Positions 1-64,000 of a DNA stretch of 64,000 bases are shown piece by piece. Origin of the DNA: Fundidesulfovibrio putealis DSM 16056. Its GTDB lineage: Bacteria > Desulfobacterota > Desulfovibrionia > Desulfovibrionales > Desulfovibrionaceae. Where the stretch lies: contig NZ_AUBQ01000017.1 of NCBI RefSeq assembly GCF_000429325.1, positions 1 to 64,000 on the forward strand, given 5' to 3'. Under the pieces are notes generated by a model that was given only the letters and a program-made list of their open reading frames with translations, searched no databases and was not told the DNA's origin. Within the stretch, counting starts at the first letter, position 1. The number at the start of each line of letters is the position of its first letter. The position numbers and the translations under genes were made by a program.

Positions 1-1719
1 TCATCCCGCCTTGGCGGCCTTCTTCTCCACGGCGGCCCAGTCTTTGACGCGAAGCTCGATGCTGGCAAGGCCATTGTAGGTGTCCAGACGCGGCGTGAAG
101 GCCAGGGTCAGCTTGCGACCCGTGACGTCGGCCCCGATCTCCTCGGCCATGCGCCAGGCCTTGGCGCGCAGCGTCACGGCGGCGTCGGGGTCGCGCACTT
201 CAAGAATCACGTGGTTGGCCCCGAACACGCGGCGGCCTTTCACGTCCAGGGGCGGCGAGCTGAACACGGGTTCGGGGTTGCCGCAGCCGAAGGGTCCGAG
301 CAGCGTAAGCTCCTTGAGGAGTTCCTGATGAATGTCCTTGAAGGAGAGCTCGCCGTCGAGGCGCAGCGTGGGGGAAGGGGAGGTCGTGCCCAGTTGTTCG
401 GCCACGGCTTTCAGGAAGTCGGCGCGCAGGGCGTCGAGGTTTTCGGGCGCGAGACTTAACCCCGCTGCCTGATGATGCCCGCCGAAACCGAGCAGATGCT
501 CCTGGCAGGCGGAAAGGGCGGCGTGCAGGTCCACCTCGGGGATGGAGCGCCCGGAGCCCTTGAGCTTGCCGTTGTCCGCCGTAATGATGAGCGTTGGCCG
601 ATAGTGGGCGTCCACCACGCGCGAGGCCACGATGCCGATGACGCCTTGGTGCCAGTGCGGCGCGTGCAGCACCATGGCGGGGTTGCCGGACTGGGCCTGC
701 GCCTGGGTCAGAGCCTCGCCGGAGATGGCGTCCTCCTCGGCGCGGCGCTGGACGTTCAGCTCGTCGAGGGCCTTGGCCAGGGGGCGCGCGGTGTCCAGAT
801 CGGGTGCCAGGAGCAGGGCCAGGGCCTCCTCGGCGCGGTTCAGGCGTCCTGCGGCGTTTATGCGCGGGGCCAGGCCGAAGGTGACCTGGGTGGCTTCGAG
901 CGGGGCCTTGGGGTAATAGTTCGAGGCTTCCTTCAGGGCGAAGATGCCGGGCCGGGCCGCGTCCGCCAGGAGCAGCAGGCCGTTTTTCACGATGATGCGG
1001 TTCTGCCCGGTCAGGCTGACCACGTCCGCCAACGTGCCCATGGCGGCCAGATCCAGGAACTGGCGCACGTCGATATGCTCGCCCGGCAGCATCCGGTTGA
1101 GGGCGGCGGCCAGGAAGAAGGCCACGCCGACGCCTGCCAGGTCGCGCCCTTCGTTGTCTGCGAGCTTGGGGTTGGCCAGGGCCACGGCGTCGGGGAGTTC
1201 CGGTCCTGGCAGGTGGTGGTCGGTGATGACCAGCGAGAGCCCAAGCTCGCGGGCGCGTTTGGCCTCGGCCACGGCGGTGACGCCGCAGTCCACGGTGAGC
1301 ACCATGTCCGTGCCGGATTCGGCCAGTTTCTCGAGGCCTGGGATGCTCAGGCCGTAACCCTCGTCCAGGCGTGCTGGGATGTAATGGCCCACGCTGAAGC
1401 CGCGCCGAGCGAAGAAATCGGAGAGCAGCGCCGTGGAGGTGACGCCGTCCACGTCGTAGTCGCCCCAGATGGTCAGACGCTTTCCAGAGGTCAGGGCTGC
1501 GGCCACGGCCTCGGCTGCCTGGGTGAGGCCGGGGATGTCCCCAGGCGGCATGAGGTGGCGAAGGCCGGGACAGAGAAAGAAGTCCATGGCCTCCGGGGTG
1601 GAGAGGCCCCTGTTCCAGAGGAGCTCTGCCAGACGCGGGGAAACGCTCAGGCTGGCGGCCCAGTCTTGCAGTACGGGGGGCGCAGGGGTTGCGGCGCGGG
1701 AACGCCAGATTTTTCGCAC
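1..1719 (-). CDS. recJ: Single-stranded-DNA-specific 5'-3' exonuclease RecJ
   Basis: RecJ degrades single-stranded DNA 5' to 3' in recombinational repair and mismatch repair. The 572-residue protein has the DHH-superfamily phosphoesterase motifs in order: DYDVDG near residue 87, DCGV and TDHHLPG further on, and the DHHA1 signature GGHHQAAG in the C-terminal half. The tail after this fits the RecJ OB-fold domain. Length is normal for the family. Translation starts at a GTG (bases 1719-1717) with AAGGAG about 9 bases upstream; the stop is at the very edge of the window, so the gene is complete. The HDOD gene lies upstream on the same strand, separated by a CTAG-bounded repeat. Confidence 0.96.
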   Translation of the reverse strand: MRKIWRSRAATPAPPVLQDWAASLSVSPRLAELLWNRGLSTPEAMDFFLCPGLRHLMPPGDIPGLTQAAEAVAAALTSGKRLTIWGDYDVDGVTSTALLSDFFARRGFSVGHYIPARLDEGYGLSIPGLEKLAESGTDMVLTVDCGVTAVAEAKRARELGLSLVITDHHLPGPELPDAVALANPKLADNEGRDLAGVGVAFFLAAALNRMLPGEHIDVRQFLDLAAMGTLADVVSLTGQNRIIVKNGLLLLADAARPGIFALKEASNYYPKAPLEATQVTFGLAPRINAAGRLNRAEEALALLLAPDLDTARPLAKALDELNVQRRAEEDAISGEALTQAQAQSGNPAMVLHAPHWHQGVIGIVASRVVDAHYRPTLIITADNGKLKGSGRSIPEVDLHAALSACQEHLLGFGGHHQAAGLSLAPENLDALRADFLKAVAEQLGTTSPSPTLRLDGELSFKDIHQELLKELTLLGPFGCGNPEPVFSSPPLDVKGRRVFGANHVILEVRDPDAAVTLRAKAWRMAEEIGADVTGRKLTLAFTPRLDTYNGLASIELRVKDWAAVEKKAAKAG

Positions 1720-1819
1720 GAAATACTCCTTGAAGAACTGTCCGCCGATGGCGCGGCCTGGCAGGCCCGCGCAGGCGCGGATTCGGAAAGGGCGTTCGGC
1801 AGGGTCGCAGGTTGGCGCG

Positions 1820-1929
1820 CTAGTGTGGCGTCCTCAAATAAATGCGCATTTATTATGAAGATAATAATTTGGAATTATTATTTTTATCCTTGCAAAACAT
1901 GTTCATGTTTTTCAAGGACGCGACTCTAG
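1820..1929. repeat. CTAG-bounded palindromic repeat, copy A
   Basis: A 110-bp AT-rich island in GC-rich DNA that starts and ends with CTAG. The left end reads CTAGTGTGGCGTCCTC, and the reverse complement of the right end reads CTAGAGTCGCGTCCTTG, giving imperfect terminal inverted repeats. Inside are two hairpins: 9-bp perfect arms ATAATAATT/AATTATTAT at 1861-1881, and AAAACATG/CATGTTTT at 1895-1910. The first 22 bases are identical to copy B (56457-56562), and the right ~35 bases resemble copies B and C. The right-hand CTAG (1926-1929) contains the stop codon of the minus-strand HDOD gene. No transposase is encoded; it could be a MITE-like or REP-like element, possibly acting as a terminator. 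Confidence 0.75.
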
Positions 1930-2789
1930 GCGGCGAGCCCGGCGGCGAAGAGGCCCGGATCGTGTTGCAACAGCAGGGCTTTGACCTGTTCCAGCATGTC
2001 GGAATCGCTCAGATGAAATTTACCCAGCACGTCCCGCCAGGGACAGTGCACGAAGGCTTCCGGTTCCGCCACCACATGGGCCATGGCGTCGGCCACGCAG
2101 AGCACCAGGGCTTCGCGCCGGTGATTGGGCGAATGCATGGGCGCGTGGTGCCAGTTGACCGGCTCGGTGATGTCCTCGGGCAGATTCCAGGCCCCGAGGA
2201 CCATGGACCCAAGCACCCCATGCTCGATGCCCCAGTAGTCCTCCTCGGCCTCGGAGTAGGACACGCGCTGCTCGCGGGTGAGGGCGTCGATGGCGCGCCA
2301 GTCGTCGGAGCGGTGCAACGCGGTGAGCAGCTTGCCCAGGTCGTGCAGCACTCCGGCGGTGAAGAGGTTGTCCGCGTCCACGCTGCCCATGAGCGGCGCC
2401 AGATGGCGGGCGATGATGGCCACAGAGAGCTGATGCTGCCAGTAGCCGCTCACGCCGAATTCCTTGGGGAAGTTCTTGTGCTGGGTCAGGGCCTTCACGC
2501 CCACGGCCAGCACCAGGGAGCGCACCTCGTTCAGCCCCAGCACGGCGATGGCGCGGGGCACGGTGGTCACCTCCTGCTGCAGGCCGTAAAAGGCGGAGTT
2601 GGCCATGGTGAGCACCTTGGCCGTGAGCCCCTGGTCGCGGCTGAGGGTGTCGGCGATCTCCTCCAGGGGCGTGGAGGATGTCTGGCCGGTCTGGCTGTAG
2701 AGGGTGGTGAGCAGGGCCGGTGAATAGGGCAGGTCATGCCGGAGTCCGGGCAGGGCGAGGAGAAATTGCTGGCCGTGCTCTTGGCTCAT
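1926..2789 (-). CDS. HDOD domain signalling protein
   Basis: A 287-residue stand-alone HDOD protein. This HD-related output domain is common in bacterial signal transduction and usually lacks phosphohydrolase activity. Visible family features are the N-terminal helices with SRDQGLTAKVLTMANSAFYG, the IAVLGLNEVRSLVLAVGV stretch, and FTAGVLHDLGKLL followed by EHGVLGSMVLGAWNLPEDI. I chose the ATG at 2789 (MSQEHGQQ) because it begins 8 bases after the stop of the TPR gene; the open frame upstream to 2963 would run through that gene. The stop codon TAG lies in the CTAG end of repeat copy A. Probably co-transcribed with the TPR gene. Function in this cell is unknown. Confidence 0.85.
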   Translation of the reverse strand: MSQEHGQQFLLALPGLRHDLPYSPALLTTLYSQTGQTSSTPLEEIADTLSRDQGLTAKVLTMANSAFYGLQQEVTTVPRAIAVLGLNEVRSLVLAVGVKALTQHKNFPKEFGVSGYWQHQLSVAIIARHLAPLMGSVDADNLFTAGVLHDLGKLLTALHRSDDWRAIDALTREQRVSYSEAEEDYWGIEHGVLGSMVLGAWNLPEDITEPVNWHHAPMHSPNHRREALVLCVADAMAHVVAEPEAFVHCPWRDVLGKFHLSDSDMLEQVKALLLQHDPGLFAAGLAA

Positions 2790-2797
2790 GGACGCTC

Positions 2798-3652
2798 TCA
2801 GGCGGAACCGGGTGAGCCGGGCGTGGATTCCGCAGGCAGCAGGTCGCGCACGCCGGGCAGGTCGATGGAGATCTGGTTCTGGTCCACGAGGTATTTCACG
2901 AAGCGCCGGGCTTCGTTCAGCATCGGGTTGAGCGCCAGGGCCTTTTTCAGGTATTCCAGGCACTCGCGGGCTTCCTGCTTGTCGAAGTAGGCCCGGGCGA
3001 TGTTGTACATGAGGTTCTCATCGGACTCGGTGAGGCTTTCGGCCTTGCGGTAGTAGTCCAGGGACTGGTCGAGCATCTTGTTCTTGCGCAGGCTGATGCC
3101 GAAATCGTTGAAGAGGTGCTTGTGCTCGGGCTGGAAGGCCGCGTCCAGGCGCACCAGGCGCTCGAAGATGTCGTTGGCCTTGTGGGCTTCGCCCCGGTCC
3201 AGGTAGGTCAGGCCCAGGCCGAAGTTGGCCTTGACGTTTTCCTCGTCCACCTTGAGGGCCTGGTTGAACTCCATCTCCGCGCTGAACACCTCGCCCTTCT
3301 CGCGGTGGCGTTCGCCCTTCTGGATGGTGCGGCTCAGCTCCTGGAGCTTGGGATACACCGTGGAGATGTAAAACTCTGGTTCCGGCGCAAATTTGGCCAG
3401 CAGATCCTCAATGGTGATCTTCCGCTTGGGGCCGGAGGGGATGTAGTTCTTGTTGAGAGGCTGGATTTCCAGCAGGTTCTCCTCAAGTTCGTCCACGAAC
3501 CAGTAGGTTTTCTGGATGGTCTTGCGCGTGGTGGTGCCGGTGCCGACCTTCTGGATGGACTGGGTCGAAAAAATGCCTTTAATCCTCTCCCGCGCGCGGT
3601 CGGAGGATTTCAGGGAGTTGGATGCAGTATCCGGATTGTCAGATTCATTCAT
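2798..3652 (-). CDS. TPR repeat protein
   Basis: A 284-residue soluble protein with no signal peptide. The N-terminal 100 residues are charged and unassigned (it contains KRKITIEDLLAKFAPEPEFY). From about residue 110 there are at least four tetratricopeptide units, visible in AEMEFNQALKVDEENVKAN, ANFGLGLTYLDRGEAHKAND, SLDYYRKAESLTESDENLMY and CLEYLKKALALNPMLNEA. TPR arrays usually scaffold protein-protein contacts. It ends 8 bases before the HDOD start, so the two likely form an operon and may work together; that is inference. Start ATG at 3652 has GGAG about 11 bases upstream. Confidence 0.8.
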   Translation of the reverse strand: MNESDNPDTASNSLKSSDRARERIKGIFSTQSIQKVGTGTTTRKTIQKTYWFVDELEENLLEIQPLNKNYIPSGPKRKITIEDLLAKFAPEPEFYISTVYPKLQELSRTIQKGERHREKGEVFSAEMEFNQALKVDEENVKANFGLGLTYLDRGEAHKANDIFERLVRLDAAFQPEHKHLFNDFGISLRKNKMLDQSLDYYRKAESLTESDENLMYNIARAYFDKQEARECLEYLKKALALNPMLNEARRFVKYLVDQNQISIDLPGVRDLLPAESTPGSPGSA

Positions 3653-3783
3653 GCAAAGGACTCCGAACCATCAGTGCGATTCTGGACTCCCATCAGGCGA
3701 GCCTCTGGCACAACACGCCTTACACCACGTCCCTATCTACCCTGAACAGTTCACAGACGCAAGAGTCGCCTGAAAACGGCTCC

Positions 3784-4407
3784 CTACTCCCAGGTGCCCA
3801 CCACGGACTCCACCAGCCCGGGATGCAGGTCCGGATGCGACCGCTGCGCCAGATACACGGCGCGCAGTTCGTCGTACGCAGTGTCCAGGTTGTCGTTGAC
3901 CACTATGTGGTTGAACCAACCGGCCTGCGCCACTTCGTTTCTGGCGTCGGCCAGACGCCTGGCGATGGTCTCCGGCGAGTCGGAGCCGCGTCCGGTCAGG
4001 CGTCTTTCAAGCTCCTGGCGCGAGGGAGGCAGGATGAACACGGTGTTGCCGAAGCCAAGGTTTTCTTTCAGGGCCTTGGCTCCCTGCACGTCGATGTCGA
4101 AGAGCACGTCGCGCCCGGCGGCCAGCATGTCCAGCACGGCCTGCTTCTGCGTTCCGTAGTAGTTGCCGTACACCTCGGCCCACTCGGCGAAGTGGCCCTT
4201 CGCGATGCGCGCCTTGAACTCCTCCACGCTCAAGAACTCGTAGTCGACGCCCGGCCTGTCGCCGGGCCTGGGCGCGCGGGTGGTGCAGGAGATGGAGAAC
4301 CCGGCCTGGGGGAATTCGGCCAGGAGCCTCTTGATGAGGGTACTCTTGCCCGCGCCCGAGGGGGCGGTGATCACCAGGGCGAGGCCCAGGCGCTTACTTG
4401 GTTTCAT
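3784..4407 (-). CDS. gmk: Guanylate kinase
   Basis: Gmk phosphorylates GMP or dGMP to the diphosphate using ATP, an essential step in guanine nucleotide supply. The 207-residue protein has the P-loop APSGAGKST at residues 15-23, the GMP-binding region ([26 protein letters not shown]) and the conserved [10 protein letters not shown] and FILPPS segments. Length matches bacterial Gmk. Its ATG lies inside the last codons of the DUF370/remA gene (14-bp overlap), so translation is probably coupled. The yicC-remA-gmk order is conserved in many bacteria, which supports the call. Confidence 0.97.
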
Positions 4408-4657
4408 CGTCCTCGTCCTGGCTGAAGCGTTGCGAGATGGTCTCCGCCTGGATGGCGGAGAGGATCACGTGGCCCGAATCCGCCACGATGATGGAGCGGG
4501 TCTTGCGTCCCTGGGTGGCGTCCACCAACAGGCGGGACTCCTTGGCGTCCTCGCGCAGGCGGCGCATGGGCGAGGACGCAGGGTTCACGATGGCCACCAC
4601 GCGCGAGTTCACCACGTAGTTGCCGAAGCCGATGTTGAGCAGTCCTGTCTTCTGCAC
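4394..4657 (-). CDS. remA: RemA-family (DUF370) regulator
   Basis: An 87-residue protein of the DUF370/RemA family, whose Bacillus member is a DNA-binding activator of matrix genes. The family core [23 protein letters not shown] is at the N terminus and [24 protein letters not shown] in the second half. The start is GTG at 4657, with GGGGAAG just upstream and 9 bases after the yicC stop. The 3' end overlaps gmk. The role in Gram-negative sulfate reducers is not established; the conserved linkage to yicC and gmk is the main evidence that the gene is real and functional. Confidence 0.9.
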
Positions 4658-4666
4658 GCTCTTCCC

Positions 4667-5548
4667 CTACTCGATGTTCTGAACCTGCTCGCGGCACTTT
4701 TCCAGTTCGCCCTTGAACTCCACCACGATGCGGCTGACCTCGATGGACTGGGCCTTGTTGCCGCAGGTGTTGATCTCGCGGAAGGCCTCCTGCATCAGGA
4801 AGTCCAGGCGCTTGCCCACGTCGCCCTTCTGGCCCAGCAGTTCCTTGATCTGGTCCAGGTGGAAGCCCAGGCGGGTGAGCTCCTCGGTGACGTCGAGCTT
4901 GTCGGTCATCACCGCCAGCTCCTGGAGGATGCGCTCTTCAGAGGGCTCCACGCCGAGCTTTTCCAGAACGGAGGTCAGGCGGGTGCGCAGGGCCTGGAAC
5001 TTCTCTTCCTTCACCTTGGGGGCCAGCTTCTTGATCTCGCCGTGCCAGACCGCCAGCTTCTCCAGGCGGCGCAGGATGTCCTGGGCCAGGAGGCCGCCCT
5101 CGCGGTCCCTGGCCACGTTCAGGTCCTCGAGGGCCTGGGCCAGACCGGAGGTCAGCGCTTCCATGAGCTCCGGCGGAGCGTCCTTCATGCCCTCCTGCCA
5201 CAGGTGGGAGATGGTCATCAGACGGGTGTAGTCCGGGGTGAACTCGTGGCCCATGTCCGTCGCCAGGTCGGCCACGGAGCGGAGCATGGCCTGGGCCAGG
5301 GGCTTGTTGAGGGAGATGTCCAGCACTTCGGCGCGGTGCGGCTGGAAGTTGCAGGACACTTCCAGGCGGCCCCGGTCCGCAAAGCGGCGCACGACCTTCT
5401 CCAGGTCGGGTTCGCTGGCGCGCAGGAAAAGGGGCAGACGCCACTTGAGGTCCAGATAGCGGCTGTTGACCGAACGGGCCTCCCAGACCACGCTGGCGTA
5501 GGAATTCTCGGTGATGGAGCGGCCGAAGCCGGTCATACTCTTGGGCAT
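4667..5548 (-). CDS. yicC: YicC/YloC family endoribonuclease
   Basis: A 293-residue member of the YicC family, described as endoribonucleases acting on small RNAs or mRNAs. The N-terminal signature MPKSMTGFGR and the nearby VWEARSVNSRYLDLKWRLP are diagnostic, as is the C-terminal DFLMQEAFREINTCGNKAQS followed by VEFKGELEKCREQVQNIE. Full length for the family. First gene of a tight minus-strand operon with remA and gmk. The 183 bp upstream to the mtaB stop would hold its promoter, but I see no convincing -35/-10 pair. Confidence 0.93.
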   Translation of the reverse strand: MPKSMTGFGRSITENSYASVVWEARSVNSRYLDLKWRLPLFLRASEPDLEKVVRRFADRGRLEVSCNFQPHRAEVLDISLNKPLAQAMLRSVADLATDMGHEFTPDYTRLMTISHLWQEGMKDAPPELMEALTSGLAQALEDLNVARDREGGLLAQDILRRLEKLAVWHGEIKKLAPKVKEEKFQALRTRLTSVLEKLGVEPSEERILQELAVMTDKLDVTEELTRLGFHLDQIKELLGQKGDVGKRLDFLMQEAFREINTCGNKAQSIEVSRIVVEFKGELEKCREQVQNIE

Positions 5549-5731
5549 GGGTGTCTCGCAGTCCGCTTGCGCTTGCCGGGTCGGCGCGCGTCGCGGTTGA
5601 TGTGTCGTTTCAGGGCAGAACGCGCGGCGCGAGAGGCTCGCCCCTGCGCTGCGCGTCGGTCAGGATAGCGCTTCCGCCCCGCCTTCGTAAAGTGTCGCGA
5701 AGCGTGCGCGCCAAAATTGATTCGCCGGACG

Positions 5732-7051
5732 TCAGGCGGGCTCCACCAGCAGCGCCCCGTCCCGCACGCCCAGGGGACGCACGGGCAGGAGCCCTCCCCA
5801 GGGAACGGGCGAGGGGCGCTCCAGCCTGCACTCCACATAATATTCGCTTGAACCGTTCAGGGCCTGTTCCCCCTCCACGGCCATCACGAGGTGCGCCAGG
5901 CCGGCGATTTCCTCCAGATACGCACGTTCCAGGCGCTCCAGATCATCCCGCAGGATCGCCGCGCGGCGTTTTTTCTCCTCCTTGCCGAGCTGCCCGGCAG
6001 CCTTGGCGGCCAGCGTGCCGGGGCGTCTCGAAAACGCGAACACGTGGGCGTACCCCAGGCGGGCAGTCAGGCAAAACTCCCGCGTGGCCTGGAAGGCGGA
6101 TTCGGACTCGCCCGGGAAACCGGTCAGGATGTCCGCTCCCAGGGCGGCGTGCGGCCAGAAGGTTCGCACTTCGCCCAGAAAATCCAGCACGGAACGGGGC
6201 TGGTAATGCGCCCGCCCCATGGCGGCCAGCACGCCCGGGTCGCCGCTCTGCATGGAGAGATGCAGGTGCGGACAGGTCATGCGCGAAGCGGCCAGCACCT
6301 TAAGCGCTGGCGCGCCCAGCATGCCGGGGTCCAGCGACGACAGGCGCAGCCGGGCCGCCCCGGCCCATTGCGGTGAAAGATCGGCCTCCAGGCGGGCCAG
6401 CAGGGTCCAGAAATCGCCGCCGCCGTCGAACTCGTACTGCCCGAGATTGATCCCGGAGAGGATAAGTTCCCGGTGTCCTGAATCCAGGAGCAGGCGGGCC
6501 TCGCCCAGGATGTCCTCATAGGGGCGTGACCGGGCCGGGCCGCGCGCCCGTGGGACGATGCAGTAGGTGCAGCAGTGCGAGCAGCCGTCCTGGACCTTCA
6601 GGATCGGGCGGGCCCGCCGGAAACGGCTGATGGAGAAGTCCGGCCAGGAGCCCCGCGTGGGCGCGGCAGCATCGGCGACGTCCGGCAGGACGCACCCCGG
6701 CGACCATGCCCCGAGGCCTGGCTTGGCGGATTGCGGCACCACGACCTCCACGCCGGGAATGGCCGCAAAGGCCCCGGCTTCAACCTGGGAGGCGCACCCC
6801 GTCACCAGCACCCTCGCTCCGGGAGCGGCGCGCACCAGGCGGCTGACCGCGCGGCGGCTGTCCGCCACTGCCCCGGACGTCACCGCACAGGTGTGCACCA
6901 GCACCACGTCAGCCAGCCCTGCGCCGCCTGCCTCCCGCCAGCCCCGCTCTTCCCAGCGTTCGCGGACGGCCTGGGATTCGTACTGATTGATCTTGCAGCC
7001 CAAAGTATGAATGTGGAACCGCGTGCTTGATCCGTGTTTTTGGCCCGGCAC
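5732..7051 (-). CDS. mtaB: tRNA t6A37 methylthiotransferase MtaB-type
   Basis: A radical-SAM methylthiotransferase that adds a methylthio group to t6A at position 37 of ANN-decoding tRNAs. The N-terminal UPF0004 domain has the three cluster cysteines (Cys19 in LGCKINQYES, Cys55 in HTCAVT, Cys86 in TGCASQ). The radical-SAM motif is at Cys157, Cys161 and Cys164. The LGCKINQYE wording points to MtaB rather than MiaB. The C-terminal TRAM region is short and diverged. Starts at GTG 7051 with GGAGG 11 bases upstream. Divergent from the EAL-like gene. Confidence 0.9.
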   Translation of the reverse strand: MPGQKHGSSTRFHIHTLGCKINQYESQAVRERWEERGWREAGGAGLADVVLVHTCAVTSGAVADSRRAVSRLVRAAPGARVLVTGCASQVEAGAFAAIPGVEVVVPQSAKPGLGAWSPGCVLPDVADAAAPTRGSWPDFSISRFRRARPILKVQDGCSHCCTYCIVPRARGPARSRPYEDILGEARLLLDSGHRELILSGINLGQYEFDGGGDFWTLLARLEADLSPQWAGAARLRLSSLDPGMLGAPALKVLAASRMTCPHLHLSMQSGDPGVLAAMGRAHYQPRSVLDFLGEVRTFWPHAALGADILTGFPGESESAFQATREFCLTARLGYAHVFAFSRRPGTLAAKAAGQLGKEEKKRRAAILRDDLERLERAYLEEIAGLAHLVMAVEGEQALNGSSEYYVECRLERPSPVPWGGLLPVRPLGVRDGALLVEPA

Positions 7052-7134
7052 CGTAACTTTTTCCTCCGTGCGTGCATCGTCTTAATGGGTGAGCGAGGCC
7101 CCTCCTATAGTATCCGGGTGCTGTCGTGAAGCCG

Positions 7135-7178
7135 ACGGGAATGAGTCCCGTTATCAGGACAAAGTCCTATTGACGGGA
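7135..7178. promoter_or_regulatory. Tandem small hairpins in divergent mtaB/EAL intergenic region
   Basis: Two adjacent perfect hairpins: ACGGGA/TCCCGT at 7135-7151 with a 5-base loop, and AGGAC/GTCCT at 7156-7168 with a 3-base loop. They are followed by a third GACGGGAC word at 7171-7178. They lie in the only spacer between two divergent genes, so they could be operators or leader structures for either. No match to a c-di-GMP riboswitch consensus is visible. Confidence 0.35.
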
Positions 7179-7219
7179 CAGGCGTTCACCGCATACAGGA
7201 CTGGAAACAATCCCACAGA

Positions 7220-7248
7220 TTGACACGCCTCTCCAATACGCTGAAATA
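7220..7248 (+). promoter_or_regulatory. Candidate promoter upstream of EAL-like gene
   Basis: A perfect TTGACA at 7220-7225 is followed, after 17 bases, by GAAATA, a poor -10. A TATACA at 7280-7285 lies only 6 bases before the ATG and could instead give a leaderless transcript. Weak evidence for either. Confidence 0.25.
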
Positions 7249-7291
7249 CAAGAACTTAAACGATGGGCACAATTCTTGATATACACGTAGC

Positions 7292-7972
7292 ATGAACAGC
7301 CTTCCCCGCCCCTTCGGCCCCCTGACCAACCTGCGCAGCCGCGATGTTTTCCTGCGCCCTCTCTACGAACTGGAGAACCGCGCGCTGGCGGGAATCGAAC
7401 TGAGCTTCGCAGGCCTCGCGGCAGGCTCCTGCGTCAAGCCCGAGACATTGGCCGGAGTGCTGGAGAGCATCCGGGGCTCGCTTGCGCCTGAAGCGTTCGT
7501 CTGCGTCAGCCTTGGCGAGAACGAGCTCTCCGACCCGACCTACCCCGAAGCCCTGGCCTCAACCTTCGCCAGAACGCGCTCCGGCACGTCCAACATATGC
7601 CTGTTTTTCGAGGACGCCCTGTTCCCCAGGCTGGGGTTCGCCGCCATGCAGCAGTTCGTCCGCTTCAAACGCCTGGGATTCCGCCTTGGCGTGGACATCA
7701 TAAACCTCCAGACGATCCCGGCCCTGATCGTCGAACGGCTGCCCGCCGACGTGCTGCGCCTGGACCCTCTGGATGCGCTGGCCCTGCCGGGTGATCCGCA
7801 ATCGCTGCGCGACATCCAGGATTTCAGCAGCTTCGCGGCCAACCTGCTCATGCTTCCGGCCGCGAGAGGGGTTCGCAGCCAGGGCCAATTGAACCTTTTG
7901 CGCGACATGGGAGTGCGAATCGGACAGGGGCCTGTATTTTCCGATATTGCCCCAACCAGTTATCCATCCTAA
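7292..7972 (+). CDS. Degenerate EAL-domain protein (probably catalytically inactive)
   Basis: The 226-residue protein can be aligned by eye with the EAL c-di-GMP phosphodiesterase fold along its whole length. FLRPLYELENRALAGIELSF matches the region holding the EAL motif, FVRFKRLGFRLGVDII matches the segment ending in DDFG, and RGVRSQGQLNLLRDMG plus RIGQGPVF match the EGVET...QG end. Most metal and catalytic positions are changed: DDFG reads VDII, the later Lys is Arg, and the Glu of EGVE is Arg. It therefore probably binds c-di-GMP or a partner rather than cleaving. No Shine-Dalgarno precedes the ATG. Stand-alone, with no GGDEF or REC domain. Confidence 0.65.
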   Translation: MNSLPRPFGPLTNLRSRDVFLRPLYELENRALAGIELSFAGLAAGSCVKPETLAGVLESIRGSLAPEAFVCVSLGENELSDPTYPEALASTFARTRSGTSNICLFFEDALFPRLGFAAMQQFVRFKRLGFRLGVDIINLQTIPALIVERLPADVLRLDPLDALALPGDPQSLRDIQDFSSFAANLLMLPAARGVRSQGQLNLLRDMGVRIGQGPVFSDIAPTSYPS

Positions 7973-8055
7973 TTCGGCATCCCCATGCGGGAAGACCCCT
8001 TTTCTAAACTCTTTGTCATGTTCTCTTTTCAAAAGCCAATGTAAAATTAAAATTT

Positions 8056-8079
8056 CTATTTACAAATAATGTGAAATAG
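8056..8079. promoter_or_regulatory. Inverted repeat in AT-rich region upstream of mucR-like gene
   Basis: CTATTTACA and TGTGAAATAG form an inverted repeat (one unpaired base) within a ~60-bp AT-rich stretch just before the MucR-like gene. MucR/Ros proteins bind AT-rich DNA and often repress their own promoters, so this is a candidate autoregulatory site. Inference only. Confidence 0.35.
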
Positions 8080-8137
8080 CTAAGATTCCCTCCGCTACCT
8101 ATAGTAGACTGCTGTACCCGGAATTGAAGGAGACCTC

Positions 8138-8548
8138 ATGGACGACTATTTGAAAGAATCCCTGGAGATTGTCAGGGCGCAGGCAAAAGTAAGGGTTATG
8201 ACCGCTCAGGAGATCGTAACCATGGTTTCCAACCTTGTGCTCGGCCTCAAAGCCGTCATGCAGGGCGCCTCCCTGCCTTCCGCGCCCGTTGCCGCAGAAG
8301 ACGCATCCGGCAAGCCCCTGGATCCCAAGAAGGCCATCCGCGAGAAGACCATCATCTGCATGGAAAGCGGCAAGTCCATGAAGGTCATCACCAAGCGCCA
8401 CCTGGCCAAATACGGACTGACCCCGGACGAATACCGCGCCAAATGGGGCTACGCCAAGGACCTCCCCCTGGTCTGCAAGGAACTCCAGCGTGCCCGCCGC
8501 AAGAAAATGCAGGACATGCGCCTCTGGGAACGCCGCAAGAAGGACTAA
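8138..8548 (+). CDS. MucR/Ros-family transcriptional regulator with altered zinc finger
   Basis: A 136-residue protein of the MucR/Ros family, zinc-finger DNA-binding regulators of surface polysaccharide and motility. The family core is clear: AIREKTIICMESGKS, then KRHLAKYGLTPDEYRAKWG, then LVCKELQRARRKKMQDMRLW. The usual Cys-x2-Cys...His-x3-His zinc site reads Cys74, Ser77, His88 and Tyr92, so two of four ligands are missing. Some Ros relatives are known to fold without zinc, so it may still bind DNA. Good ribosome site (AAGGAG) before the ATG. Followed by a strong hairpin terminator. Confidence 0.88.
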   Translation: MDDYLKESLEIVRAQAKVRVMTAQEIVTMVSNLVLGLKAVMQGASLPSAPVAAEDASGKPLDPKKAIREKTIICMESGKSMKVITKRHLAKYGLTPDEYRAKWGYAKDLPLVCKELQRARRKKMQDMRLWERRKKD

Positions 8549-8656
8549 TCCCTCTTTCGGACCGCATCTCTGTTTCTCCCCTCGGCGCGGCAGCAGGCCC
8601 CTGCGGCCTCCCGGAGTCCCCCCGCTCCAGTCCGCGCAATGAGTCCCGTCTCGCCC

Positions 8657-8692
8657 GCAAAAGCCCTCGCGATTTTTCGCGAGGGCTTTTGC
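8657..8692 (+). terminator. Strong hairpin terminator
   Basis: 16-bp perfect arms GCAAAAGCCCTCGCGA/TCGCGAGGGCTTTTGC with a 4-T loop, about 110 bases after the MucR-like gene. The arms contain A/T runs on both sides, so it can stop transcription in either direction. Confidence 0.85.
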
Positions 8693-8823
8693 ACATGAAT
8701 TCCGCACGCTACGGGTTTCGCCCCCAATATTGCCCCATTTGGCCCTTTACAGCCTTATTTTACCGTGGCAAGGACCATACTACAGAAAAAGCAGCCCTCC
8801 CACTCGTCTCCCGGAGGTGAACC

Positions 8824-9072
8824 ATGCCCGCTCCTTCCGTTCGTTTTGATCCTTCGCTTCTTTACGCCGAGTGCAGCCGATGCAAGGCTCCGGTGCTCTG
8901 GCTCGCCAACCCCAGCGAAGACCTGCTCTGGATGGGGATACCGGCGGGAAGCCTCGATGCCGACTGCCTCCTCCTTTATGAGGGATGCCCCAACTGCTGC
9001 CCCGAAAAGAAAGCATATGAGGCTCGCTTCATCAGGTTCGGGCACCGCAGGGAGCTCCCGGCCTCGCACTGA
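8824..9072 (+). CDS. Small protein with two CxxC pairs
   Basis: An 82-residue protein I do not recognise. It has a CSRC pair near residue 17 and a CPNC pair near residue 55, which could form a zinc ribbon or redox site, and no signal peptide. A strong ribosome site (GGAGGTGA) sits 4 bases before the ATG, and codon use resembles the neighbours, so it is probably a real gene. It stands alone between the terminator at 8657 and the long spacer before the porin. Confidence 0.6.
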   Translation: MPAPSVRFDPSLLYAECSRCKAPVLWLANPSEDLLWMGIPAGSLDADCLLLYEGCPNCCPEKKAYEARFIRFGHRRELPASH

Positions 9073-9753
9073 CGCCGACGCCTTGACGCATGGCCGTTGA
9101 GCCGTTCTCCTGGCGCACGCGCCATGAGAGCGGCCCCCGATGTCGGGCGGCCAAGACGCATGAGGAAGTTCTGACACCTTAATCGATTCATTCCAGGCTG
9201 ACAGAGCTACGCTTGCCGCTCCTGCGCCCTTAGTACGCTGCCCGGTCGCAACCTGCCTGCCCCTCCCTCCTCCGTCGGCTATTCAGCAATCCAGCCTTGG
9301 ATCTTCTGGGCCAGTGCGCCTTCTTCCGTCGATTCCCCATCTCCAGTTGACAGTGAAATTCAAAATCATTTATTTCCCTTTTCACCAGACGGGAAAATGC
9401 TGCGCAGGGCGACACAATCCACTATCAACCTGGAATGATTAGCCTGACCCATTGCGTACCAAGTCATTTTTCGTCAATTTATTACAAAAAAGTGAAAACA
9501 TTTGCCTTGCCATGAAAAATGTTTCACTTTACACACATTGCAGTCGTGTTACGAAGAGAGGTTTTTCCGCATTGGTCGGCAACCTCACCAGCGTTCGCCA
9601 AGCACTGGATTTCCTTCGCAACCGATGCGGGCATGGTGGGGCTGTTCTCAGGTTTTCCTTAAAGAAATCCGCACGGACGCGGCAACACCCCTCCCTGGCC
9701 ATGCCCATTACCGGCAGAGGCAATACGCAGACAACACGAGGAGGAGGAATCCC
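9073..9753. other. Long intergenic region upstream of porin
   Basis: About 680 bp with no supportable gene. The middle (about 9350-9540) is AT-rich and is the likely promoter region for the porin. It contains an inverted repeat, GTGAAAACATTT at 9492-9503 and AAATGTTTCAC at 9517-9527, that could be an operator. Small GC-rich hairpins near 9109-9155 may end the preceding gene. Confidence 0.5.
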
Positions 9754-11205
9754 ATGAAACGTCTTATGCTTTTGGCCTTGCTCGTCAGCTTCGCTCTCGG
9801 CGCCGTGGCCGCTCAGGCCGCCACCGAAGTGAAGATGACCGGCGACGCCCGTATCCACGGAACCTGGTTCCAGAAGCCCAACTACACCGGCTGGACCGGC
9901 GACGGCACCCAGACCAGCGACCCCTTCACCATCTGGCAGCGCTTCCGCCTGCGCACCGACTTCATCGCCAACGAGAACCTGAAGTTCCGCCTGGGCATCC
10001 GCGTCAACAACACCCCCTGGGGCAACGGCACCTACCGCGTTGACAACCCGGCCGTGTCCATCGACGTGTATCAGGCTTACCTGCAGTTCAAGTGGCCCAA
10101 CACCGATGTCGAGTTCACCCTGGGCCGTCAGCCCTTCACCGTGGCCCACAGCTCCTTCTTCGCCGGCAGCTCCATCGTGCTGGACACCGAAGTGGCTGGC
10201 GCCATCGTGAACATCCCCCTGATGAAGGACACCGTGTCCGTCGTCGGCGGCTTCATCCGCTTCCTGGACACCAACCGCGACTTCGACCCCACCACCACCC
10301 AGGTGCCCGACGAGTTCGACGGTTACTACCTGAGCCTGCCCATCACCCTGGACGGCTTCTCCGCCACCCCCTGGGGCATGCTGGCCGTTGTCGGCCGCAA
10401 CGCCAACTACGCGGGCACCGCTTCCGGCGGCGCTGGCTTCTACAATGCCAGCCTGGCCCAGAACCTGATGTCCGCCGGCACCTTCGCCCTGGCCCCCACC
10501 ACCCTGCGCAACGCGCAGAACGTGTACTGGTGGGTGGGCAGCGCCTTCGAAGTGACCGCCCTTGATCCCTTCAAGTTCTACGCCGACGCCATCTACGGCG
10601 AAGGCAACGGCAGCGACCGCGCCAAGAACCGCCGCGCCGGCTTCTTCTTCGACGTTGCCGCCGAATACACCGGCCTGGACATGCTCACCCCCCAGATCGC
10701 CTTCTGGTGGTCCACTGGTGAAGACGACTCCCTGCGCAACGGCTCCGAGCGCCTGCCCCAGATCGCTTCGTCCTGGGGTCCCAGCACCTCCTTCCTGTTC
10801 GACAACGACCAGGTCTTCATGGCCTCCAACATGGGCGTGAACGCTGTCGGCTCCTGGGGCTTCTCCGCCTCGCTGAACAAGATGAGCTTCATGCAGGACC
10901 TGACCCATCGCCTGACCTTCACCTTCGTGAAGGGCAACAACTCCTCCCGTGGCCTGCGCACCGCCAACGCCATCCTGGGCTCCGGCGCCTTCTACCAGAT
11001 GGGCCGCGACCTGACCACGAACGAGTACGTCATGGGCATCAACCTCGACAACACCTACGCCATCTACGAGAACCTGAACGCCCTGGCCAACTTCGGCTGG
11101 TCCCACGGCGACTTCGAGCGTTCCGTGTGGGGACGCCAGATGGTCAACCAGGCCAAGAACGGCGACGCCTTCATGGTGTCCGTCGGCCTGCAGTACAAGT
11201 TCTAG
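9754..11205 (+). CDS. Outer-membrane porin, Desulfovibrio homotrimeric type
   Basis: A 483-residue secreted beta-barrel. It has a classical signal peptide (MKRLMLLALLVSFALGAVAA, cleavage after AQA) and alternating hydrophobic/aromatic strands. The C-terminal end VSVGLQYKF has the terminal Phe used for outer-membrane insertion. The layout (WQRFRLRTDFIANENLKFRLGIR, FTLGRQPF) matches the abundant porins of Desulfovibrio. It should form trimeric channels for small solutes. GAGGAGGAGG precedes the ATG and codon bias is extreme, both fitting high expression. A GC-rich hairpin with a T run follows. Confidence 0.9.
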   Translation: MKRLMLLALLVSFALGAVAAQAATEVKMTGDARIHGTWFQKPNYTGWTGDGTQTSDPFTIWQRFRLRTDFIANENLKFRLGIRVNNTPWGNGTYRVDNPAVSIDVYQAYLQFKWPNTDVEFTLGRQPFTVAHSSFFAGSSIVLDTEVAGAIVNIPLMKDTVSVVGGFIRFLDTNRDFDPTTTQVPDEFDGYYLSLPITLDGFSATPWGMLAVVGRNANYAGTASGGAGFYNASLAQNLMSAGTFALAPTTLRNAQNVYWWVGSAFEVTALDPFKFYADAIYGEGNGSDRAKNRRAGFFFDVAAEYTGLDMLTPQIAFWWSTGEDDSLRNGSERLPQIASSWGPSTSFLFDNDQVFMASNMGVNAVGSWGFSASLNKMSFMQDLTHRLTFTFVKGNNSSRGLRTANAILGSGAFYQMGRDLTTNEYVMGINLDNTYAIYENLNALANFGWSHGDFERSVWGRQMVNQAKNGDAFMVSVGLQYKF

Positions 11206-11234
11206 GACTCGTACCTAAGCTCAAGAGCCTCGCA

Positions 11235-11266
11235 GGCGGCCGGGACTTGTCCCGGCCGCCATTTTT
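11235..11266 (+). terminator. Rho-independent terminator of porin gene
   Basis: GGCGGCCGGGA/TCCCGGCCGCC arms with a 4-base loop, followed by ATTTTT, 30 bases after the porin stop. Confidence 0.9.
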
Positions 11267-11329
11267 GCGCCCGCAGTCCGGAAAACGGCGCGCTTGCCAC
11301 CAGCCTCTGTTTCAGAGTATCGCCCAAGC

Positions 11330-11863
11330 ATGTCTCGCACTGCCGTATCTCCCATCGTCCGGCTCACGCTCCTGGCAACCCTGGTGCTCCTGGGCCTTAC
11401 GGGCTGCGCCAAACTGAGCGCCTCCCACCTCCAGCTCAAACCCTGGCAGGACGGCGGCTCCCAGAAGCTCTACGCCAAGTTCATGCACTTCGAATTCCAG
11501 ACCCTGGCCAGCGACAAAGGTCTCGAGGTGAAGGGGACGGCCTGGCCCATCAAGGAAAACATCCCGCTTTGGGCCGACACGGTGGAGAACCTTTCCATCA
11601 GCGCCTACCTCTGCGACGAGCACGGCAACGTGCTGGCCACAAGCACGAAAAAGTACCCCACACAGAAGATCCCGGCAGCCGGATTCCCCGTGGACCTTCC
11701 GCTCAAGCACGGCGGCCAGCCTTCCGGCGGCTACTTCGTGACCTTCGGCTACAGCACCATGTTCACCGCAGCCAAGCCCCCCACCGCCGGAGGCCAAGGC
11801 AGCGGCGGCATCGCCGGGAACTACGTCTTCTTCGCCAACGAGCAGGCAGCCCTCACCAGATAA
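11330..11863 (+). CDS. Putative outer-membrane/periplasmic lipoprotein
   Basis: A 177-residue protein with an N-terminal hydrophobic stretch ending in the lipobox LTGC, so it should be lipidated at Cys24 and anchored to a membrane. The rest has no motif I recognise. It is beta-rich looking, with HFEFQTLASDKGLEVKGTAW and a Gly-rich segment near the C terminus. I start at ATG 11330 because it places the signal peptide normally; no clear ribosome site is present, and the frame is open upstream to a TTG at 11294. Separated from the porin by a terminator, so independently expressed. Confidence 0.7.
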   Translation: MSRTAVSPIVRLTLLATLVLLGLTGCAKLSASHLQLKPWQDGGSQKLYAKFMHFEFQTLASDKGLEVKGTAWPIKENIPLWADTVENLSISAYLCDEHGNVLATSTKKYPTQKIPAAGFPVDLPLKHGGQPSGGYFVTFGYSTMFTAAKPPTAGGQGSGGIAGNYVFFANEQAALTR

Positions 11864-12141
11864 TCCGCGCGGACGCGCCTTCGTCCGGTCACATTCCCGT
11901 CTCCATACGTCACCCAATCATCCGGGCAGCGTAACACCACGCCGCGCTCCTCGTGCTAGGCCCCTTGAAACACGAGGGGACACAGGCATGGACTACCGCA
12001 GCATCTTGAAGAGGGCAGCCCGATGAACATGGGCACATCTGCCCCCTGCGACGCCCTGTCGGGTTCCCCGTCTTCAGTCGCCACCGGATCGGCCCCAGCA
12101 GGCCGATTTTTCATTTCCAGACCCAGAGAGGAGGCCACTCC

Positions 12142-14541
12142 ATGAAGATCGACATCCACGTCCATTCAAAATATTCCACGCGGCCCTCGCAGTGGTTTCT
12201 CCAGAAGCTCGGCTGCCCTGAAAGCTTCACCGAGCCCAAACGACTGTACGACATCGCCAGGCAGCGCGGCATGAAGCTGGTCACCATAAGCGACCACAAC
12301 ACCATCGACGGCGCTCTGGAGATCGCCCACCTGCCCGGAGCCTTCATCAGCGAGGAGATCACCTGCTACTTCCCCGAGGACGGGTGCAAGGCCCACGTGC
12401 TGGCCCTTGACATCGACGAGGCCATCCACCGCGACATCCAGAAGGTCCGGGAAAACATCTACGAGCTGGTGCCCTACCTGCGCGAAAAGAAGATCACCCA
12501 CGTGCTGGCCCACCCGCTGTTCGGCGTGAACGACAAGCTCACCCCCTGGCACTTCGAGCGCATGCTGCTCCTGTTCTCCAACTTCGAGATGAACGGCACC
12601 CGCGACGCCTACCAGAACGACATCCTCAAGGACATCCTGGCGCGCCTCACCCCGGCGGACATCGAAAGGCTCGCCGAGCGTCACGGCATCGAACCTTTCG
12701 GGACCACCCCCTGGATAAAGAGCATCACCGGCGGCTCCGACGACCACAGCTCCCTGAACATCGCCAGCATGCACACCGTGGTGCAGGGCGTCTCCACCCT
12801 GAAAGAGTTCCTTGAGGGCATCGACGCGGGCTTCTCCAGGCCCGGCGGGCGCACCGCCTCCCCCAAGGCCATGGCCCACAACCTCTACTCCATCGCCTAC
12901 CAGTTCTATAAGGCCAAGTTCAGCCTGGGCCGCTATGTGGAGAAGGACGTGTTCCTCACCTTCATGGACCGCTTCCTCTCCGGGGAAGCCCAGCGCAAAA
13001 CCGGCATGATCTTCACCCTGCAATCGCTTCTGACCTCCGTGAAGCGCCGCTCGCGAAAGCCCGCCTCGGACTCCCTGCCGGACATCCTGCGCCACGAGGC
13101 CGAGGCCCTGATCCACGAGGACAAGGCCCTCTACGCCCTGGCCAAGAGCGGAACGCAGGGCTGCGGCCCCCTGGAGGACGAGTGGTTCCGCTTCGTCACC
13201 CGGGCCTCCAATAAGGTGCTCTCCGGCTTCGGCGACCGCCTGATGAACCAGCTCAGCGGAGCCAACGTCTTCGACATCTTCAACGGACTGGGCGCGGCGG
13301 GCGCTCTCTATACCGTGCTGGCCCCCTACTTCGTGGCCTACACCGTGTTCACCAAGGACCGCGTCCTGGCCCGCGAGGCCCACGCGGCGCTTCGCGGCGA
13401 ACCCGCCGACAAGCAGATCAAGGTCGGGCACTTCACCGACACCTTCCACGATGTGAACGGCGTGGCCCTGACCCTGAAGATGCAGGTGAACATGGCTCAC
13501 AAGCACGGCAAGGAGCTGCGCGTGGTCACCTGCGCCTGCGGCGGCGGGGAGGACATGCCGGGCGTCAGGCAGTTCGCGCCCATCGGCAGCTGCGAGCTGC
13601 CAGAGTACCCGGGCCAGACCTTCCACTACCCGCCCTTTCTGGAGATGCTGGAGTACGTCTACGAGCAGGGCTTCACCCACCTGCACTCGGCCACGCCCGG
13701 CCCCATCGGCCTGGCGGCGCTGGGCATCTCGCGCATTCTGAAATTGCCCATCTACGGCACCTACCACACCGCCTTCCCGCAGTACGCCAAGGTGCTCACC
13801 GGGGACGACGCCATGGAAGAGCTGATGTGGAAGTACATGCTCTGGTATTACAACCAGATGGACAAAGTGTTCGTGCCCTCGCAGGCCACCGGGGACGAGC
13901 TTGCCGCCAGGGGCATCTCTCCCGAGAAGATCACCCTGTTCACGCGCGGCGTGGACATCGAACGCTTCACCCCGGCCAAACGAAACGGCGTACTGAAACG
14001 CTACGGCCTGGAATCAGGCCCGAACCTCCTGTACGTGGGACGCATCTCGCGGGAGAAGAACCTGCACCTGCTGGCCGACGCCTTCCTGCGCCTGCGCCGC
14101 GCACATCCCGGCGCGAACCTGGTCATCACCGGGGACGGCCCGTATGCGACTGAGATGAAGGACAGCCTCGCAGGCAGGGGGGCGGTGTTCACGGGCTACG
14201 TCCAGGGCGACGAACTGGCCAGCCTGTACGCCTCCTGCGACCTGTTCGTGTTCCCCAGCACCACCGACACCTTCGGCAACGTGGTGCTGGAGGCCCAGGC
14301 CTCGGGCCTGCCGGTGATCGTCACCGCCCAGGGCGGACCGCAGGAGAACGTTGACCACGGCCGCACCGGCCTGGTGGTGGAGAGCGCGGACGCTTCCGGG
14401 CTGGCCTCGGCCATGGAAGAGCTGGTGCGCGACGAACCGCGCAGGCTGCGCATGAGCCGCGCCGCCCGCGACGCCATGGAGAAGCGCTCCTTCGACCGGG
14501 CCTTCATGCAGACCTGGGACCTGTACAAGTGCGCCTGCTGA
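12142..14541 (+). CDS. PHP-domain / GT4 glycosyltransferase fusion protein
   Basis: A 799-residue cytoplasmic protein. Residues 1 to about 230 form a PHP metal-dependent phosphoesterase with its ligands visible: H6-x-H8, D51-H52, E71/E72, H85, H124 and the DDH at 200-202. A helical linker of about 170 residues follows. From about residue 430 it is a GT-B family 4 glycosyltransferase: GHFTDTFHDVNGVALTLK, TLFTRGVDIERFTP, NLLYVGRISREKNLHLLADA, and TDTFGNVVLEAQASGLPVI, with the E-x7-E type donor-binding end. The fusion suggests one enzyme both hydrolyses a phosphoester and transfers a sugar. Strong GAGAGGAGG site. Substrates are unknown. Confidence 0.85.
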   Translation: MKIDIHVHSKYSTRPSQWFLQKLGCPESFTEPKRLYDIARQRGMKLVTISDHNTIDGALEIAHLPGAFISEEITCYFPEDGCKAHVLALDIDEAIHRDIQKVRENIYELVPYLREKKITHVLAHPLFGVNDKLTPWHFERMLLLFSNFEMNGTRDAYQNDILKDILARLTPADIERLAERHGIEPFGTTPWIKSITGGSDDHSSLNIASMHTVVQGVSTLKEFLEGIDAGFSRPGGRTASPKAMAHNLYSIAYQFYKAKFSLGRYVEKDVFLTFMDRFLSGEAQRKTGMIFTLQSLLTSVKRRSRKPASDSLPDILRHEAEALIHEDKALYALAKSGTQGCGPLEDEWFRFVTRASNKVLSGFGDRLMNQLSGANVFDIFNGLGAAGALYTVLAPYFVAYTVFTKDRVLAREAHAALRGEPADKQIKVGHFTDTFHDVNGVALTLKMQVNMAHKHGKELRVVTCACGGGEDMPGVRQFAPIGSCELPEYPGQTFHYPPFLEMLEYVYEQGFTHLHSATPGPIGLAALGISRILKLPIYGTYHTAFPQYAKVLTGDDAMEELMWKYMLWYYNQMDKVFVPSQATGDELAARGISPEKITLFTRGVDIERFTPAKRNGVLKRYGLESGPNLLYVGRISREKNLHLLADAFLRLRRAHPGANLVITGDGPYATEMKDSLAGRGAVFTGYVQGDELASLYASCDLFVFPSTTDTFGNVVLEAQASGLPVIVTAQGGPQENVDHGRTGLVVESADASGLASAMEELVRDEPRRLRMSRAARDAMEKRSFDRAFMQTWDLYKCAC

Positions 14542-14600
14542 AGCTCCGGACACGCTCCCAGGATTAAATCCGCGAGCAGCCTGTGCGGAAAGCATCGCGC

Positions 14601-14638
14601 AAAAAAGTCCCCGGACAGATTCTCATCTGTCCGGGGAC
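14601..14638 (-). terminator. Terminator of MCP gene
   Basis: GTCCCCGGACAGA/TCTGTCCGGGGAC hairpin with a run of six A on its left, so on the minus strand the stem is followed by six T. It serves the minus-strand chemoreceptor and may also stop read-through from the plus-strand glycosyltransferase. Confidence 0.85.
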
Positions 14639-14710
14639 ATGTCGTTCAACGATTGAGGCGTCCTGCCCGGCAGCGGCGCAGATCCTGAACACGGAAGGCT
14701 CAGGCCGCGT

Positions 14711-16891
14711 TTACGCCCTCCGCCCCAGGGCCTTCACGCCGCCGGAGAGCGCCCTGGAGGAACTCCCGCCGCCCTGCATGGTTCCGATCAGCCCCTGGAG
14801 CACCACGGCCTGCTGGGCCAGCTGGCTCACGGCCTGGGCCGCCTGGTTCATGGCCTGGGAAGTTTCGGAAGAGATGGTGCTCACCTCTTCGATGGAGCGG
14901 TTGATCTCCTCGCTGGCAGCGGACTGCTGCTCGGAGGCCGCCGCGATGGAGCGCACCTGGTCGGCCGCCGAGTCCACCATGGTGACGATCTGCGCCAGGG
15001 CCTCGCCGGACCTGGTGGCCAGGGCGGTGGCGTCGCCGATGGTGCGCACCGCGCGCTCCACGTTGCCGATGTTGGTCCTTGTGCCCTGCTGGATGCCGGT
15101 GATGGCGTCCCCGACCTCCTTGGTGGCGGTCATGGTCTTTTCCGCGAGCTTTCTCACCTCGTCGGCCACCACGGCGAAGCCTCGCCCGGCCTCGCCCGCG
15201 CGGGCGGCCTCGATGGCCGCGTTCAGGGCCAGCAGGTTGGTCTGGTCCGCGATGTCCGAAATAACGTTCATGATCTGCCCGATGCCCTCGGCCTGCGCGC
15301 CAAGCGTTCCCATCTCCCGTTTGAGCTCCAGCGCCTGGCTCTCCACCTCGTGGATGCCCTTCACCACGTCGCCGACCACCTTCGAGCCTTCCTCGGCCTT
15401 GTGCTTGGCGGTCTCGGAGGACTGTGCGGCCTGGGAGGCGTTGCGCGCCACTTCCAGCACCGTGGCGTTCATCTCCTCCATGGCCGTGGCGGTCTCGGCC
15501 ACCCGCTGGGCCTGGTTCTCCGCTCCCCGGCTGGACTGCTCCACCTGCGCGGACAGTTCTTCGGACGCGCTCGTGAGCACTTCGGACACCTGTTGGAGTT
15601 CAGCCGCCACCCGGAGCATGCTCTCCATGGCCTCGTCGGTGCGCTTGCGCGACTCCTCGGCCTCGGCCATGGCGACGTTGGCGTTCTCGGCTTGGCGGGC
15701 GGCCTCCTCGGACTTGTGGTTGGCCTCGGCGATCTTCTCCTTCAGACTTTCCACCATGGTGTTCAGGCTGACGGCCAGCTCGCCGATCTCGTCCTTCTGA
15801 TCTATATGCAGGGTCTTGCTGTAGTCGCCGCCGGCCACGGTCCTGGCGAAAGCGACGCCCTGGCGCACCGGACCGGTGATGGCCCTGGTGATGAGCAGCG
15901 CGATGATCACGCCCAGAATGATGGCGCATACCAGCCCGGCGATCATCATGGTCTCTGCTGATTCGAGATCGTGGTCGGATTTGTCGGCCAGTTGCCCCAC
16001 CTGGTTCATGCCGGCCTGGGCGATCTGCTTGGCAATCTCCGAAATCTCCAGGCCCGAAGCCTGGCGCTTCTTGTTCAGCTCGACCTTGGCTTTCGTATTG
16101 GCGATCTGCTTGTCCACCATGGCTTTATACAGCCCCATGGCGGCCTTTATGTCGTCCAGGGCCTTCTGGTTGACCGCCTGATGGGTGATCGCCCGAAGCT
16201 TCAGGAGCTCTGATTCGACTTGTGAAAAATGGGCTTTTGCGGCCTCGTAGAGCTTCAGGTCGTCGCTGACGTCCCCGGTCAGCACCTTGATACGGATGTC
16301 GGCGACGGTTTCCACCAGATCGGTGATCAGGCTGAGCTTCTGATGGCGCTCGAGCATCTCTTCCTTGCTCGCCCCCTTGGCGATCTCGGAACGCATGCTG
16401 TCGTCCTGGCTTTTCTGGTACTGCGCGACCAGCGCGAGGGCGGTGGTCGCGTCCTTGATGCGCTCGGCCCTGTCCTTGACCTCGCCGTCAAGAAGCGTCT
16501 TGGTGTCGGCGGCCAGTTTCTCGTACTCGGCGAACTTCGTTAACCCGGCAGCCACGCCGTCACGAAGCTTCACCAAGCGGGGATACTTTTCGGCCAGGGT
16601 CTTGGCCTCGGCCAGATACTTACGTATCTCGGCCATCTCTTTGCGGGCTTCCTCGAAAAACGTGTTGTCCGAGGTGTACGAGTAGCCGCGCATGGCGCTC
16701 ACGGCCTGAAGAACGTGGCGCTCCAGGTTGTTGGCGATGCCAACTTCAGGAACGTACTCGCTCTTCATGTGCTCCGCACTCTGCTGGGCACTCCCCATGT
16801 TCACGATTGCCATGATTCCGAGCACGCATGCCAGGGCCAGCACGAGCCCGAATCCGACGCCGATCTTGACGCCAAGACGCATATTCTTCAT
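14711..16891 (-). CDS. Methyl-accepting chemotaxis protein (large helical sensor)
   Basis: A 726-residue chemoreceptor. TM1 is at residues ~8-30. A long, nearly all-helical periplasmic region follows to about residue 310, resembling the helical bimodular (HBM) or 4-helix-bundle sensors. TM2 is [20 protein letters not shown], followed by a HAMP domain and the cytoplasmic signalling hairpin with [20 protein letters not shown]. No C-terminal CheR-binding pentapeptide is present. It signals to CheA/CheW to control flagellar rotation; the ligand is unknown. Monocistronic, with a terminator downstream. Confidence 0.92.
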
Positions 16892-17375
16892 CTTTCATCC
16901 CCTTTGAAAGATTGACCAAAACAACAAACATGCCAGCCCCCGCCCGCATGATTGTTGCCGCATGTGTAGCAAAACCAGGACGTTGTCGCCCCTTCCAATC
17001 CAAGAACAAACCCAGATGAAATGAATATAGACTGCATCACGATTCAACTTTTGATGTCAAGTTGTAACACTCTCATTTCATGATATTAATCTATTGTGAA
17101 TGCGCCTGCGTCCCCGGTGTCTACCGTGGAAAACGGTTACGGATACATGGCCTGAATCGCCTCCTGACCGCGCAGCAGGACCTCTGGGGGAGGCACGCGA
17201 AATCAATGACGGAGCGTTTCCAGGGCAAAGACAGAGGCGACGTGGAGATTTATGCCTACAGTCTCACCAGCAAACGCCGAACTTTCTTCAAAAGGCAGGG
17301 AATCCCCACCTTGCGACTTTACCGAACCTGAACTGCCGTGCTACTGCGAATCTATACGATATAAATACCAATACA
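16892..17375. other. Intergenic region between divergent MCP and HD-GYP genes
   Basis: About 480 bp that must hold two divergent promoters. I see an AT-rich core at 17030-17100 with the palindrome CAACTT/AAGTTG at 17045-17064, and TATAAA-like words at 17353-17367 just before the HD-GYP ATG. An open frame at 17080-17331 has no ribosome site and is not convincing as a gene. Confidence 0.4.
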
Positions 17376-18521
17376 ATGCTCAAACAAATACCTCTGAACC
17401 AACTCCAGGTGGGAATGTTCGTAGAGGCGTACGGCGACGGCACCCTGGCCAACCCGCTCTGCCATCCGCGCGATTACGTCCACTCCCAGACCCAGATCGA
17501 CCAGTTCAAGGCGCTCGGCATAACGTCTCTCACAATTGATGCCGCCAAGTCGTCGCTCCAGCCCCCCAAAGCCCCGAATCATCCTTTCAGCCGACAGGAC
17601 CGCGAGGCCGCCCGCAAGGCGTACTCATCCTGCCTGAACCACGCCATGGACGTGATGCAGAAGGTCCGCCAGGGCTTCACTGTGGACTTCACCCAATCCT
17701 TTGACGCGGTGGACACCCTGATGACCGGTGTGGAGGAAAACCCGGCGCACATGGTGCTCCTGAGCAAGCTCCACCACTACGACGACTACACCTTCCGCCA
17801 CAGCCTGAACGTGTCCCTTCTGGCTCTGATCTTCGGCAAGTACCTGGGGATGGGGCAGCAGGAACTGCGCAGGCTGGCTTTCTCGGGGCTCTATCACGAC
17901 GTGGGCAAGTTCAAGATACCCCTGGAAATACTGAATAAGCCCGGGCGGCTCTCCGAGCGCGAGTTCGAGGTGATGAAGCACCACAGCCTCATCGGCTACG
18001 AGTTGTTGAAAGGCCATCCGGGCATCAGCGAGGACATCCTGCTGGGCGTGCTGCACCACCACGAGCGCTCCGACGGCAAAGGCTACCCCAGGCAGCTCAC
18101 CGTGGAGGAGAAGGACCCCTTCTCACGCATCCTGACCATCGTGGACATCTTCGACGCGCTCACCAGCGACCGCGCCTACAAGAAGGCCTTCACCCCGCAC
18201 GAATCCCTCAAGGCCATGTTCTCCTGGCGTAACGAGAGCTTCCATCCGGGGCTTCTGGAGAAGTTCGTGGAGTGCTTCGGGATCTATCCGCCGGGGTCGT
18301 TCGTGCGGCTCACGGACCAGACCTGCGGCGTGGTGGTGGAGGCCCGGCCAGAGAGCCCGGCGCGCCCGCTGGTGAAGGTGTCCTTCTCCAGGAAGCTCGT
18401 CCCGCAACTGCCGGTCATGCTGGATCTCTCGGACACGCCCACGTCAGCCCGGGGCGGCGTGGACATCGAGAGTTGCCTGGACCCCCGCTCCCTGAGCATC
18501 CCTGTCGAACGCTTTATATAG
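17376..18521 (+). CDS. HD-GYP domain c-di-GMP phosphodiesterase
   Basis: A 381-residue protein with an N-terminal DUF3391-like region (MLKQIPLNQLQVGMFVEAY) followed by an HD-GYP domain, which hydrolyses c-di-GMP to pGpG/GMP. The metal and signature residues are intact: HDVGKFKIP near residue 174 and HHHERSDGKGYP at residues 227-238, with VDIFDALTSDRAYKK following. It is cytoplasmic, with no transmembrane segments. I use the ATG at 17376 because homology begins there; the upstream frame is not protein-like. There is no ribosome site and TATAAA lies about 10 bases upstream, so the transcript may be leaderless. Confidence 0.9.
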   Translation: MLKQIPLNQLQVGMFVEAYGDGTLANPLCHPRDYVHSQTQIDQFKALGITSLTIDAAKSSLQPPKAPNHPFSRQDREAARKAYSSCLNHAMDVMQKVRQGFTVDFTQSFDAVDTLMTGVEENPAHMVLLSKLHHYDDYTFRHSLNVSLLALIFGKYLGMGQQELRRLAFSGLYHDVGKFKIPLEILNKPGRLSEREFEVMKHHSLIGYELLKGHPGISEDILLGVLHHHERSDGKGYPRQLTVEEKDPFSRILTIVDIFDALTSDRAYKKAFTPHESLKAMFSWRNESFHPGLLEKFVECFGIYPPGSFVRLTDQTCGVVVEARPESPARPLVKVSFSRKLVPQLPVMLDLSDTPTSARGGVDIESCLDPRSLSIPVERFI

Positions 18522-18663
18522 ACTCATGTAAATTATTTCGAATCGCTCGTTTCACTCCGGCGTACCCTTGCGAAAACAACTCGCCCATGCGACATGTCGC
18601 AGGAGGCGATGCGGAGCAGTACTGTCCCATGCGCTGAACCTATTAGCCGCATAGGAGGTCATC

Positions 18664-19653
18664 ATGCTCTTTGTGACCAACAGGGTGTTCCACGAAGGCC
18701 AACACACCGTCCCCGGCAGGTCCGTCACCTTCGACCTGGACGACAACAACGCTCTCCAGTCGATCTTCTTCTGCTCCCGCACTGATCCGCCGGCCTTCGA
18801 TGCCTCCGGGACCCCCGTGTACAAGGAGATCGGGTCCACGGCGTTCCTGAACAAGCTGCGCGCTTCCAAGGCGGACCAGATTTTGTTCTACATCCATGGC
18901 TTCAGCAATCTCCCCGAAGAGGATATTTTCCCTCGCGTCAAACAGTTGGGCAAGGCCTGCGAGGAATCGGGCCTCAAGATGGAAATAGTCCCCATCATCT
19001 GGCCCTGCGACAACGACTCCGGCATCATCAAGGACTACTACGACGACCAGGTCGCCGCCGACGCCAGCAGCACCGCCTTTTCCAGGGCGCTCTCCAAGTT
19101 CCTGGCCTGGCAGGAGAAGGGCGGCGACGACGCCCCCTGCCTGAAGCGGATCAACGTGCTGAGCCACTCCATGGGCAACCGGGTGCTGCGGGGGGCGCTG
19201 CTGGACTGGGCCATGTCGCTCTCCGGAAGGATTCCCTTCGTCTTCCGCAACATCTTCATGGCTGCCGCCGACGTGGTGAACGAGACGCTCCAGAAGGACA
19301 AGGACGGCGTCTTCATCTGCCAGAGCTCCAGAAACGTGGTGGTGTATTACGCCTCGGACGACCTGGCCCTGCGTTCCAGCAAGATCGCAAACGTCAGGAA
19401 CTCCATCGCCTCGCGGCGGCTTGGCCACACCGGCCCCGAGGACATGGCCGGTGTTCCCGACAACGTGTTCGCCATCGACTGCGACGACGTGAACACGCTC
19501 TACGACATGCCCAAGGGGCACTCCTACTTCATTGAGCCGGGCCGTGAGCGCGGCGGCGCGGTGTTCCGCCACATCGTGGCATGCCTGCGGACCGGGCGTG
19601 TCCCGGCTGACGAGTTTCGACGCCTCATCATCGAGGACGACTCTTTCCTGTAG
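18664..19653 (+). CDS. Alpha/beta hydrolase, DUF900 family
   Basis: A 329-residue serine-hydrolase-fold protein of the DUF900 type. It shows ILFYIHGFSNLPEEDI (strand plus oxyanion HG), then the nucleophile elbow INVLSHSMGNRVLRGALLDW with Ser in SHSMG, a conserved Asp region near DLALRSSK, and a C-terminal His in KGHSYF. No signal peptide is evident, so it is probably cytoplasmic; substrate unknown. The ribosome site AGGAGG is ideal. It follows the HD-GYP gene by 142 bp with no terminator between, so co-transcription is possible but unproven. Confidence 0.8.
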   Translation: MLFVTNRVFHEGQHTVPGRSVTFDLDDNNALQSIFFCSRTDPPAFDASGTPVYKEIGSTAFLNKLRASKADQILFYIHGFSNLPEEDIFPRVKQLGKACEESGLKMEIVPIIWPCDNDSGIIKDYYDDQVAADASSTAFSRALSKFLAWQEKGGDDAPCLKRINVLSHSMGNRVLRGALLDWAMSLSGRIPFVFRNIFMAAADVVNETLQKDKDGVFICQSSRNVVVYYASDDLALRSSKIANVRNSIASRRLGHTGPEDMAGVPDNVFAIDCDDVNTLYDMPKGHSYFIEPGRERGGAVFRHIVACLRTGRVPADEFRRLIIEDDSFL

Positions 19654-19677
19654 CCGGACAATCTCCCACAAACAGCA

Positions 19678-19711
19678 AAGGCCGCCTCCGCGAATGCGCG
19701 GGGGCGGCCTT
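19678..19711. terminator. Hairpin terminator between convergent genes
   Basis: AAGGCCGCCTCCGCG and CGCGGGGGCGGCCTT pair with one mismatch around a 4-base loop, with TTGTC after on the plus strand and TTTGCTG after on the minus strand. Positioned between the hydrolase and NlpC/P60 genes. Confidence 0.75.
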
Positions 19712-19754
19712 GTCATTACCGGGAGCTACTCGTTGAGAGAGCCGGGGGCAACGC

Positions 19755-21191
19755 CTACTGCCCGTCCTCCGGCGCCTCGCCTTCGGGCTCGAATCCGTCC
19801 TTGCCGTTGCCTGGGGCCACAAGGGTGATCCCCTTCACGCGGTTCAGCATGATGCGCCCCGGCCCGACCTCGGGATAGATCTCGCCAAGGCGCAGCGTGG
19901 TGACCACGGCCTTGCCGACCACCTTGCGCCCCTCCGTGCCGTCGGGCTCCAGGGTGCGCATGCCCCACACGTTGTGGAAGGCTATGGGATGCCCTTTGTA
20001 CTGGCCGATATAAAGCAGGATGTGCCCAGGCATCCAGATGAGGGTGGCGTAGGGCACGCCGTTTTTCAGGATGACCTGTTCCTTCTCCTCGGGCGTCATG
20101 CCCTCAAGGGATATGAAGGAGCCGGACTTGGCCTGGGCGGCCGAGTTGCGGGGCAGCCACAGCCCGAACGGGGCCAGCAGGTCGCGGGTGGCGGCCGAGC
20201 AGTCGCGCTTGCCGTCCAGGCCGCCCCAGCCGTAGGCCTGGCCCATCATCTGGTTGGCGGTGCGCGCCACGTTGACCGGGGTGGCCGTAAGCGGCATGAG
20301 CGCCGCCTGCCCCTGGGTCAGCCAGACCGGGCGCGTTTCGGCGCGTCCGCCAACCCCAAGGGCCGGGACCATGATCTTTAGGCGGACGCCGTCGGAGTCC
20401 TCCACGGGCAGAACGGTCCCCACGCCAGCCCGTAGGCCCTTGCCGGGTCCGGGCAGCAGCGGCACGTCCTCTGCGACGAAGGCCGCGAACGGGCGCGAGT
20501 GGTACTGGGCGATGAAGGCGTCGTCCACGTAGGCCAGCTCGTCGGTGCGCACCCAGCCCGGCGCGATGGCGGTCTCCACCAGCGCCCAGGCTCCGTCGCG
20601 GCTCACGTGGTCCACCAGCATGGGGGTTCCCAGCCACAGGGCGGAAACCTGGAGGATGTCGAACGGATAGCCCTGCCCCGGCTTGCCGGGGGTGCCGAAA
20701 CGGTTGTCCATGGTCGGGATGGCGCGCAGGTTGGTGTTGGCCACCGCGATGGCCGGACGGCGTGCATTGGCGAAATAGCGCAGGTTGGCGTTCTGGACGA
20801 TCCGGTCGGCCCAGGCCTTGGTGCGCGGCTGGCCGGATTCGTCGTAGCCCAGGTTCCTGGAATACGCGGACAGGGAACGCATGGCGCTCTTGCGGGCGTA
20901 CGCGCCGTTTCCTCCGCCGCGCCAGGGCGCGAAGAGGCGCTCCAGATAGACCTCTGAACGCAACTTGGCGGCTTCGGCTGAAAGTAAGGGTTGCTCTGCT
21001 TTTGCCTTGTCGATATACGCCGCTGCGTCCTGCGGCAGCTCCCGAAGATCATCCAGCGGTTTTTTGGCCTCGCCCCATTTGGCCTTGGGCTGAAAGGCTA
21101 TATCCGGGGTTTTGGGGCTACAGGCTCCCAGGACCAAAACCAGGGACAGAACGGCAAAATATGCGGGGCGCAAGAACTGTGGCGTAAACAT
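19755..21191 (-). CDS. SH3-domain NlpC/P60 peptidoglycan hydrolase lipoprotein
   Basis: A 478-residue lipoprotein (lipobox LGAC at about residue 24) related to the SH3b1-SH3b2-NlpC/P60 cysteine peptidases that cut stem peptides in peptidoglycan. Visible parts are the N-terminal stabilising region, an SH3-like part (GYPFDILQVSALWLGTP, GAWALVETAIAPGWVRTDEL), and the C40 catalytic part with Cys in KRDCSAATRDLL, His in MPGHILLYIG, and HNVWG. I start at ATG 21191, which has AGAGGAG and gives the lipoprotein signal; the frame is open to 21347. Likely acts at the inner or outer membrane on cell wall. Convergent with the hydrolase gene. Confidence 0.88.
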   Translation of the reverse strand: MFTPQFLRPAYFAVLSLVLVLGACSPKTPDIAFQPKAKWGEAKKPLDDLRELPQDAAAYIDKAKAEQPLLSAEAAKLRSEVYLERLFAPWRGGGNGAYARKSAMRSLSAYSRNLGYDESGQPRTKAWADRIVQNANLRYFANARRPAIAVANTNLRAIPTMDNRFGTPGKPGQGYPFDILQVSALWLGTPMLVDHVSRDGAWALVETAIAPGWVRTDELAYVDDAFIAQYHSRPFAAFVAEDVPLLPGPGKGLRAGVGTVLPVEDSDGVRLKIMVPALGVGGRAETRPVWLTQGQAALMPLTATPVNVARTANQMMGQAYGWGGLDGKRDCSAATRDLLAPFGLWLPRNSAAQAKSGSFISLEGMTPEEKEQVILKNGVPYATLIWMPGHILLYIGQYKGHPIAFHNVWGMRTLEPDGTEGRKVVGKAVVTTLRLGEIYPEVGPGRIMLNRVKGITLVAPGNGKDGFEPEGEAPEDGQ

Positions 21192-21475
21192 GGTGCTCCT
21201 CTGCGGGAATCGTTCCCGCCTGGGAGTGCCTCCTTGATGCCCCGAGGTCAAGGGTCTGCCAGGAAAAAGGCCCAAAAGCCCCATCTTCAGGGAGCGTCGC
21301 CGCCCTGACGCACCGGCTGCAGCGCACCAATCTCCTTTGCATTCCAAACAGTATATGGGTAGTGTAAATAAATATTTCGGAGCATGCCTTCAGCCAGTCT
21401 CCTTCCGGATTGGCCGCTTCCCCCGCCGTTTCGCGCCGTAACGTCTTTTGAGGCTTCCCCACTGAACGGAATGTA

Positions 21476-21513
21476 CGTTTGAGTCGTCGTTGCAAACAAT
21501 GACGCCTCAAGCG
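21476..21513. promoter_or_regulatory. 17-bp-arm inverted repeat upstream of MCP
   Basis: CGTTTGAGTCGTCGTTG and CAATGACGCCTCAAGCG pair at 14 of 17 positions around a CAAA loop. It ends next to GATTATATATACC, a plausible -10 region, 36 bases before the chemoreceptor ATG. It could be an operator or a leader hairpin. Confidence 0.45.
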
Positions 21514-21548
21514 GCGATTATATATACCACCATAAGGATGGACTCTCC

Positions 21549-23612
21549 ATGAAACTCAATATTCAAAGCAAGTTGCTTCTCCCTACCATCGCCATCGTCA
21601 TCATAAGCATCGGGCTTGCCAGTGTGTTCTCCTACCGCAAGGCGGCCGAGGAGATCTGGACCGAACTCCAGAGTGCGTCCCGCAATGTGGCGGACAGCGT
21701 CAGCAAAGGCATGACCATGTTCGTGGAGGACATTCGCGGCGCGGTGGTCATGCAGAGCCAGAACCGGGCCTTGCAGGAATTCCTGGCCGCCCCCGCAGCG
21801 GACGAGGCGCTTAAGACGGCGGGCGTCAAGGCGTTGAAGGAACTCGGCAACTTCGAGGAATCCATCCAGGGCGTGAACCTCCTGAACACCAAGGGTGAAA
21901 CCGTCCTCAGCAGCGAGTCCGACTCCGCCACCGGAGGCAGCCTGGCCGACCGGGACTATTTCAAACAGGCCATGTCCGGAAAGGCCAGCATCTCCGAGCC
22001 GCTCATCAGCCGCGTCACGGGAAAACCCGTGTTCATCGTGGCCGCGCCTGTGAAATCCGGGGACAAGGTGCTGGGCGTGATATACGCGCGCGTGGATCTG
22101 GCCAAGTTCACCGCAGACATGATCACACCGGTGAAAATCGGCCAGACCGGTTACGCCTTCATGACCACCAGGGCCGGACTGGTCTTCAGCCATCCCGACA
22201 ATGCGCTCATCATGAAGTACAACGTCAGCGAGACCGACTGGGGCAAGAAGATGCTGTCCCAGGACAAGGGCGTGGTGGAGTACGAGTTCAACGGCGTGCC
22301 CAAATCGGCCATCTTCATACGGGAGAAGACCACCGGATGGACCGTGGCCGTCACCGTCAACAGCGAGGACATCGCCAGGGCCTCCGGCGCGGTGCGCAAC
22401 ACCACCCTGCTCTTCGGCGGCGTCGGCATCATCCTGGTGAACCTGGTGATCTTTCTTATCGTGCGCAGCATCGTCAAGGATCTCAAGTCCAACGTGGCCT
22501 TTGCCGAAGCCGTTGCCGAGGGCGACCTGAACCGTAAGCTCGTCACGGATCGCCAGGACGAACTGGGCACGCTGTCCGACTCGCTGCGGGTCATGGTGGA
22601 CAAACTCAAGGAGATGATAAAGACCTCCGAGGCCAAGACCCGCGAGGCTGAACACCAGACCGAACTGGCCCGCAAGGCCACGCAGGAGGCCGAAGAGGCC
22701 AAGCAGCAGGCCGAGCGCGCCAAGACCGAGGGCATGCTCGCGGCGGCGGCCAGCCTGGAAGGCGTGGTGGCCATCGTGTCCACGGCCTCGGAAGAGCTGA
22801 CCGCCCAGGTGAACGAAGCCAGCCGGGGCTCGCAGGAGCAGGCGGTGCGCACCGACGAGGCCGCCACCGCCATGGAAGAGATGAACGCCACCGTCCTCGA
22901 GGTGGCCAGGAACTCCTCCCAGGCGGCCGACACCGCCATGGAGGCCAAGAACAAGGCCGAGGACGGGGCTGGCGTTGTCGGCAAGGTGGTCGAGGGAATC
23001 GGGCACGTGATGAACCAGGCCCTCTCCCTGAAGGCCGACATGGACAACCTGGGTAAGCAGGCCCAGGGCATAAGCCAGGTCATGACCGTCATCAACGACA
23101 TCGCGGACCAGACCAACCTGCTGGCGCTGAACGCCGCCATCGAGGCTGCCCGGGCCGGCGACGCCGGACGCGGCTTCGCCGTGGTGGCCGACGAGGTGCG
23201 AAAGCTCGCCGAGAAGACCATGCAGGCCACCCGCGAAGTGGGCGCGGCCATCGAGGGCATCCAGACCGGCGCGAAGTTGAACATCCAGAACGTGGAGACC
23301 TCGGCCCGCCTCATCGAGGAGGCCACCCGCATGGCCAACCAGTCCGGCGAGGCGCTTGGGAACATCGTCGAACTGGTGGAACGCGTGGCCGACCAGGTGC
23401 GCTCCATCGCCACAGCAGCTGAAGAGCAGTCTGCCGCCAGCGAAGAGATCAACCGTTCCATCGACGACGTGAACCGCATCTCCACCATCACCTCCGAGGC
23501 CATGCGGCAATCGGCCGCAGCCGTGGAGGAGATGGCCGGACAGGCGCAGATCCTGGGCAATCTTATCGAGGAGCTGAAATCGGGGGACGCAGGACAGAAG
23601 GCGCTGCGTTAA
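21549..23612 (+). CDS. Methyl-accepting chemotaxis protein with Cache sensor
   Basis: A 687-residue chemoreceptor. TM1 is at residues ~8-28, and then a periplasmic double-Cache domain runs to about 285 ([49 protein letters not shown]). TM2 is [20 protein letters not shown], followed by HAMP, a coiled coil and the signalling hairpin [20 protein letters not shown]. Cache domains bind amino acids, organic acids or similar small molecules; the ligand is not predictable here. AAGGATGG precedes the ATG. A very stable GC hairpin at 23699-23742 separates it from the next, convergent MCP. Confidence 0.93.
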
Positions 23613-23698
23613 GAGGCCTGGACTGTCAGACGACGTGAATCGGGCAGGATTGACCGATAGGCCCAAGCGCCTGCCAGGAAACGAGACCTGATCGAAAC

Positions 23699-23742
23699 GG
23701 CCCGCGAGCGCCCCGGATGCAATGCCGGGGCGCTCGCGGGCC
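23699..23742. terminator. Bidirectional hairpin between convergent MCP genes
   Basis: An 18-bp GC-rich stem, GGCCCGCGAGCGCCCCGG paired with CCGGGGCGCTCGCGGGCC, with an 8-base loop, lying between the stops of two convergent chemoreceptor genes. It lacks a long T run, so termination strength is uncertain. Confidence 0.65.
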
Positions 23743-23750
23743 GAAATCAT

Positions 23751-26177
23751 TTACACGAGAGTGGTGGAGGACGTCACGGCCCGCAGGCGGCCAGCCAGGG
23801 TGCTCAGTTCCGCCAGGGAGCTGGCGGATTCGTCCATGCCCCTGGCCGTGTTGAGCGACACCTCGTTGACGTCGTCCAGGGCCTTGCTGATGTGTTCGCT
23901 CACTGCGGACTGCTCTTCGGCTGCGGCGGCGATGGTCTGCACCTGTCCGGCGGTGTTCTCCACCAGCCCGACAATCCTGTGCAGCGTCTCGCCGGAGCGG
24001 CCCGAGAGCTCCGTCGCTTCGTCCACGGTTCGCGCGGCCTGTTCGGTGACGCCCTGGTTCCTGCGGGTCTCTTCCTGGATGGCGGTGATCACCTGGGTGA
24101 CCTCGCCGGTGGCCTGCATGGTCTTCTCGGCGAGCTTTCGCACTTCGTCGGCCACCACGGCGAAGCCGCGACCGGCGTCGCCGGCCCGGGCGGCCTCGAT
24201 GGCCGCGTTCAGCGCCAGCAGGTTGGTCTGGTCCGCGATGTCAGAGATGACGGTCAGGATTCGTCCGATGTCCTGGGCTCGCTGCCCGAGGCCCGCCATG
24301 TTGGCGCGCAGCTGTTCGGTCTGGTTCCTGACTTCATGGATCACCTCCGTGGCCTTGCGCACCATGGCCTCGCCCTCGCGGGCGGTGTCCCTGGCCTCCT
24401 GGGCCTGGGTGGCCGCAGCCTGGGCGCTCCTGGCCACGTCATGGGCGGCTGAGGTCATCTGGGACATGGAGGCCATGGTCTCCTCCACGCGGCGCTGCTG
24501 CACGCCAGCCCCTCCGTTCACTTCTTCCACCTGCCGGGCGATAACGCTCAGAGACCCTGTGATCTCTCCCGAGACGGCGGTGATCTCCTGGTTCACGGCG
24601 CGAAGCTTGGCCAGATGGTCCTCCAGCTCGTCCTCGCGGTCCACCACGGCGGTGATGTCCTGGGCGAGCTCCAGATACCCCAGCAGGTGTCCTTCGGCGT
24701 CGGTGATGGACTGCACGTAGGGCTTTATCACCACCCTCTTGCCGTCCTTGCTGCACTGGATGCGGGTGTCCTCCGCCACCGGGATGCCCCTCTTGCCCAT
24801 GTCGATGGGGCAGTTTCCGGTGCGGCAGACTCCGGTCTTGAAGATGTCGCTGCACGAGACGCCCATGAGCTCATTCTGCGGACGCCCGGCAAACACGGCG
24901 GTGGCCTTGTTGGCCATCTTGACGCGCATGTCCTCGCCCACCACGAACAGCGGGTCGGGCACGGAATCCAGCACGGCCTGGTTGAGTGCGATCAGGCGCG
25001 AAAGCTTGACCATGAGCTGGTTGAACCAGCTGGCCAGGCTCGCCATCTCGTCCCTGGAATCCTCGGGGAGCTTGGCGGTGAGGTCCGCCTTGTCCTCGGT
25101 GATGTCCTTGATCTTCTGCACCATCAGCTCCATGGGGCGGGCCACGTAGCGCGCGAAGGCTAGGCTCGCGATGATGGTAGGCACGGTCAGAAGCGCCAGC
25201 AGCAGCCCGGCCAGGGTGTACTTGGCCCGGTCGATCAGGCCGCTCTCCGCCGAGGTGTCGATGGCCGCAACCATGACGCCGGTCTGCGCGCCCTTGTAGT
25301 CCTTGATGGGGAACGCGCCCAGGGCCACGTCGCCGTGCCGGGCCATGGCCAGGCCCTTCTGGCCCTCAGCCAGAAACTGGGAGGTCACAAGCTTCAGGGC
25401 CTCCTTCTCCTTGAGCCCGGACACCAGCACGAATTTGTTGTCCATCACGGGGTTCTTGGCCGGGTCGCGTAGCGAGGCGGTAATGTTCAGGAACTCGGAG
25501 TTCATGAACAGCAAAAGCCGCGTGCCGCTGCCGGACGCCCCTTGCAGGATGGGGTCGAAGTCCGTGAGGATTTCCACGGAGCCGAGCTGCTTGCCTGCCG
25601 CGTTCTTCACCGGAGCCACGCCACGGATGGCAAACCCGCCCTCGCCGAGCTCGATGCCCATCACCGCCTTGCCGGAGCGGTTCACGTCCAGGACCGTGGG
25701 GCGGAATTTTGAAATGTCGTCGGAGACGTCCAGCTTCTGGCCGTCGCGCGTCACCTGCTTGTCGCGCCACAGGCGCACCAGGCTGCGGGCGTTGGGGAGG
25801 TGGTAGTGCAGCTGGACCTTGCGCCCGCCCATGTTGTCGGAGAAGCCCTTGAGCGCCCCGGCCAGCTCGGCGCGGATGCGTTCGCGGGCGCGCTGCGCGG
25901 CGGGGTCCTTCTCGTCGGAGATGTTTCCGGAGAGGGCTTCCTCGAAGGCGTCGGTCACCCCCTGCATCTGGGAGAAGAGAACCGCCTGCTCCAGGGCCAG
26001 ACGGGAGACGTTGGCAATGGCGCTCTCCACCTCTCCGGCTTTGCCTCCGACAATCTGGGAGACGAATTTCTCCTCCACTTCCTCCAGGGAGCTCCTGAGC
26101 ATCCAGAGGCACGCGCCACCCAGGATCACGATAGTCGCGACAAAGGGCATGAACATCTTATTGCGTATTCCCATCAC
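23751..26177 (-). CDS. Chemotaxis protein with dCache, HAMP, PAS and MCP signalling domains
   Basis: An 808-residue chemoreceptor. TM1 is at residues ~8-28. The periplasmic dCache_3-like sensor has VQLHYHLPNARSLVRLW and MGIELGEGGFAIRGVAPV, and TM2 is near residue 320 (LLLALLTVPTIIASLAFA), followed by HAMP. A PAS domain then holds a Cys-rich stretch, CSDIFKTGVCRTGNC, and an AQDITAVVDREDELEDHL linker. The signalling hairpin is [20 protein letters not shown]. The extra cytoplasmic PAS domain means it can take an internal as well as an external input. The start has a GGGGGAG site; two adjacent ATGs are possible. Confidence 0.93.
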   Translation of the reverse strand: MMGIRNKMFMPFVATIVILGGACLWMLRSSLEEVEEKFVSQIVGGKAGEVESAIANVSRLALEQAVLFSQMQGVTDAFEEALSGNISDEKDPAAQRARERIRAELAGALKGFSDNMGGRKVQLHYHLPNARSLVRLWRDKQVTRDGQKLDVSDDISKFRPTVLDVNRSGKAVMGIELGEGGFAIRGVAPVKNAAGKQLGSVEILTDFDPILQGASGSGTRLLLFMNSEFLNITASLRDPAKNPVMDNKFVLVSGLKEKEALKLVTSQFLAEGQKGLAMARHGDVALGAFPIKDYKGAQTGVMVAAIDTSAESGLIDRAKYTLAGLLLALLTVPTIIASLAFARYVARPMELMVQKIKDITEDKADLTAKLPEDSRDEMASLASWFNQLMVKLSRLIALNQAVLDSVPDPLFVVGEDMRVKMANKATAVFAGRPQNELMGVSCSDIFKTGVCRTGNCPIDMGKRGIPVAEDTRIQCSKDGKRVVIKPYVQSITDAEGHLLGYLELAQDITAVVDREDELEDHLAKLRAVNQEITAVSGEITGSLSVIARQVEEVNGGAGVQQRRVEETMASMSQMTSAAHDVARSAQAAATQAQEARDTAREGEAMVRKATEVIHEVRNQTEQLRANMAGLGQRAQDIGRILTVISDIADQTNLLALNAAIEAARAGDAGRGFAVVADEVRKLAEKTMQATGEVTQVITAIQEETRRNQGVTEQAARTVDEATELSGRSGETLHRIVGLVENTAGQVQTIAAAAEEQSAVSEHISKALDDVNEVSLNTARGMDESASSLAELSTLAGRLRAVTSSTTLV

Positions 26178-26841
26178 TCCCCCACAGTAAATAGACAGGA
26201 CAGATACTAAACATTACCATTTCGCATTCGTAACGATATCGGGGCCATCCCGGCAACGGAGGGAAACAGGCAGAGACCATCTCTCCAATCCCCCGGCACG
26301 CCTACGAGTTTCCCTAATCCATTAAAATAGTGCATTATATACGGCGTCGCCACGTACAGGCCGACGCCTAGCCCGAAAACGACATAGCCTTTGTTCTTTA
26401 TCAATATTTGCGTATCGACGCATCCAGCGGGAAACATTTCACAATATTAATTTTCCAAAGCATTCAGCCTACTTCGATGAAACGTCGTAACAAATGCCCA
26501 CTGGATGAGATCAGCCGGTCACGGAAATGCCGAATTGATGACGTTTTACCCCGAATGAGGCCAGGAGAAGCCGGGGGCAAGGCGGGAGCCCCGAGAAAGA
26601 GGTCAGCGCAGCATGTCGCGACACGTCGCGCACGGTGAAGGGGTCAGGGAGCGGGCGCTTGCTGGCGTGGACGCCATTGCCCGGGGGAGACATGCGCCAT
26701 CAAGGCGACCCGCCTCGCACCGGCTGGAGCCGCAGGTCCTTGTCCGGTCGCATGGGCCGGGTTGCGCGATCATGGCAAGCGCTGTCGCGAAGAAGGGGCG
26801 GACGTTTTCAAACTCGTCCGCCCTCGTTCCGGCCTGAGGGG
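26178..26841. other. Long intergenic region without a supportable gene
   Basis: About 660 bp between the MCP start and the cupin stop. Bases 26200-26540 are less GC-rich than the neighbours and presumably include the MCP promoter. A GGGCGGACG/CGTCCGCCC hairpin at 26796-26823 may end the cupin transcript. Open frames here (for example 26207-26437, minus) lack ribosome sites and the local codon bias. Confidence 0.4.
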
Positions 26842-27249
26842 TCAGGAAAAATCGTCGAAAACCGAGTCGTCCGCCGGGTCGTGGACTCCCCGATAATATT
26901 CCACCACGATCAGTTCCTCCAGGGCCTCGAAACGATGCCCCAGGCCGGGCAGAATGGTCACCTTGTCCCCGGCTCCCACTTCGGTGCGCCCGCGCGCGCC
27001 CAATGCGGGGTCCGTCCAGAGGAGCACCCCGCGCCCGCGCAGCACGTAGAAATGCTCGGTTTTGGTGCGGTGGATATGCCCGCCACGGTAAAACCCTGGC
27101 CCAGGCAGCAGCGTGAAGCAGGCCAGATGGTTGAACTCCGGCCCGTCCTCGATCAGGGCCAGCTCGCCGCGCTCCTGAAGGATGCGCCGGGTGGGCAGGC
27201 GCTGATCCGTCACCGGGGCCTGAACCACGAGAAGCTTGTCGGTATGCAC
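26842..27249 (-). CDS. Cupin-domain protein (mannose-6-phosphate isomerase-like)
   Basis: A 135-residue single-cupin protein. The first cupin motif with metal ligands is HIHRTKTEHFYVLRGRGVLLW (the two His, a Glu and the following His region), and the second is PGLGHRFEALEELIVVEYY. The nearest family is the WxcM-like or type II mannose isomerase cupins that act on sugar phosphates or nucleotide sugars, but a sensor or binding role is equally possible. The start is GTG 27249, with GAGGAG 7 bases upstream; the frame is open further upstream but without a signal. No operon partner. Confidence 0.78.
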   Translation of the reverse strand: MHTDKLLVVQAPVTDQRLPTRRILQERGELALIEDGPEFNHLACFTLLPGPGFYRGGHIHRTKTEHFYVLRGRGVLLWTDPALGARGRTEVGAGDKVTILPGLGHRFEALEELIVVEYYRGVHDPADDSVFDDFS

Positions 27250-27469
27250 TTCATGTCTCCTCTGCACTACGTTCCCGGTCATGGACTGCGTGCGCCATGA
27301 ACCGCCATACGCTCGCCGCGCCATCCGTCCGGAACGGCCACCTGGCCGCCCGTACGCCTGCGGTCCCTGCAGACAAAGCCTGCTGCACACGGGCACGCAT
27401 TTTCTCTTTGATGCCTAGCCGATTTGTGGCATCCAGGAAATGAAGTATTCTTAGCGGGCGGAACCACCT

Positions 27470-28912
27470 ATGATCTTTTCTGATTTTGTCCCCGGCAAGC
27501 GCGTGATGCTCGCCCTGTGCGCGGCGCTGACGCTCTCCGGCCTGCTGGTCTCCGCGAGCTCCCCCGGCGAGGGGGGGGCGAGCCTTGGCGGCGCGGCCTT
27601 CCCCCTGGCCGCCCTGCTGCACATCGCGGCTTTCGCCTGCGCCTGCGTGGCCGCGCTGGCCATGGACTCCGCCGAGCGGGCCAGGGAGCGCAACGCCCGC
27701 ATCGAGAGCGAGCAGCGCCTGAACGCCCTGATCCAGGCCATCCCCAACCAGGTCTGCTTCCAGGACACCGCAGGGCGCTGGCTGGTGGCAAACCAAGCCA
27801 TGCAGGACGCGACGGGCCTGGACGCCGCAGCCCTGATGGGCAAAACCGTCACCGACATCAAGGCCCTCTCACCGAACGCAGGGTTCATCAACTCCACGGT
27901 GCTGGAGACCGACGAGCTGGCCTGGAAGGTCGGCGAGGTCCGCTACTGCGTGGCCTTCCGCCACCAGGACGGCAGCGAGTCCACGCTCGAAGTGCTGAAG
28001 AAGACCCTGGTGCACGGCGGCAGGACCGTCGGACTCATGGTGCTGCGCCAGGACATCACCTCGTCCAGGCAGGCCATGGAAGAACTGAGGAGCGTCCGCA
28101 ACAGCCTTGAAACCAGCGTTGCCCAGGGCGTCGAGGAAAACCGCCGCAAGGACGTCCTGCTCATGCAGCAGTCCAGGCTGGCGGCCATGGGGGAGATGAT
28201 CGGAAACATCGCCCATCAGTGGCGCCAACCCCTGAACGCGCTGGGGCTCCTGATGGCAAACCTGACCTTCGACGCCAAGGCCGGCACGGTCGACACAGCC
28301 GAATTCGACCTCTACGCCGCGCAGGGACGCGACATCCTGACGGCCATGTCGCGCACCATCGACGACTTCAGGAACTTCTTCAAACCCGACAAGGAGAAGA
28401 ACATTTTCCAGGTCTGCGACCCCGTTAAGGAAGCCCTGAGCCTCATGGAAGCGAGCCTGATCCAGGCGGGCATCAGCGTGGAGCGCGACCTCGGCCTGCC
28501 TGCGACCATCCTGGGCTACCGGGGCGAGTTCTCCCAGGTGATCCTGAACCTCCTGGCAAACGCCCGCGACGCAATCCTGAATTCGGGCAACCGCCACGGC
28601 TTCATCCGGGTGTCGGTGGCCGAGCGCGACGGCTTCGCCGAGATCAGCATCGCCGACAACGGCGGAGGCGTCCCGGAGCAGAACATGACGCGCATCTTCG
28701 AGCCGTATTTCACCACGAAACCCCAGGACAAAGGTACCGGACTGGGGCTATACATGTCCAAGCGCATCATAGAAGACCATATGCAGGGACGCCTCGGCGT
28801 CTTCAATTCCGACTCCGGGACCGGCTCCGGAGCAATCGGGGCGGTGTTCACCGTAAGCGTTCCCCTGGCGCCCGCCGAAGCAGTACAAAAGGACGACAGC
28901 CCATGCCGTTGA
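27470..28912 (+). CDS. PAS-domain sensor histidine kinase
   Basis: A 480-residue kinase. Two N-terminal transmembrane segments (residues ~12-30 and ~43-63) with almost no periplasmic loop precede a PAS domain (about 85-200). The phospho-acceptor His249 is in IGNIAHQWRQPLNALGL, the type without a classic HisKA HExxxP sequence. The ATPase has NLLANARDAI, DNGGGVPEQN and GTGLGLYMSKRII. It overlaps the REC-GGDEF gene by 10 bases, so that protein is its likely partner. The lack of a sensor loop suggests it reads a cytoplasmic or membrane signal through PAS. Confidence 0.92.
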   Translation: MIFSDFVPGKRVMLALCAALTLSGLLVSASSPGEGGASLGGAAFPLAALLHIAAFACACVAALAMDSAERARERNARIESEQRLNALIQAIPNQVCFQDTAGRWLVANQAMQDATGLDAAALMGKTVTDIKALSPNAGFINSTVLETDELAWKVGEVRYCVAFRHQDGSESTLEVLKKTLVHGGRTVGLMVLRQDITSSRQAMEELRSVRNSLETSVAQGVEENRRKDVLLMQQSRLAAMGEMIGNIAHQWRQPLNALGLLMANLTFDAKAGTVDTAEFDLYAAQGRDILTAMSRTIDDFRNFFKPDKEKNIFQVCDPVKEALSLMEASLIQAGISVERDLGLPATILGYRGEFSQVILNLLANARDAILNSGNRHGFIRVSVAERDGFAEISIADNGGGVPEQNMTRIFEPYFTTKPQDKGTGLGLYMSKRIIEDHMQGRLGVFNSDSGTGSGAIGAVFTVSVPLAPAEAVQKDDSPCR

Positions 28913-30197
28913 GAAAAGCCCCGCTCTCCCCCACTGAAACCCTTTCACGAATCAGCCTGCTCCTGGTGGAGGACGACGCCTTCACCCGCGAGCAGTTGGG
29001 CAGGCTGCTCTCGCGCACGGTGGACGTGGTCCATCCTGCGGCGGACGGCTCCGAGGCGCTGCGACTCTTCCGGGAACTCCAGCCCGACATGGTGCTGACA
29101 GACATCAACATGCCCGTCATGGACGGACTGTCCATGGCCGCCATCATGAAGACCGAATCGCCCGACACCCCGATCATCGCCGTTACCGCCCATAACGAGG
29201 AGCACTTCCTCCAGAAAGCAATCGAGGTGGGCATCGACGGCTACGTGTCCAAGCCCATCGACCCCGACGCCCTGATCCCGGTGCTCTTCAAGAACGCCAG
29301 CTTCGTGCTGCAACGCAACCAGGAAGAGGCCAGGAACCAGCTGGTGTCCTATCTGCTGGACATCAACCCGCACCTCATCATCTCCTCGGAGCACGGACAC
29401 GTGGACTACGCCAACCAGACTTTCCTGCAATTCGTCGGGCAGGACAGCCTGGAGACCCTGTTCGCCGGAGCGCGCGGCGCGATGAACGAAATCCACGTGG
29501 CCGGGGTGCGCTACCACCTGTCGGACTTCTCCTGGATTTCGGAACTCAGGATGCTCCCGGACCATCAGCACACCGCCTGCTTCTCGGCCTCCGGCGAGGA
29601 GTGCGTGGCCGAGAACACCTTCTGGGTGACGGCCCGGCGGTTCGGCGACCTGGATCGCGACATCGTCACCTTCACGGACATCACGCCACTGGAGCGCGAG
29701 AGGGTCCAGCTCCTGTACCGGGCCACCACGGACAGCCTCACCGGCGTGTCCAACCGCTTCAAGCTGGCCGAATACATAAGCGCGGAGCACGCGCGCTTCC
29801 GCCGCTACAAGATGCCCATGAGCCTCATCATGTTCGACATCGACCACTTCAAGAACATAAACGACACCCACGGCCACACCGTGGGCGACCTGGTGCTGGT
29901 GGAACTGGCCGCGCTGGTCAGGCGCGCCATCAGGGACACCGATACGCTGGGACGCTGGGGCGGCGAGGAGTTCATGATCCTCACGCCCGTAACCACCCTC
30001 GTTGATGCGCTGGAATTCGCGGAGCGTCTGCGCGAGGACATCGAATCGACGTCCTTTCCCCTGGCCGGGCAGCTTACGTGCAGCTTCGGCGTGGCCGAAT
30101 CGGCCGAAGGGGAATCGCTGGAATCGCTCCTCAACAGGGTGGACAAAGCTCTATACAAGGCCAAAAACAATGGCCGCAACCGGGTGGAGACCGCCTG

Positions 30198-30198
<1 letters not shown>
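28903..30198 (+). CDS. Response regulator diguanylate cyclase (REC-PAS-GGDEF)
   Basis: A 431-residue protein. The receiver domain has acidic pair EDD at 23-25, phospho-acceptor Asp67 in LTDINMP and Lys117 in VSKP. A PAS-like middle (about 150-265) follows, then a GGDEF diguanylate cyclase. The active site GGEEF is intact at residues 353-357 and the inhibitory site RDTD at 344-347 has the right spacing, so it should make c-di-GMP with product inhibition. The upstream kinase overlaps its start, so phosphorylation by that kinase is likely. Its stop TGA overlaps the rnr ATG. Confidence 0.93.
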
Positions 30199-32522
<2,324 letters not shown>

Positions 32523-32562
32523 GCGGGGACGCGGCGTGACGCGCTGATTACTGCGAAAGAGA

Positions 32563-32636
32563 GGCCTCCGGCGGGCAAAGAGGGCTCCGCCCTCTCTGCA
32601 CTCTCCCGCCAGGGGAATGATCCCCCTGGACCCTGC
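32563..32636. repeat. GC-rich intergenic hairpin repeat
   Basis: Contains the perfect hairpin AGAGGGC-TCC-GCCCTCT (32579-32595) next to AGGGG...CCCCT arms. On the minus strand the loop reads GGA, matching the hairpin units at 32993-33049 and 47715-47735. Confidence 0.55.
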
Positions 32637-32684
32637 ATCCGCTTCGCGTAACGTATTGCTACGGTGTAGATTCCTGAAAAATAT

Positions 32685-32722
32685 AGAGCCCTGAAGCGCG
32701 CAAAGCCGCGCTTCAGGGCTCT
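32685..32722 (+). terminator. Terminator downstream of rnr
   Basis: AGAGCCCTGAAGCGCG pairs with CGCGCTTCAGGGCTCT around a short loop, about 160 bases after the rnr stop; followed by GTTTC. Confidence 0.7.
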
Positions 32723-32745
32723 GTTTCTGGAAATCGCCGTCGTCG

Positions 32746-32869
32746 GTGAAGGCTGGGGCTGGGGGTTGTGACGGACGCGCCAAGGGCGGCGGGCGACGAA
32801 TCGTCTTCCAATCGGTTCTAGCCCGCCGCCCTTGGCGTGGACGGAACAGCCCCCAGCCCCAGCCTTCAC
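32746..32869. repeat. Long inverted repeat with 49-bp arms
   Basis: Bases 32746-32794 are the reverse complement of 32821-32869 at 43 of 49 positions, with a 26-base centre. The outer 20 and inner 17 bases of each arm match perfectly; all six mismatches lie in the middle. ATCGGTTCtAGCCCGCC in the centre recurs as ATCGGTTCcAGCCCGCC right after the second arm. It can form a very stable cruciform or RNA hairpin. Confidence 0.85.
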
Positions 32870-32965
32870 ATCGGTTCCAGCCCGCCCGCCAGGACACGAA
32901 CGGGACAGCCCCTGCCGCCAGCCAACTCAACACACCCGCACACGACGCGAAGCTACAAGCCGGGT

Positions 32966-33049
32966 GCAGGGGAGGCTTCTCCCCTGCCGGGTCCAGGGCA
33001 GAGCCCTGGCGGGTCTGGGCGGAGCCCAGCGAGTCCGGGCAGAGCCCGG
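32966..33049. repeat. Tandem covarying GGGC-RGA-GCCC hairpins
   Basis: GCAGGGGAG/CTCCCCTGC (32966-32987) is followed by three hairpins with a 20-22 base period: CCAGGGC-AGA-GCCCTGG (32993-33009), CTGGGC-GGA-GCCCAG (33015-33029) and CCGGGC-AGA-GCCCGG (33035-33049). The arms differ between units but always stay complementary. Confidence 0.75.
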
Positions 33050-33060
33050 CTCTCAACACG

Positions 33061-33095
33061 AAAAAGGCCCCGGAAACTCTCGTTTCCGGGGCCTT
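33061..33095 (-). terminator. Terminator of periplasmic binding-protein gene
   Basis: AAGGCCCCGGAAAC/GTTTCCGGGGCCTT with a 4-base loop, and five A on its left giving a T run on the minus strand, 20 bases after the stop. Confidence 0.9.
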
Positions 33096-33115
33096 GGTTG
33101 CGAAACCTGGAGAGG

Positions 33116-34627
33116 CTACTCTTTTTCGGGCGCGTTGATGATGAGCTGCTTCACGCTGCCCGGATCGTACTGATAGCGGGCGGTCTTGATCCAATAGAAC
33201 TTGCCGTCGATGTTCCTGATGGTCCAGAAGTCGAAGTCGTAATCTTCGCGGCGGTCGCCGTACTCGTTGAGGGCCAGCCAGCCGCTCGCGCCGTAGAAGC
33301 GCTCGGCGGTAGCCGGGATGGCCTTCCTGAGCACGGAGGCGTCCTCGCCGGAGGCCATGGCCGTGAAGGCGGCCAGCCAGACGACGTCATAGGCGACCAC
33401 GGCCTGGGTATCCACGAAGGCTTGCAGGCGGTCTTCCAGGCGCTTTTCCAGCTCGGAATAGAGGGTCGTGCCGGTCTCGCCGTAGCGGGCGAAGGCCATG
33501 CGCACCTTGGCTGCGAACTGGGCAACGGCCTGATCGGAGATGACGGAGCCGCGCAGGGAGGAGTCGTCTCCGCCGTACCACTTGGCGTCGCCCAGTCCGG
33601 CGAGCTTGGCGGCCTCGCGCAGGATTCCGGCGGTCTGCGTGCCGCGCGCGGCGACGATCACGGCCAGCTTGCTCTTGTCCTTGACCTGCTTGTCGATCTG
33701 GGCCTTGAGGTCGGCCACGTAGCTGGTGAACTGGGTCACTTCGGGGCGGAAACGCGTTCCGGCCAGAACCTGCCCGCCCTGGTTGGCGAACTGTCCCTTG
33801 ATGTGCGTGATGAGCTCGTCGCCGTACATGTCGCCTTCCCAGATGGCGATGAGCTGCGTGCAGCCTTCCTGGGAGGCCAGCACGGCCAGGGCCTCGGCCT
33901 GATAGGCGTCCGAGGGGGAGAAGCGCAGCAGGTTGTCGGACTTGCCCAGATAGGGGCCTGCGCTGCCCTGCGAGAGGAGCATGATGTTGTTCTTGTTGGC
34001 GAAATCGAGGACGGCGTCCACTTCGTTGTCGGTGTAGGGGCCGACCACCACGCGCACCCCGGACACGGCCAGGGCCTTCAGGCGCTCCAGGGCTTTCGCG
34101 CCGGAGGAGGCGGTGTCTTCCACCTGGACGCTGACGCGTTCGGCGGAGCCGTTCTCGGCCAGGTAGGCGTTGATGTCGGACGCGGCCAGTTCAAGAGCGA
34201 CCTTGGAGCTCTGCCCCTGGGCCGCCTGGGGGCCGGTGAGGGGCAGGAGCGCGCCGATGGTCAGCTTGCCGCCGCTGAGCTTGGACTTGGCGGGAACGGC
34301 CATGCCCTTCGAAGGCCTGATCTGGGCGGCGCCGTCAGCAGCGGGGGCCGGGGCGGCCTTGCCCTTGGGTGCGGGCGCTGCGGCGGGAGCGGGCGCAGCC
34401 GTATCGGCGGGCGCGGCAGGCTGGTCCAGGGGCATGACCTCACCGGGTTTGGCGGCGGGCTTGGCAGCTGCTTTGGCCGGCTGCTTCGCGGGCTTGGCGG
34501 GCTGGGCCGGGGCTGGCGCAGCGTCAGGCGCAGCCGGGGCGTCCTGGGCGAAAGAGGAAAAGGCCAGACCGAACACAAAGAGTATCAGGAAAAATACAGT
34601 TCTTGCCGAAGAGCCGACAGATCGCAT
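33116..34627 (-). CDS. Periplasmic leucine-binding-protein-like (type 1 PBP) protein
   Basis: A 503-residue exported protein. It has a signal peptide (VFFLILFVFGLAFSSFA) and a ~90-residue linker made almost only of Ala, Pro and Lys. From about residue 120 there is a type I periplasmic-binding fold similar to branched-chain amino-acid receptors and LpoA-like proteins: LTIGALLPLTGPQAAQGQS, VVVGPYTDNEVDAVLDFANK and AYDVVWLAAFTAMA. No permease or ATPase genes are adjacent, so it may be a sensor or lipid/cell-wall linked protein rather than a transporter subunit. Start ATG 34627 has GGAGG 6 bases upstream. The Pro/Ala/Lys linker may cross peptidoglycan. Confidence 0.82.
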   Translation of the reverse strand: MRSVGSSARTVFFLILFVFGLAFSSFAQDAPAAPDAAPAPAQPAKPAKQPAKAAAKPAAKPGEVMPLDQPAAPADTAAPAPAAAPAPKGKAAPAPAADGAAQIRPSKGMAVPAKSKLSGGKLTIGALLPLTGPQAAQGQSSKVALELAASDINAYLAENGSAERVSVQVEDTASSGAKALERLKALAVSGVRVVVGPYTDNEVDAVLDFANKNNIMLLSQGSAGPYLGKSDNLLRFSPSDAYQAEALAVLASQEGCTQLIAIWEGDMYGDELITHIKGQFANQGGQVLAGTRFRPEVTQFTSYVADLKAQIDKQVKDKSKLAVIVAARGTQTAGILREAAKLAGLGDAKWYGGDDSSLRGSVISDQAVAQFAAKVRMAFARYGETGTTLYSELEKRLEDRLQAFVDTQAVVAYDVVWLAAFTAMASGEDASVLRKAIPATAERFYGASGWLALNEYGDRREDYDFDFWTIRNIDGKFYWIKTARYQYDPGSVKQLIINAPEKE

Positions 34628-34639
34628 CAAGCGCCTCCA

Positions 34640-34921
34640 TTATGTTGGGAAAGCCTGCGCGCCCAGGAAATCAACCACTACAAAATAGAGGTCCAGGGGG
34701 CAGACTTTTTCGTCAACCTCGGCGCAATGCGGCAATTCCGCTTCCGCAGCCACGCAGAGGGCCTCGTACACGCAGACCTGTTTGTCCGGTCCGAACAGGT
34801 CGCAGATTACACGATCAAGTTCCTTGAGTTCTTCCGGCGCAGTGCTCTTCAGGCTGACCCGCGCTCCACCGTCGAAATCGATGGAGAAATGCTCCAGGTA
34901 TCGCGCCGCTAGTTCCTGCAT
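34640..34921 (-). CDS. Small conserved-looking protein of unknown function
   Basis: A 93-residue acidic protein that I do not recognise. It has four Cys (ICDLF, QVCVYEALCVA, HCAEV, VCPLD) and no membrane segment or signal. Begins at ATG 34921, with GAGG 9 bases upstream; an earlier start at 34993 would overlap mnmE and lacks a site. It lies between mnmE (68 bp upstream) and the binding-protein gene (12 bp downstream) on the same strand, so the three probably share a transcript. Confidence 0.6.
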   Translation of the reverse strand: MQELAARYLEHFSIDFDGGARVSLKSTAPEELKELDRVICDLFGPDKQVCVYEALCVAAEAELPHCAEVDEKVCPLDLYFVVVDFLGAQAFPT

Positions 34922-34989
34922 TCCGGAAATCCTCTTGATTGGTATAGACTGGAGCCTGCCAAAAGGAAACTTAAAAACACGAACAAGCC

Positions 34990-36390
34990 TCACTTCCCAA
35001 TGCAGAATCCGTCAAACACCGCGTTCAGGACGCCGTCCGGAGTGATCTCCCCGGTGATGGAGGCCAGATGGGAGCAGGCCGTCTCCAGGCGCACCCCGAG
35101 AAGATCGGGAGGGACGCCCGCTTCCAGGTCTGCGGCCAGCAGGGAGAGCTCTTCGCGGGCCTGGGCCAGGAGGGCGCACTCGCGGTCGTTGGGCACGGGC
35201 TCCGACTCGGGCAGTGCGGCGTCCGCGCCCAGAAGGCGCGCGCGCAGGGTCCGGCACAGCTCTTCCAGGCCATGGCCGGTGCGGGCCGACACGCGAAGCA
35301 CCGTGAATCCGGCTTCGGCCAACACATGCGCCGGGTCGCGTCCGGCAGGCGCCAAGTCGCACTTGTTGACCACGGCCAGAGTCCGGGCCGGGTCCAGGCT
35401 GGCGATGCTGCAATCGCCGGAGAGCGCCCCGGAGAGTTCTGAAGGGTCGAAATCCTTGGAGCCGTCCACCACCAGCAGCACCGCCCGGCTCTCGCTCAGC
35501 AGGCGGGCGCAACGCGACAGCCCCTCGCGCTCCACCGGGTCGTCGGTTTCGCGCAGCCCGGCGGTGTCCACCAGCCGCACCGGCAGGCCGTCCAGGTCCA
35601 GCTGCTCTTCCAGGAAGTCCCGCGTGGTGCCGGGCACGTCGCAGACGATGGCCCGCTCGCGCCCGATGAGCGCGTTCATGAGGCTTGACTTGCCCGCGTT
35701 CACCGGTCCGGCCAGCACGGCCAGCTCCCCCTCGCGGAAGGGCCGGGCGCGACCGTGAGCCGCGATCAAAAGCCCCATGTGGTCCATGACCTCGGCGAGC
35801 GCGGCGAGAAATCCCGGCGGGTCCAGGCACTCTCCCTCGTCCTCGGGGAAATCCACCGCGAGGCAGATGCTCATGCGAAGGCCCTCCAGCCGGGAGCGCA
35901 GCTCGCCCACGCGCCGGGCCATGAGCCCTTCCAGCCGGGACAGTGCAAGCCCCGCCCCGGCCAGGGTGTCCGCCGCCACCAGTTCGGCCACGGCCTGGGC
36001 TTGGCTCAGGTCCATGCGCCCGGCCAGGAAGGCCCGCTTGGTGAACTCACCCGGCGCGGCGTGGCGCGCGCCCAGGGACAGGGCGGCCCCCACCAATGCG
36101 CGCAGGATGGCCGGGGAGCCGTGGCAGTTGAACTCCACCACGTCCTCGCCGGTGTAGGATCCGGGGCCGGGCATGTAGGCGGCCAACACGTCGTCCAGGT
36201 GGCGGCCCGTGGCGTCCAGGAGCGTGCCGTGATGCAGGCGGTAGGGCTTGAACCCTGCGAAACCCGTACGGGGTGAGCTGAAGAGGCGCTGCCCCATGGC
36301 AAGGGCGTCCGGCCCGGAGAGGCGCACGATGCCCACACCGCCGCGCCCCGGCGGGGTGACCACGGCCACGATGGTGTCTTCAGCGCGCAC
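34990..36390 (-). CDS. mnmE: tRNA modification GTPase MnmE
   Basis: MnmE, with MnmG, makes the 5-carboxymethylaminomethyl group on wobble uridine of several tRNAs. The N-terminal formyl-THF-binding domain starts VRAEDTIVAVVTPPGRGGVG. The central G domain has a P-loop GPVNAGKSS, GTTRD (G2), DTAGL (G3) and NKCD (G4). The helical domain ends in the diagnostic FCIGK, whose Cys is conserved. I chose the GTG at 36390 because a GGGGAGAG site precedes it and homology starts there, giving 466 residues; the frame is open to 36474. Confidence 0.95.
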   Translation of the reverse strand: MRAEDTIVAVVTPPGRGGVGIVRLSGPDALAMGQRLFSSPRTGFAGFKPYRLHHGTLLDATGRHLDDVLAAYMPGPGSYTGEDVVEFNCHGSPAILRALVGAALSLGARHAAPGEFTKRAFLAGRMDLSQAQAVAELVAADTLAGAGLALSRLEGLMARRVGELRSRLEGLRMSICLAVDFPEDEGECLDPPGFLAALAEVMDHMGLLIAAHGRARPFREGELAVLAGPVNAGKSSLMNALIGRERAIVCDVPGTTRDFLEEQLDLDGLPVRLVDTAGLRETDDPVEREGLSRCARLLSESRAVLLVVDGSKDFDPSELSGALSGDCSIASLDPARTLAVVNKCDLAPAGRDPAHVLAEAGFTVLRVSARTGHGLEELCRTLRARLLGADAALPESEPVPNDRECALLAQAREELSLLAADLEAGVPPDLLGVRLETACSHLASITGEITPDGVLNAVFDGFCIGK

Positions 36391-36521
36391 GGACGCTCTC
36401 CCCTGCGGACTTGAAGCCCCTGTTCGATGGGGCATGCGTTTGTTGAATGCGCGCTGACGAGGTACCGGTATCACGTGCTTGCTTCATTATCGTGTCTTTA
36501 CGTCTTTGCGGCCATGGCGGC

Positions 36522-38792
36522 CTATTTTGTGGTGTGCTCGAACACGCCGTCCCAGTCCGGGCCGGGCGGCGCGGCTTCCAGCGTGCGGCAGCGGCTGGCG
36601 TAGAGTTCGTACAGGTCCTGCCCGGTGTCGGCCTTCAGGGCCTCGAACAGCGCCAGGGCCTCATGGAAATTCCCCTGACGGTACAGGGCCAGCCCCGCAT
36701 CCCAGCGGGCCAGCTCCTGCGCGAGTTCCGTCGAGACAGCCGCAGCCAGCCCGTGCACGGTGTGGATGGTCACGGGCTCATGCTTGCCCTTCACCCGTAC
36801 CCGGTCCACCTCCTGCCACAAGAAGCCCTCGCCCGCGCTGTCGCGTATGGCCCCCGTCACCAGCACGCGTTGGTGGTAATACTTGGTAAGGCCCTCAAGG
36901 CGCGAGCACAGGTTCACGTTGTCGCCGATGATGGTGTAGTCGAACAGGTCCTCGGAGCCGAAGTTGCCCACGCGCACCGGGCCGTGGTGCAGGCCGATGC
37001 CGATCTGGATCTCGAAGCCGTAGCGCAGCCGGAACCCGACATTGAGCGTGTCCAGCTCGCGCAGCATGGAGAGTGCGGTCTCCACGGCCTTTCGCGGATG
37101 GTCCGCCACGTCCAGGGGCGCGTTCCAGAAGGCCATGATGGCGTCGCCGATGAACTTGTCCAGGGTGCCGAAGCTTCCGGTGACCAGGCGCGTCATGGGG
37201 GTCAGGTATTCATGGAGCAGCGCCACCACCTGCGTGGGCGAGAGCTTCTCCGACATGCTGGTGAAGCCGCGCACGTCCGAGAACAGGATGCTCACGTCCT
37301 TTTCCTCGCCGGTGAGGGTCAGCTTGCCCGGTTCGTCCACGATCTGGGACACCACGTCAGGGGACAGATAGTGTGAGAAGGCCCCCTGGATGAAGCGCTT
37401 CTGGCGCTCCTCGTTCAGGAACTTCAGGAACGTGAGCAGCGTGAAGTTGACGCCAAGGGCCATGAGCGGCGTGAGCGGCGACACGTACAGGTCCAGCCGG
37501 TTCATGCACAGGGCCGAGGCGTACCACATGCCGCCCCCGGCCAGAAGGCTCAAGGCCCCCACCCAGAGCGAGCGCGTGAACATGAGCAGCACCGTGACCC
37601 CCAGCCCGAACGCGGCCAGCAGCGTCAGTTCCAGGTACCAGGCGTCGATGGGGTGGCGCAGGTATTTGTCGGAGATGATCATGTCCGCGATGGTGGCGTG
37701 GGCCTCCACGCCGGGGAATTCCTGGTCCAGGGGGGTTGCCCGGATGTCCTGGAGGCCGCGCGCGGAGGTGCCCAAGAACACGATTTTGCCTCGCAGGTCG
37801 GCTGCGGCCACGTCGCCGCGCATCACGTCCGCCGCCGAGATGTAGGGGAAGGTCCTGGCCGGGCCGCGATAGTCGAGCAGCAGGCCCCCGCGCCGGTCCA
37901 GGGGGACCTTGCGTTTGCCCAGCTCCCCCATATCCAGGGTTATGTCCATGTCCTGCCCGCCGTAGCCGTCCGGCGAGACGCTCAGCACCGCGCCCTGGTC
38001 GCCGAAAGCCCGCATCAGCGTGGACACGGCGAGGCTCGGGAAGGCGGTCTGGTTGTAGGATACGGCCAGCGGCACCCAGCGCACGATGTTGTCGCGGTCC
38101 GGAAAGGAGTTGAAGAACCCGGCCCAGCCTCCGGACGCGGCCAGCTCCGGCAGCGGGCACACGGCGGAGTAGGCCTGGGCCAGCAGGAGCGGCGCGCCCG
38201 CCGCGTCCTGGGAGCGGCGCACGGCAAGGCGCGGCGGCGGCAGCGTGCAGGCCTGCGCGGTGGCGCTGTCGCTGGCCTGGTAGGTGAAGAAGTAGCCCAG
38301 CACGTACGGTCCGGCCCCGAGCATCCTGGCCAGGAGCCTGTCGTTGTCGCGCAGGTCGTCGGGCAGGCCGGTGAAGTCCATGTTCACGCCGAGCGAGGCG
38401 AGCTTTTTGCGGATGGTCTCGGGCGAGGTCTGGTCCGGCTCCGCGAAGATGACGTCCATGCCCACGGCCAGCACGCCGTACTGCTTGAGCCGCCCCAGCA
38501 GTAGGGCAACCTGGTGGCGCGGCCAGGGCCACTGGCCGATTTCGGCCAGGCTCTTCTCGTCCAGGTCGATCACGGCCACGTGGCCGGACTGCACCGGGCG
38601 GGGGCGTTGCCGCAGCAGCACGTCGTAGACCTTGTAGTCCAGGAACCCCAGCCAGGAGGGACTGGTCCAGTGGACGAAGGACAGCGCGACGGTCACTGCG
38701 AGCCCCGGCAGAAACTGCATGAGCCAGAGCCTGGGGTCGCGCAGGCGTCTGAAAAAGTCTTTGCCTGAAGAGTTTTTGGACTTGCGGGACAC
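36522..38792 (-). CDS. CHASE2-domain adenylate/guanylate cyclase
   Basis: A 756-residue membrane protein. One N-terminal TM (~residues 20-40) leads to an extracellular CHASE2 sensor (VAVIDLDEKSLAEIGQWPWPR near its start and GRPxxDIRATPLDQEFPGVEA near its end). Three TMs follow, then a class III nucleotide cyclase domain. Metal Asp residues are in ILFSDVRGFTSMSE and FIGDAIMAFW, and NVNLCSRLEG supplies the transition-state Asn and Arg. The C-terminal TPR-like tail reads WDAGLALYRQGNFHEALALF. Start GTG 38792 has GGAGAG 8 bases upstream. cAMP is the likeliest product; the signal sensed is unknown. Confidence 0.9.
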   Translation of the reverse strand: MSRKSKNSSGKDFFRRLRDPRLWLMQFLPGLAVTVALSFVHWTSPSWLGFLDYKVYDVLLRQRPRPVQSGHVAVIDLDEKSLAEIGQWPWPRHQVALLLGRLKQYGVLAVGMDVIFAEPDQTSPETIRKKLASLGVNMDFTGLPDDLRDNDRLLARMLGAGPYVLGYFFTYQASDSATAQACTLPPPRLAVRRSQDAAGAPLLLAQAYSAVCPLPELAASGGWAGFFNSFPDRDNIVRWVPLAVSYNQTAFPSLAVSTLMRAFGDQGAVLSVSPDGYGGQDMDITLDMGELGKRKVPLDRRGGLLLDYRGPARTFPYISAADVMRGDVAAADLRGKIVFLGTSARGLQDIRATPLDQEFPGVEAHATIADMIISDKYLRHPIDAWYLELTLLAAFGLGVTVLLMFTRSLWVGALSLLAGGGMWYASALCMNRLDLYVSPLTPLMALGVNFTLLTFLKFLNEERQKRFIQGAFSHYLSPDVVSQIVDEPGKLTLTGEEKDVSILFSDVRGFTSMSEKLSPTQVVALLHEYLTPMTRLVTGSFGTLDKFIGDAIMAFWNAPLDVADHPRKAVETALSMLRELDTLNVGFRLRYGFEIQIGIGLHHGPVRVGNFGSEDLFDYTIIGDNVNLCSRLEGLTKYYHQRVLVTGAIRDSAGEGFLWQEVDRVRVKGKHEPVTIHTVHGLAAAVSTELAQELARWDAGLALYRQGNFHEALALFEALKADTGQDLYELYASRCRTLEAAPPGPDWDGVFEHTTK

Positions 38793-38878
38793 TTTCCACT
38801 CTCCACAAAATCGTATATGGCAGTCAACATGGCGGGCGGTCCCCCGAGGAAAACCCAACGCCCGCCCCAACGCACACG

Positions 38879-39988
38879 ATGGACGATCCAACCCGCGCCA
38901 AAAGCCGCCTGGCCCGCATGATCGCACGCCTGGACCCGCAGAGCAAACGCCTGCTGCTGTCCGCCGGCGTGGGTTACCTGCTGTGCGTCTGGCAGGCCTT
39001 CTGCGTGAGCCCCCCCTGGCCGGATCTCGCCCGCGCGACCGGCTCCAGCGCGGCGGACATGGCCGTGTCGGCGCTGAACCCGTCTTTGGCCCGCAAGGCC
39101 GTCCGGGACATGTTCCTTGGCGATCCGCTCATCCCCGGCGAGGTGCGCGCCAGCATCGACTGGCAGTCGGTGCGCCAACCCGTGGCGCTGGCCTCGGTCA
39201 GCCCCGACGTCCCCGAAGGCTGGGCCAGACGGGCCGAGACCACCCTGTGGGGAAAATCAAAGGCCGTGCTGCGCCCCACGCCCACCTACACCATGGCCTG
39301 CTTCATACCGCAACAGCCCCCTGGAGCGCGGCCCGCGCACACGCCGACGCCGGGCACCCTGGCCGCGCGGTTCGAGTCGGGCACGGACGGGGCGGCCTCG
39401 GTGGGGCACACGCCCTCCGCCGGAACCAGCTACGGCACCTTCCAGATCGCGGCGGGCACGCCCACGTTCGGAAACTTCCTGCGCTACTTGAAAGACCGCG
39501 CCCCGGACCTGCACGTGAGGCTCTCCGGGCGCGGCCCGGCGGACACCGGCTCCACGGGCGGCTCGGTTCCCGCCGAATGGCGGCGCATCGCGGCGGAGAA
39601 TCCCAAGCGCTTCGAGCGGCTGCAATACGAGTTCATCCAGGCCACGCACTACCGCCCCGCCGTGGCGGAGATCTACTCGCGCTCCGGCGTGGATGTTTCG
39701 GCCCTGTCCCCGGCCAGCCGGGAGGTGCTCTGGAGCGCCGCCGTGCAGCACGGGCCGGGCGGCGCGGCGGACATCTTCGTGGCCTCGGTCACGGCCATCA
39801 AGGGGCGCATCGTGGAGGAGCGGCGCGTGGTGCACTTCGAGAAGGCCCTGATCGAGGAAGTGTACAAAAGACGCCTGAGCTGCTGGGGCAACAGCCCCCT
39901 GGTGGGGCGCGGAGCCATGCTCTCGCGCTATGGCCGGGAAAAGACGCAGGCGCTGACCCTTCTGGACCGTCACTATTCCGGCACCTGA
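38879..39988 (+). CDS. Membrane-anchored lysozyme-like/peptidoglycan hydrolase candidate
   Basis: A 369-residue protein with one N-terminal TM (LLLSAGVGYLLCVWQAF) and a Pro-rich stretch. From about residue 160 the domain begins LAARFESGTDGAASVGHTP and continues SYGTFQIAAGTPTFGNFLRYL, YEFIQATHYRPAVAEI and SREVLWSAAVQHGPGGAADIF. The order FESG, SYGxxQ, HY and LWSxAVQHGP is typical of lysozyme-fold domains found in phage-tail and secretion-associated hydrolases; the Glu in FESG would be catalytic. That assignment is from memory of the pattern. No ribosome site is visible. Divergent from the cyclase and convergent with the ABC gene. Confidence 0.55.
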   Translation: MDDPTRAKSRLARMIARLDPQSKRLLLSAGVGYLLCVWQAFCVSPPWPDLARATGSSAADMAVSALNPSLARKAVRDMFLGDPLIPGEVRASIDWQSVRQPVALASVSPDVPEGWARRAETTLWGKSKAVLRPTPTYTMACFIPQQPPGARPAHTPTPGTLAARFESGTDGAASVGHTPSAGTSYGTFQIAAGTPTFGNFLRYLKDRAPDLHVRLSGRGPADTGSTGGSVPAEWRRIAAENPKRFERLQYEFIQATHYRPAVAEIYSRSGVDVSALSPASREVLWSAAVQHGPGGAADIFVASVTAIKGRIVEERRVVHFEKALIEEVYKRRLSCWGNSPLVGRGAMLSRYGREKTQALTLLDRHYSGT

Positions 39989-40016
39989 CCGAGCCTGGAC
40001 TGCTCCTGAATATTCC

Positions 40017-40790
40017 CTACGCCGTCTCCGCCATCCCGGCGGGCCTGCCGTTTTCGTCCAGGCCGGGCATGAAGGCCCGCATGGTGGGGTGATCCGAGGC
40101 GAGCGCCTCCTGGGCCGTGCCCGTAAACTCGATGCGCCCCTCGTCCAGGAGCGCCACCGTGTCCGCGATGGAGAACACGTCCGGGATGTCATGGCTGACC
40201 ATCACCGCCGTGAACCCGAAGGCCCGGCGCGACTCGTCTATCAGTTTGAACACGCCCCACTTGCGCATGGGATCAAGCCCCGTGGTGGGCTCGTCGAACA
40301 AGATGATGCGCGGCTCGGTGACCAGCGCCCTGGCCAGGGCCACGCGCTTCTGCATGCCGCCCGAGAGCTGCGACGGAAATTTGCCGGGCATCTGGGACAG
40401 CTCCAGTTCCTTGAGCAGCCGCTCCACGCGTTCGCGCACCTGGGGCTCGGGCAGGTGCAGCTTCTCGCGAAGCGGCAGGGCCACGTTGTCGAACACGGAG
40501 AGCGAATCGAACAGGGCCATTGCCTGGAACATATAGGACATCACCGATTTCAGGCCCCGGCGCTCGGTGTTGGACATGTCCCCCAGGGCCTTGCCTTCGA
40601 ACCAGACGTCGCCGGAGTCGGGCCGCAGAAGCCCCATGATGTGCTTGAGCAGCACGCTCTTTCCTTCGCCGCTCTTGCCGATGACGGCGGTGAGATCGCC
40701 CGCCTTGATGTCCAGGTCCACGCCCGTAAGCACCGGGCGCCCCTGGAAGGACTTTTTCAGGTCCTTGATCTGGATAAGCGTTGTGGACAC
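40017..40790 (-). CDS. mlaF: ABC transporter ATP-binding protein, MlaF type
   Basis: A 257-residue ATPase of the MlaF/Ttg2A group, which drives phospholipid or other lipid transport with an MlaE permease and an MCE-domain MlaD. Motifs: Walker A GKSGEGKS, signature LSGGMQKRVALARAL, Walker B IILFDEPTTGLDP, and switch His in VMVSHDIPDVF. The MlaF-type phrases SVFDNVALPLRE and DPMRKWGVFKLIDESR support the subfamily. GTG start at 40790 with GGAGG 6 bases upstream. No mlaE, mlaD or MCE gene is next to it; the downstream neighbour is convergent, so its partners must be elsewhere. Confidence 0.85.
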   Translation of the reverse strand: MSTTLIQIKDLKKSFQGRPVLTGVDLDIKAGDLTAVIGKSGEGKSVLLKHIMGLLRPDSGDVWFEGKALGDMSNTERRGLKSVMSYMFQAMALFDSLSVFDNVALPLREKLHLPEPQVRERVERLLKELELSQMPGKFPSQLSGGMQKRVALARALVTEPRIILFDEPTTGLDPMRKWGVFKLIDESRRAFGFTAVMVSHDIPDVFSIADTVALLDEGRIEFTGTAQEALASDHPTMRAFMPGLDENGRPAGMAETA

Positions 40791-41207
40791 GTGAAGCCTC
40801 CGGGCCGGTTCATACCCAAGTGCCCAGCAATTGCAACACGCGCGTGCCCCGCGCCGCGCGCGCCATGCGACAAAAAATTGAATACCCGCCCGTCCCGCCC
40901 CCCCTGAAAGCGCCTGGCAAGCGGCAATATCAGCCCGAAAAGCGCCGCAACACGGCGTCGGCACGAAGGTTGCTAGCGTGATTTCGACCCCGGAGGCCTA
41001 AAGCGCCGGGAAAGTCCTGCCGATAATCCATTCAGGAGATGAATGGTTGAAGCAGGGGTTCACTGGGCATCACACTGAAATGACGGGACATTTTGAAATG
41101 CGGCAACATCTTGTTATCCTTTGCGAAAGCAAGTACCTTAAGCAAGTTCGGCGCTTTGCGGCCTTGCCGTCCGCGTTCACCTTACAAACGAACGGTGGTC
41201 CTGGCAT
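40791..41207. other. Intergenic region upstream of glycan operon
   Basis: About 420 bp separating divergent genes. It contains a sigma-28-like promoter (40999-41026) and a CCATTC/GAATGG hairpin at 41028-41046 that encloses AGGAG. The remaining 160 bases before the regulator start hold a 46-codon open frame (41080-41220) without a ribosome site. Confidence 0.5.
40999..41026 (+). promoter_or_regulatory. Sigma-28 (FliA)-like promoter
   Basis: TAAA at 40999-41002 and a perfect GCCGATAA at 41019-41026, 16 bases apart (the consensus spacing is 15). It faces the operon that begins at 41208, leaving a leader of about 175 bases. Confidence 0.6.
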
Positions 41208-41825
41208 ATGTTCCTGGTGAACAAAACGTACTACCGGCCAAGCAAGGCGGCGCGCTATCTGGCCATCCTGGACACCCTCGCCCAGGACAGCCAGGTGAGC
41301 CAGAACGAGCTGGGCCGCCGCGCGAACCTTTCAGGCGCCATGGTGAACCAGTACCTGAAAGAGATGGCGGAGACGAACCTCATCGAGTTCGAACGGGTGA
41401 ACGGCAAAAGTTTCCGCTACCTGCTCACTGACGAGGGCGAAGCCCGCCGGAGGACCATGTTCTCCAGTTTCTCGTCGGAAACGGTGCAGATTTACACCGC
41501 CCTCAAGGCGGCCATCGTCCACAAGCTCGCCAACCTGAAGAGCCGCTCCCTGGTGAAGCTGGTTCTGTTCGGAGCCTCCGAGACCTGCGAGATAGTGCTC
41601 CAGGCCCTGCGCGCCACCGGCGGCTTCGAGGTGATGGCCCTGGTGGACAACGACCCGGCCAAGGCCGGAAAGACTCTCGGCGGGTACGTCATATCCCCGC
41701 CGGTGGTGCTCGACTCCCTGCGGCCCCAGGCCGTTGTGATTACCTCCTACGGTTGCCAGGAGGAAATTCACGGGCAGCTTCGAGAGCTTTACGGGCAGCA
41801 CAACGTGGAGATCATACGCTTATGA
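41208..41825 (+). CDS. Winged-helix regulator fused to nucleotide(-sugar)-binding Rossmann domain
   Basis: A 205-residue protein. Residues ~10-85 form a winged helix (ILDTLAQDSQVSQNELGRRA, SGAMVNQYLKEMAETNLIEF). Residues ~112-205 form a Rossmann-type domain (VKLVLFGASETCEIVLQAL, VMALVDNDPAKAGKTLGGYV, AVVITSYG) like the N-terminal domain of sugar acetyltransferases (PglD) and FlaA1/CapD dehydratases. The arrangement resembles Rex, which senses NADH, but the sequence does not look like Rex. The ATGA overlap with neuB makes it the first gene of the glycan operon, so it probably regulates that operon in response to a nucleotide or nucleotide sugar. The ligand is inferred. Confidence 0.75.
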   Translation: MFLVNKTYYRPSKAARYLAILDTLAQDSQVSQNELGRRANLSGAMVNQYLKEMAETNLIEFERVNGKSFRYLLTDEGEARRRTMFSSFSSETVQIYTALKAAIVHKLANLKSRSLVKLVLFGASETCEIVLQALRATGGFEVMALVDNDPAKAGKTLGGYVISPPVVLDSLRPQAVVITSYGCQEEIHGQLRELYGQHNVEIIRL

Positions 41826-42934
41826 AGACGCCCCCCCCCATCCAGCTCAAGTCCGGCGTTGCCATCGGGCATGGACGCCCCTGCTTCGTGGTCGCCGAAA
41901 TCGGCAACAACCACCAGGGGGATGTGGCCATCGCCCGCCAGATGGTCCATGAGGCCGCCAAGGCCGGGGTCCAGGCCGTCAAGTTCCAGAAACGCGACAT
42001 GAACGCCCTGTTCACCGACGAAGGCCTCCAGATGCCCTACGGCGGCCCCAACAGCTTCGGCAAAACCTACGGCGAGCACCGCCTCGCCCTGGAACTGTCC
42101 ATCGAGGACATGGTCGAGCTGAAGGAACTTGCCGAGTCGCTGGGGCTTGTCTTCTTCGCCTCAGCCTGGGACCAGGTCAGCCTGGCCGAACTTCTGGACA
42201 TGGGCGTTGAGGTGCTGAAGATCAGCTCCGCCGACCTGGTCAACGTGCCGCTGCTGCGACAGGCAGGAGCCACGGGACTGCCCGTGATCCTCTCCACGGG
42301 CATGAGCAGCCTGGAAGAGATCGACCTGGCCGTTTCCGAGCTTCGCCGCTACCATGACAAGATCATCATTCTGCACTGCAACTCCACCTACCCCTGCCCC
42401 GACGAGTGCGTGGGCCTGCCGGTGATGGCCGAACTGGCCAAGCGCTACGGCCTGCCCGTTGGCTACTCCGGGCACGAGCAGGGCATCGGGCCGAGCGTCG
42501 CCGCTGCCGCGCTTGGCGCCTGCGTGGTGGAGCGCCACTTCACCCTGGACCGCACCCTGCGCGGCACCGACCATCAGGCCTCGCTGGACCCTGCCGGGTT
42601 TGCGCAGATGGTTGGCCTTATCCGCGAGGCCGAAGCGGCCATGACCGTGTGCCGCAAGGAAGTCTCCGAACCGGAGCGCAAGGTTGCCGTGAAGCTGCGC
42701 AAGAGCGTTGTCTTCGCCCGCGACCTGCCCGCCGGGCACACCCTGGCCGAGGCCGACCTCACCGTGAAATGCCCCGGACACGGCATCAGCCCCGTGCACT
42801 GGGACGACGTGCTGGGCCGCACCCTGGTGGCCGCCGTGCGCCACGAGGATCTGGTCCAGTGGGACCAGCTTGCCCCTGCCTTAAGCGTTCGCGGGAGCAT
42901 CGTGGACGAGCTGCCCCTGGCCCAGAGCCGTTAA
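41822..42934 (+). CDS. neuB: N-acetylneuraminate/pseudaminate-type synthase (NeuB family)
   Basis: A 370-residue NeuB/SpsE-type enzyme that condenses phosphoenolpyruvate with an amino sugar to form a nonulosonic acid. The TIM-barrel part has FVVAEIGNNHQGD, KFQKRDMN, FFASAWD, VLKISSADLVNVPLL, VILSTGMSSLEEID, HCNSTYP and GYSGHEQG. The C-terminal antifreeze-like SAF domain has KSVVFARDLPAGHTLAEADL. The sequence alone does not decide between sialic, legionaminic and pseudaminic acid. Translation is coupled to the regulator by ATGA. The downstream glycosyltransferase would use the product. Confidence 0.92.
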   Translation: MKTPPPIQLKSGVAIGHGRPCFVVAEIGNNHQGDVAIARQMVHEAAKAGVQAVKFQKRDMNALFTDEGLQMPYGGPNSFGKTYGEHRLALELSIEDMVELKELAESLGLVFFASAWDQVSLAELLDMGVEVLKISSADLVNVPLLRQAGATGLPVILSTGMSSLEEIDLAVSELRRYHDKIIILHCNSTYPCPDECVGLPVMAELAKRYGLPVGYSGHEQGIGPSVAAAALGACVVERHFTLDRTLRGTDHQASLDPAGFAQMVGLIREAEAAMTVCRKEVSEPERKVAVKLRKSVVFARDLPAGHTLAEADLTVKCPGHGISPVHWDDVLGRTLVAAVRHEDLVQWDQLAPALSVRGSIVDELPLAQSR

Positions 42935-43047
42935 ACACGCGTCAGAAACCGGCGCGGACAAAGGCCCATGACAGCCGGGAAACCTGCGGTCCACGCCAAC
43001 CGCACGCATCACGCAGCGCCTTGCTTCCAGGGCGCTGCGCGCCAGCC

Positions 43048-44133
43048 ATGAAAGTCCTCCACTTCTCCATCACCCCCCTGGCGGGAATGCCCGTCAGGCT
43101 GGTGCAGGCCCTGCGCCGCCACACCGGCGTGGACGCCCGGCTGGTGGACCTCAAGCGCTTCGGCCTCTACGACCACGACCTCGTGCTGTCCGAATCACCG
43201 CAGGAGGCCCTGGACCTGGCCTGGGACGCAGACGTCATCCACCTGCACAACTACCTGGACTACGACTCCAAGGCCTTTGGCCGCATCGATTTCCGCGCCC
43301 TGGCCCAGGCTGGCAAGCGCGTGGTGCGCCAGTTCCACTCCGCGCCGTCGCTGGTGGCCGAGGTCATGGGCATCACGCCCGAAAAGCTCCTGGCTCAGGA
43401 CATCCCCTGTCTGGCCATCGCCCAGTACCCCGAGCGCCTCTACCCCAAGGCCATGATCGTCCCCAATTTCGTGCCCGAGACCGAGGACGCCTACCTGCCC
43501 TCCTCCAAGACCCCGCGCTGGGACATCTTCTACAGCCCCACGAAGGACTTCAGCGCCTGGGCCGACCGCTGGAGCACCAAGGGCATGCCCGAGGCCACCG
43601 CCGTGATCGAAGCCGTGGGCAGGCGCACGCGCGCCGCCACGCGCATCGTCACCGGCCTGCCCTTGGCGCAGGCACTGGAAGAGAAACGCGCAAGCCGCAT
43701 CGTGGTGGATGATCTGGTCACGGGCAGCTACCACCTGACCGGCCTTGAGGGGCTGGCCCAGGGCAAGTGCGTGCTGTCCTACCTGGACGAGCGCTCGCTC
43801 ATGCTGCTGCGCCGCTTCTCGGGGAGCGACACGCACCCCTTCGTCAACGTCCGCCTGGAGGACGCAGGGGAGGTGCTGGAGCATCTGGTGGCGCAGCCGG
43901 AACTCACCCGCGAACTGGGTGTGCAGGGGCGGCGCTGGCTGGCCGAATACTGGCCCGAGGAGCGCATGATCCGCCACTACGAGCGGGTGTACGAGCTTCT
44001 GCTGGAAGACCCGCGCCTGGTGGCGCGCCAGCCGGAGTTGTCGCTGGAATCACGCTCGAAGTATTTCCTTTTCCACACCCTTCCCGACCTGATCTATAGG
44101 TCCAGAGCATCGGCCTGGACAAACCCCGCCTGA
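43048..44133 (+). CDS. Glycosyltransferase (GT-B fold)
   Basis: A 361-residue GT-B-like glycosyltransferase. It begins MKVLHFSITPLAGMPVRLVQ, has an acceptor-domain segment DADVIHLHNYLDYDSKAFG, and the donor domain includes VDDLVTGSYHLTGLEGLAQGKCVLSY-like text with a conserved Glu. The end reads LAEYWPEERMIRHYERVYELL, typical of family 4 transferases. It lies 113 bp after neuB on the same strand, probably in its operon, and could attach the nonulosonic acid or build the same glycan. Acceptor unknown; flagellin is possible given the sigma-28-like promoter upstream. Confidence 0.78.
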   Translation: MKVLHFSITPLAGMPVRLVQALRRHTGVDARLVDLKRFGLYDHDLVLSESPQEALDLAWDADVIHLHNYLDYDSKAFGRIDFRALAQAGKRVVRQFHSAPSLVAEVMGITPEKLLAQDIPCLAIAQYPERLYPKAMIVPNFVPETEDAYLPSSKTPRWDIFYSPTKDFSAWADRWSTKGMPEATAVIEAVGRRTRAATRIVTGLPLAQALEEKRASRIVVDDLVTGSYHLTGLEGLAQGKCVLSYLDERSLMLLRRFSGSDTHPFVNVRLEDAGEVLEHLVAQPELTRELGVQGRRWLAEYWPEERMIRHYERVYELLLEDPRLVARQPELSLESRSKYFLFHTLPDLIYRSRASAWTNPA

Positions 44134-44338
44134 GCGCCTAGCTTCCCGATCCTGACAAACCCACCCCTGTTTTCCGGGGGAAGGCCGCCGCCACTTTTCG
44201 ACCCCACGACAGGGCCAGGAGTTGCGGAGGCAGCGCTCGTCGTCCATATGCCAGTGACCTGGGATTCGCTCCCCGGCCCGTGCGGCGTCCGGTCGGCATC
44301 CATGCGCATCTGACATCAGGACTGGAGGAGCACCGAGC

Positions 44339-44914
44339 ATGCCCATCGACCGTCGTTCGTTCGTGACCGGAGCCTGCTGCGGCGCGGTCGCCGTTGCCGC
44401 CGCCGGAGCCGCCCTGCCCCTTCTGACGCCATCCGTCAGCGCGGGCGCAGCCCAGCCCGCCGTGCTCCCCTCGGGCGCGGACCCCGCCGCCTACGCCAGG
44501 GAGCGCTTCCTCTCCCACTGGAACTGCACCCAGGCGGTGCTGGAGTCCCTGTCCGGACACGCCGGGATGGACGCCGAGGCCGTGACGCGCATCACCACGC
44601 CCTTCGCGGCTGGCATGTGGAACGGGCTGACCTGCGGCGCGGTCACCGGGGCCATGATGGCCCTGGGGATGCGCTTCGGGCGCACAACAGACGGCGATGG
44701 CAAGGGCACGGACGTCACCAAGGCGAAGATGCGCGAGCTGGTCGTCGCAATGCGCTCCCAATTCGGAAACCTCGACTGCTCCGCCCTGCTGGGGACCGAC
44801 ATGGCAACAGACGCGGGCGTCTCGCAGGCTGCGGGCCAGGGACTCTTCAAGTCCACGTGTCCGCTGCTGGTGGAGGCTGCCGTGAAGGAAGCGGCCAGGC
44901 TGATGGCCGCATAA
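44339..44914 (+). CDS. Tat-exported CGCAxxGCC (C-GCAxxG-C-C) family protein
   Basis: A 191-residue protein with a twin-arginine signal (DRRSFVTG followed by a hydrophobic Ala-rich stretch), so it is exported folded. The mature part has the C-GCAxxG-C-C pattern: NCTQAVLESL, then GLTCGAVTGAMMALGMRFGR, then LDCSALLG, then CPLLVEAAVKEAA. Members of this family are often annotated as redox-active and are common in anaerobes, usually cytoplasmic. GGAGGAG precedes the ATG. The cofactor is unknown; Tat export suggests a metal cluster inserted before export. Confidence 0.82.
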   Translation: MPIDRRSFVTGACCGAVAVAAAGAALPLLTPSVSAGAAQPAVLPSGADPAAYARERFLSHWNCTQAVLESLSGHAGMDAEAVTRITTPFAAGMWNGLTCGAVTGAMMALGMRFGRTTDGDGKGTDVTKAKMRELVVAMRSQFGNLDCSALLGTDMATDAGVSQAAGQGLFKSTCPLLVEAAVKEAARLMAA

Positions 44915-45092
44915 CACGCGGGATTGGCGTCAGCAGCGCCCCCCTCTGGACATCTCCCCTGCCGGAGATTTACACTGCATCACGCGTTATTTGCGGGAAA
45001 AACGGCAGGATCTGGCAGAACAGGCGGCTTTAGCAGCGCCGCGTCTTCTGCACTGGCACGAATACCCCTTGAGACGAACAAGGAGTATCTTC

Positions 45093-45479
45093 ATGAATAT
45101 GTTTCCTCCCGAAACTGTTCTTGGAGCGTTCAGGTATCTGCATTCGCTGTTCAGGCGCAAACAGCTGGCGGTCGCGGGAAGCTGCCTCCAATGCGGAAAA
45201 TGCTGCGAGAGCCTCTGCATCAGTGTGGACGGCGGGTTCATCGAGTCCGAATATCAATTGCGCGAAGCCTGCGCAAAAGACCCGCGATACGAGCGCTTCG
45301 TCATCACCGGGCAGGACAGCTTCGGTCCGCTGGTGTTCAAATGCTCCAGCCTCGTGGACAACAGATGCGCGGACTACGCCAACAGGCTTGAATTCTGCGC
45401 GAACTACCCCACGACGAATCTCTACTTCACGGGGCGCAACGTGCTGCCGGGCTGCGGGTTCCGGTTCTCCTACGAATGA
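45093..45479 (+). CDS. YkgJ-type cysteine-cluster protein
   Basis: A 128-residue protein with the zinc/iron-cluster pattern of the YkgJ/CxxCxxCC family: CLQCGKCCESLCISVD near residue 30 and later Cys at KCSSLVDNRCADY, EFCANYP and PGCGF. These Cys presumably bind a metal or Fe-S cluster. The function of the family is not established. I chose ATG 45093 because AGGAG precedes it; the frame is open to 44991. Not part of an obvious operon. Confidence 0.82.
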   Translation: MNMFPPETVLGAFRYLHSLFRRKQLAVAGSCLQCGKCCESLCISVDGGFIESEYQLREACAKDPRYERFVITGQDSFGPLVFKCSSLVDNRCADYANRLEFCANYPTTNLYFTGRNVLPGCGFRFSYE

Positions 45480-45516
45480 CCGCGCGCGTTGCCCTACGAT
45501 GTTTCCGCCAATGAAG

Positions 45517-45541
45517 AAGGCCGCCCCGAGGGACGGCCTTT
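45517..45541. terminator. Terminator between YkgJ and DedA genes
   Basis: AAGGCCG/CGGCCTT stem around a 10-base loop, with TTTC on the plus side and TTCTTC on the minus side; the two flanking genes are convergent. Confidence 0.6.
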
Positions 45542-45573
45542 CACGTTTTGAAAGTCTGCCGGGAGCGGCGGCG

Positions 45574-46227
45574 CTAGCGGGCCACCCGCACGGCCGCGCG
45601 CCTGGCCTTCACGAACTCGATGATGCCGGGCATGATGGACACAAGGATGATCAGGTAGATCACCTTGTTGAAGTTTTTCTCCACGATGGGCAGGTTCCCC
45701 ACCAGATAGCCAAGGCCGATCAGGCCGCCGATCCACAGCACGCCCCCGCCCACGGAGTAGGCCAGGAACTTGGTGTAGGTCATCTTGCCGATTCCGGCCA
45801 CGAAAGGCGCGAAGGTGCGCACGATGGGCATGAACCGGGCGATCACCAGGGTCTTGCCGCCGTGTTTCTCGTAGAAGGCGTGGGTCTTTTCCAGGTGCTT
45901 CTTGTTCAGGAGCCTGCTGTCCTCCCGGTTGAACACGGCAGGCCCGGCGGTGCGCCCGATCCAGTAGTTGGTGTTGTCGCCCAGCACAGCCGCCGACATC
46001 AGAAGGCCCGTGGTCAGAATCGGGTCCAGGCTGCCCGCACCGCAGAACGCGCCCACGATGAACAGCAGGGAGTCGCCCGGCAAAAACGGGGTCACCACAA
46101 GGCCCGTCTCGCAGAAGATGATGAGAAACAGCACCAGATAGGCCCAGGCCCCGTAGTTGGTGACGATCATCTCCAGGGTTTCCTTGACGTGCCCGAGCAT
46201 CCAGAAGAACTGGGAAAGGATTTCCAT
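45574..46227 (-). CDS. DedA-family membrane protein
   Basis: A 217-residue inner-membrane protein of the DedA/SNARE-associated family, which contributes to phospholipid (undecaprenyl phosphate or lipid) recycling and envelope homeostasis. Family sequences: FCETGLVVTPFLPGDSLLF, then GDNTNYWIGRTAG, then KHGGKTLVIARFMPIVRTFAPFVAG, all typical of DedA with the conserved Arg-Phe-Pro-x-x-Arg motif (RFMPIVR). Several TM segments are visible. A site (AAGGA) precedes ATG 46227. Substrate unknown here. Confidence 0.92.
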   Translation of the reverse strand: MEILSQFFWMLGHVKETLEMIVTNYGAWAYLVLFLIIFCETGLVVTPFLPGDSLLFIVGAFCGAGSLDPILTTGLLMSAAVLGDNTNYWIGRTAGPAVFNREDSRLLNKKHLEKTHAFYEKHGGKTLVIARFMPIVRTFAPFVAGIGKMTYTKFLAYSVGGGVLWIGGLIGLGYLVGNLPIVEKNFNKVIYLIILVSIMPGIIEFVKARRAAVRVAR

Positions 46228-46530
46228 GCATTGTCCTTGATAATGTGAGAATAGGGAGAAGAGCCTCTCCGGCGCGGCTTACATAAGGCGGGTTTGCCCG
46301 GCAGGCAAGCGGGAAGTGACCCGGCCTTCAGGGCAGGCCCCACGCATCCGGGCCGGAGGGCCAGAGATTTCCGGCACTCCCGAAAACGGGCCTCTACGCC
46401 ACTCCAGACCCGCTACTACGCCGGGACACCCGGGCCAGCCGCCAGACGCGCCGGGCGGGCTGGCCGAGCTCCTGACCGCACGGCGCACAGCGCGGATATG
46501 AACATGACCGCCCCCCGGCAAGGAGAAACC
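46228..46530. other. Intergenic region between divergent dedA and trmO genes
   Basis: About 300 bp, GC-rich, with no gene I can support and no clear promoter pair. The open frame that extends upstream of trmO has no ribosome site and does not look like protein. Confidence 0.5.
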
Positions 46531-46932
46531 ATGGACGATACCGGCTACCTGCTCCCCCGCATCGGCACGCTCGTCACCCCTTACGACAAGCTGGAGGACA
46601 TCCCGCGCCAGTCGTCCCTGGCGGCGGACGTGCTGGGCCGGGCCGAGGTGTTCCCGGAATACGCGCCGGGCCTGGCCACGATTGAGGAATGCAGCAAGAT
46701 CTGGCTGATCTTTCTGTTCGACCTGGCCAAACCGGTGGAACTGACCACGACCTCCCTCGAGGACGGCCGCACGCGCGGCGTCTTCGCTACGCGCTCGCCC
46801 CGCAGACCCTCGCGCCTGGGCATGAGCGCGGTGGAAGTGGTGTCCGTGAGCGAGGGAGTCCTGGTGTTCCAGGGCGTGGACATGCGAAACGGCTCGCCGC
46901 TCCTGGATATCAAGCCCTGCTTCGAGTGCTGA
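46531..46932 (+). CDS. trmO: TrmO/TsaA-family tRNA m6t6A37 methyltransferase
   Basis: A 133-residue TrmO-type protein, which methylates t6A at position 37 of tRNAs with S-adenosylmethionine. The family core is IGTLVTPYDKLEDIPRQ, then ATRSPRRPSRLGMSAVEVVSV and GVLVFQGVDMRNGSPLLDIK. Short versions without the C-terminal domain are known. I start at ATG 46531, which has AAGGAG; the upstream ATG at 46501 lacks a site. It modifies the same t6A37 nucleotide class as MtaB in this window. Confidence 0.85.
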   Translation: MDDTGYLLPRIGTLVTPYDKLEDIPRQSSLAADVLGRAEVFPEYAPGLATIEECSKIWLIFLFDLAKPVELTTTSLEDGRTRGVFATRSPRRPSRLGMSAVEVVSVSEGVLVFQGVDMRNGSPLLDIKPCFEC

Positions 46933-46957
46933 CGCCCCCCGGCGGCAGGACAGGAAA

Positions 46958-46991
46958 AGCCCTCCGTGCGCCGGACTGCCGGACGGAGGGC
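46958..46991. terminator. Terminator between trmO and MoaE-like gene
   Basis: AGCCCTCCGT/ACGGAGGGCT stem with a 14-base loop that itself contains CCGG. TTTT follows about 12 bases later on the plus strand, and TTTTCC follows directly on the minus strand. Confidence 0.65.
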
Positions 46992-47136
46992 TCGGGTGGG
47001 TTTTCACGGGCTGCCTGGTTCACCGGCGCGACTGCACCGCGAACGGCCAGGACGCCCCTCGTCCCAAACAGGCAACCGGGCAGCGGCCCCGGAAGAATGC
47101 TCGCACACGTTCCAGGCGGGCACGCCGTCCGACCGT

Positions 47137-47505
47137 CTACTCCACAGTGAGGTGCTCGGCCTTGCCCACGGCCTCGGCCTTGATGCGGTTCAAGGCGTCG
47201 GCCAGGGTGGGCACCACGTTCTCACGGATGTCGCCCGCGACGATGATGAACAGGACGTCGTCTCCGGGAACGAACGTGCCGGAGTTGGCCTTGGCCGTCA
47301 CCGAGAAGATGCCGGGCCGCTGGGACAGCTCCTGGCAGATGGCCTCTATCTTTGCCAGGTCCGGCTTGATCTCCAGCCGGTCCACGGGCTTGCCGCTCTG
47401 GCGCTGGGTGCCGCGCACCACGCCGTTGTGCACCAGCAACATGCCCACCTTCTCGGTGAAGCCGGGCTTTTTCTTCAACTCGGCGATTGCCTTGGAAATA
47501 TCCAT
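47137..47505 (-). CDS. MoaE-like molybdopterin synthase large-subunit relative
   Basis: A 122-residue protein related to the catalytic subunit of molybdopterin synthase. It has VGMLLVHNGVVRGTQRQSG, KPDLAKIEAICQELS, and the conserved VPGDDVLFIIVAGDIRENVVP region near the C terminus. The catalytic Lys/Arg pattern of true MoaE is only partly visible, and no MoaD gene lies nearby, so the role may differ. ATG 47505 has GGAGG upstream. It follows htpG on the same strand but a terminator and repeat lie between. Confidence 0.72.
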   Translation of the reverse strand: MDISKAIAELKKKPGFTEKVGMLLVHNGVVRGTQRQSGKPVDRLEIKPDLAKIEAICQELSQRPGIFSVTAKANSGTFVPGDDVLFIIVAGDIRENVVPTLADALNRIKAEAVGKAEHLTVE

Positions 47506-47590
47506 GTAGACCTCCGTGGTTGGGTATATTCTACAGGAGAAGGCCGCGCCGTGCCAAGAGGCTTTGGCGCGTTCGCGGCCCGCTCCCGAA

Positions 47591-47623
47591 AAAAAGGGAC
47601 CGGAGCCTCGCGGCTCCGGTCCC
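47591..47623 (-). terminator. Terminator downstream of htpG
   Basis: GGGACCGGAGCC/GGCTCCGGTCCC with a 4-base loop; a run of A on its left becomes T on the minus strand. Confidence 0.85.
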
Positions 47624-47714
47624 AATTGTACCCGTCAGAGTTCATGCAACGCTTCCCGGCGACAACCCCACGAACGGATCGGCTGCGGGCAAAGGCATTG
47701 CCCCACTGGGGTTT

Positions 47715-47735
47715 CCAAAGGGCGCAGCCCTTTGG
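47715..47735. repeat. GGGC-GCA-GCCC hairpin repeat
   Basis: CCAAAGGGC-GCA-GCCCTTTGG, a perfect 9-bp stem with the same core and triloop type as the hairpins at 32563-33049, within a GC-rich spacer that also includes GCCGCCGGAGGC. Confidence 0.6.
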
Positions 47736-47739
47736 CCGC

Positions 47740-47840
47740 CGGAGGCTATTCCTGCTTCAACAACTCATGAACCTAAACCAAGAAAACCATTTATTCTGTT
47801 TATGAAAAACATTTCATGTTTTTCAAAAACGCGACGCTAG
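47740..47840. repeat. CTAG-bounded palindromic repeat, copy C (left end degraded)
   Basis: The right part (AAACCAAGAAAACC... to ACGCGACGCTAG) aligns with copy B base by base for about 65 bases, and has the central palindrome AAAAACA...TGTTTTT. The left end is not clear; TTCAACAACTCATGAACC may be its remnant. The terminal CTAG (47837-47840) contains the stop codon of the minus-strand htpG gene. Confidence 0.65.
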
Positions 47841-49747
47841 CTCCCCTTCTTCAAGCCCGCGTACCAGCCGCTGGCCTGCTCCAGGATGGAGTTTATGCGC
47901 CCCACCATCTTGTGGGGGTCGGACAGGTAGCCCTCCAGCAAGAGCGCCGACTCGTAGAGCTGCTCCGTGGCCTGATCGATGAACGGGTCCTTGGGATCGG
48001 CGCCGTAGATGGCGATGAGGTTCCTGGTCAGGGCGTGGTCCGGGTTCAGCTCCATGATCTTCTCGGGGGCCGACTCGTCCTTGTTCATCATGCGCATGAG
48101 TCGCTGCATCTGGGAGCTCATCTGCCCGTCGGCGGCCACCAGGCAGGAGGGGCTGGATTTCAGGCGCTGCGAACCGCGCACGTCCTTGATGCGATCCCCC
48201 AGCACTTCCTTCATGCGGGCCAGGAGCCCCTCGAACAGGGTGGTCTCTTCGGGCGTGAGCGCTGCCGGAGCCTCGCCCGCGTCCGGGGCGTCGTCGAAGC
48301 TGGCCAGGTCCTTGGCCTGGGCCTGCTCGGCGGACTTGAAGGCGAACTCCTTGAAGTCGCCGATGGATTCCAGCACGAACTCGTCCACAGGCTCGTACAG
48401 GTAGAGTACCTCGATGCCCTTGCGCCGGAAGATTTCCAGGTGGGGGTTCATGTCCAGGGCCTCGCGGCTTGTGCCCGAGAGATAGTAGACGGTCTTCTGG
48501 CCATCTTTCGCGCGGGTGACGTAATCGGCCAGGCTGGTCAGCTTGTCCGGGCCGTCCAGGGCCGAGGAATCAAAGCGCAGCAGTTCGGAGTAGGCCTCGC
48601 GGTTCAGGAAGTCGGAGTAGCCCAGCTTGAAGATCTTGGCGTGCTCCTTCCACAGGGCCGCGTAGCCTTCGGGATCGGCGGCGGCCTTCTTGCGAAGCCG
48701 CGAGAGGATCTCCTTGGTGACGGCCTGGGCGATGCGGCGCAGCATGGCGTTCTGCTGCAAGGTCTCGCGGCTTAAGTTCAGCGGCAGGTCCTCGGTGTCC
48801 ACCACGCCCCGGCAGAAGCGCAGGTACTCGGGCAGGAGCTCGGTTGCGTCCTTGGCTATGAGCACCCGGCGCACGTACAGGTCCAGGCCGCGCTCGAGCT
48901 TCTGGAAGCCCAGGAACTCTTCGGACTTGGCGGGCACGAACACCAGGGCCGAGAACTGCACCGGCGCGTCCACGTTCATGTGGACGGTCTCGATGGGAGC
49001 CTCGGGGTCGTGGGTCAGGAAGGTGTAGAACTCCTTGTACTGCTCGGCGGTCACGGAGGTCTTGGGCTCGCGCCACACCGCCGGGACGGTGTTCACCCGC
49101 TCGCCGTCCACCAGGATGGGAAACGAGATGAAGTGGGAGTGGCGGTTGATGATGTCCTTGATGACCGCCGGATCGGCGTATTCCTTGGCGTCGTCCTTCA
49201 GGTGGATTTCCAGGGAGGAGCCGCGCGTCACCTCGCCCTCGGCCAGGATCAGCTCATAGCCGCCCAGGCCGTCGGACACCCAGACCCAGGCCGCCTCCTC
49301 GGGCTCGGCGGACTTGGTGGTCAGCACCACCTGGCGCGCCACCATGAACACCGAGTAGAAGCCCACGCCGAAGCGCCCGATGATGGAGCTGGCCTTGGAG
49401 GCGTCGGAGCCCAGGGCCTTCAGGAAGTCCTCGGAGCCGGAGTGGGCGATGGAGCCGATGTTCTCCACCAGCTCGATCTCGGACATGCCGATGCCGGAGT
49501 CGGCGATGGTCAGCACGCCGTTTTCCTTGTCCGTGGTGATACGGATTTCCAAGGGAAGCTCGGCATCGGCCACGGCGACGCCGCTGCTCTGCTTGAAGCG
49601 CAGCTTCTCCAGGGCGTCGGAGGCGTTGGAGATCAGCTCGCGAAGGAAGATCTCCTTATTGGTGTAGACAGAATGCGTAATGATATCGAGCAATTTGACG
49701 ATGTCGGCCTTGAACTCGCGCTTCGTGACCTTCTCGCTTTCGGACAT
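47837..49747 (-). CDS. htpG: Molecular chaperone HtpG (Hsp90)
   Basis: A 636-residue bacterial Hsp90, an ATP-dependent dimeric chaperone. The N-terminal ATPase has NKEIFLRELISNASDALEKL and DSGIGMSEIELVENIGSIAH. The middle domain has FVPAKSEEFLGFQKLERGLD and LPLNLSRETLQQN, and the C-terminal dimer region is present. The length is normal. ATG 49747 has AGAGG upstream. The stop codon is inside the CTAG end of repeat copy C. It lies close to three hsp20 genes, making a heat-shock cluster, though each has its own strand and promoter. Confidence 0.97.
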   Translation of the reverse strand: MSESEKVTKREFKADIVKLLDIITHSVYTNKEIFLRELISNASDALEKLRFKQSSGVAVADAELPLEIRITTDKENGVLTIADSGIGMSEIELVENIGSIAHSGSEDFLKALGSDASKASSIIGRFGVGFYSVFMVARQVVLTTKSAEPEEAAWVWVSDGLGGYELILAEGEVTRGSSLEIHLKDDAKEYADPAVIKDIINRHSHFISFPILVDGERVNTVPAVWREPKTSVTAEQYKEFYTFLTHDPEAPIETVHMNVDAPVQFSALVFVPAKSEEFLGFQKLERGLDLYVRRVLIAKDATELLPEYLRFCRGVVDTEDLPLNLSRETLQQNAMLRRIAQAVTKEILSRLRKKAAADPEGYAALWKEHAKIFKLGYSDFLNREAYSELLRFDSSALDGPDKLTSLADYVTRAKDGQKTVYYLSGTSREALDMNPHLEIFRRKGIEVLYLYEPVDEFVLESIGDFKEFAFKSAEQAQAKDLASFDDAPDAGEAPAALTPEETTLFEGLLARMKEVLGDRIKDVRGSQRLKSSPSCLVAADGQMSSQMQRLMRMMNKDESAPEKIMELNPDHALTRNLIAIYGADPKDPFIDQATEQLYESALLLEGYLSDPHKMVGRINSILEQASGWYAGLKKGS

Positions 49748-49840
49748 GTCTCAACCTCTTCTGCTTTTGTTTGGTTCTTTAGGTGCGAACGGTTGCGCCT
49801 GATGCATCTGGCCTGCCCGACCGGCAGGGCTTGACTAGCC

Positions 49841-50059
49841 TCAGGAGAAGCCGCCCGGAGTGCACCCCGTGGGGAACGGGCCGGGGGCGAAGGGCGTGGC
49901 CGCGCCCTTGTCCGAGGTCTGGCCGCACACCGGCGACAGGATGCGCACGGCTCCTGGCTTGCCGCACACTGGGCACGCGGGGGCCTCGGTGGCGGAGGCG
50001 CTCATCAGTTCCTCGAAACGGTTGGCGCACGCGGCGCACTGGTATTCATAGAGGGGCAT
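49841..50059 (-). CDS. FmdB-family zinc-ribbon protein
   Basis: A 72-residue protein that starts MPLYEYQCAACANRFEEL, with CPVCGKPGAVRIL and a late CGQ, the putative-regulatory zinc ribbon known as FmdB. The four Cys bind zinc; the function is not established. The C-terminal tail is Gly/Pro-rich (PFAPGPFPTGCTPGGFS). I start at ATG 50059, with GGAG upstream. It is divergent from the hsp20 operon by about 250 bp. Confidence 0.85.
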   Translation of the reverse strand: MPLYEYQCAACANRFEELMSASATEAPACPVCGKPGAVRILSPVCGQTSDKGAATPFAPGPFPTGCTPGGFS

Positions 50060-50179
50060 GACGGGTCTCCTGCTGGAATGTGTAGTCAACCGAGTACCTT
50101 AAACAGCGCCGCCGCTCTGTCAAGGCCCGGCCCCCGATTGGCTTTTCCGGGCACCCGTGAGGCAGCGCCCGAAGTGGTG

Positions 50180-50208
50180 TTGACCGTCAACGGGCCGAAG
50201 CATATATG
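50180..50208 (+). promoter_or_regulatory. Candidate promoter of hsp20 operon with palindrome at -35
   Basis: TTGACC (50180-50185), 17 bases, then TATATG (50203-50208). The -35 lies in the palindrome GTTGAC-C-GTCAAC (50179-50191), a plausible operator. About 95 bases of leader remain before the first hsp20. A second TTGACC at about 50238-50243 is also present. Confidence 0.5.
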
Positions 50209-50307
50209 AAGTAGGATGTTCATTCTCTCCCGGGGGCCTTGACCGCTTCCGGTGTGTGATTATTGTAAACTTCCAAGACGCAACTACGCAGAAAGGAGGA
50301 CAAAAGC

Positions 50308-50724
50308 ATGGTCATCGACTTCAGTCCGTTCTTCGGACAGCAGACACCGCTCGACCGGATCTTCGAGGCTTTCTGGTCGCCTTCCATGTCCATCTCCCAG
50401 CGCCCCTACGCCTATCCTCCCGTGAACATCTCCGAGGATCAGGAGAACATCACCGTGCGCTGCGAACTTCCAGGCATGGACATCTCCGAGATCGACCTGA
50501 CGCTCACCGAGTCGTCGCTGGTGGTCAAGGGCGAACGCCAGCCCGCCAAGGGCAAGTACTACCGCCAGGAGCGCCCCACCGGCGCGTTCCAGCGGGTGGT
50601 GAACATCCACTCCCCCATCGACCGCGAACGCGTGAGCGCCAAGATGAAGGACGGCCTGCTGGAAGTGGTGATTCCCAAGTCCGAGTCGTCCAAGCCCAAG
50701 AAAATCTCCATCGACATCGCCTGA
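50308..50724 (+). CDS. Hsp20/alpha-crystallin small heat-shock protein 1
   Basis: A 138-residue small heat-shock protein that binds unfolding proteins in large oligomers without ATP. The alpha-crystallin domain runs from about residue 40 (VNISEDQENITVRCELPGMD) through FQRVVNIHSPIDRERVSA to MKDGLLEVVIPKSE. The N-terminal arm is short. AAAGGAGG lies 10 bases upstream of the ATG. First of three consecutive hsp20 genes. Confidence 0.93.
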   Translation: MVIDFSPFFGQQTPLDRIFEAFWSPSMSISQRPYAYPPVNISEDQENITVRCELPGMDISEIDLTLTESSLVVKGERQPAKGKYYRQERPTGAFQRVVNIHSPIDRERVSAKMKDGLLEVVIPKSESSKPKKISIDIA

Positions 50725-50742
50725 TAGCGGAGGAACAGGACA

Positions 50743-51108
50743 ATGAGCGAAGAAACCAGGACCGAGGAAAAGGGCCTGCCACGCGCCAAGCCCGCCACCG
50801 ACATCGTGGAGACCCCCGACGGCTTCTACATCTATATGGATATTCCGGGCGTCTCCAAGGAATCCTTGATCATCGACCTGAACGAGGACGAGATCAAGGT
50901 GACCGGCAGGACCGCCTACCCCACGCCCGACGGCGAGAAGCTGATCCATGTGGAGTTCGGCAACGGCGAATACTACAGGGGCTTCACCCTGTCGCACATC
51001 GTGGACAAGGCCAGCATCAAGGCCAACGTGAAGAACGGCGTGCTGGAGCTGCACCTGCCCAAGGCCGAGAAAGCCCAGCCGCGAAAAATCGACATCCAGA
51101 TGGGCTAG
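50743..51108 (+). CDS. Hsp20/alpha-crystallin small heat-shock protein 2
   Basis: A 121-residue small heat-shock protein. The alpha-crystallin domain is DIVETPDGFYIYMDIPGVSK through FTLSHIVDKASIKANVKNGV to LELHLPKAEKAQPRKIDIQ. It lacks the long N-terminal arm, so it may pair with its neighbours in mixed oligomers. It follows the first gene by 18 bases and precedes the third by 34, so all three should be co-transcribed. Confidence 0.92.
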   Translation: MSEETRTEEKGLPRAKPATDIVETPDGFYIYMDIPGVSKESLIIDLNEDEIKVTGRTAYPTPDGEKLIHVEFGNGEYYRGFTLSHIVDKASIKANVKNGVLELHLPKAEKAQPRKIDIQMG

Positions 51109-51142
51109 CGCCCAGCGCGGCCCGCTTCAAACGGAGGTACGT

Positions 51143-51592
51143 ATGTTGGAACAACTCTTCCCCGCACTGCGCAGAAGCGACCCGGCCGGAAGGTTCCCAT
51201 CCCCCTTCGAGGCCATGGAACGCATGATGCGCGAACCCTTTTCGGGTTTTGCGAACATGAAGGACATCACTCCCTCGGTGGACGTCAAGGAGACCGGGGG
51301 CGAGGTGCTGGTGAGCGCCGAACTGCCCGGCGTGGACCCCAAGGACGTGGAGCTGACCCTGGACAACGGCGTGCTGACCATCCAGGGCCACAAAACAGAG
51401 ACCAACGAGCAGAAGGACGGCGAGACCGTGCTCGCGAGGGAGATCCGCTACGGCAGCTTCACGCGCTCCCTGGCCATGCCCGCCGGGGTGCTGGCCGACA
51501 AGGCGTCCGCCAGCTTCGACAAGGGCGTCCTGAAGATCACCATCCCCAAGTCCGAGGACGCCAAACCCACGCGCGTGCCCATCGAAAGTTAG
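51143..51592 (+). CDS. Hsp20/alpha-crystallin small heat-shock protein 3
   Basis: A 149-residue small heat-shock protein with a longer N-terminal arm (MLEQLFPALRRSDPAGRFPS) than the other two. The alpha-crystallin domain is ITPSVDVKETGGEVLVSAEL to VLKITIPKSEDAKPTRVPIE. It is the class closest to bacterial IbpA-like Hsp18. Good GGAGG site. A strong terminator lies about 125 bases downstream, ending the operon. Confidence 0.93.
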   Translation: MLEQLFPALRRSDPAGRFPSPFEAMERMMREPFSGFANMKDITPSVDVKETGGEVLVSAELPGVDPKDVELTLDNGVLTIQGHKTETNEQKDGETVLAREIRYGSFTRSLAMPAGVLADKASASFDKGVLKITIPKSEDAKPTRVPIES

Positions 51593-51717
51593 CAGGAGTG
51601 CGTTCGCTTTTCGTCGACCGGCCTGTTTGAACGCAAGCCGAACGTTGCGGCCCCGGGAGACAATCTCCCGGAAACACTGACGACTTGTGGTGACGAAACC
51701 AACGGACGCGAAACATC

Positions 51718-51757
51718 AGGCCGGGCCGGGAGAATACCCCGGCCCGGCCTTTTTTTT
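51718..51757 (+). terminator. Rho-independent terminator of hsp20 operon
   Basis: AGGCCGGGCCGGG/CCCGGCCCGGCCT stem with a 7-base loop and a following run of T. Confidence 0.92.
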
Positions 51758-51854
51758 CCCGCGACGCGGAAACGTCACTCTCTGCCGCTGGACAGCGCGC
51801 CCTGTTTATCGCATAGGAGGATCAAGAACACTTTCCTGCAGTGAGAATACAGCA

Positions 51855-52100
51855 ATGAGCACCAGTGCGTACCACGTCGTCCTGACCAGAAACGAAGTCG
51901 GATATTTTGCCCATTGTCCCAGCGTGAACGGCTGCCATGGACTGGGCGAAACCCCCGAAGAAGCCCTGGCCGGTTTCAAGGCGTCCCTGGAATTCTACGT
52001 CCAGACCCTGCCGGACGCCCAGGGCCGCGACTTGCTGAAAAGCGTGAACCTGGGCTTGCACCCCGAAGGCCTCTCCGGCCAGTTCGCCCAGGCGCGCTGA
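51855..52100 (+). CDS. Orphan HicB-like protein
   Basis: An 81-residue protein with the HicB-type fold: HVVLTRNEVGYFAHCPSVNG then CHGLGETPEEALAGFKASLE. It is half of a typical HicB; no DNA-binding ribbon-helix-helix C terminus and no HicA gene accompany it. Such stand-alone proteins occur outside toxin-antitoxin pairs. The start at ATG 51855 is by homology; the open frame begins at 51687 without a site. Clearly distinct from the hicAB pair at 56758. Confidence 0.65.
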   Translation: MSTSAYHVVLTRNEVGYFAHCPSVNGCHGLGETPEEALAGFKASLEFYVQTLPDAQGRDLLKSVNLGLHPEGLSGQFAQAR

Positions 52101-52394
52101 GTCAGGACACCCGAAACCGCCCCTCCCGTCGGGTTGTCCGGCGGCCCGAAGCCCGCGTATGTCACGGCAGCCCCAGCGCCCTGTCTGCGCTCTCCGTGCA
52201 CGCCGTGATCATTGCTCCCCATAGCCCCCCGGAGAGCAGCGGCCCGCCGCCACGCTTTGACGGCCATGGCCGCGCGCCGGTTCCTCCGCCCCGGTTTGCA
52301 ATGCCGGGTCATTTATCCTATCCTGACGTTTCCGGTCCGCCGCGATTCCTCCCGTCCGGCCCCGGAATATTCTGTTTCATCCGAGGATACCGGC

Positions 52395-53255
52395 ATGCAG
52401 CTTCTCGACGGGAAGGCCACCGCACTCTCCATCCGCCAGAACCTGGCGGTCGATGTCGAACGACTGAAAAAAATCCACGGACGCGCTCCGCATCTGGCGG
52501 TGGTCCTGGTAGGCGATGACCCCGCCTCCCAGGTCTACGTCCGCAACAAGGAGCGCGGCTGCGCCGAGGCGGGCATCACCTCCAGCGCCCACCGCATCGG
52601 CGCGGACGTCACCCAGTCCTCCCTGGAGGCGCTGGTCCGCGAACTGAGCGCCAACGACGAGATCGACGGAATCCTGGTGCAGGCCCCCCTGCCCCGCCAC
52701 CTGGACCTTCTGGCCGTGCAGTCCCTGGTGGACCCCGACAAGGACGTGGACGGTTTCCACCCCGTCAACGTGGGCAAGCTGTGCATCGGGCTGCCCTGCC
52801 TGATGCCCTGCACGCCCGCCGGCGTCATGGAGCTGCTCAAGCATTACGATATTTCCTGCGCAGGCAAGAAGGCCGTGGTCATCGGACGCTCCAACATCGT
52901 GGGCAAGCCCATGGCCCTCCTGCTGGCCAGGGCGGAACCCATGGCCAACGCCACCGTGACCATCTGCCATTCGCGCACGCCCGACCTCGTGGGCGAGTGC
53001 CGCTCCGCCGACATCCTGGTGGCAGCCATCGGCAGGCCGAAGTTCGTCACCCGCGAGATGGTCAAGCCCGGAGCCGTCGTGGTGGACGTGGGCATCAACC
53101 GCACCGAGCAGGGCCTGTGCGGCGACGTGGACTTCGAGGCCGTGAAGGATCTGGCCTCGGCCATCACCCCCGTGCCCGGCGGCATCGGTCCCATGACCAT
53201 CGCCATGCTTCTGGCCAACACCGTGAAGGCCTACACCTGGCGCATGGAGCGCTGA
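52395..53255 (+). CDS. folD: Bifunctional methylenetetrahydrofolate dehydrogenase/cyclohydrolase
   Basis: FolD interconverts 5,10-methylene-, 5,10-methenyl- and 10-formyl-tetrahydrofolate with NADP. The 286-residue protein contains [14 protein letters not shown] with the catalytic Lys, [44 protein letters not shown] and [15 protein letters not shown]. Complete. In anaerobes it serves one-carbon metabolism and purine synthesis. Confidence 0.97.
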
Positions 53256-53265
53256 AGGCGGCCCC

Positions 53266-53799
53266 ATGGCACGAGTTTTCCACACATTCGCCACTGCGGC
53301 CCTGGTCCTGCTCCTCTGGAGCGGGGCCGGGCTTGCGGCCAGCCTCACCGTGGCAAGCCCGGCCTTCAAGGACGGCGACAGGATGCCCCGGTCGGCTGGA
53401 TGCGAGGGAGGGGACCACTCCCCGCCCCTCAGCATAAGCGGAGCTCCGGCGGAGACGAAGACACTGGCCATCCTCATGACCGAGCAGGATTCCCCGCGAT
53501 CGGTCATAGCGTTGTGGATGGCCTACAACCTCCCCGGAAACCTCGCCAACCTTCCGGAGAACCAACCCCGCACCCGCCAGATGAAAGGCGAGGGACTGCA
53601 ACTGCCGGGACCCGGCGGCAGGATGGGCTACACCGGCCCCTGCCCGCCCTCGGGACTCACGCGCCGCTACGTCATAGAAGTGTTCGCCCTGGACGCCTCC
53701 CTGGATCTGCCCGAAAACGCCACCAAGCAGGAGTTCCTGCTGGCCGTGGAGGGACACATCCTGGCCAGGGGCAAACTGTTCGGCAAATTCAAGAAGTAG
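53266..53799 (+). CDS. Secreted YbhB/YbcL-family (PEBP) protein
   Basis: A 177-residue Raf-kinase-inhibitor-like (phosphatidylethanolamine-binding) protein. It has an N-terminal signal peptide (ALVLLLWSGAGLAAS), then the family signatures CEGGDHSPPLSISGAPAETK, ALWMAYNLPG and GYTGPCPPSG. Family members bind small anionic or lipid ligands; the bacterial function is unclear. It begins 10 bases after folD stops, so is co-transcribed with it. Confidence 0.88.
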   Translation: MARVFHTFATAALVLLLWSGAGLAASLTVASPAFKDGDRMPRSAGCEGGDHSPPLSISGAPAETKTLAILMTEQDSPRSVIALWMAYNLPGNLANLPENQPRTRQMKGEGLQLPGPGGRMGYTGPCPPSGLTRRYVIEVFALDASLDLPENATKQEFLLAVEGHILARGKLFGKFKK

Positions 53800-54072
53800 T
53801 CTGGCTTGCCCGCCAATACCGCCTGAGAAAGCCCTGCTCCAGGCAGCCGGACAGCCGGATTGTCCCTAATCGGCCGCATCGGCCCGGCTGTGCGGCTTTC
53901 GCATCCCCAGCTGATTCTGTTTCCCGGAGTGATTTCCGCGCCCGTCCGCGCCGATGCTGACGGCTAGGCATCCACAACGCCTTGCCTGAGCCATTTCTTG
54001 ACAAACACGACATGCAACGCTGATAGCATGCATATGCTTTCAGAACATCAGGGCGATTGCCTCCGGCAGTGA

Positions 54073-56460
54073 ATGCACACCTCCATGAGACGCTCTCACA
54101 AGTTCCGGGGACAACCTCCATCGCGACACTCCCGGCCTGTTCAGGGGATCGCTCCGGCCCTGCGGCGTCTGGCGCGCGCCGGTTCGTTCACGTTCCTGCT
54201 GGCCTTGTCCTGTCTGCTCTGCCTGCACCCGGCGCAGGCTTCCAATTCTCAAAGCTCCTCCCACGGCCAGACGTCTCTGATCCGACTGCAACTGAAGTGG
54301 AAGCATCAGTTCCAGTTCGCCGGGTATTACGCCGCCATCGAAAAGGGTTTCTTTGCCAGGGAGGGCCTGCGCGTCGAGCTGCTCGAAGGCGTTCCCGGCT
54401 TCACGCCCTCCGAGCGCCTGTTCACCGGACAGGCCGAGTACGCGGTGGATTCCACGGCCATACTCCTCCAGCGCCAGAAAGGCCGGAAAGTGGTGGCTCT
54501 GGCGGCCATATTCCAGCACTCCCCCAACATCGTCATGACCCGGCGCGACAGCGGCCTCACCACGCCGCAATCCCTGATGGGCAAGCGCATCATGTTCACC
54601 GACCCCACAGACCCCGAATGCCACGCCATGCTGGCCAACGAGGGCGTCTTCCCCAAGGACTACACCGTGCTCCCCCATACCTGGAGCATCGACGCCCTAG
54701 TGAACGGCACAGTGGACGCCATGTCCGCCTACCTCACCAACGAACCGTTCCTCATGGAACAGCGCGGGGTCGCTCCAGGCGTCATCTTCCCCAACCAGTA
54801 TGCAGTTGACTTCTACGGGGATTGCCTGACCACGTCCGAGGCCGAAATAACCGAGCATCCGCGCAGGGTCGAAGCCTTCCTGCGCGCCGTGAACGACGGC
54901 TGGCGCTATGCCATGGCCAACCCCGAGGAGATCGCGAACCTGATCCTGGCGCGCTATCCCACCTCGAAATCCCGCCAGGAACTGCTGTTCGAGGCCGAGG
55001 CCATGCGCAAGCTGATTCTTCCCGACATGGTGGAGATCGGGCACATGAACCCGTCGCGCTGGAAACACATCGCGCAGACCTACGAACGCCTGGGCATGCT
55101 CCCCGCCGATTTCAACATGGAGGGGCTTCTGTATCCCGAATTCAAGCAGGCCAGGGAGGAGCGCGACCGGCTTACCGTGAACATCTTCCTGGCGGCCACC
55201 GGCGCGATGGCGGTGCTCGCGGCCGCGGGCGGCGTGGTCCTGCTGGTCTTCAACAAGCGCCTGAGCCGCATGGTCGCCGAGCGCACCCGGGAACTGGAAC
55301 AGTCCCGCGATTTTTTCCAGAACGTCATCAACAGCACCTCCGACCCCATTTTCGTGAAGGACGCGGAGCACCGCTACGTGCTGACCAACGACTCGACCGC
55401 GCTGTTGTTCGGCAGGAAACCCCAGGACGTCGTCGGGCTCACGGACTTCGATATCTTCCCGCAGGAACACGCCCTAGCCATCAGGGTGAAGGACGAGGCC
55501 GTCAGGGACAGCGGGCGCGAAGACCTCTTCGAGGAATGCCTGCCCGACAGCACCGGAGCTATGCGCAACTTCCTGACCAGGAAAACCCCCTACACCGACA
55601 GCTCCGGCAGGGCCTTCATCCTCGGCGTGGTCCGCGACATCACGGAATTCAAGCGCATGCAGGACATGGTGGTCCAGGCCGAAAAGATGATGTCGCTTGG
55701 CGGGCTGGCCGCCGGAATGGCCCACGAGATCAACAATCCGCTGGGCATCGTCATGCAGTCCGCCCAGAACCTGCATCGCCGCCTCTTCGAAAGCCTGGAC
55801 GCCAACCGGCAGGCCGCCGAAGAGCTGGGCCTGGATCGCGACGCCATGACGGCCTACATGCGCCAAAGGGGCATCCTGGACGCGGTAAGCGACATCCGGG
55901 AGGCCGGGCAGCGGGCTGCGGCCATCGTCAAGAACATGCTGGAGTTCAGCCGCAAGAGCGAATCAGGGAAAGAGCCATGCGACCTCGCGGCCATCACCGA
56001 GAACGTCCTGGGCATCGTCTCCAGCGACTACGACCTCGCCAAGCGCTATGATTTCAAAAAGATCGACATCAGGAAGGACTATTCCCCGCAATCCTTCCCG
56101 GTGCCCTGCTCGCGCACCAAGATCGGACAGGTCATCCTGAACATCCTCAAGAACGCCGTGCAGGCCATGTCCGCAAACACGCAGGCCGCCGCGCCCAGGC
56201 TGTCCATACGGATACGGCCGGAAGGCGATTTCATGCGACTGGACCTGGAGGACAACGGCCCCGGCATGGACGAAGCCGTGCGCAAGCGCATCTTCGAGCC
56301 GTTCTTTACCACCAAGGGCACGGGCGAAGGCACGGGACTTGGCATGTTCGTGTCCTACAGCATCGTCAGCGAACACCACGGCGGACAACTGCTGGTGGAT
56401 TCAGCCCCCGGCCAGGGGACCACCTTCTCCATCCTGCTGCCGCGCGAACCCGCCGCCTAG
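54073..56460 (+). CDS. Sensor histidine kinase with ThiY/NMT1-like periplasmic domain
   Basis: A 795-residue kinase. After an N-terminal signal/TM (about residues 38-56) comes a periplasmic NMT1/ThiY-like solute-binding domain (RLQLKWKHQFQFAGYYAAIE, GQAEYAVDSTAILLQ, DPECHAMLANEGVF) to about 365. TM2 follows (FLAATGAMAVLAAAGGVVLL), then PAS (NSTSDPIFVKDAEHRYVLTN). The phospho-acceptor His is in LAAGMAHEINNPLGIVMQSA, and the ATPase in NILKNAVQAM, DNGPGMDEA and GTGLGMFVSYSI. The response regulator is not adjacent. It senses a pyrimidine- or sulfonate-like ligand by family analogy only. The TAG stop is in the CTAG end of repeat copy B, and its last 57 bases recur at 57443-57499. Confidence 0.9.
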   Translation: MHTSMRRSHKFRGQPPSRHSRPVQGIAPALRRLARAGSFTFLLALSCLLCLHPAQASNSQSSSHGQTSLIRLQLKWKHQFQFAGYYAAIEKGFFAREGLRVELLEGVPGFTPSERLFTGQAEYAVDSTAILLQRQKGRKVVALAAIFQHSPNIVMTRRDSGLTTPQSLMGKRIMFTDPTDPECHAMLANEGVFPKDYTVLPHTWSIDALVNGTVDAMSAYLTNEPFLMEQRGVAPGVIFPNQYAVDFYGDCLTTSEAEITEHPRRVEAFLRAVNDGWRYAMANPEEIANLILARYPTSKSRQELLFEAEAMRKLILPDMVEIGHMNPSRWKHIAQTYERLGMLPADFNMEGLLYPEFKQAREERDRLTVNIFLAATGAMAVLAAAGGVVLLVFNKRLSRMVAERTRELEQSRDFFQNVINSTSDPIFVKDAEHRYVLTNDSTALLFGRKPQDVVGLTDFDIFPQEHALAIRVKDEAVRDSGREDLFEECLPDSTGAMRNFLTRKTPYTDSSGRAFILGVVRDITEFKRMQDMVVQAEKMMSLGGLAAGMAHEINNPLGIVMQSAQNLHRRLFESLDANRQAAEELGLDRDAMTAYMRQRGILDAVSDIREAGQRAAAIVKNMLEFSRKSESGKEPCDLAAITENVLGIVSSDYDLAKRYDFKKIDIRKDYSPQSFPVPCSRTKIGQVILNILKNAVQAMSANTQAAAPRLSIRIRPEGDFMRLDLEDNGPGMDEAVRKRIFEPFFTTKGTGEGTGLGMFVSYSIVSEHHGGQLLVDSAPGQGTTFSILLPREPAA
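56400..56456 (+). repeat. 57-bp direct repeat, left copy (kinase 3' end)
   Basis: The last 57 bases of the kinase gene before its CTAG stop. Matches 57443-57499 at 56 of 57 positions (one C/A change at the seventh base). Confidence 0.9.
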
Positions 56461-56562
56461 TGTGGCGTCCTCAAATAACGTTCATACAATTTACAAGCAC
56501 AAACCAAGAGAACTATTGACTTTTTATAAACATGCTCATGTATTTCAAAGCCGCGTCACTAG
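56457..56562. repeat. CTAG-bounded palindromic repeat, copy B
   Basis: A 106-bp AT-rich element with CTAG at both ends. The left 22 bases equal copy A. The left end begins CTAGTGTGGCGTCC and the reverse-complemented right end begins CTAGTGACGCGGC. It carries a near-palindrome ACATGctCATGT in its right half. The left CTAG supplies the stop codon of the upstream kinase. Confidence 0.75.
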
Positions 56563-56720
56563 GGCGCGGTTGAGCCACGCGGCCATCGGCTTCTCTGATT
56601 CTCGCCACTCCCCGGATGCTTTCCAGAAGAGGCATACTTCCTGAGATACGTCCTCCCTTGCATTAGAAACACGCTCACCATCGCTATCATGCGACTCGCT
56701 GCCAACGGAACGCGTCCACC

Positions 56721-56749
56721 TTGACGGTGTGGATAAGTATGGATATATT
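56721..56749 (+). promoter_or_regulatory. hicAB promoter
   Basis: TTGACG at 56721-56726, a 17-base spacer, and TATATT at 56744-56749. The start of transcription would fall within a few bases of the hicA ATG (56758), and no ribosome site is present, so hicA is likely translated from a leaderless or near-leaderless message. Confidence 0.65.
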
Positions 56750-56757
56750 TTTCTTCT

Positions 56758-56958
56758 ATGAATAGCAGGGACGTGATCCAGGCACTTGAAGCCGAGGGTT
56801 GGAAGCATGTGCGCACCACCGGGAGCCATTGGCACTTCAAGCACGGCACCCGCCCGGGGATCGTCACTGTGCCCCACCCGAAAAAGGACCTGCCCCTGGG
56901 CACGATCAGAAGCGTTGAAAAACAGTCGGGGGTAAATCTGCGCGGGTCGCGATTTTGA
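56758..56958 (+). CDS. hicA: HicA toxin (mRNA interferase)
   Basis: A 66-residue HicA toxin, a small dsRNA-binding-fold RNase that cleaves mRNA until neutralised by HicB. Its sequence MNSRDVIQALEAEGWKHVRT is typical. The catalytic His24 is in TGSHWHFKHG, and the GIVTVPHPKKDLPLGTIRS end is canonical. First gene of the pair; hicB follows after 74 bases. It lies inside a ~1 kb insert flanked by 57-bp direct repeats. No ribosome site precedes it. Confidence 0.93.
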   Translation: MNSRDVIQALEAEGWKHVRTTGSHWHFKHGTRPGIVTVPHPKKDLPLGTIRSVEKQSGVNLRGSRF

Positions 56959-57032
56959 AAACAGTATCGTGCCCAGGTGTTACATCCTGGCTCGCATCAA
57001 CTGCTTTCGCGGACGCATCGCGAGGAGAAGAT

Positions 57033-57428
57033 ATGAGCGCATATATCGGAATTATCCATAAGGAAGCTGACAGCGACTTCGGGGTGAGTTTTCCCGACTT
57101 CCCTGGTTGCATCACCGCAGGAAGCGACATGAACGAAGCTGCTTCAATGGCCAAAGAGGCCCTGGCAGGGCATGTCGCCCTGCTGGCTGAAAATGGGGAA
57201 AACGTCCCGGCGCCGTCGAGCCTGGACGCCGTGCAAGGCCATGAGTTCGCCGCCGGGGCGGTGGCCTACATTGTGGTGGATGTGCCTGTCGCCCCACGCC
57301 GCGCGGTGAAGGTGAGCATCACCATCCCGGAAGACGATCTGGTCTCCATCGACCGTTACGCCAAGGCCCATGGGATGGCCCGCAGCACGTTCCTGGTGCA
57401 AGCGGCAAGGTCGGTGATGCACGGTTGA
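57033..57428 (+). CDS. hicB: HicB antitoxin
   Basis: A 131-residue HicB antitoxin that binds and blocks HicA and represses the hicAB promoter. The N-terminal partial-RNase-H part has YIGIIHKEADSDFGVSFPDF and PGCITAGSDMNEAASMAKEA. The C-terminal DNA-binding ribbon-helix-helix is RRAVKVSITIPEDDLVSIDR...HGMARSTFLVQAAR. ATG 57033 has GAGGAGA upstream, in contrast to hicA; the frame is open to 56955. Downstream lies the second 57-bp repeat. Confidence 0.92.
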   Translation: MSAYIGIIHKEADSDFGVSFPDFPGCITAGSDMNEAASMAKEALAGHVALLAENGENVPAPSSLDAVQGHEFAAGAVAYIVVDVPVAPRRAVKVSITIPEDDLVSIDRYAKAHGMARSTFLVQAARSVMHG

Positions 57429-57442
57429 TGGGACGGCTTTTG

Positions 57443-57499
57443 TTCAGCACCCGGCCAGGGGACCACCTTCTCCATCCTGCTGCCGCGCGAACCCGCCGC
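57443..57499 (+). repeat. 57-bp direct repeat, right copy
   Basis: A second copy of the kinase 3' end. Here it is followed by GTAAGG, so the reading frame ends GCG TAA rather than GCC TAG; this probably is the ancestral kinase end, left behind the insert. Confidence 0.85.
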
Positions 57500-57544
57500 G
57501 TAAGGCGCGAACACTCCACTTCCGCCTGAATCAAGGAGGATTCC

Positions 57545-58219
57545 ATGAATCGCCGCGAATTCATCGAGACAGGAGCCGTCCTGGCCGCCAGCGCCGTATT
57601 GGCCGCGAGCGTGGCACCCCCCGGCGTGGCCTCGGCCCAGGCGCAGGACATGCCTCTCCCCCCGCCCCGGACCACCGGCGGCAAGCCCCTCATGGACGCC
57701 CTCATGGAGCGGCGCTCCACCAGGCGTTTCGCCCCCAAAGCCCTTGAGCCGCAGGTCCTGTCCGACCTGCTGTGGGCGGCCTTCGGCATCAACCGTACCG
57801 ATGGCTCGAACAAGCGCACCGCACCCTCCTGGAAGAACCGCCAGGAGATGGCCGTCTATGTGGCCATGCCGACCGGTCTGTTCCGCTACGACGCCAAGCG
57901 CCACGCCCTGGCCCCGGTCTCTGGCAAGGACCTGCGCGCGCTGACCGGCAAGCAGGACTTCGTGGCCACGGCTCCCCTGAACCTCATTTATGTGGTCGAT
58001 TTCGCGCAGATGAGCGAGGCCTCGCCTGAAGAACGGATGTTCGTCGCAGGGTGCGACTCCGGGTCCATCTTCCAGAACGTCTACCTGGCCTGCGCCTCGC
58101 TGGGGCTGGTTACGGTGGTCCGGGCCAACGCGGACAAGTCCGCCCTGGCCAGGGAAATGAACCTCGGCGCGGACCAGATGGTCACGCTGGCGCAGACGGT
58201 GGGGTACCCGGCGGGATAA
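57545..58219 (+). CDS. Tat-exported nitroreductase-family protein
   Basis: A 224-residue FMN-dependent nitroreductase-like protein, of the SagB-type. It has a twin-arginine signal (NRREFIETGAVLAASAVLAA). The core has LMDALMERRSTRRFAPKALE, LSDLLWAAFGINRTDGSNKR, CDSGSIFQNVYLACASLGL and GADQMVTLAQTVGYPAG. The substrate is unknown; Tat export fits folding with FMN in the cytoplasm. GGAGG lies before ATG 57545. Probably the original neighbour of the kinase gene before the hicAB insert. Confidence 0.88.
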   Translation: MNRREFIETGAVLAASAVLAASVAPPGVASAQAQDMPLPPPRTTGGKPLMDALMERRSTRRFAPKALEPQVLSDLLWAAFGINRTDGSNKRTAPSWKNRQEMAVYVAMPTGLFRYDAKRHALAPVSGKDLRALTGKQDFVATAPLNLIYVVDFAQMSEASPEERMFVAGCDSGSIFQNVYLACASLGLVTVVRANADKSALAREMNLGADQMVTLAQTVGYPAG

Positions 58220-58246
58220 ACGCCGGGGAGCGTGCCGGAGGGGAAA

Positions 58247-58675
58247 TCAGGGCCTTTCCTTCAGGAGATCCACCAGTTCGTCCACGCTGCGCACGATGGC
58301 CTCGCAGCTGGCGTGGATCATGGCGTTGACGCACGCGCCCGGAACGTCTCCGGCCCGGCGGAAGTCGGTCCTGACGCCGACGACGGGGATGCCCCTGGCG
58401 TGGGCGTAGCCGATCTCCCAGGCGGTGCCGTCGTCCACCTGGGGACCGTCGAGCAGGGCCACCACCAGGCCGCAGGCGGCCAGGGCGTCCCGGCAGTCTG
58501 TCATGATGACGCGCGGGGCGTCCGCTCCCCATTTGGCGATCTCGTCCTGGTCGAACAACTCGAAGGGCCAGATGACCGTATGGCCGGTCTCGACCTCGAT
58601 GCGGGCTTTCGTGGCGCGGTGCCACTGCCGATCGGCTTGCGAAAAAAGTGGTCCGGCTAGATAGATGGTAGGCAT
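58247..58675 (-). CDS. Nucleoside 2-deoxyribosyltransferase family protein
   Basis: A 142-residue protein of the nucleoside 2-deoxyribosyltransferase/DUF4406-like fold, which moves deoxyribose between bases or hydrolyses nucleotides. It begins IYLAGPLFSQADRQWHRATK and contains VVALLDGPQVDDGTAWEIGYAHARG, where the Glu in AWEIGYA is the expected nucleophile. The family has many unassigned members. AAGGA before ATG 58675. Convergent with the nitroreductase. Confidence 0.82.
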   Translation of the reverse strand: MPTIYLAGPLFSQADRQWHRATKARIEVETGHTVIWPFELFDQDEIAKWGADAPRVIMTDCRDALAACGLVVALLDGPQVDDGTAWEIGYAHARGIPVVGVRTDFRRAGDVPGACVNAMIHASCEAIVRSVDELVDLLKERP

Positions 58676-58756
58676 GACGGTCCTTTGCCAGGGAGAGGCC
58701 GTCCAGACAAGAGGCCTTTGGCCTGATTGGGCGCTAGGCCCCTGACAGGCGGGCTG

Positions 58757-61621
58757 TCACGGAAATTCCTTCCGGAGCAGTTCCATCACCCTTGCCGAAG
58801 CGGCTTCCAGCCCCTGGAAGAACTCCCCGGCCAGCGCGGGGTTCATGCTCCTCCCCGCCTGTTCGATGTCCAGCGCGCACTGCCGGACCGCCGCCGCCCC
58901 GATCACTCCGGAGGCCCCCTTGAGGGCGTGGGCGGATTCCACAAGCTGTGTATGGTTCCTGTCGATCAGGGCTTGCCGTATTTCAGCAACCCGCCGGGGC
59001 AGTTCCCTCTTGAAGACCTCCACCAGATTGCCATGAAGCTCAGGCTTGGACGCAAACTGGGATGCTGCCCACGCCCTGTCCAGGTCCGGCAATCCCGTAT
59101 CGGCTTGTTGCGGCCCGCACGCTGCGTCGGGGGGCAGGGCTCCCCCGCTCATGGCCAGTTCCACTGCCCGAATCAGTTCATCCAGCTCCACCGGCTTGGC
59201 GACGTAGCCATTCGCACCTGCAGCCAGGAACCGCTCCCGGTCGCCCTTCAGGGCGTGGGCGGTCATGGCCACGATGGGGATGTCCGGGTCGAACGCGCCC
59301 GACCGGGAGGACCTGATGATCCTGGTGGCTTCCAGCCCGTCCATCACCGGCATGGAGATGTCCATGAGGATCAGGTCGTAGCGCCCGGCGCCCAGCATCT
59401 CCACGGCCTGCTTCCCGTTGGCGGCGATGGCCACAGTATGCCCGGCATCCTTCAGGAAGGTCTCGGCGAACATCTGATTCATCCGGTCGTCCTCTGCCAC
59501 GAGTATCCGTAGAGGCATGTTCCCCCCGATTCCGGCGGCTCCGGATGAAACGGCCCCTGCGGCCGTGCCGCACGCATCGCCCCCCGAGGGCTGGAGCGCG
59601 AACACCGCCGTGAACTTGAACGTCGCGCCCTTGTCCGGCTCGCTCTCCACCCATATGTCGCCGCGCATCATGCCGATGAGCTTCTTTGAGATGGCCAGCC
59701 CGAGCCCGGTGCCGCCAAAAAGCTTGGTGGTGGAGGAATCCGCCTGGGTGAAGCTCTCGAAGATGGTCTCCAGCTTGTCCTTGGCGATGCCTATGCCTGT
59801 ATCGCGCACCATGAACAGCAGGCGGGTCATTTGCACGCGGGCCTCGCCCCCCTCTTCGGCCTGGACGGGCGGCTGCGGCCAGACCGACAGCTCCACCACC
59901 CCCTTCCGGGTGAACTTCAGGGCGTTGCCCACCAGGTTCACGAGAACCTGGCGCAGGCGCCCGGGATCGCCCTGGAGCGTGTCCGGCACTATCGCGTCAA
60001 CGTGGAGCTTCAAGGCCACGCCTTTGTTCTGGGCCTGATGGGCGAAGCTCTTCATGATCTTGTCCAGCAGGGGACGCAGCGCGAAACGGTCGGATTCCAG
60101 GTCGAGCCGCCCTGCCTCGATTTTGGAAAAATCCAGCACGTCGTTTATGATCTGCATGAGCGAGGCTCCTGCGTCCATGACGCCTTCGAGGAACTCGCGC
60201 TGCTCGTCGGAGAGGTCACGGCGCAGCACCAGCTTGGTCAGGCCCAGGATGGCGTTCATGGGGGTCCTGATCTCGTGGCTCATGTTGGCCATGAACTCGC
60301 TCTTGGCCTTGCTGGCCGCCTCGGCGGCGTCCTTGGCCCGCTGGAGTTCGTCCCTTATGCGTTTGCGCTCCGTGATGTCCACGATCAGGCCGTCGTAGGC
60401 GGCCACGCTGCCAGAGGCGTCCCGCCTGGGGACGAGGGTGGTGGATATCCAGCGGACGCTGCCGTCCTTGTGGAATATGCGGTGCTCGAACTCGGCCCCC
60501 CCCTCGTCGGAGAGCGCCCGCAGGGAGCAGTCCATGACCGCCGCCCGGTCTTCGGGGTGGATCATCTTGTGCCAGAGATAGGGGTCCGCGTCGTATTCCT
60601 CGGCGGTGTAGCCGGTTACCGCCTCGCACCCGGAGCCATGGATCGTGCGGACGGCCTCCCCCGCGTCGAGCGTGACCGTGTAGATGTAGCTGGTCACAGA
60701 ACCCAGCAGGCGACGGTAGCGGGCCTCGCTGTCCTTGAGCGCCTGCTCCGCCATTTTGCGCTCGGTGATGTCTATGATCAGGGCCAGCTTGGAGGTGGTG
60801 CCGTCGGCGTGGTAGATGGGGGTGTTGGCGTTGTAATACCAACGCCCGAACTGCTCGTTGAACATCTCCCAGCGGACGGTTTCGCCCTTCATGACCCGGT
60901 CGTTCACACACCAGGGACAGGCAGAATCCCGACCATGCAGCGCCTTGTGGCAGTTTTCTCCGGTTGCGTCGCGTCCCAGGAGCGCTATCAGCGCCTGATT
61001 CATGAAGGTGATGCGGAAATCGGCGGAGCAGATGTAGATCATGCCGTAGAAGGCAGTGACGATGGCCCGGTGCTTTTCCTCGCTTTCACGAAGCGCCTGT
61101 TCGATGCGCTTTCTGCGGGTGATGTCTTCGTACGCGCCGAGTACCCCCCGTATTGCGCCGTCGGCATCGTACAGGGGGACCTTGGTGGTCCGCAGCCATA
61201 TCTGATTTCCATCGGGAGTGGTCTGGGGTTCTTCGTAGCCGAGCTTGCCCATGCCGCTGGCCAGCACTGCGCGGTCGTCGGCCCGGTAGGCGTCGGCTTG
61301 TTCGGTCCAGGCCATCTCGAAGTCGTTTTTGCCGATGAGGGCGTCGGGGGAGTCGAACCCCGCGTCGGCCGCGAATGGCTTGTTGCAGCCCAGGTAGTTC
61401 AGGTCGGCGTCCTTCCAGAATACCCTGACCGGCAGGGCGTCCAGCACCTGATTGAGCATGACGCGCGATTCGCGCGCATCCAGACCCAGGTCCGGGACCA
61501 AGCCATGGGGACGGCTGGATTCGGCTTGCGGGCCACGGGCCAGGGCCAGCTCCAGTTCGGCAATACGAACCCTGGCTGCCGCAAGCGCGGCTTCCAACTC
61601 CTCGCGGGACGTCGTTTCCAT
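58757..61621 (-). CDS. Hybrid histidine kinase (three PAS, HisKA, HATPase, REC, HPt)
   Basis: A 954-residue soluble hybrid kinase without TM segments. An N-terminal coiled coil is followed by three PAS domains (about 55-175, 180-300, 300-420). The second has the Cys pattern ENCHKALHGRDSACPWCVN. Then come HisKA with MANMSHEIRTPMNAIL, HATPase with GNALKFTRKG and FGGTGLGLAISKKLI, and REC with Asp in LILMDISMPVMDG. The HPt domain has VESAHALKGASGVIG. All relay residues are present, so phosphate can pass His to Asp to His. The final partner is not encoded nearby. The three PAS domains suggest redox or ligand sensing in the cytoplasm. Confidence 0.93.
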   Translation of the reverse strand: METTSREELEAALAAARVRIAELELALARGPQAESSRPHGLVPDLGLDARESRVMLNQVLDALPVRVFWKDADLNYLGCNKPFAADAGFDSPDALIGKNDFEMAWTEQADAYRADDRAVLASGMGKLGYEEPQTTPDGNQIWLRTTKVPLYDADGAIRGVLGAYEDITRRKRIEQALRESEEKHRAIVTAFYGMIYICSADFRITFMNQALIALLGRDATGENCHKALHGRDSACPWCVNDRVMKGETVRWEMFNEQFGRWYYNANTPIYHADGTTSKLALIIDITERKMAEQALKDSEARYRRLLGSVTSYIYTVTLDAGEAVRTIHGSGCEAVTGYTAEEYDADPYLWHKMIHPEDRAAVMDCSLRALSDEGGAEFEHRIFHKDGSVRWISTTLVPRRDASGSVAAYDGLIVDITERKRIRDELQRAKDAAEAASKAKSEFMANMSHEIRTPMNAILGLTKLVLRRDLSDEQREFLEGVMDAGASLMQIINDVLDFSKIEAGRLDLESDRFALRPLLDKIMKSFAHQAQNKGVALKLHVDAIVPDTLQGDPGRLRQVLVNLVGNALKFTRKGVVELSVWPQPPVQAEEGGEARVQMTRLLFMVRDTGIGIAKDKLETIFESFTQADSSTTKLFGGTGLGLAISKKLIGMMRGDIWVESEPDKGATFKFTAVFALQPSGGDACGTAAGAVSSGAAGIGGNMPLRILVAEDDRMNQMFAETFLKDAGHTVAIAANGKQAVEMLGAGRYDLILMDISMPVMDGLEATRIIRSSRSGAFDPDIPIVAMTAHALKGDRERFLAAGANGYVAKPVELDELIRAVELAMSGGALPPDAACGPQQADTGLPDLDRAWAASQFASKPELHGNLVEVFKRELPRRVAEIRQALIDRNHTQLVESAHALKGASGVIGAAAVRQCALDIEQAGRSMNPALAGEFFQGLEAASARVMELLRKEFP

Positions 61622-61735
61622 GAGAAATCGCCTTCCCTGTGCGCCTGCGCGCCTGACCAGCCTGTATGAGGGGGGGCATGCGACTCTATCGTCTCAATAC
61701 CCCAGAGCACACGGCTCCTGCAACAGCCCAAACCG

Positions 61736-61767
61736 AAAAAGGGTTCCAGACGTTACGTCTGGAACCC
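61736..61767 (-). terminator. Terminator of tRNA-Asn
   Basis: GGGTTCCAGACG/CGTCTGGAACCC with a 3-base loop and AAAAA on the left, giving a T run on the minus strand, 12 bases after the tRNA. Confidence 0.88.
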
Positions 61768-61778
61768 TTGAATTCTCG

Positions 61779-61854
61779 TGGCTCCCCGGGGGTGACTCGA
61801 ACACCCAACATTCTGATTAACAGTCAGACGCTCTGCCGATTGAGCTACCGGGGA
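61779..61854 (-). tRNA. tRNA-Asn (anticodon GTT)
   Basis: On the minus strand the 76-base sequence starts TCCCCGGTAGCTCAATCGG, has the anticodon arm TCTGA-CTGTTAA-TCAGA with GTT, the T arm GTTCGAGTC, and an acceptor CCGGGGA pairing with the 5' end, followed by G and an encoded CCA. All arms pair, so it is functional. Confidence 0.97.
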
Positions 61855-61923
61855 ACAGAAGGCCGACACGGTTTCCCGTGCCCGCTTGACGTTGCGCTGT
61901 GGCGCCTCGCGTCGCGGAAAGAC

Positions 61924-61952
61924 GGTTTATGAAAACAGGCCCCTCGCGTCAA
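61924..61952 (-). promoter_or_regulatory. Promoter of tRNA-Asn
   Basis: On the minus strand TTGACG and TAAACC are 17 bases apart, ending about 70 bases before the tRNA. Confidence 0.55.
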
Positions 61953-61980
61953 CCATTTTTTTTCAAAATTTTTCCGTTTC

Positions 61981-62009
61981 TTGACGCTCCCAGGGTTTTG
62001 ACTTAGGGC
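61981..62009 (+). promoter_or_regulatory. Candidate lysS promoter
   Basis: TTGACG, 17 bases, then TAGGGC, after a T-rich tract and 45 bases before the lysS start. The -10 is weak. Confidence 0.3.
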
Positions 62010-62053
62010 ATGCCGATTCCTTTCGTCCCTCTTTTCGACCACGGAGAGTTCCT

Positions 62054-63649
62054 TTGGCATCCCAAGACAAGCCTCGCCGGCGCGAGTACAAGCTGCCCGT
62101 TAAATCGGATAAGGTCGAGCGGTTCCATCCCCTGCTCGACGCCCTGGCCAACCGCGATGAACTCAACGAGGTCATCAAGAACCGGGTGGCCAAAGCCTGC
62201 CAGTACCTCGACGCGGAAATCCCGCTCTATCCCAACGACTTCGTCAAAACCGACGACCTCGGGCACACCCTCACGGACCACGACGCCCTGGACGAGGAAG
62301 CCCTCCAGGCCCTGGACCGGGTCTTCTCCGTGGCAGGCCGGATCGTGGCCATGCGCTCCTTCGGCAAGGTGGCGTTCTTCCACATCCAGGACGCCTCCGC
62401 CCGGCTCCAGTGCTACGCCGCCCGCGAAGACATGGGTGAGGCGGCCTACGGCCTTTTCAAGAAGCTGGACATCGGCGACGTGGTCGGCGTGACCGGGAAG
62501 CTGTTTCGCACCAAGACCGGCGAGCTGACGCTTTCAAGTTCCACCGTGCGCCTGCTCACCAAGTCCATGCGCCCCCTGCCGGAGAAGTACCACGGCCTGA
62601 AGGACATGGAGATCCGCTACCGCCAGCGCTACGTGGACCTGATCGTCACCCCGCGCACCGCCGAGATTTTCAAGATACGCACCCGGATCGTCTCCGGCCT
62701 GCGCCGCTTCCTGGACGAGCGCGGCTTCGTCGAGGTGGAGACGCCCATGATGCAGGCCATACCCGGCGGCGCATCGGCCAAACCCTTCCTGACGCACCAC
62801 AACGCCCTGGACCTCCAGCTCTACATGCGCATCGCGCCGGAGCTGTACCTGAAGCGCCTCCTGGTGGGCGGCTTCGAGAAGGTCTACGAGATAGGCCGCA
62901 ACTTCCGCAACGAGGGCATCTCCACCCGGCACAACCCGGAATTCACCATGTGCGAGTTCTACTGGGCCTACGCCCGGTTCGACGACCTCATGGACCTGAC
63001 CGAACAGATGTACGCCACCCTGGCCCAGGACGTGTGCGGAACCACAAAGATCACCTACCAGGGCCAGGACATCGACCTTACCGCCGGCACCTGGCAGCGC
63101 GTGCAGTTCCACGAGTCCCTGGAGAAAATCGGCGGCGTGTCCCCGGGTATCTACACCGACTACGAAGCCTGCAAGGCCCACGTGCTCAAGCACGGCGAGA
63201 AGGTCCTCAAGGGCGAGAAGCTCGGCAAGCTCCAGGCCAAGCTCTTCGACCTGTTCGTGGAGCCCAAGCTCATTCAGCCGCACTTCATCTACGGCTACCC
63301 CACGGACATCTCGCCCCTGTCCCGGCGCAACGAGGCCAACCCCGACGTGACCGACCGCTTCGAGCTCTTCATCTGCGGGCGCGAAATGGGCAACGCCTTC
63401 TCGGAGCTGAACGACCCCGTGGACCAGCGCCTGCGCTTCGAGGAGCAGGTGGCCGAAAAGGACGCAGGCGACGACGAGGCCCATTACATGGACGAGGACT
63501 ACGTCCGCGCCCTGGAGTACGGCATGCCGCCGGCGGCAGGCCAGGGCATCGGCATCGACCGTCTGGTCATGCTGCTGACCGACTCGGCCTCCATCCGCGA
63601 GGTCATCCTGTTCCCCCTGCTGAAACCTGAGAGCGTCGCGACCGAATGA
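62054..63649 (+). CDS. lysS: Lysyl-tRNA synthetase, class II
   Basis: LysRS charges tRNA-Lys. The 531-residue protein has the anticodon-binding OB fold (VFSVAGRIVAMRSFGKVAFF). Class II motif 1 is around FLDERGFVEVETPMMQ, motif 2 is GRNFRNEGISTRHNPEFTMC, and motif 3 is GIGIDRLVMLLTD. TTG start at 62054, with GGAG 8 bases upstream. Stop overlaps the next ATG as ATGA, so the LolC/E permease gene is co-translated with it. Confidence 0.96.
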   Translation: MASQDKPRRREYKLPVKSDKVERFHPLLDALANRDELNEVIKNRVAKACQYLDAEIPLYPNDFVKTDDLGHTLTDHDALDEEALQALDRVFSVAGRIVAMRSFGKVAFFHIQDASARLQCYAAREDMGEAAYGLFKKLDIGDVVGVTGKLFRTKTGELTLSSSTVRLLTKSMRPLPEKYHGLKDMEIRYRQRYVDLIVTPRTAEIFKIRTRIVSGLRRFLDERGFVEVETPMMQAIPGGASAKPFLTHHNALDLQLYMRIAPELYLKRLLVGGFEKVYEIGRNFRNEGISTRHNPEFTMCEFYWAYARFDDLMDLTEQMYATLAQDVCGTTKITYQGQDIDLTAGTWQRVQFHESLEKIGGVSPGIYTDYEACKAHVLKHGEKVLKGEKLGKLQAKLFDLFVEPKLIQPHFIYGYPTDISPLSRRNEANPDVTDRFELFICGREMGNAFSELNDPVDQRLRFEEQVAEKDAGDDEAHYMDEDYVRALEYGMPPAAGQGIGIDRLVMLLTDSASIREVILFPLLKPESVATE

Positions 63650-64000
63650 AATTCGAGCTGTTCATCGCCCTCCGGTATCTGCTCACCAAGAGGGAGCACT
63701 CCTTCATCTCGGTGATCTCGCTCATGTCCGTATTGGGCGTGGGCCTTGGAGTGGCGGCGCTCATCGTGACCATGGCCGTGATGACCGGGTTCTCCACGGA
63801 GTTTCGCGACAAGCTCCTGGGCCTGTCCTCCCACGTCATCACCGGCGTGGCCGGGGCTCCGCTGCGCAACTATCCGGCCCAGATGGAGAAGGTCGCCAAT
63901 GTCGAGGGCGTCACCGCCGTCACCCCGGTGGTGTACTCCGAGGTGATGCTCTCCAAGGCGGGAGCGCCCAAGGGCGTGATCCTGCGCGGCATCGACCCGG
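63646..64000 (+). CDS. Lipoprotein-releasing permease LolC/LolE (5' part)
   Basis: The first 118 residues of a FtsX-like permease of the LolCDE system, which extracts outer-membrane lipoproteins from the inner membrane. It starts MKFELFIALRYLLTKREHSF, then a TM (VISLMSVLGVGLGVAALIVT) and the beginning of the periplasmic domain (VEGVTAVTPVVYSEVMLSKA). It runs off the window end, so it is partial by truncation of the window, not by mutation. The lysS-lolC order is common in related bacteria. Confidence 0.9.
   Translation, partial: MKFELFIALRYLLTKREHSFISVISLMSVLGVGLGVAALIVTMAVMTGFSTEFRDKLLGLSSHVITGVAGAPLRNYPAQMEKVANVEGVTAVTPVVYSEVMLSKAGAPKGVILRGIDP

Follow-up and report, generated by a model that had tools for sequence, protein, structure and literature searches.

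Results

Within the window, the whole 64,000-nt stretch of Fundidesulfovibrio putealis DSM 16056 that was analysed, a sensor histidine kinase gene (54073..56460, + strand) with NMT1, PAS, HisKA and HATPase_c domains in Pfam now ends GCC GCC TAG. Downstream on the same strand lie hicA, a toxin gene of 66 aa (56758..56958; PF07927, E 3e-20), and hicB, an antitoxin gene of 131 aa (57033..57428; PF15919, E 5e-31). The two genes are adjacent, their Pfam matches are both above the cut-off, and they are predicted to form a HicAB type II toxin-antitoxin pair. A promoter-like site, TTGACG-17-TATATT, precedes hicA (56721..56749, +), one such site being found against 0.7 expected in shuffles. On the opposite strand, a stretch truncated at the left junction of the insert (56566..56658, -) bears a weak similarity to sigma-70 region 2 and might be a gene remnant; it scores under the curated cut-off in Pfam (E 0.055-0.077) and under the cut-off of the NCBIfam sigma-factor models (E 0.007-0.08). 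A nitroreductase-family gene (57545..58219, +; PF00881) follows.

The sequence-only reading had described hicA and hicB as enclosed by a 57-bp direct repeat with a single mismatch, and both statements are borne out. The kinase 3' end (56400-56456) recurs downstream at 57443-57499 with 98.2% identity, the two copies being 1043 bp apart; an alternative extension gives 60 nt at 97%. The borders drawn in that reading fit this 57-nt block but stop short of the whole repeat. Once a CTAG-bounded unit inside the left copy is set aside, the repeat resumes as GGCGCG (56563-56568 versus 57504-57509) and totals 67 nt, of which three (positions 7, 58 and 61) are mismatched. By sequence comparison, the left, attL-like copy consists of 61 nt of kinase 3' end with the stop TAG (56400..56460, +) and, beyond the unit, the last 6 nt (56563..56568, +). 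The right, attR-like copy (57443..57509, +) carries the original stop TAA and the original downstream DNA. The left copy runs on into CTAG and the right copy into GTAAGG, and the protein end is unchanged, as had been noted: both copies translate to EPAA-stop, the left kinase end being GCC TAG while the right copy keeps GCG TAA, and the three mismatches are all silent when translated in frame with the kinase. The copies agree throughout their inner 50 nt; given three random mismatches in 67 nt, a clean run of at least 50 has P 0.057.

The 464 kb examined, about a tenth of the genome, comprise the window and a sample of twenty 20-kb stretches; they contain no other direct repeat that is 50 nt or longer, 95% or more identical and has its copies no more than 8 kb apart. 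Seven further direct repeats of at least 30 nt and at least 88% identity occur in this sample. One (L140) consists of repeated similar genes, three (L141, L147, L152) are intergenic or terminator-like repeats, another (L143) is 317 nt long, and L153 and L155 are other direct repeats.

A close relative, G006, has a single copy of the repeat that ends GCGTAA (original kinase ending GCGTAAGGCGC), with the nitroreductase gene directly 3' of it; this empty site is known from one genome, a 66% complete metagenome assembly. Because G006 has the empty site, the insertion is real and the gene end was restored: DNA has entered the 3' end of the kinase gene without disrupting its reading frame, and the insert missing from G006 amounts to 874 bp (56569..57442, +). 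Integration into the kinase 3' end with restoration of the frame had been proposed from the sequence, together with just such a junction of GCGTAA and nitroreductase gene, which was found in G006 only. At 58% GC, the insert ranks among the lowest 4.7% when set against 880 sampled segments.

Over the first 61 nt the copies differ from each other at 3 positions, whereas the left copy differs from G006 at 7 and the right copy at 6. With fewer differences between the two copies than between either copy and G006, the comparison suggests that the insertion is younger than the split from G006, barring conversion of the copies. At the variable sites G006 carries C7, G58 and A61. Derived A7 occurs in the right copy only, and derived C58 and G61 in the left copy only, so that the derived bases are confined to the insert-facing side of each copy. 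This distribution is the reciprocal pattern expected if a circle with a kinase end of its own crossed over once, an argument built on three sites and made after seeing them, with both left-copy changes under coding constraint.

A duplication of the target would also leave two similar gene ends. A hicAB fragment could have been captured at a staggered break or during replication template switching, with about 60 nt of the kinase end copied and the three mismatches arising as later mutations. The low divergence between the copies relative to G006 is what a local copy would give, the insert ends look ragged, with the weak sigma-like remnant at the left junction, and the GGCGCG match at that junction could be microhomology. 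Because the sigma-like similarity reaches the left junction, the insert's left edge looks more like the broken end of a fragment than like an att arm. Against such a duplication stand the derived bases on the insert-facing side in both copies and the failure to find Ku in the genome itself. Because Ku was not found, end joining with fill-in is disfavoured; it was set aside as unlikely, none of seven genomes of the genus (own included) having Ku, which turned up in a single one of 13 searched genomes, from another family. A fixed-length, short target duplication common to several copies was not seen, the repeat here being 67 nt long and imperfect, and transposon target duplications of such a length are not well known. 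We consider target duplication unlikely on balance, though a serious contender.

The CTAG-bounded unit (56457..56562) is a miniature transposon-like element with inverted ends (GTGTGGCG.. and ..CGCGTCAC) and CTAG on either side. It is a dispersed element of its own: the genome holds 27 matches, this one and 26 others (6 of them short), several partial or with decayed ends, and with its inverted ends and a length too short for a transposase gene it qualifies as a miniature inverted-repeat element. CTAG was already present at the empty site in three of the five loci that could be compared with G006 (the other two are unclear), so at these three the target pre-existed and was duplicated. Because the target at three of five compared sites is a pre-existing CTAG, we take the element at the kinase locus to have entered the left repeat separately, in a second event. 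Divergence did not help to date it: its nearest copy is 83% identical, and those of the five elements at G006 empty sites are 80, 81, 85, 88 and 94% identical, an uninformative comparison. A search of the genome for IS630-type DDE transposases returned one DDE_3 fragment in a 75-aa frame and none intact, and no matching ends were found within 1.5 kb of the fragment.

The earlier suggestion that this repeat element itself brought hicAB into the site did not survive these comparisons. The outer end of the element does coincide with the end of the 57-nt repeat, and two other copies are straddled by short matches, one by a 20-nt near-match (L039; none of 60 shuffles as good) and one by a palindromic 16-nt match (L002; one of 60 as good). 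However, the direct repeat resumes beyond the element, CTAG pre-exists at the three sites, and relatives of hicA or hicB lie within 1.5 kb of none of the 26 other loci. No near-identical long repeat straddles another copy within 1.5-kb flanks at these 26 loci; the repeat around L003 is 72% identical. The element is not a likely vehicle of the insert, and we rejected that role as very improbable.

Tyrosine-recombinase (integrase) matches occur at 22 places in the genome. None lies between the repeats, as the sequence-only reading had recognised, and in this respect the locus departs from an att-site footprint. The 67-nt core was not found beside 20 of the 22 integrase places, for which flanks of up to about 1.5 kb were compared; the best core match near integrases is 28 nt at 78.6% (E 0.053). 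As an exact 26-mer, the core was not found in viral contigs. Among up to three scored candidates from each of 285 family genomes, there was no clear orphan copy of the core (three of 22 outside matches are ambiguous) and, with the viral-contig 26-mer search included, no clear case of an intact relative at the same attachment site. The genome has no second copy of the insert. With up to two candidates scored per genome, 18 of 288 family genomes, own included, match the insert. Outside the own genome, the matches reach at best 67% identity over 365 bp or 86% over 80 bp, and none of six congeners matches. Plasmid DNA yielded 15 records, all from rhizobial genera, that match only part of hicB. Comparisons of the left part of the insert with the kinase or downstream DNA gave, as the best of eight, a score that 15 of 200 shuffles equalled, and in an edge-anchored comparison of the first insert bases with the core start, 5 of 300 random positions did as well; both are treated as post hoc and unexplained.

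These searches bear on a RecA-type single crossover, or homology-facilitated uptake, with DNA from a sister strain whose kinase ended in GCC TAG and with no dedicated integrase. A homologous stretch would suffice for it, the reciprocal base pattern fits, and an integrase is indeed absent between the repeats. It needs a circle or fragment in which hicAB adjoins the terminal 67 nt of the kinase gene and no more of it; this arrangement was not found among up to three scored candidates from each of the 285 family genomes. For RecA to recombine efficiently, 67 nt is a short stretch. We regard this route as improbable.

Relatives of hicB were present in four viral contigs (L092-L095) in one viral-contig scan. 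In the nearest, L092, HicB is 76% identical and about 1.3 kb from a phage-type repressor, and the similarity to the window starts at 56720. Both genes match PHROG families, 353 and 497, that are classed as moron genes. A nucleoside-deoxyribosyltransferase neighbour common to L092 and the window was dismissed as part of the insert, since G006, which has no insert, aligns unbroken through the gene.

Discussion

What the locus displays is an insertion at the 3' end of a gene with replacement of that end, as in the footprint of an att site. We give about an even chance to the reading that an element, perhaps a temperate phage, integrated here site-specifically, was reduced to hicAB and was later hit by a miniature element. 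The low GC of the insert, the hicB relatives in viral contigs and the 22 tyrosine-recombinase matches speak for it; the lack of an integrase between the repeats, and of a clear copy of the core elsewhere in the searches above, speaks against it. In layout the locus matches a tyrosine-integrase att site whose identity block is extended, as that of e14 in icd is. A circular DNA with hicAB and its own 67-nt version of the kinase 3' end would have recombined once with the chromosome, within the 67-nt stretch. This would have given the kinase a new 3' end that differs only synonymously (GCC TAG in place of GCG TAA), and its original end would have been displaced downstream as the second repeat. The element would since have been reduced to the hicAB module, or would always have been mobilised in trans, and a CTAG-targeting miniature element would later have landed at the new TAG stop or come in with the incoming copy. 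Of this scheme, the circle and its integrase are inferred, as is the later loss of the element's other parts. A further point against it is that a foreign element with a kinase end 95% identical to the resident one would need to be adapted to this species, given that the congener differs by about 10%. There is a slim chance that the inserted DNA was instead a minimal integrating cassette of less than 0.9 kb, with only hicAB and an att-like kinase end, which an integrase supplied in trans would have inserted.

The locus offers a tidy pair of filled and empty sites for a toxin-antitoxin pair that lodged in a chromosome while the target gene was spared. If our reading is right, all but the addiction module was lost after integration. 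If the cassette proved mobile in trans, it would be relevant to the question of toxin-antitoxin pairs moving autonomously; a true minimal cassette would make a bare addiction module its own mobile element that leaves the target gene unharmed. The locus also illustrates how a secondary hit by a miniature element can mask the true edges of an insertion and point to a false vehicle. Among the titles and abstract starts listed in literature searches, none reported hicAB flanked by duplicated ends of a gene.

Several known systems share parts of this arrangement. IS630-type elements target TA, with a preference for CTAG (PMC2170065, whose references include Tenzen and Ohtsubo 1991). The CTAG unit is like them in its inverted ends, its dispersal and its CTAG target at three of five sites; it differs in that the genome has no intact IS630-type transposase, and the likeness is one of target and ends alone. 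In HicAB modules carried as phage cargo, both genes match those described here and stand in the same toxin-then-antitoxin order, whereas the present pair is chromosomal, lies between duplicated gene ends and has a gap of 74 bp between hicA and hicB, compared to 8 bp in L092. Att blocks in which incoming DNA replaces a gene end are described in two sources (PMC10111431, PMC6379469), among them prophage e14 in icd of E. coli, with 15,204 bp and a 163-bp region. Unlike e14, the present insert is smaller than 0.9 kb, carries no integrase and has a toxin-antitoxin pair as its only well-supported genes. As described there, e14 and tyrosine-integrase islands with an extended att block integrate near the 3' end of a protein-coding gene, supply it with a replacement end, leave the original end as a downstream pseudo-copy and have a single copy at the empty site, all as seen at the kinase locus.

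Results

Between the two copies of the kinase 3' end lie, in order, a CTAG-bounded unit, hicA (56758-56958) and hicB (57033-57428), both genes being Pfam matches well above cut-off. As the sequence-only reading had claimed, the last 57 nt of the kinase gene (56400-56456) recur at 57443-57499 with one mismatch. The 464 kb examined, made up of the window and 20 sampled stretches of 20 kb, contained no other direct repeat that reached 50 nt and 95% identity within 8 kb; seven weaker repeats there had 88-93% identity. The claimed length of 57 bp proved too short, since GGCGCG resumes in the left copy beyond the CTAG unit (56457-56562), matching the right copy. With this unit set aside, the repeat is 67 nt long, with mismatches only at positions 7, 58 and 61. 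Counted along the + strand, the 64-kb window has GGCGCG at 94 positions (0.15%), so a match of six bases exactly there is unlikely by chance, by a post hoc test; microhomology could be an alternative source of this match.

Among 59 genomes compared (the own genome and 58 relatives), the congener G006 provided the empty site that the earlier reading had proposed seeking: kinase and nitroreductase are adjacent, with one repeat copy common to both, and the kinase ends in GCGTAAGGCGC, the same as the right copy. The flanks align over ~4.9 kb at 87% (left) and 5.8 kb at 90% (right). G006 is only 66% complete, and a simple assembly skip could mimic an empty site; this is unlikely, since searches of the rest of G006 and of the other five congeners did not turn up the insert. 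The matching kinases of three further relatives (G005, G001 and G003) end beside other DNA, so the empty site comes from one genome. The insertion at the kinase end is real and is probably younger than the split from G006.

At the mismatched sites G006 has C7, G58 and A61. Derived A7 is present in the right copy only, and derived C58 and G61 in the left copy only, placing the derived bases on the insert-facing side of each copy, as expected if a chromosomal site and an incoming copy with all three derived bases underwent one reciprocal crossover. Read in the kinase frame, none of the three alters the protein. Were each change to fall on a random copy, simple reasoning gives 1 in 8 for this arrangement; for a clean run of at least 50 nt, placing three mismatches at random in 67 gives P 0.057. 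With three sites and a left copy that is still coding, the polarity is no more than moderate evidence for one crossover.

The proposal that the CTAG repeat moved hicAB did not hold up, and we rejected the unit as the vehicle of hicAB: it is a separate dispersed element with many copies and its own CTAG targets. A search of the own genome with 56456-56566 (E up to 0.1) matched 27 places including this one, six others over just 18 to 37 nt. An inverted pair of ends, GTGTSGCG with its complement, recurs in many copies, as do a palindrome inside the element and CTAG on one edge or both; some copies have decayed ends. When 14 flank pairs were compared with G006, four were filled with a gap of about element length, two had larger gaps, five were empty or nearly so, and three were left unassigned. 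CTAG pre-existed in three of the five aligned empty sites (L030, L034 and L035; the other two are ambiguous), which fits insertion into TA within CTAG. A CTAG target preference of an IS630-type element is reportedly named in the title of Tenzen and Ohtsubo 1991. Insertion into TA is known for IS630-type elements (PMC2170065, in excerpt). The name IS630-type is tentative here, since a search limited to DDE_3 gave one fragment only in the own genome.

Other repeat loci show further variation. At the element copy L039 (G000:C10:114180-114262), the left edge and right flank have 20 nt in common (18 matching) that resemble a gene 3' end (0/60 shuffles as good); the gene end there may have been duplicated on a small scale or converted. 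Beside the element at L034 (G000:C3:93998-94106) are ~46 extra bases that lack a counterpart in G006 and are bounded by repeated TGCCCGGC. Window 1820-1841, L043, L048 and L049 share only the first ~18-22 bases of the element (CTAGTGTGGCGTCCTCAAA) and then diverge, which suggests several miniature families with common ends.

Discussion

The insertion is tidy, and the kinase is spared, its protein end being unchanged as claimed. In the empty arrangement the nitroreductase starts 41 bp past the kinase stop; here the distance has grown to about 1.1 kb and includes a promoter-like site for hicA (one found vs 0.7 expected in shuffles), so nitroreductase expression may be altered.

No close copy of the hicAB insert was found among the best two or fewer candidates per genome in 288 family genomes. 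The nearest relative found is on the viral contig L092 (HicA 74%, HicB 76% identity), with DNA similarity spanning 56720-57420, and lies ~1.3 kb from a phage-type repressor. The insert also has a GC content of 58%, a value within the lowest 4.7% among 880 segments sampled. Both findings fit delivery by a temperate phage or a comparable element, of which all but the addiction module would then have been lost. The hicA-hicB gap (56959-57032) measures 74 bp, against 8 bp in L092; the spacer thus either grew in this copy or shrank in the viral one. A nucleoside-deoxyribosyltransferase-like gene near hicAB (58247-58675) has 76% DNA identity to L092:2463-2918, a relative that adjoins hicAB in the viral contig; the chromosomal gene is host DNA, common to G006. 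A small ORF (51687-52100), some 4.6 kb upstream of the inserted hicAB, looks HicB-like by eye; its scanned part (51855-52097) had no Pfam match.

The earlier reading had also noted the lack of an integrase, and indeed none of the 22 tyrosine-recombinase matches in the own genome lies between the repeats, so an integrase acting in trans is possible. The core was absent from the flanks of all 20 fetched tyrosine-recombinase loci, and searches for Ku in the own genome and the six congeners were negative. Taking the best three or fewer candidates per genome, the core was matched in 22 of 285 family genomes including the own. Outside this locus, 19 of 22 such places lie in open frames of at least 110 aa with a kinase or CheA-type ATPase motif (16 by script motif, three by eye; the other three lie outside such calls in the frame used), so that an intact relative of the element was not found among the candidates listed. 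On the - strand, a weak sigma-factor-like stretch reaches the left junction and stops there; it may mark a fragment boundary, which would count against a tidy att arm.

We favour reading the locus as the footprint of an integrated element that also took a secondary hit from a miniature element. The insertion and restored gene end of the original integrative-element reading stand; the integrase-driven step is one that we infer, not one that is proven. Incoming DNA bearing its own core copy with A7, C58 and G61 would have recombined once with the chromosomal kinase end, its att site replacing that end and displacing the original as the right copy, and the CTAG unit would later have struck inside the left repeat. 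Such a layout matches tyrosine recombinase integration with an extended identity block. Excerpts of published work describe att identity blocks of up to about 250 bp, naming icd (PMC10111431), and the element e14 (PMC6379469). In e14/icd-type att blocks the incoming att replaces the gene end, and the layout at the kinase locus is alike.
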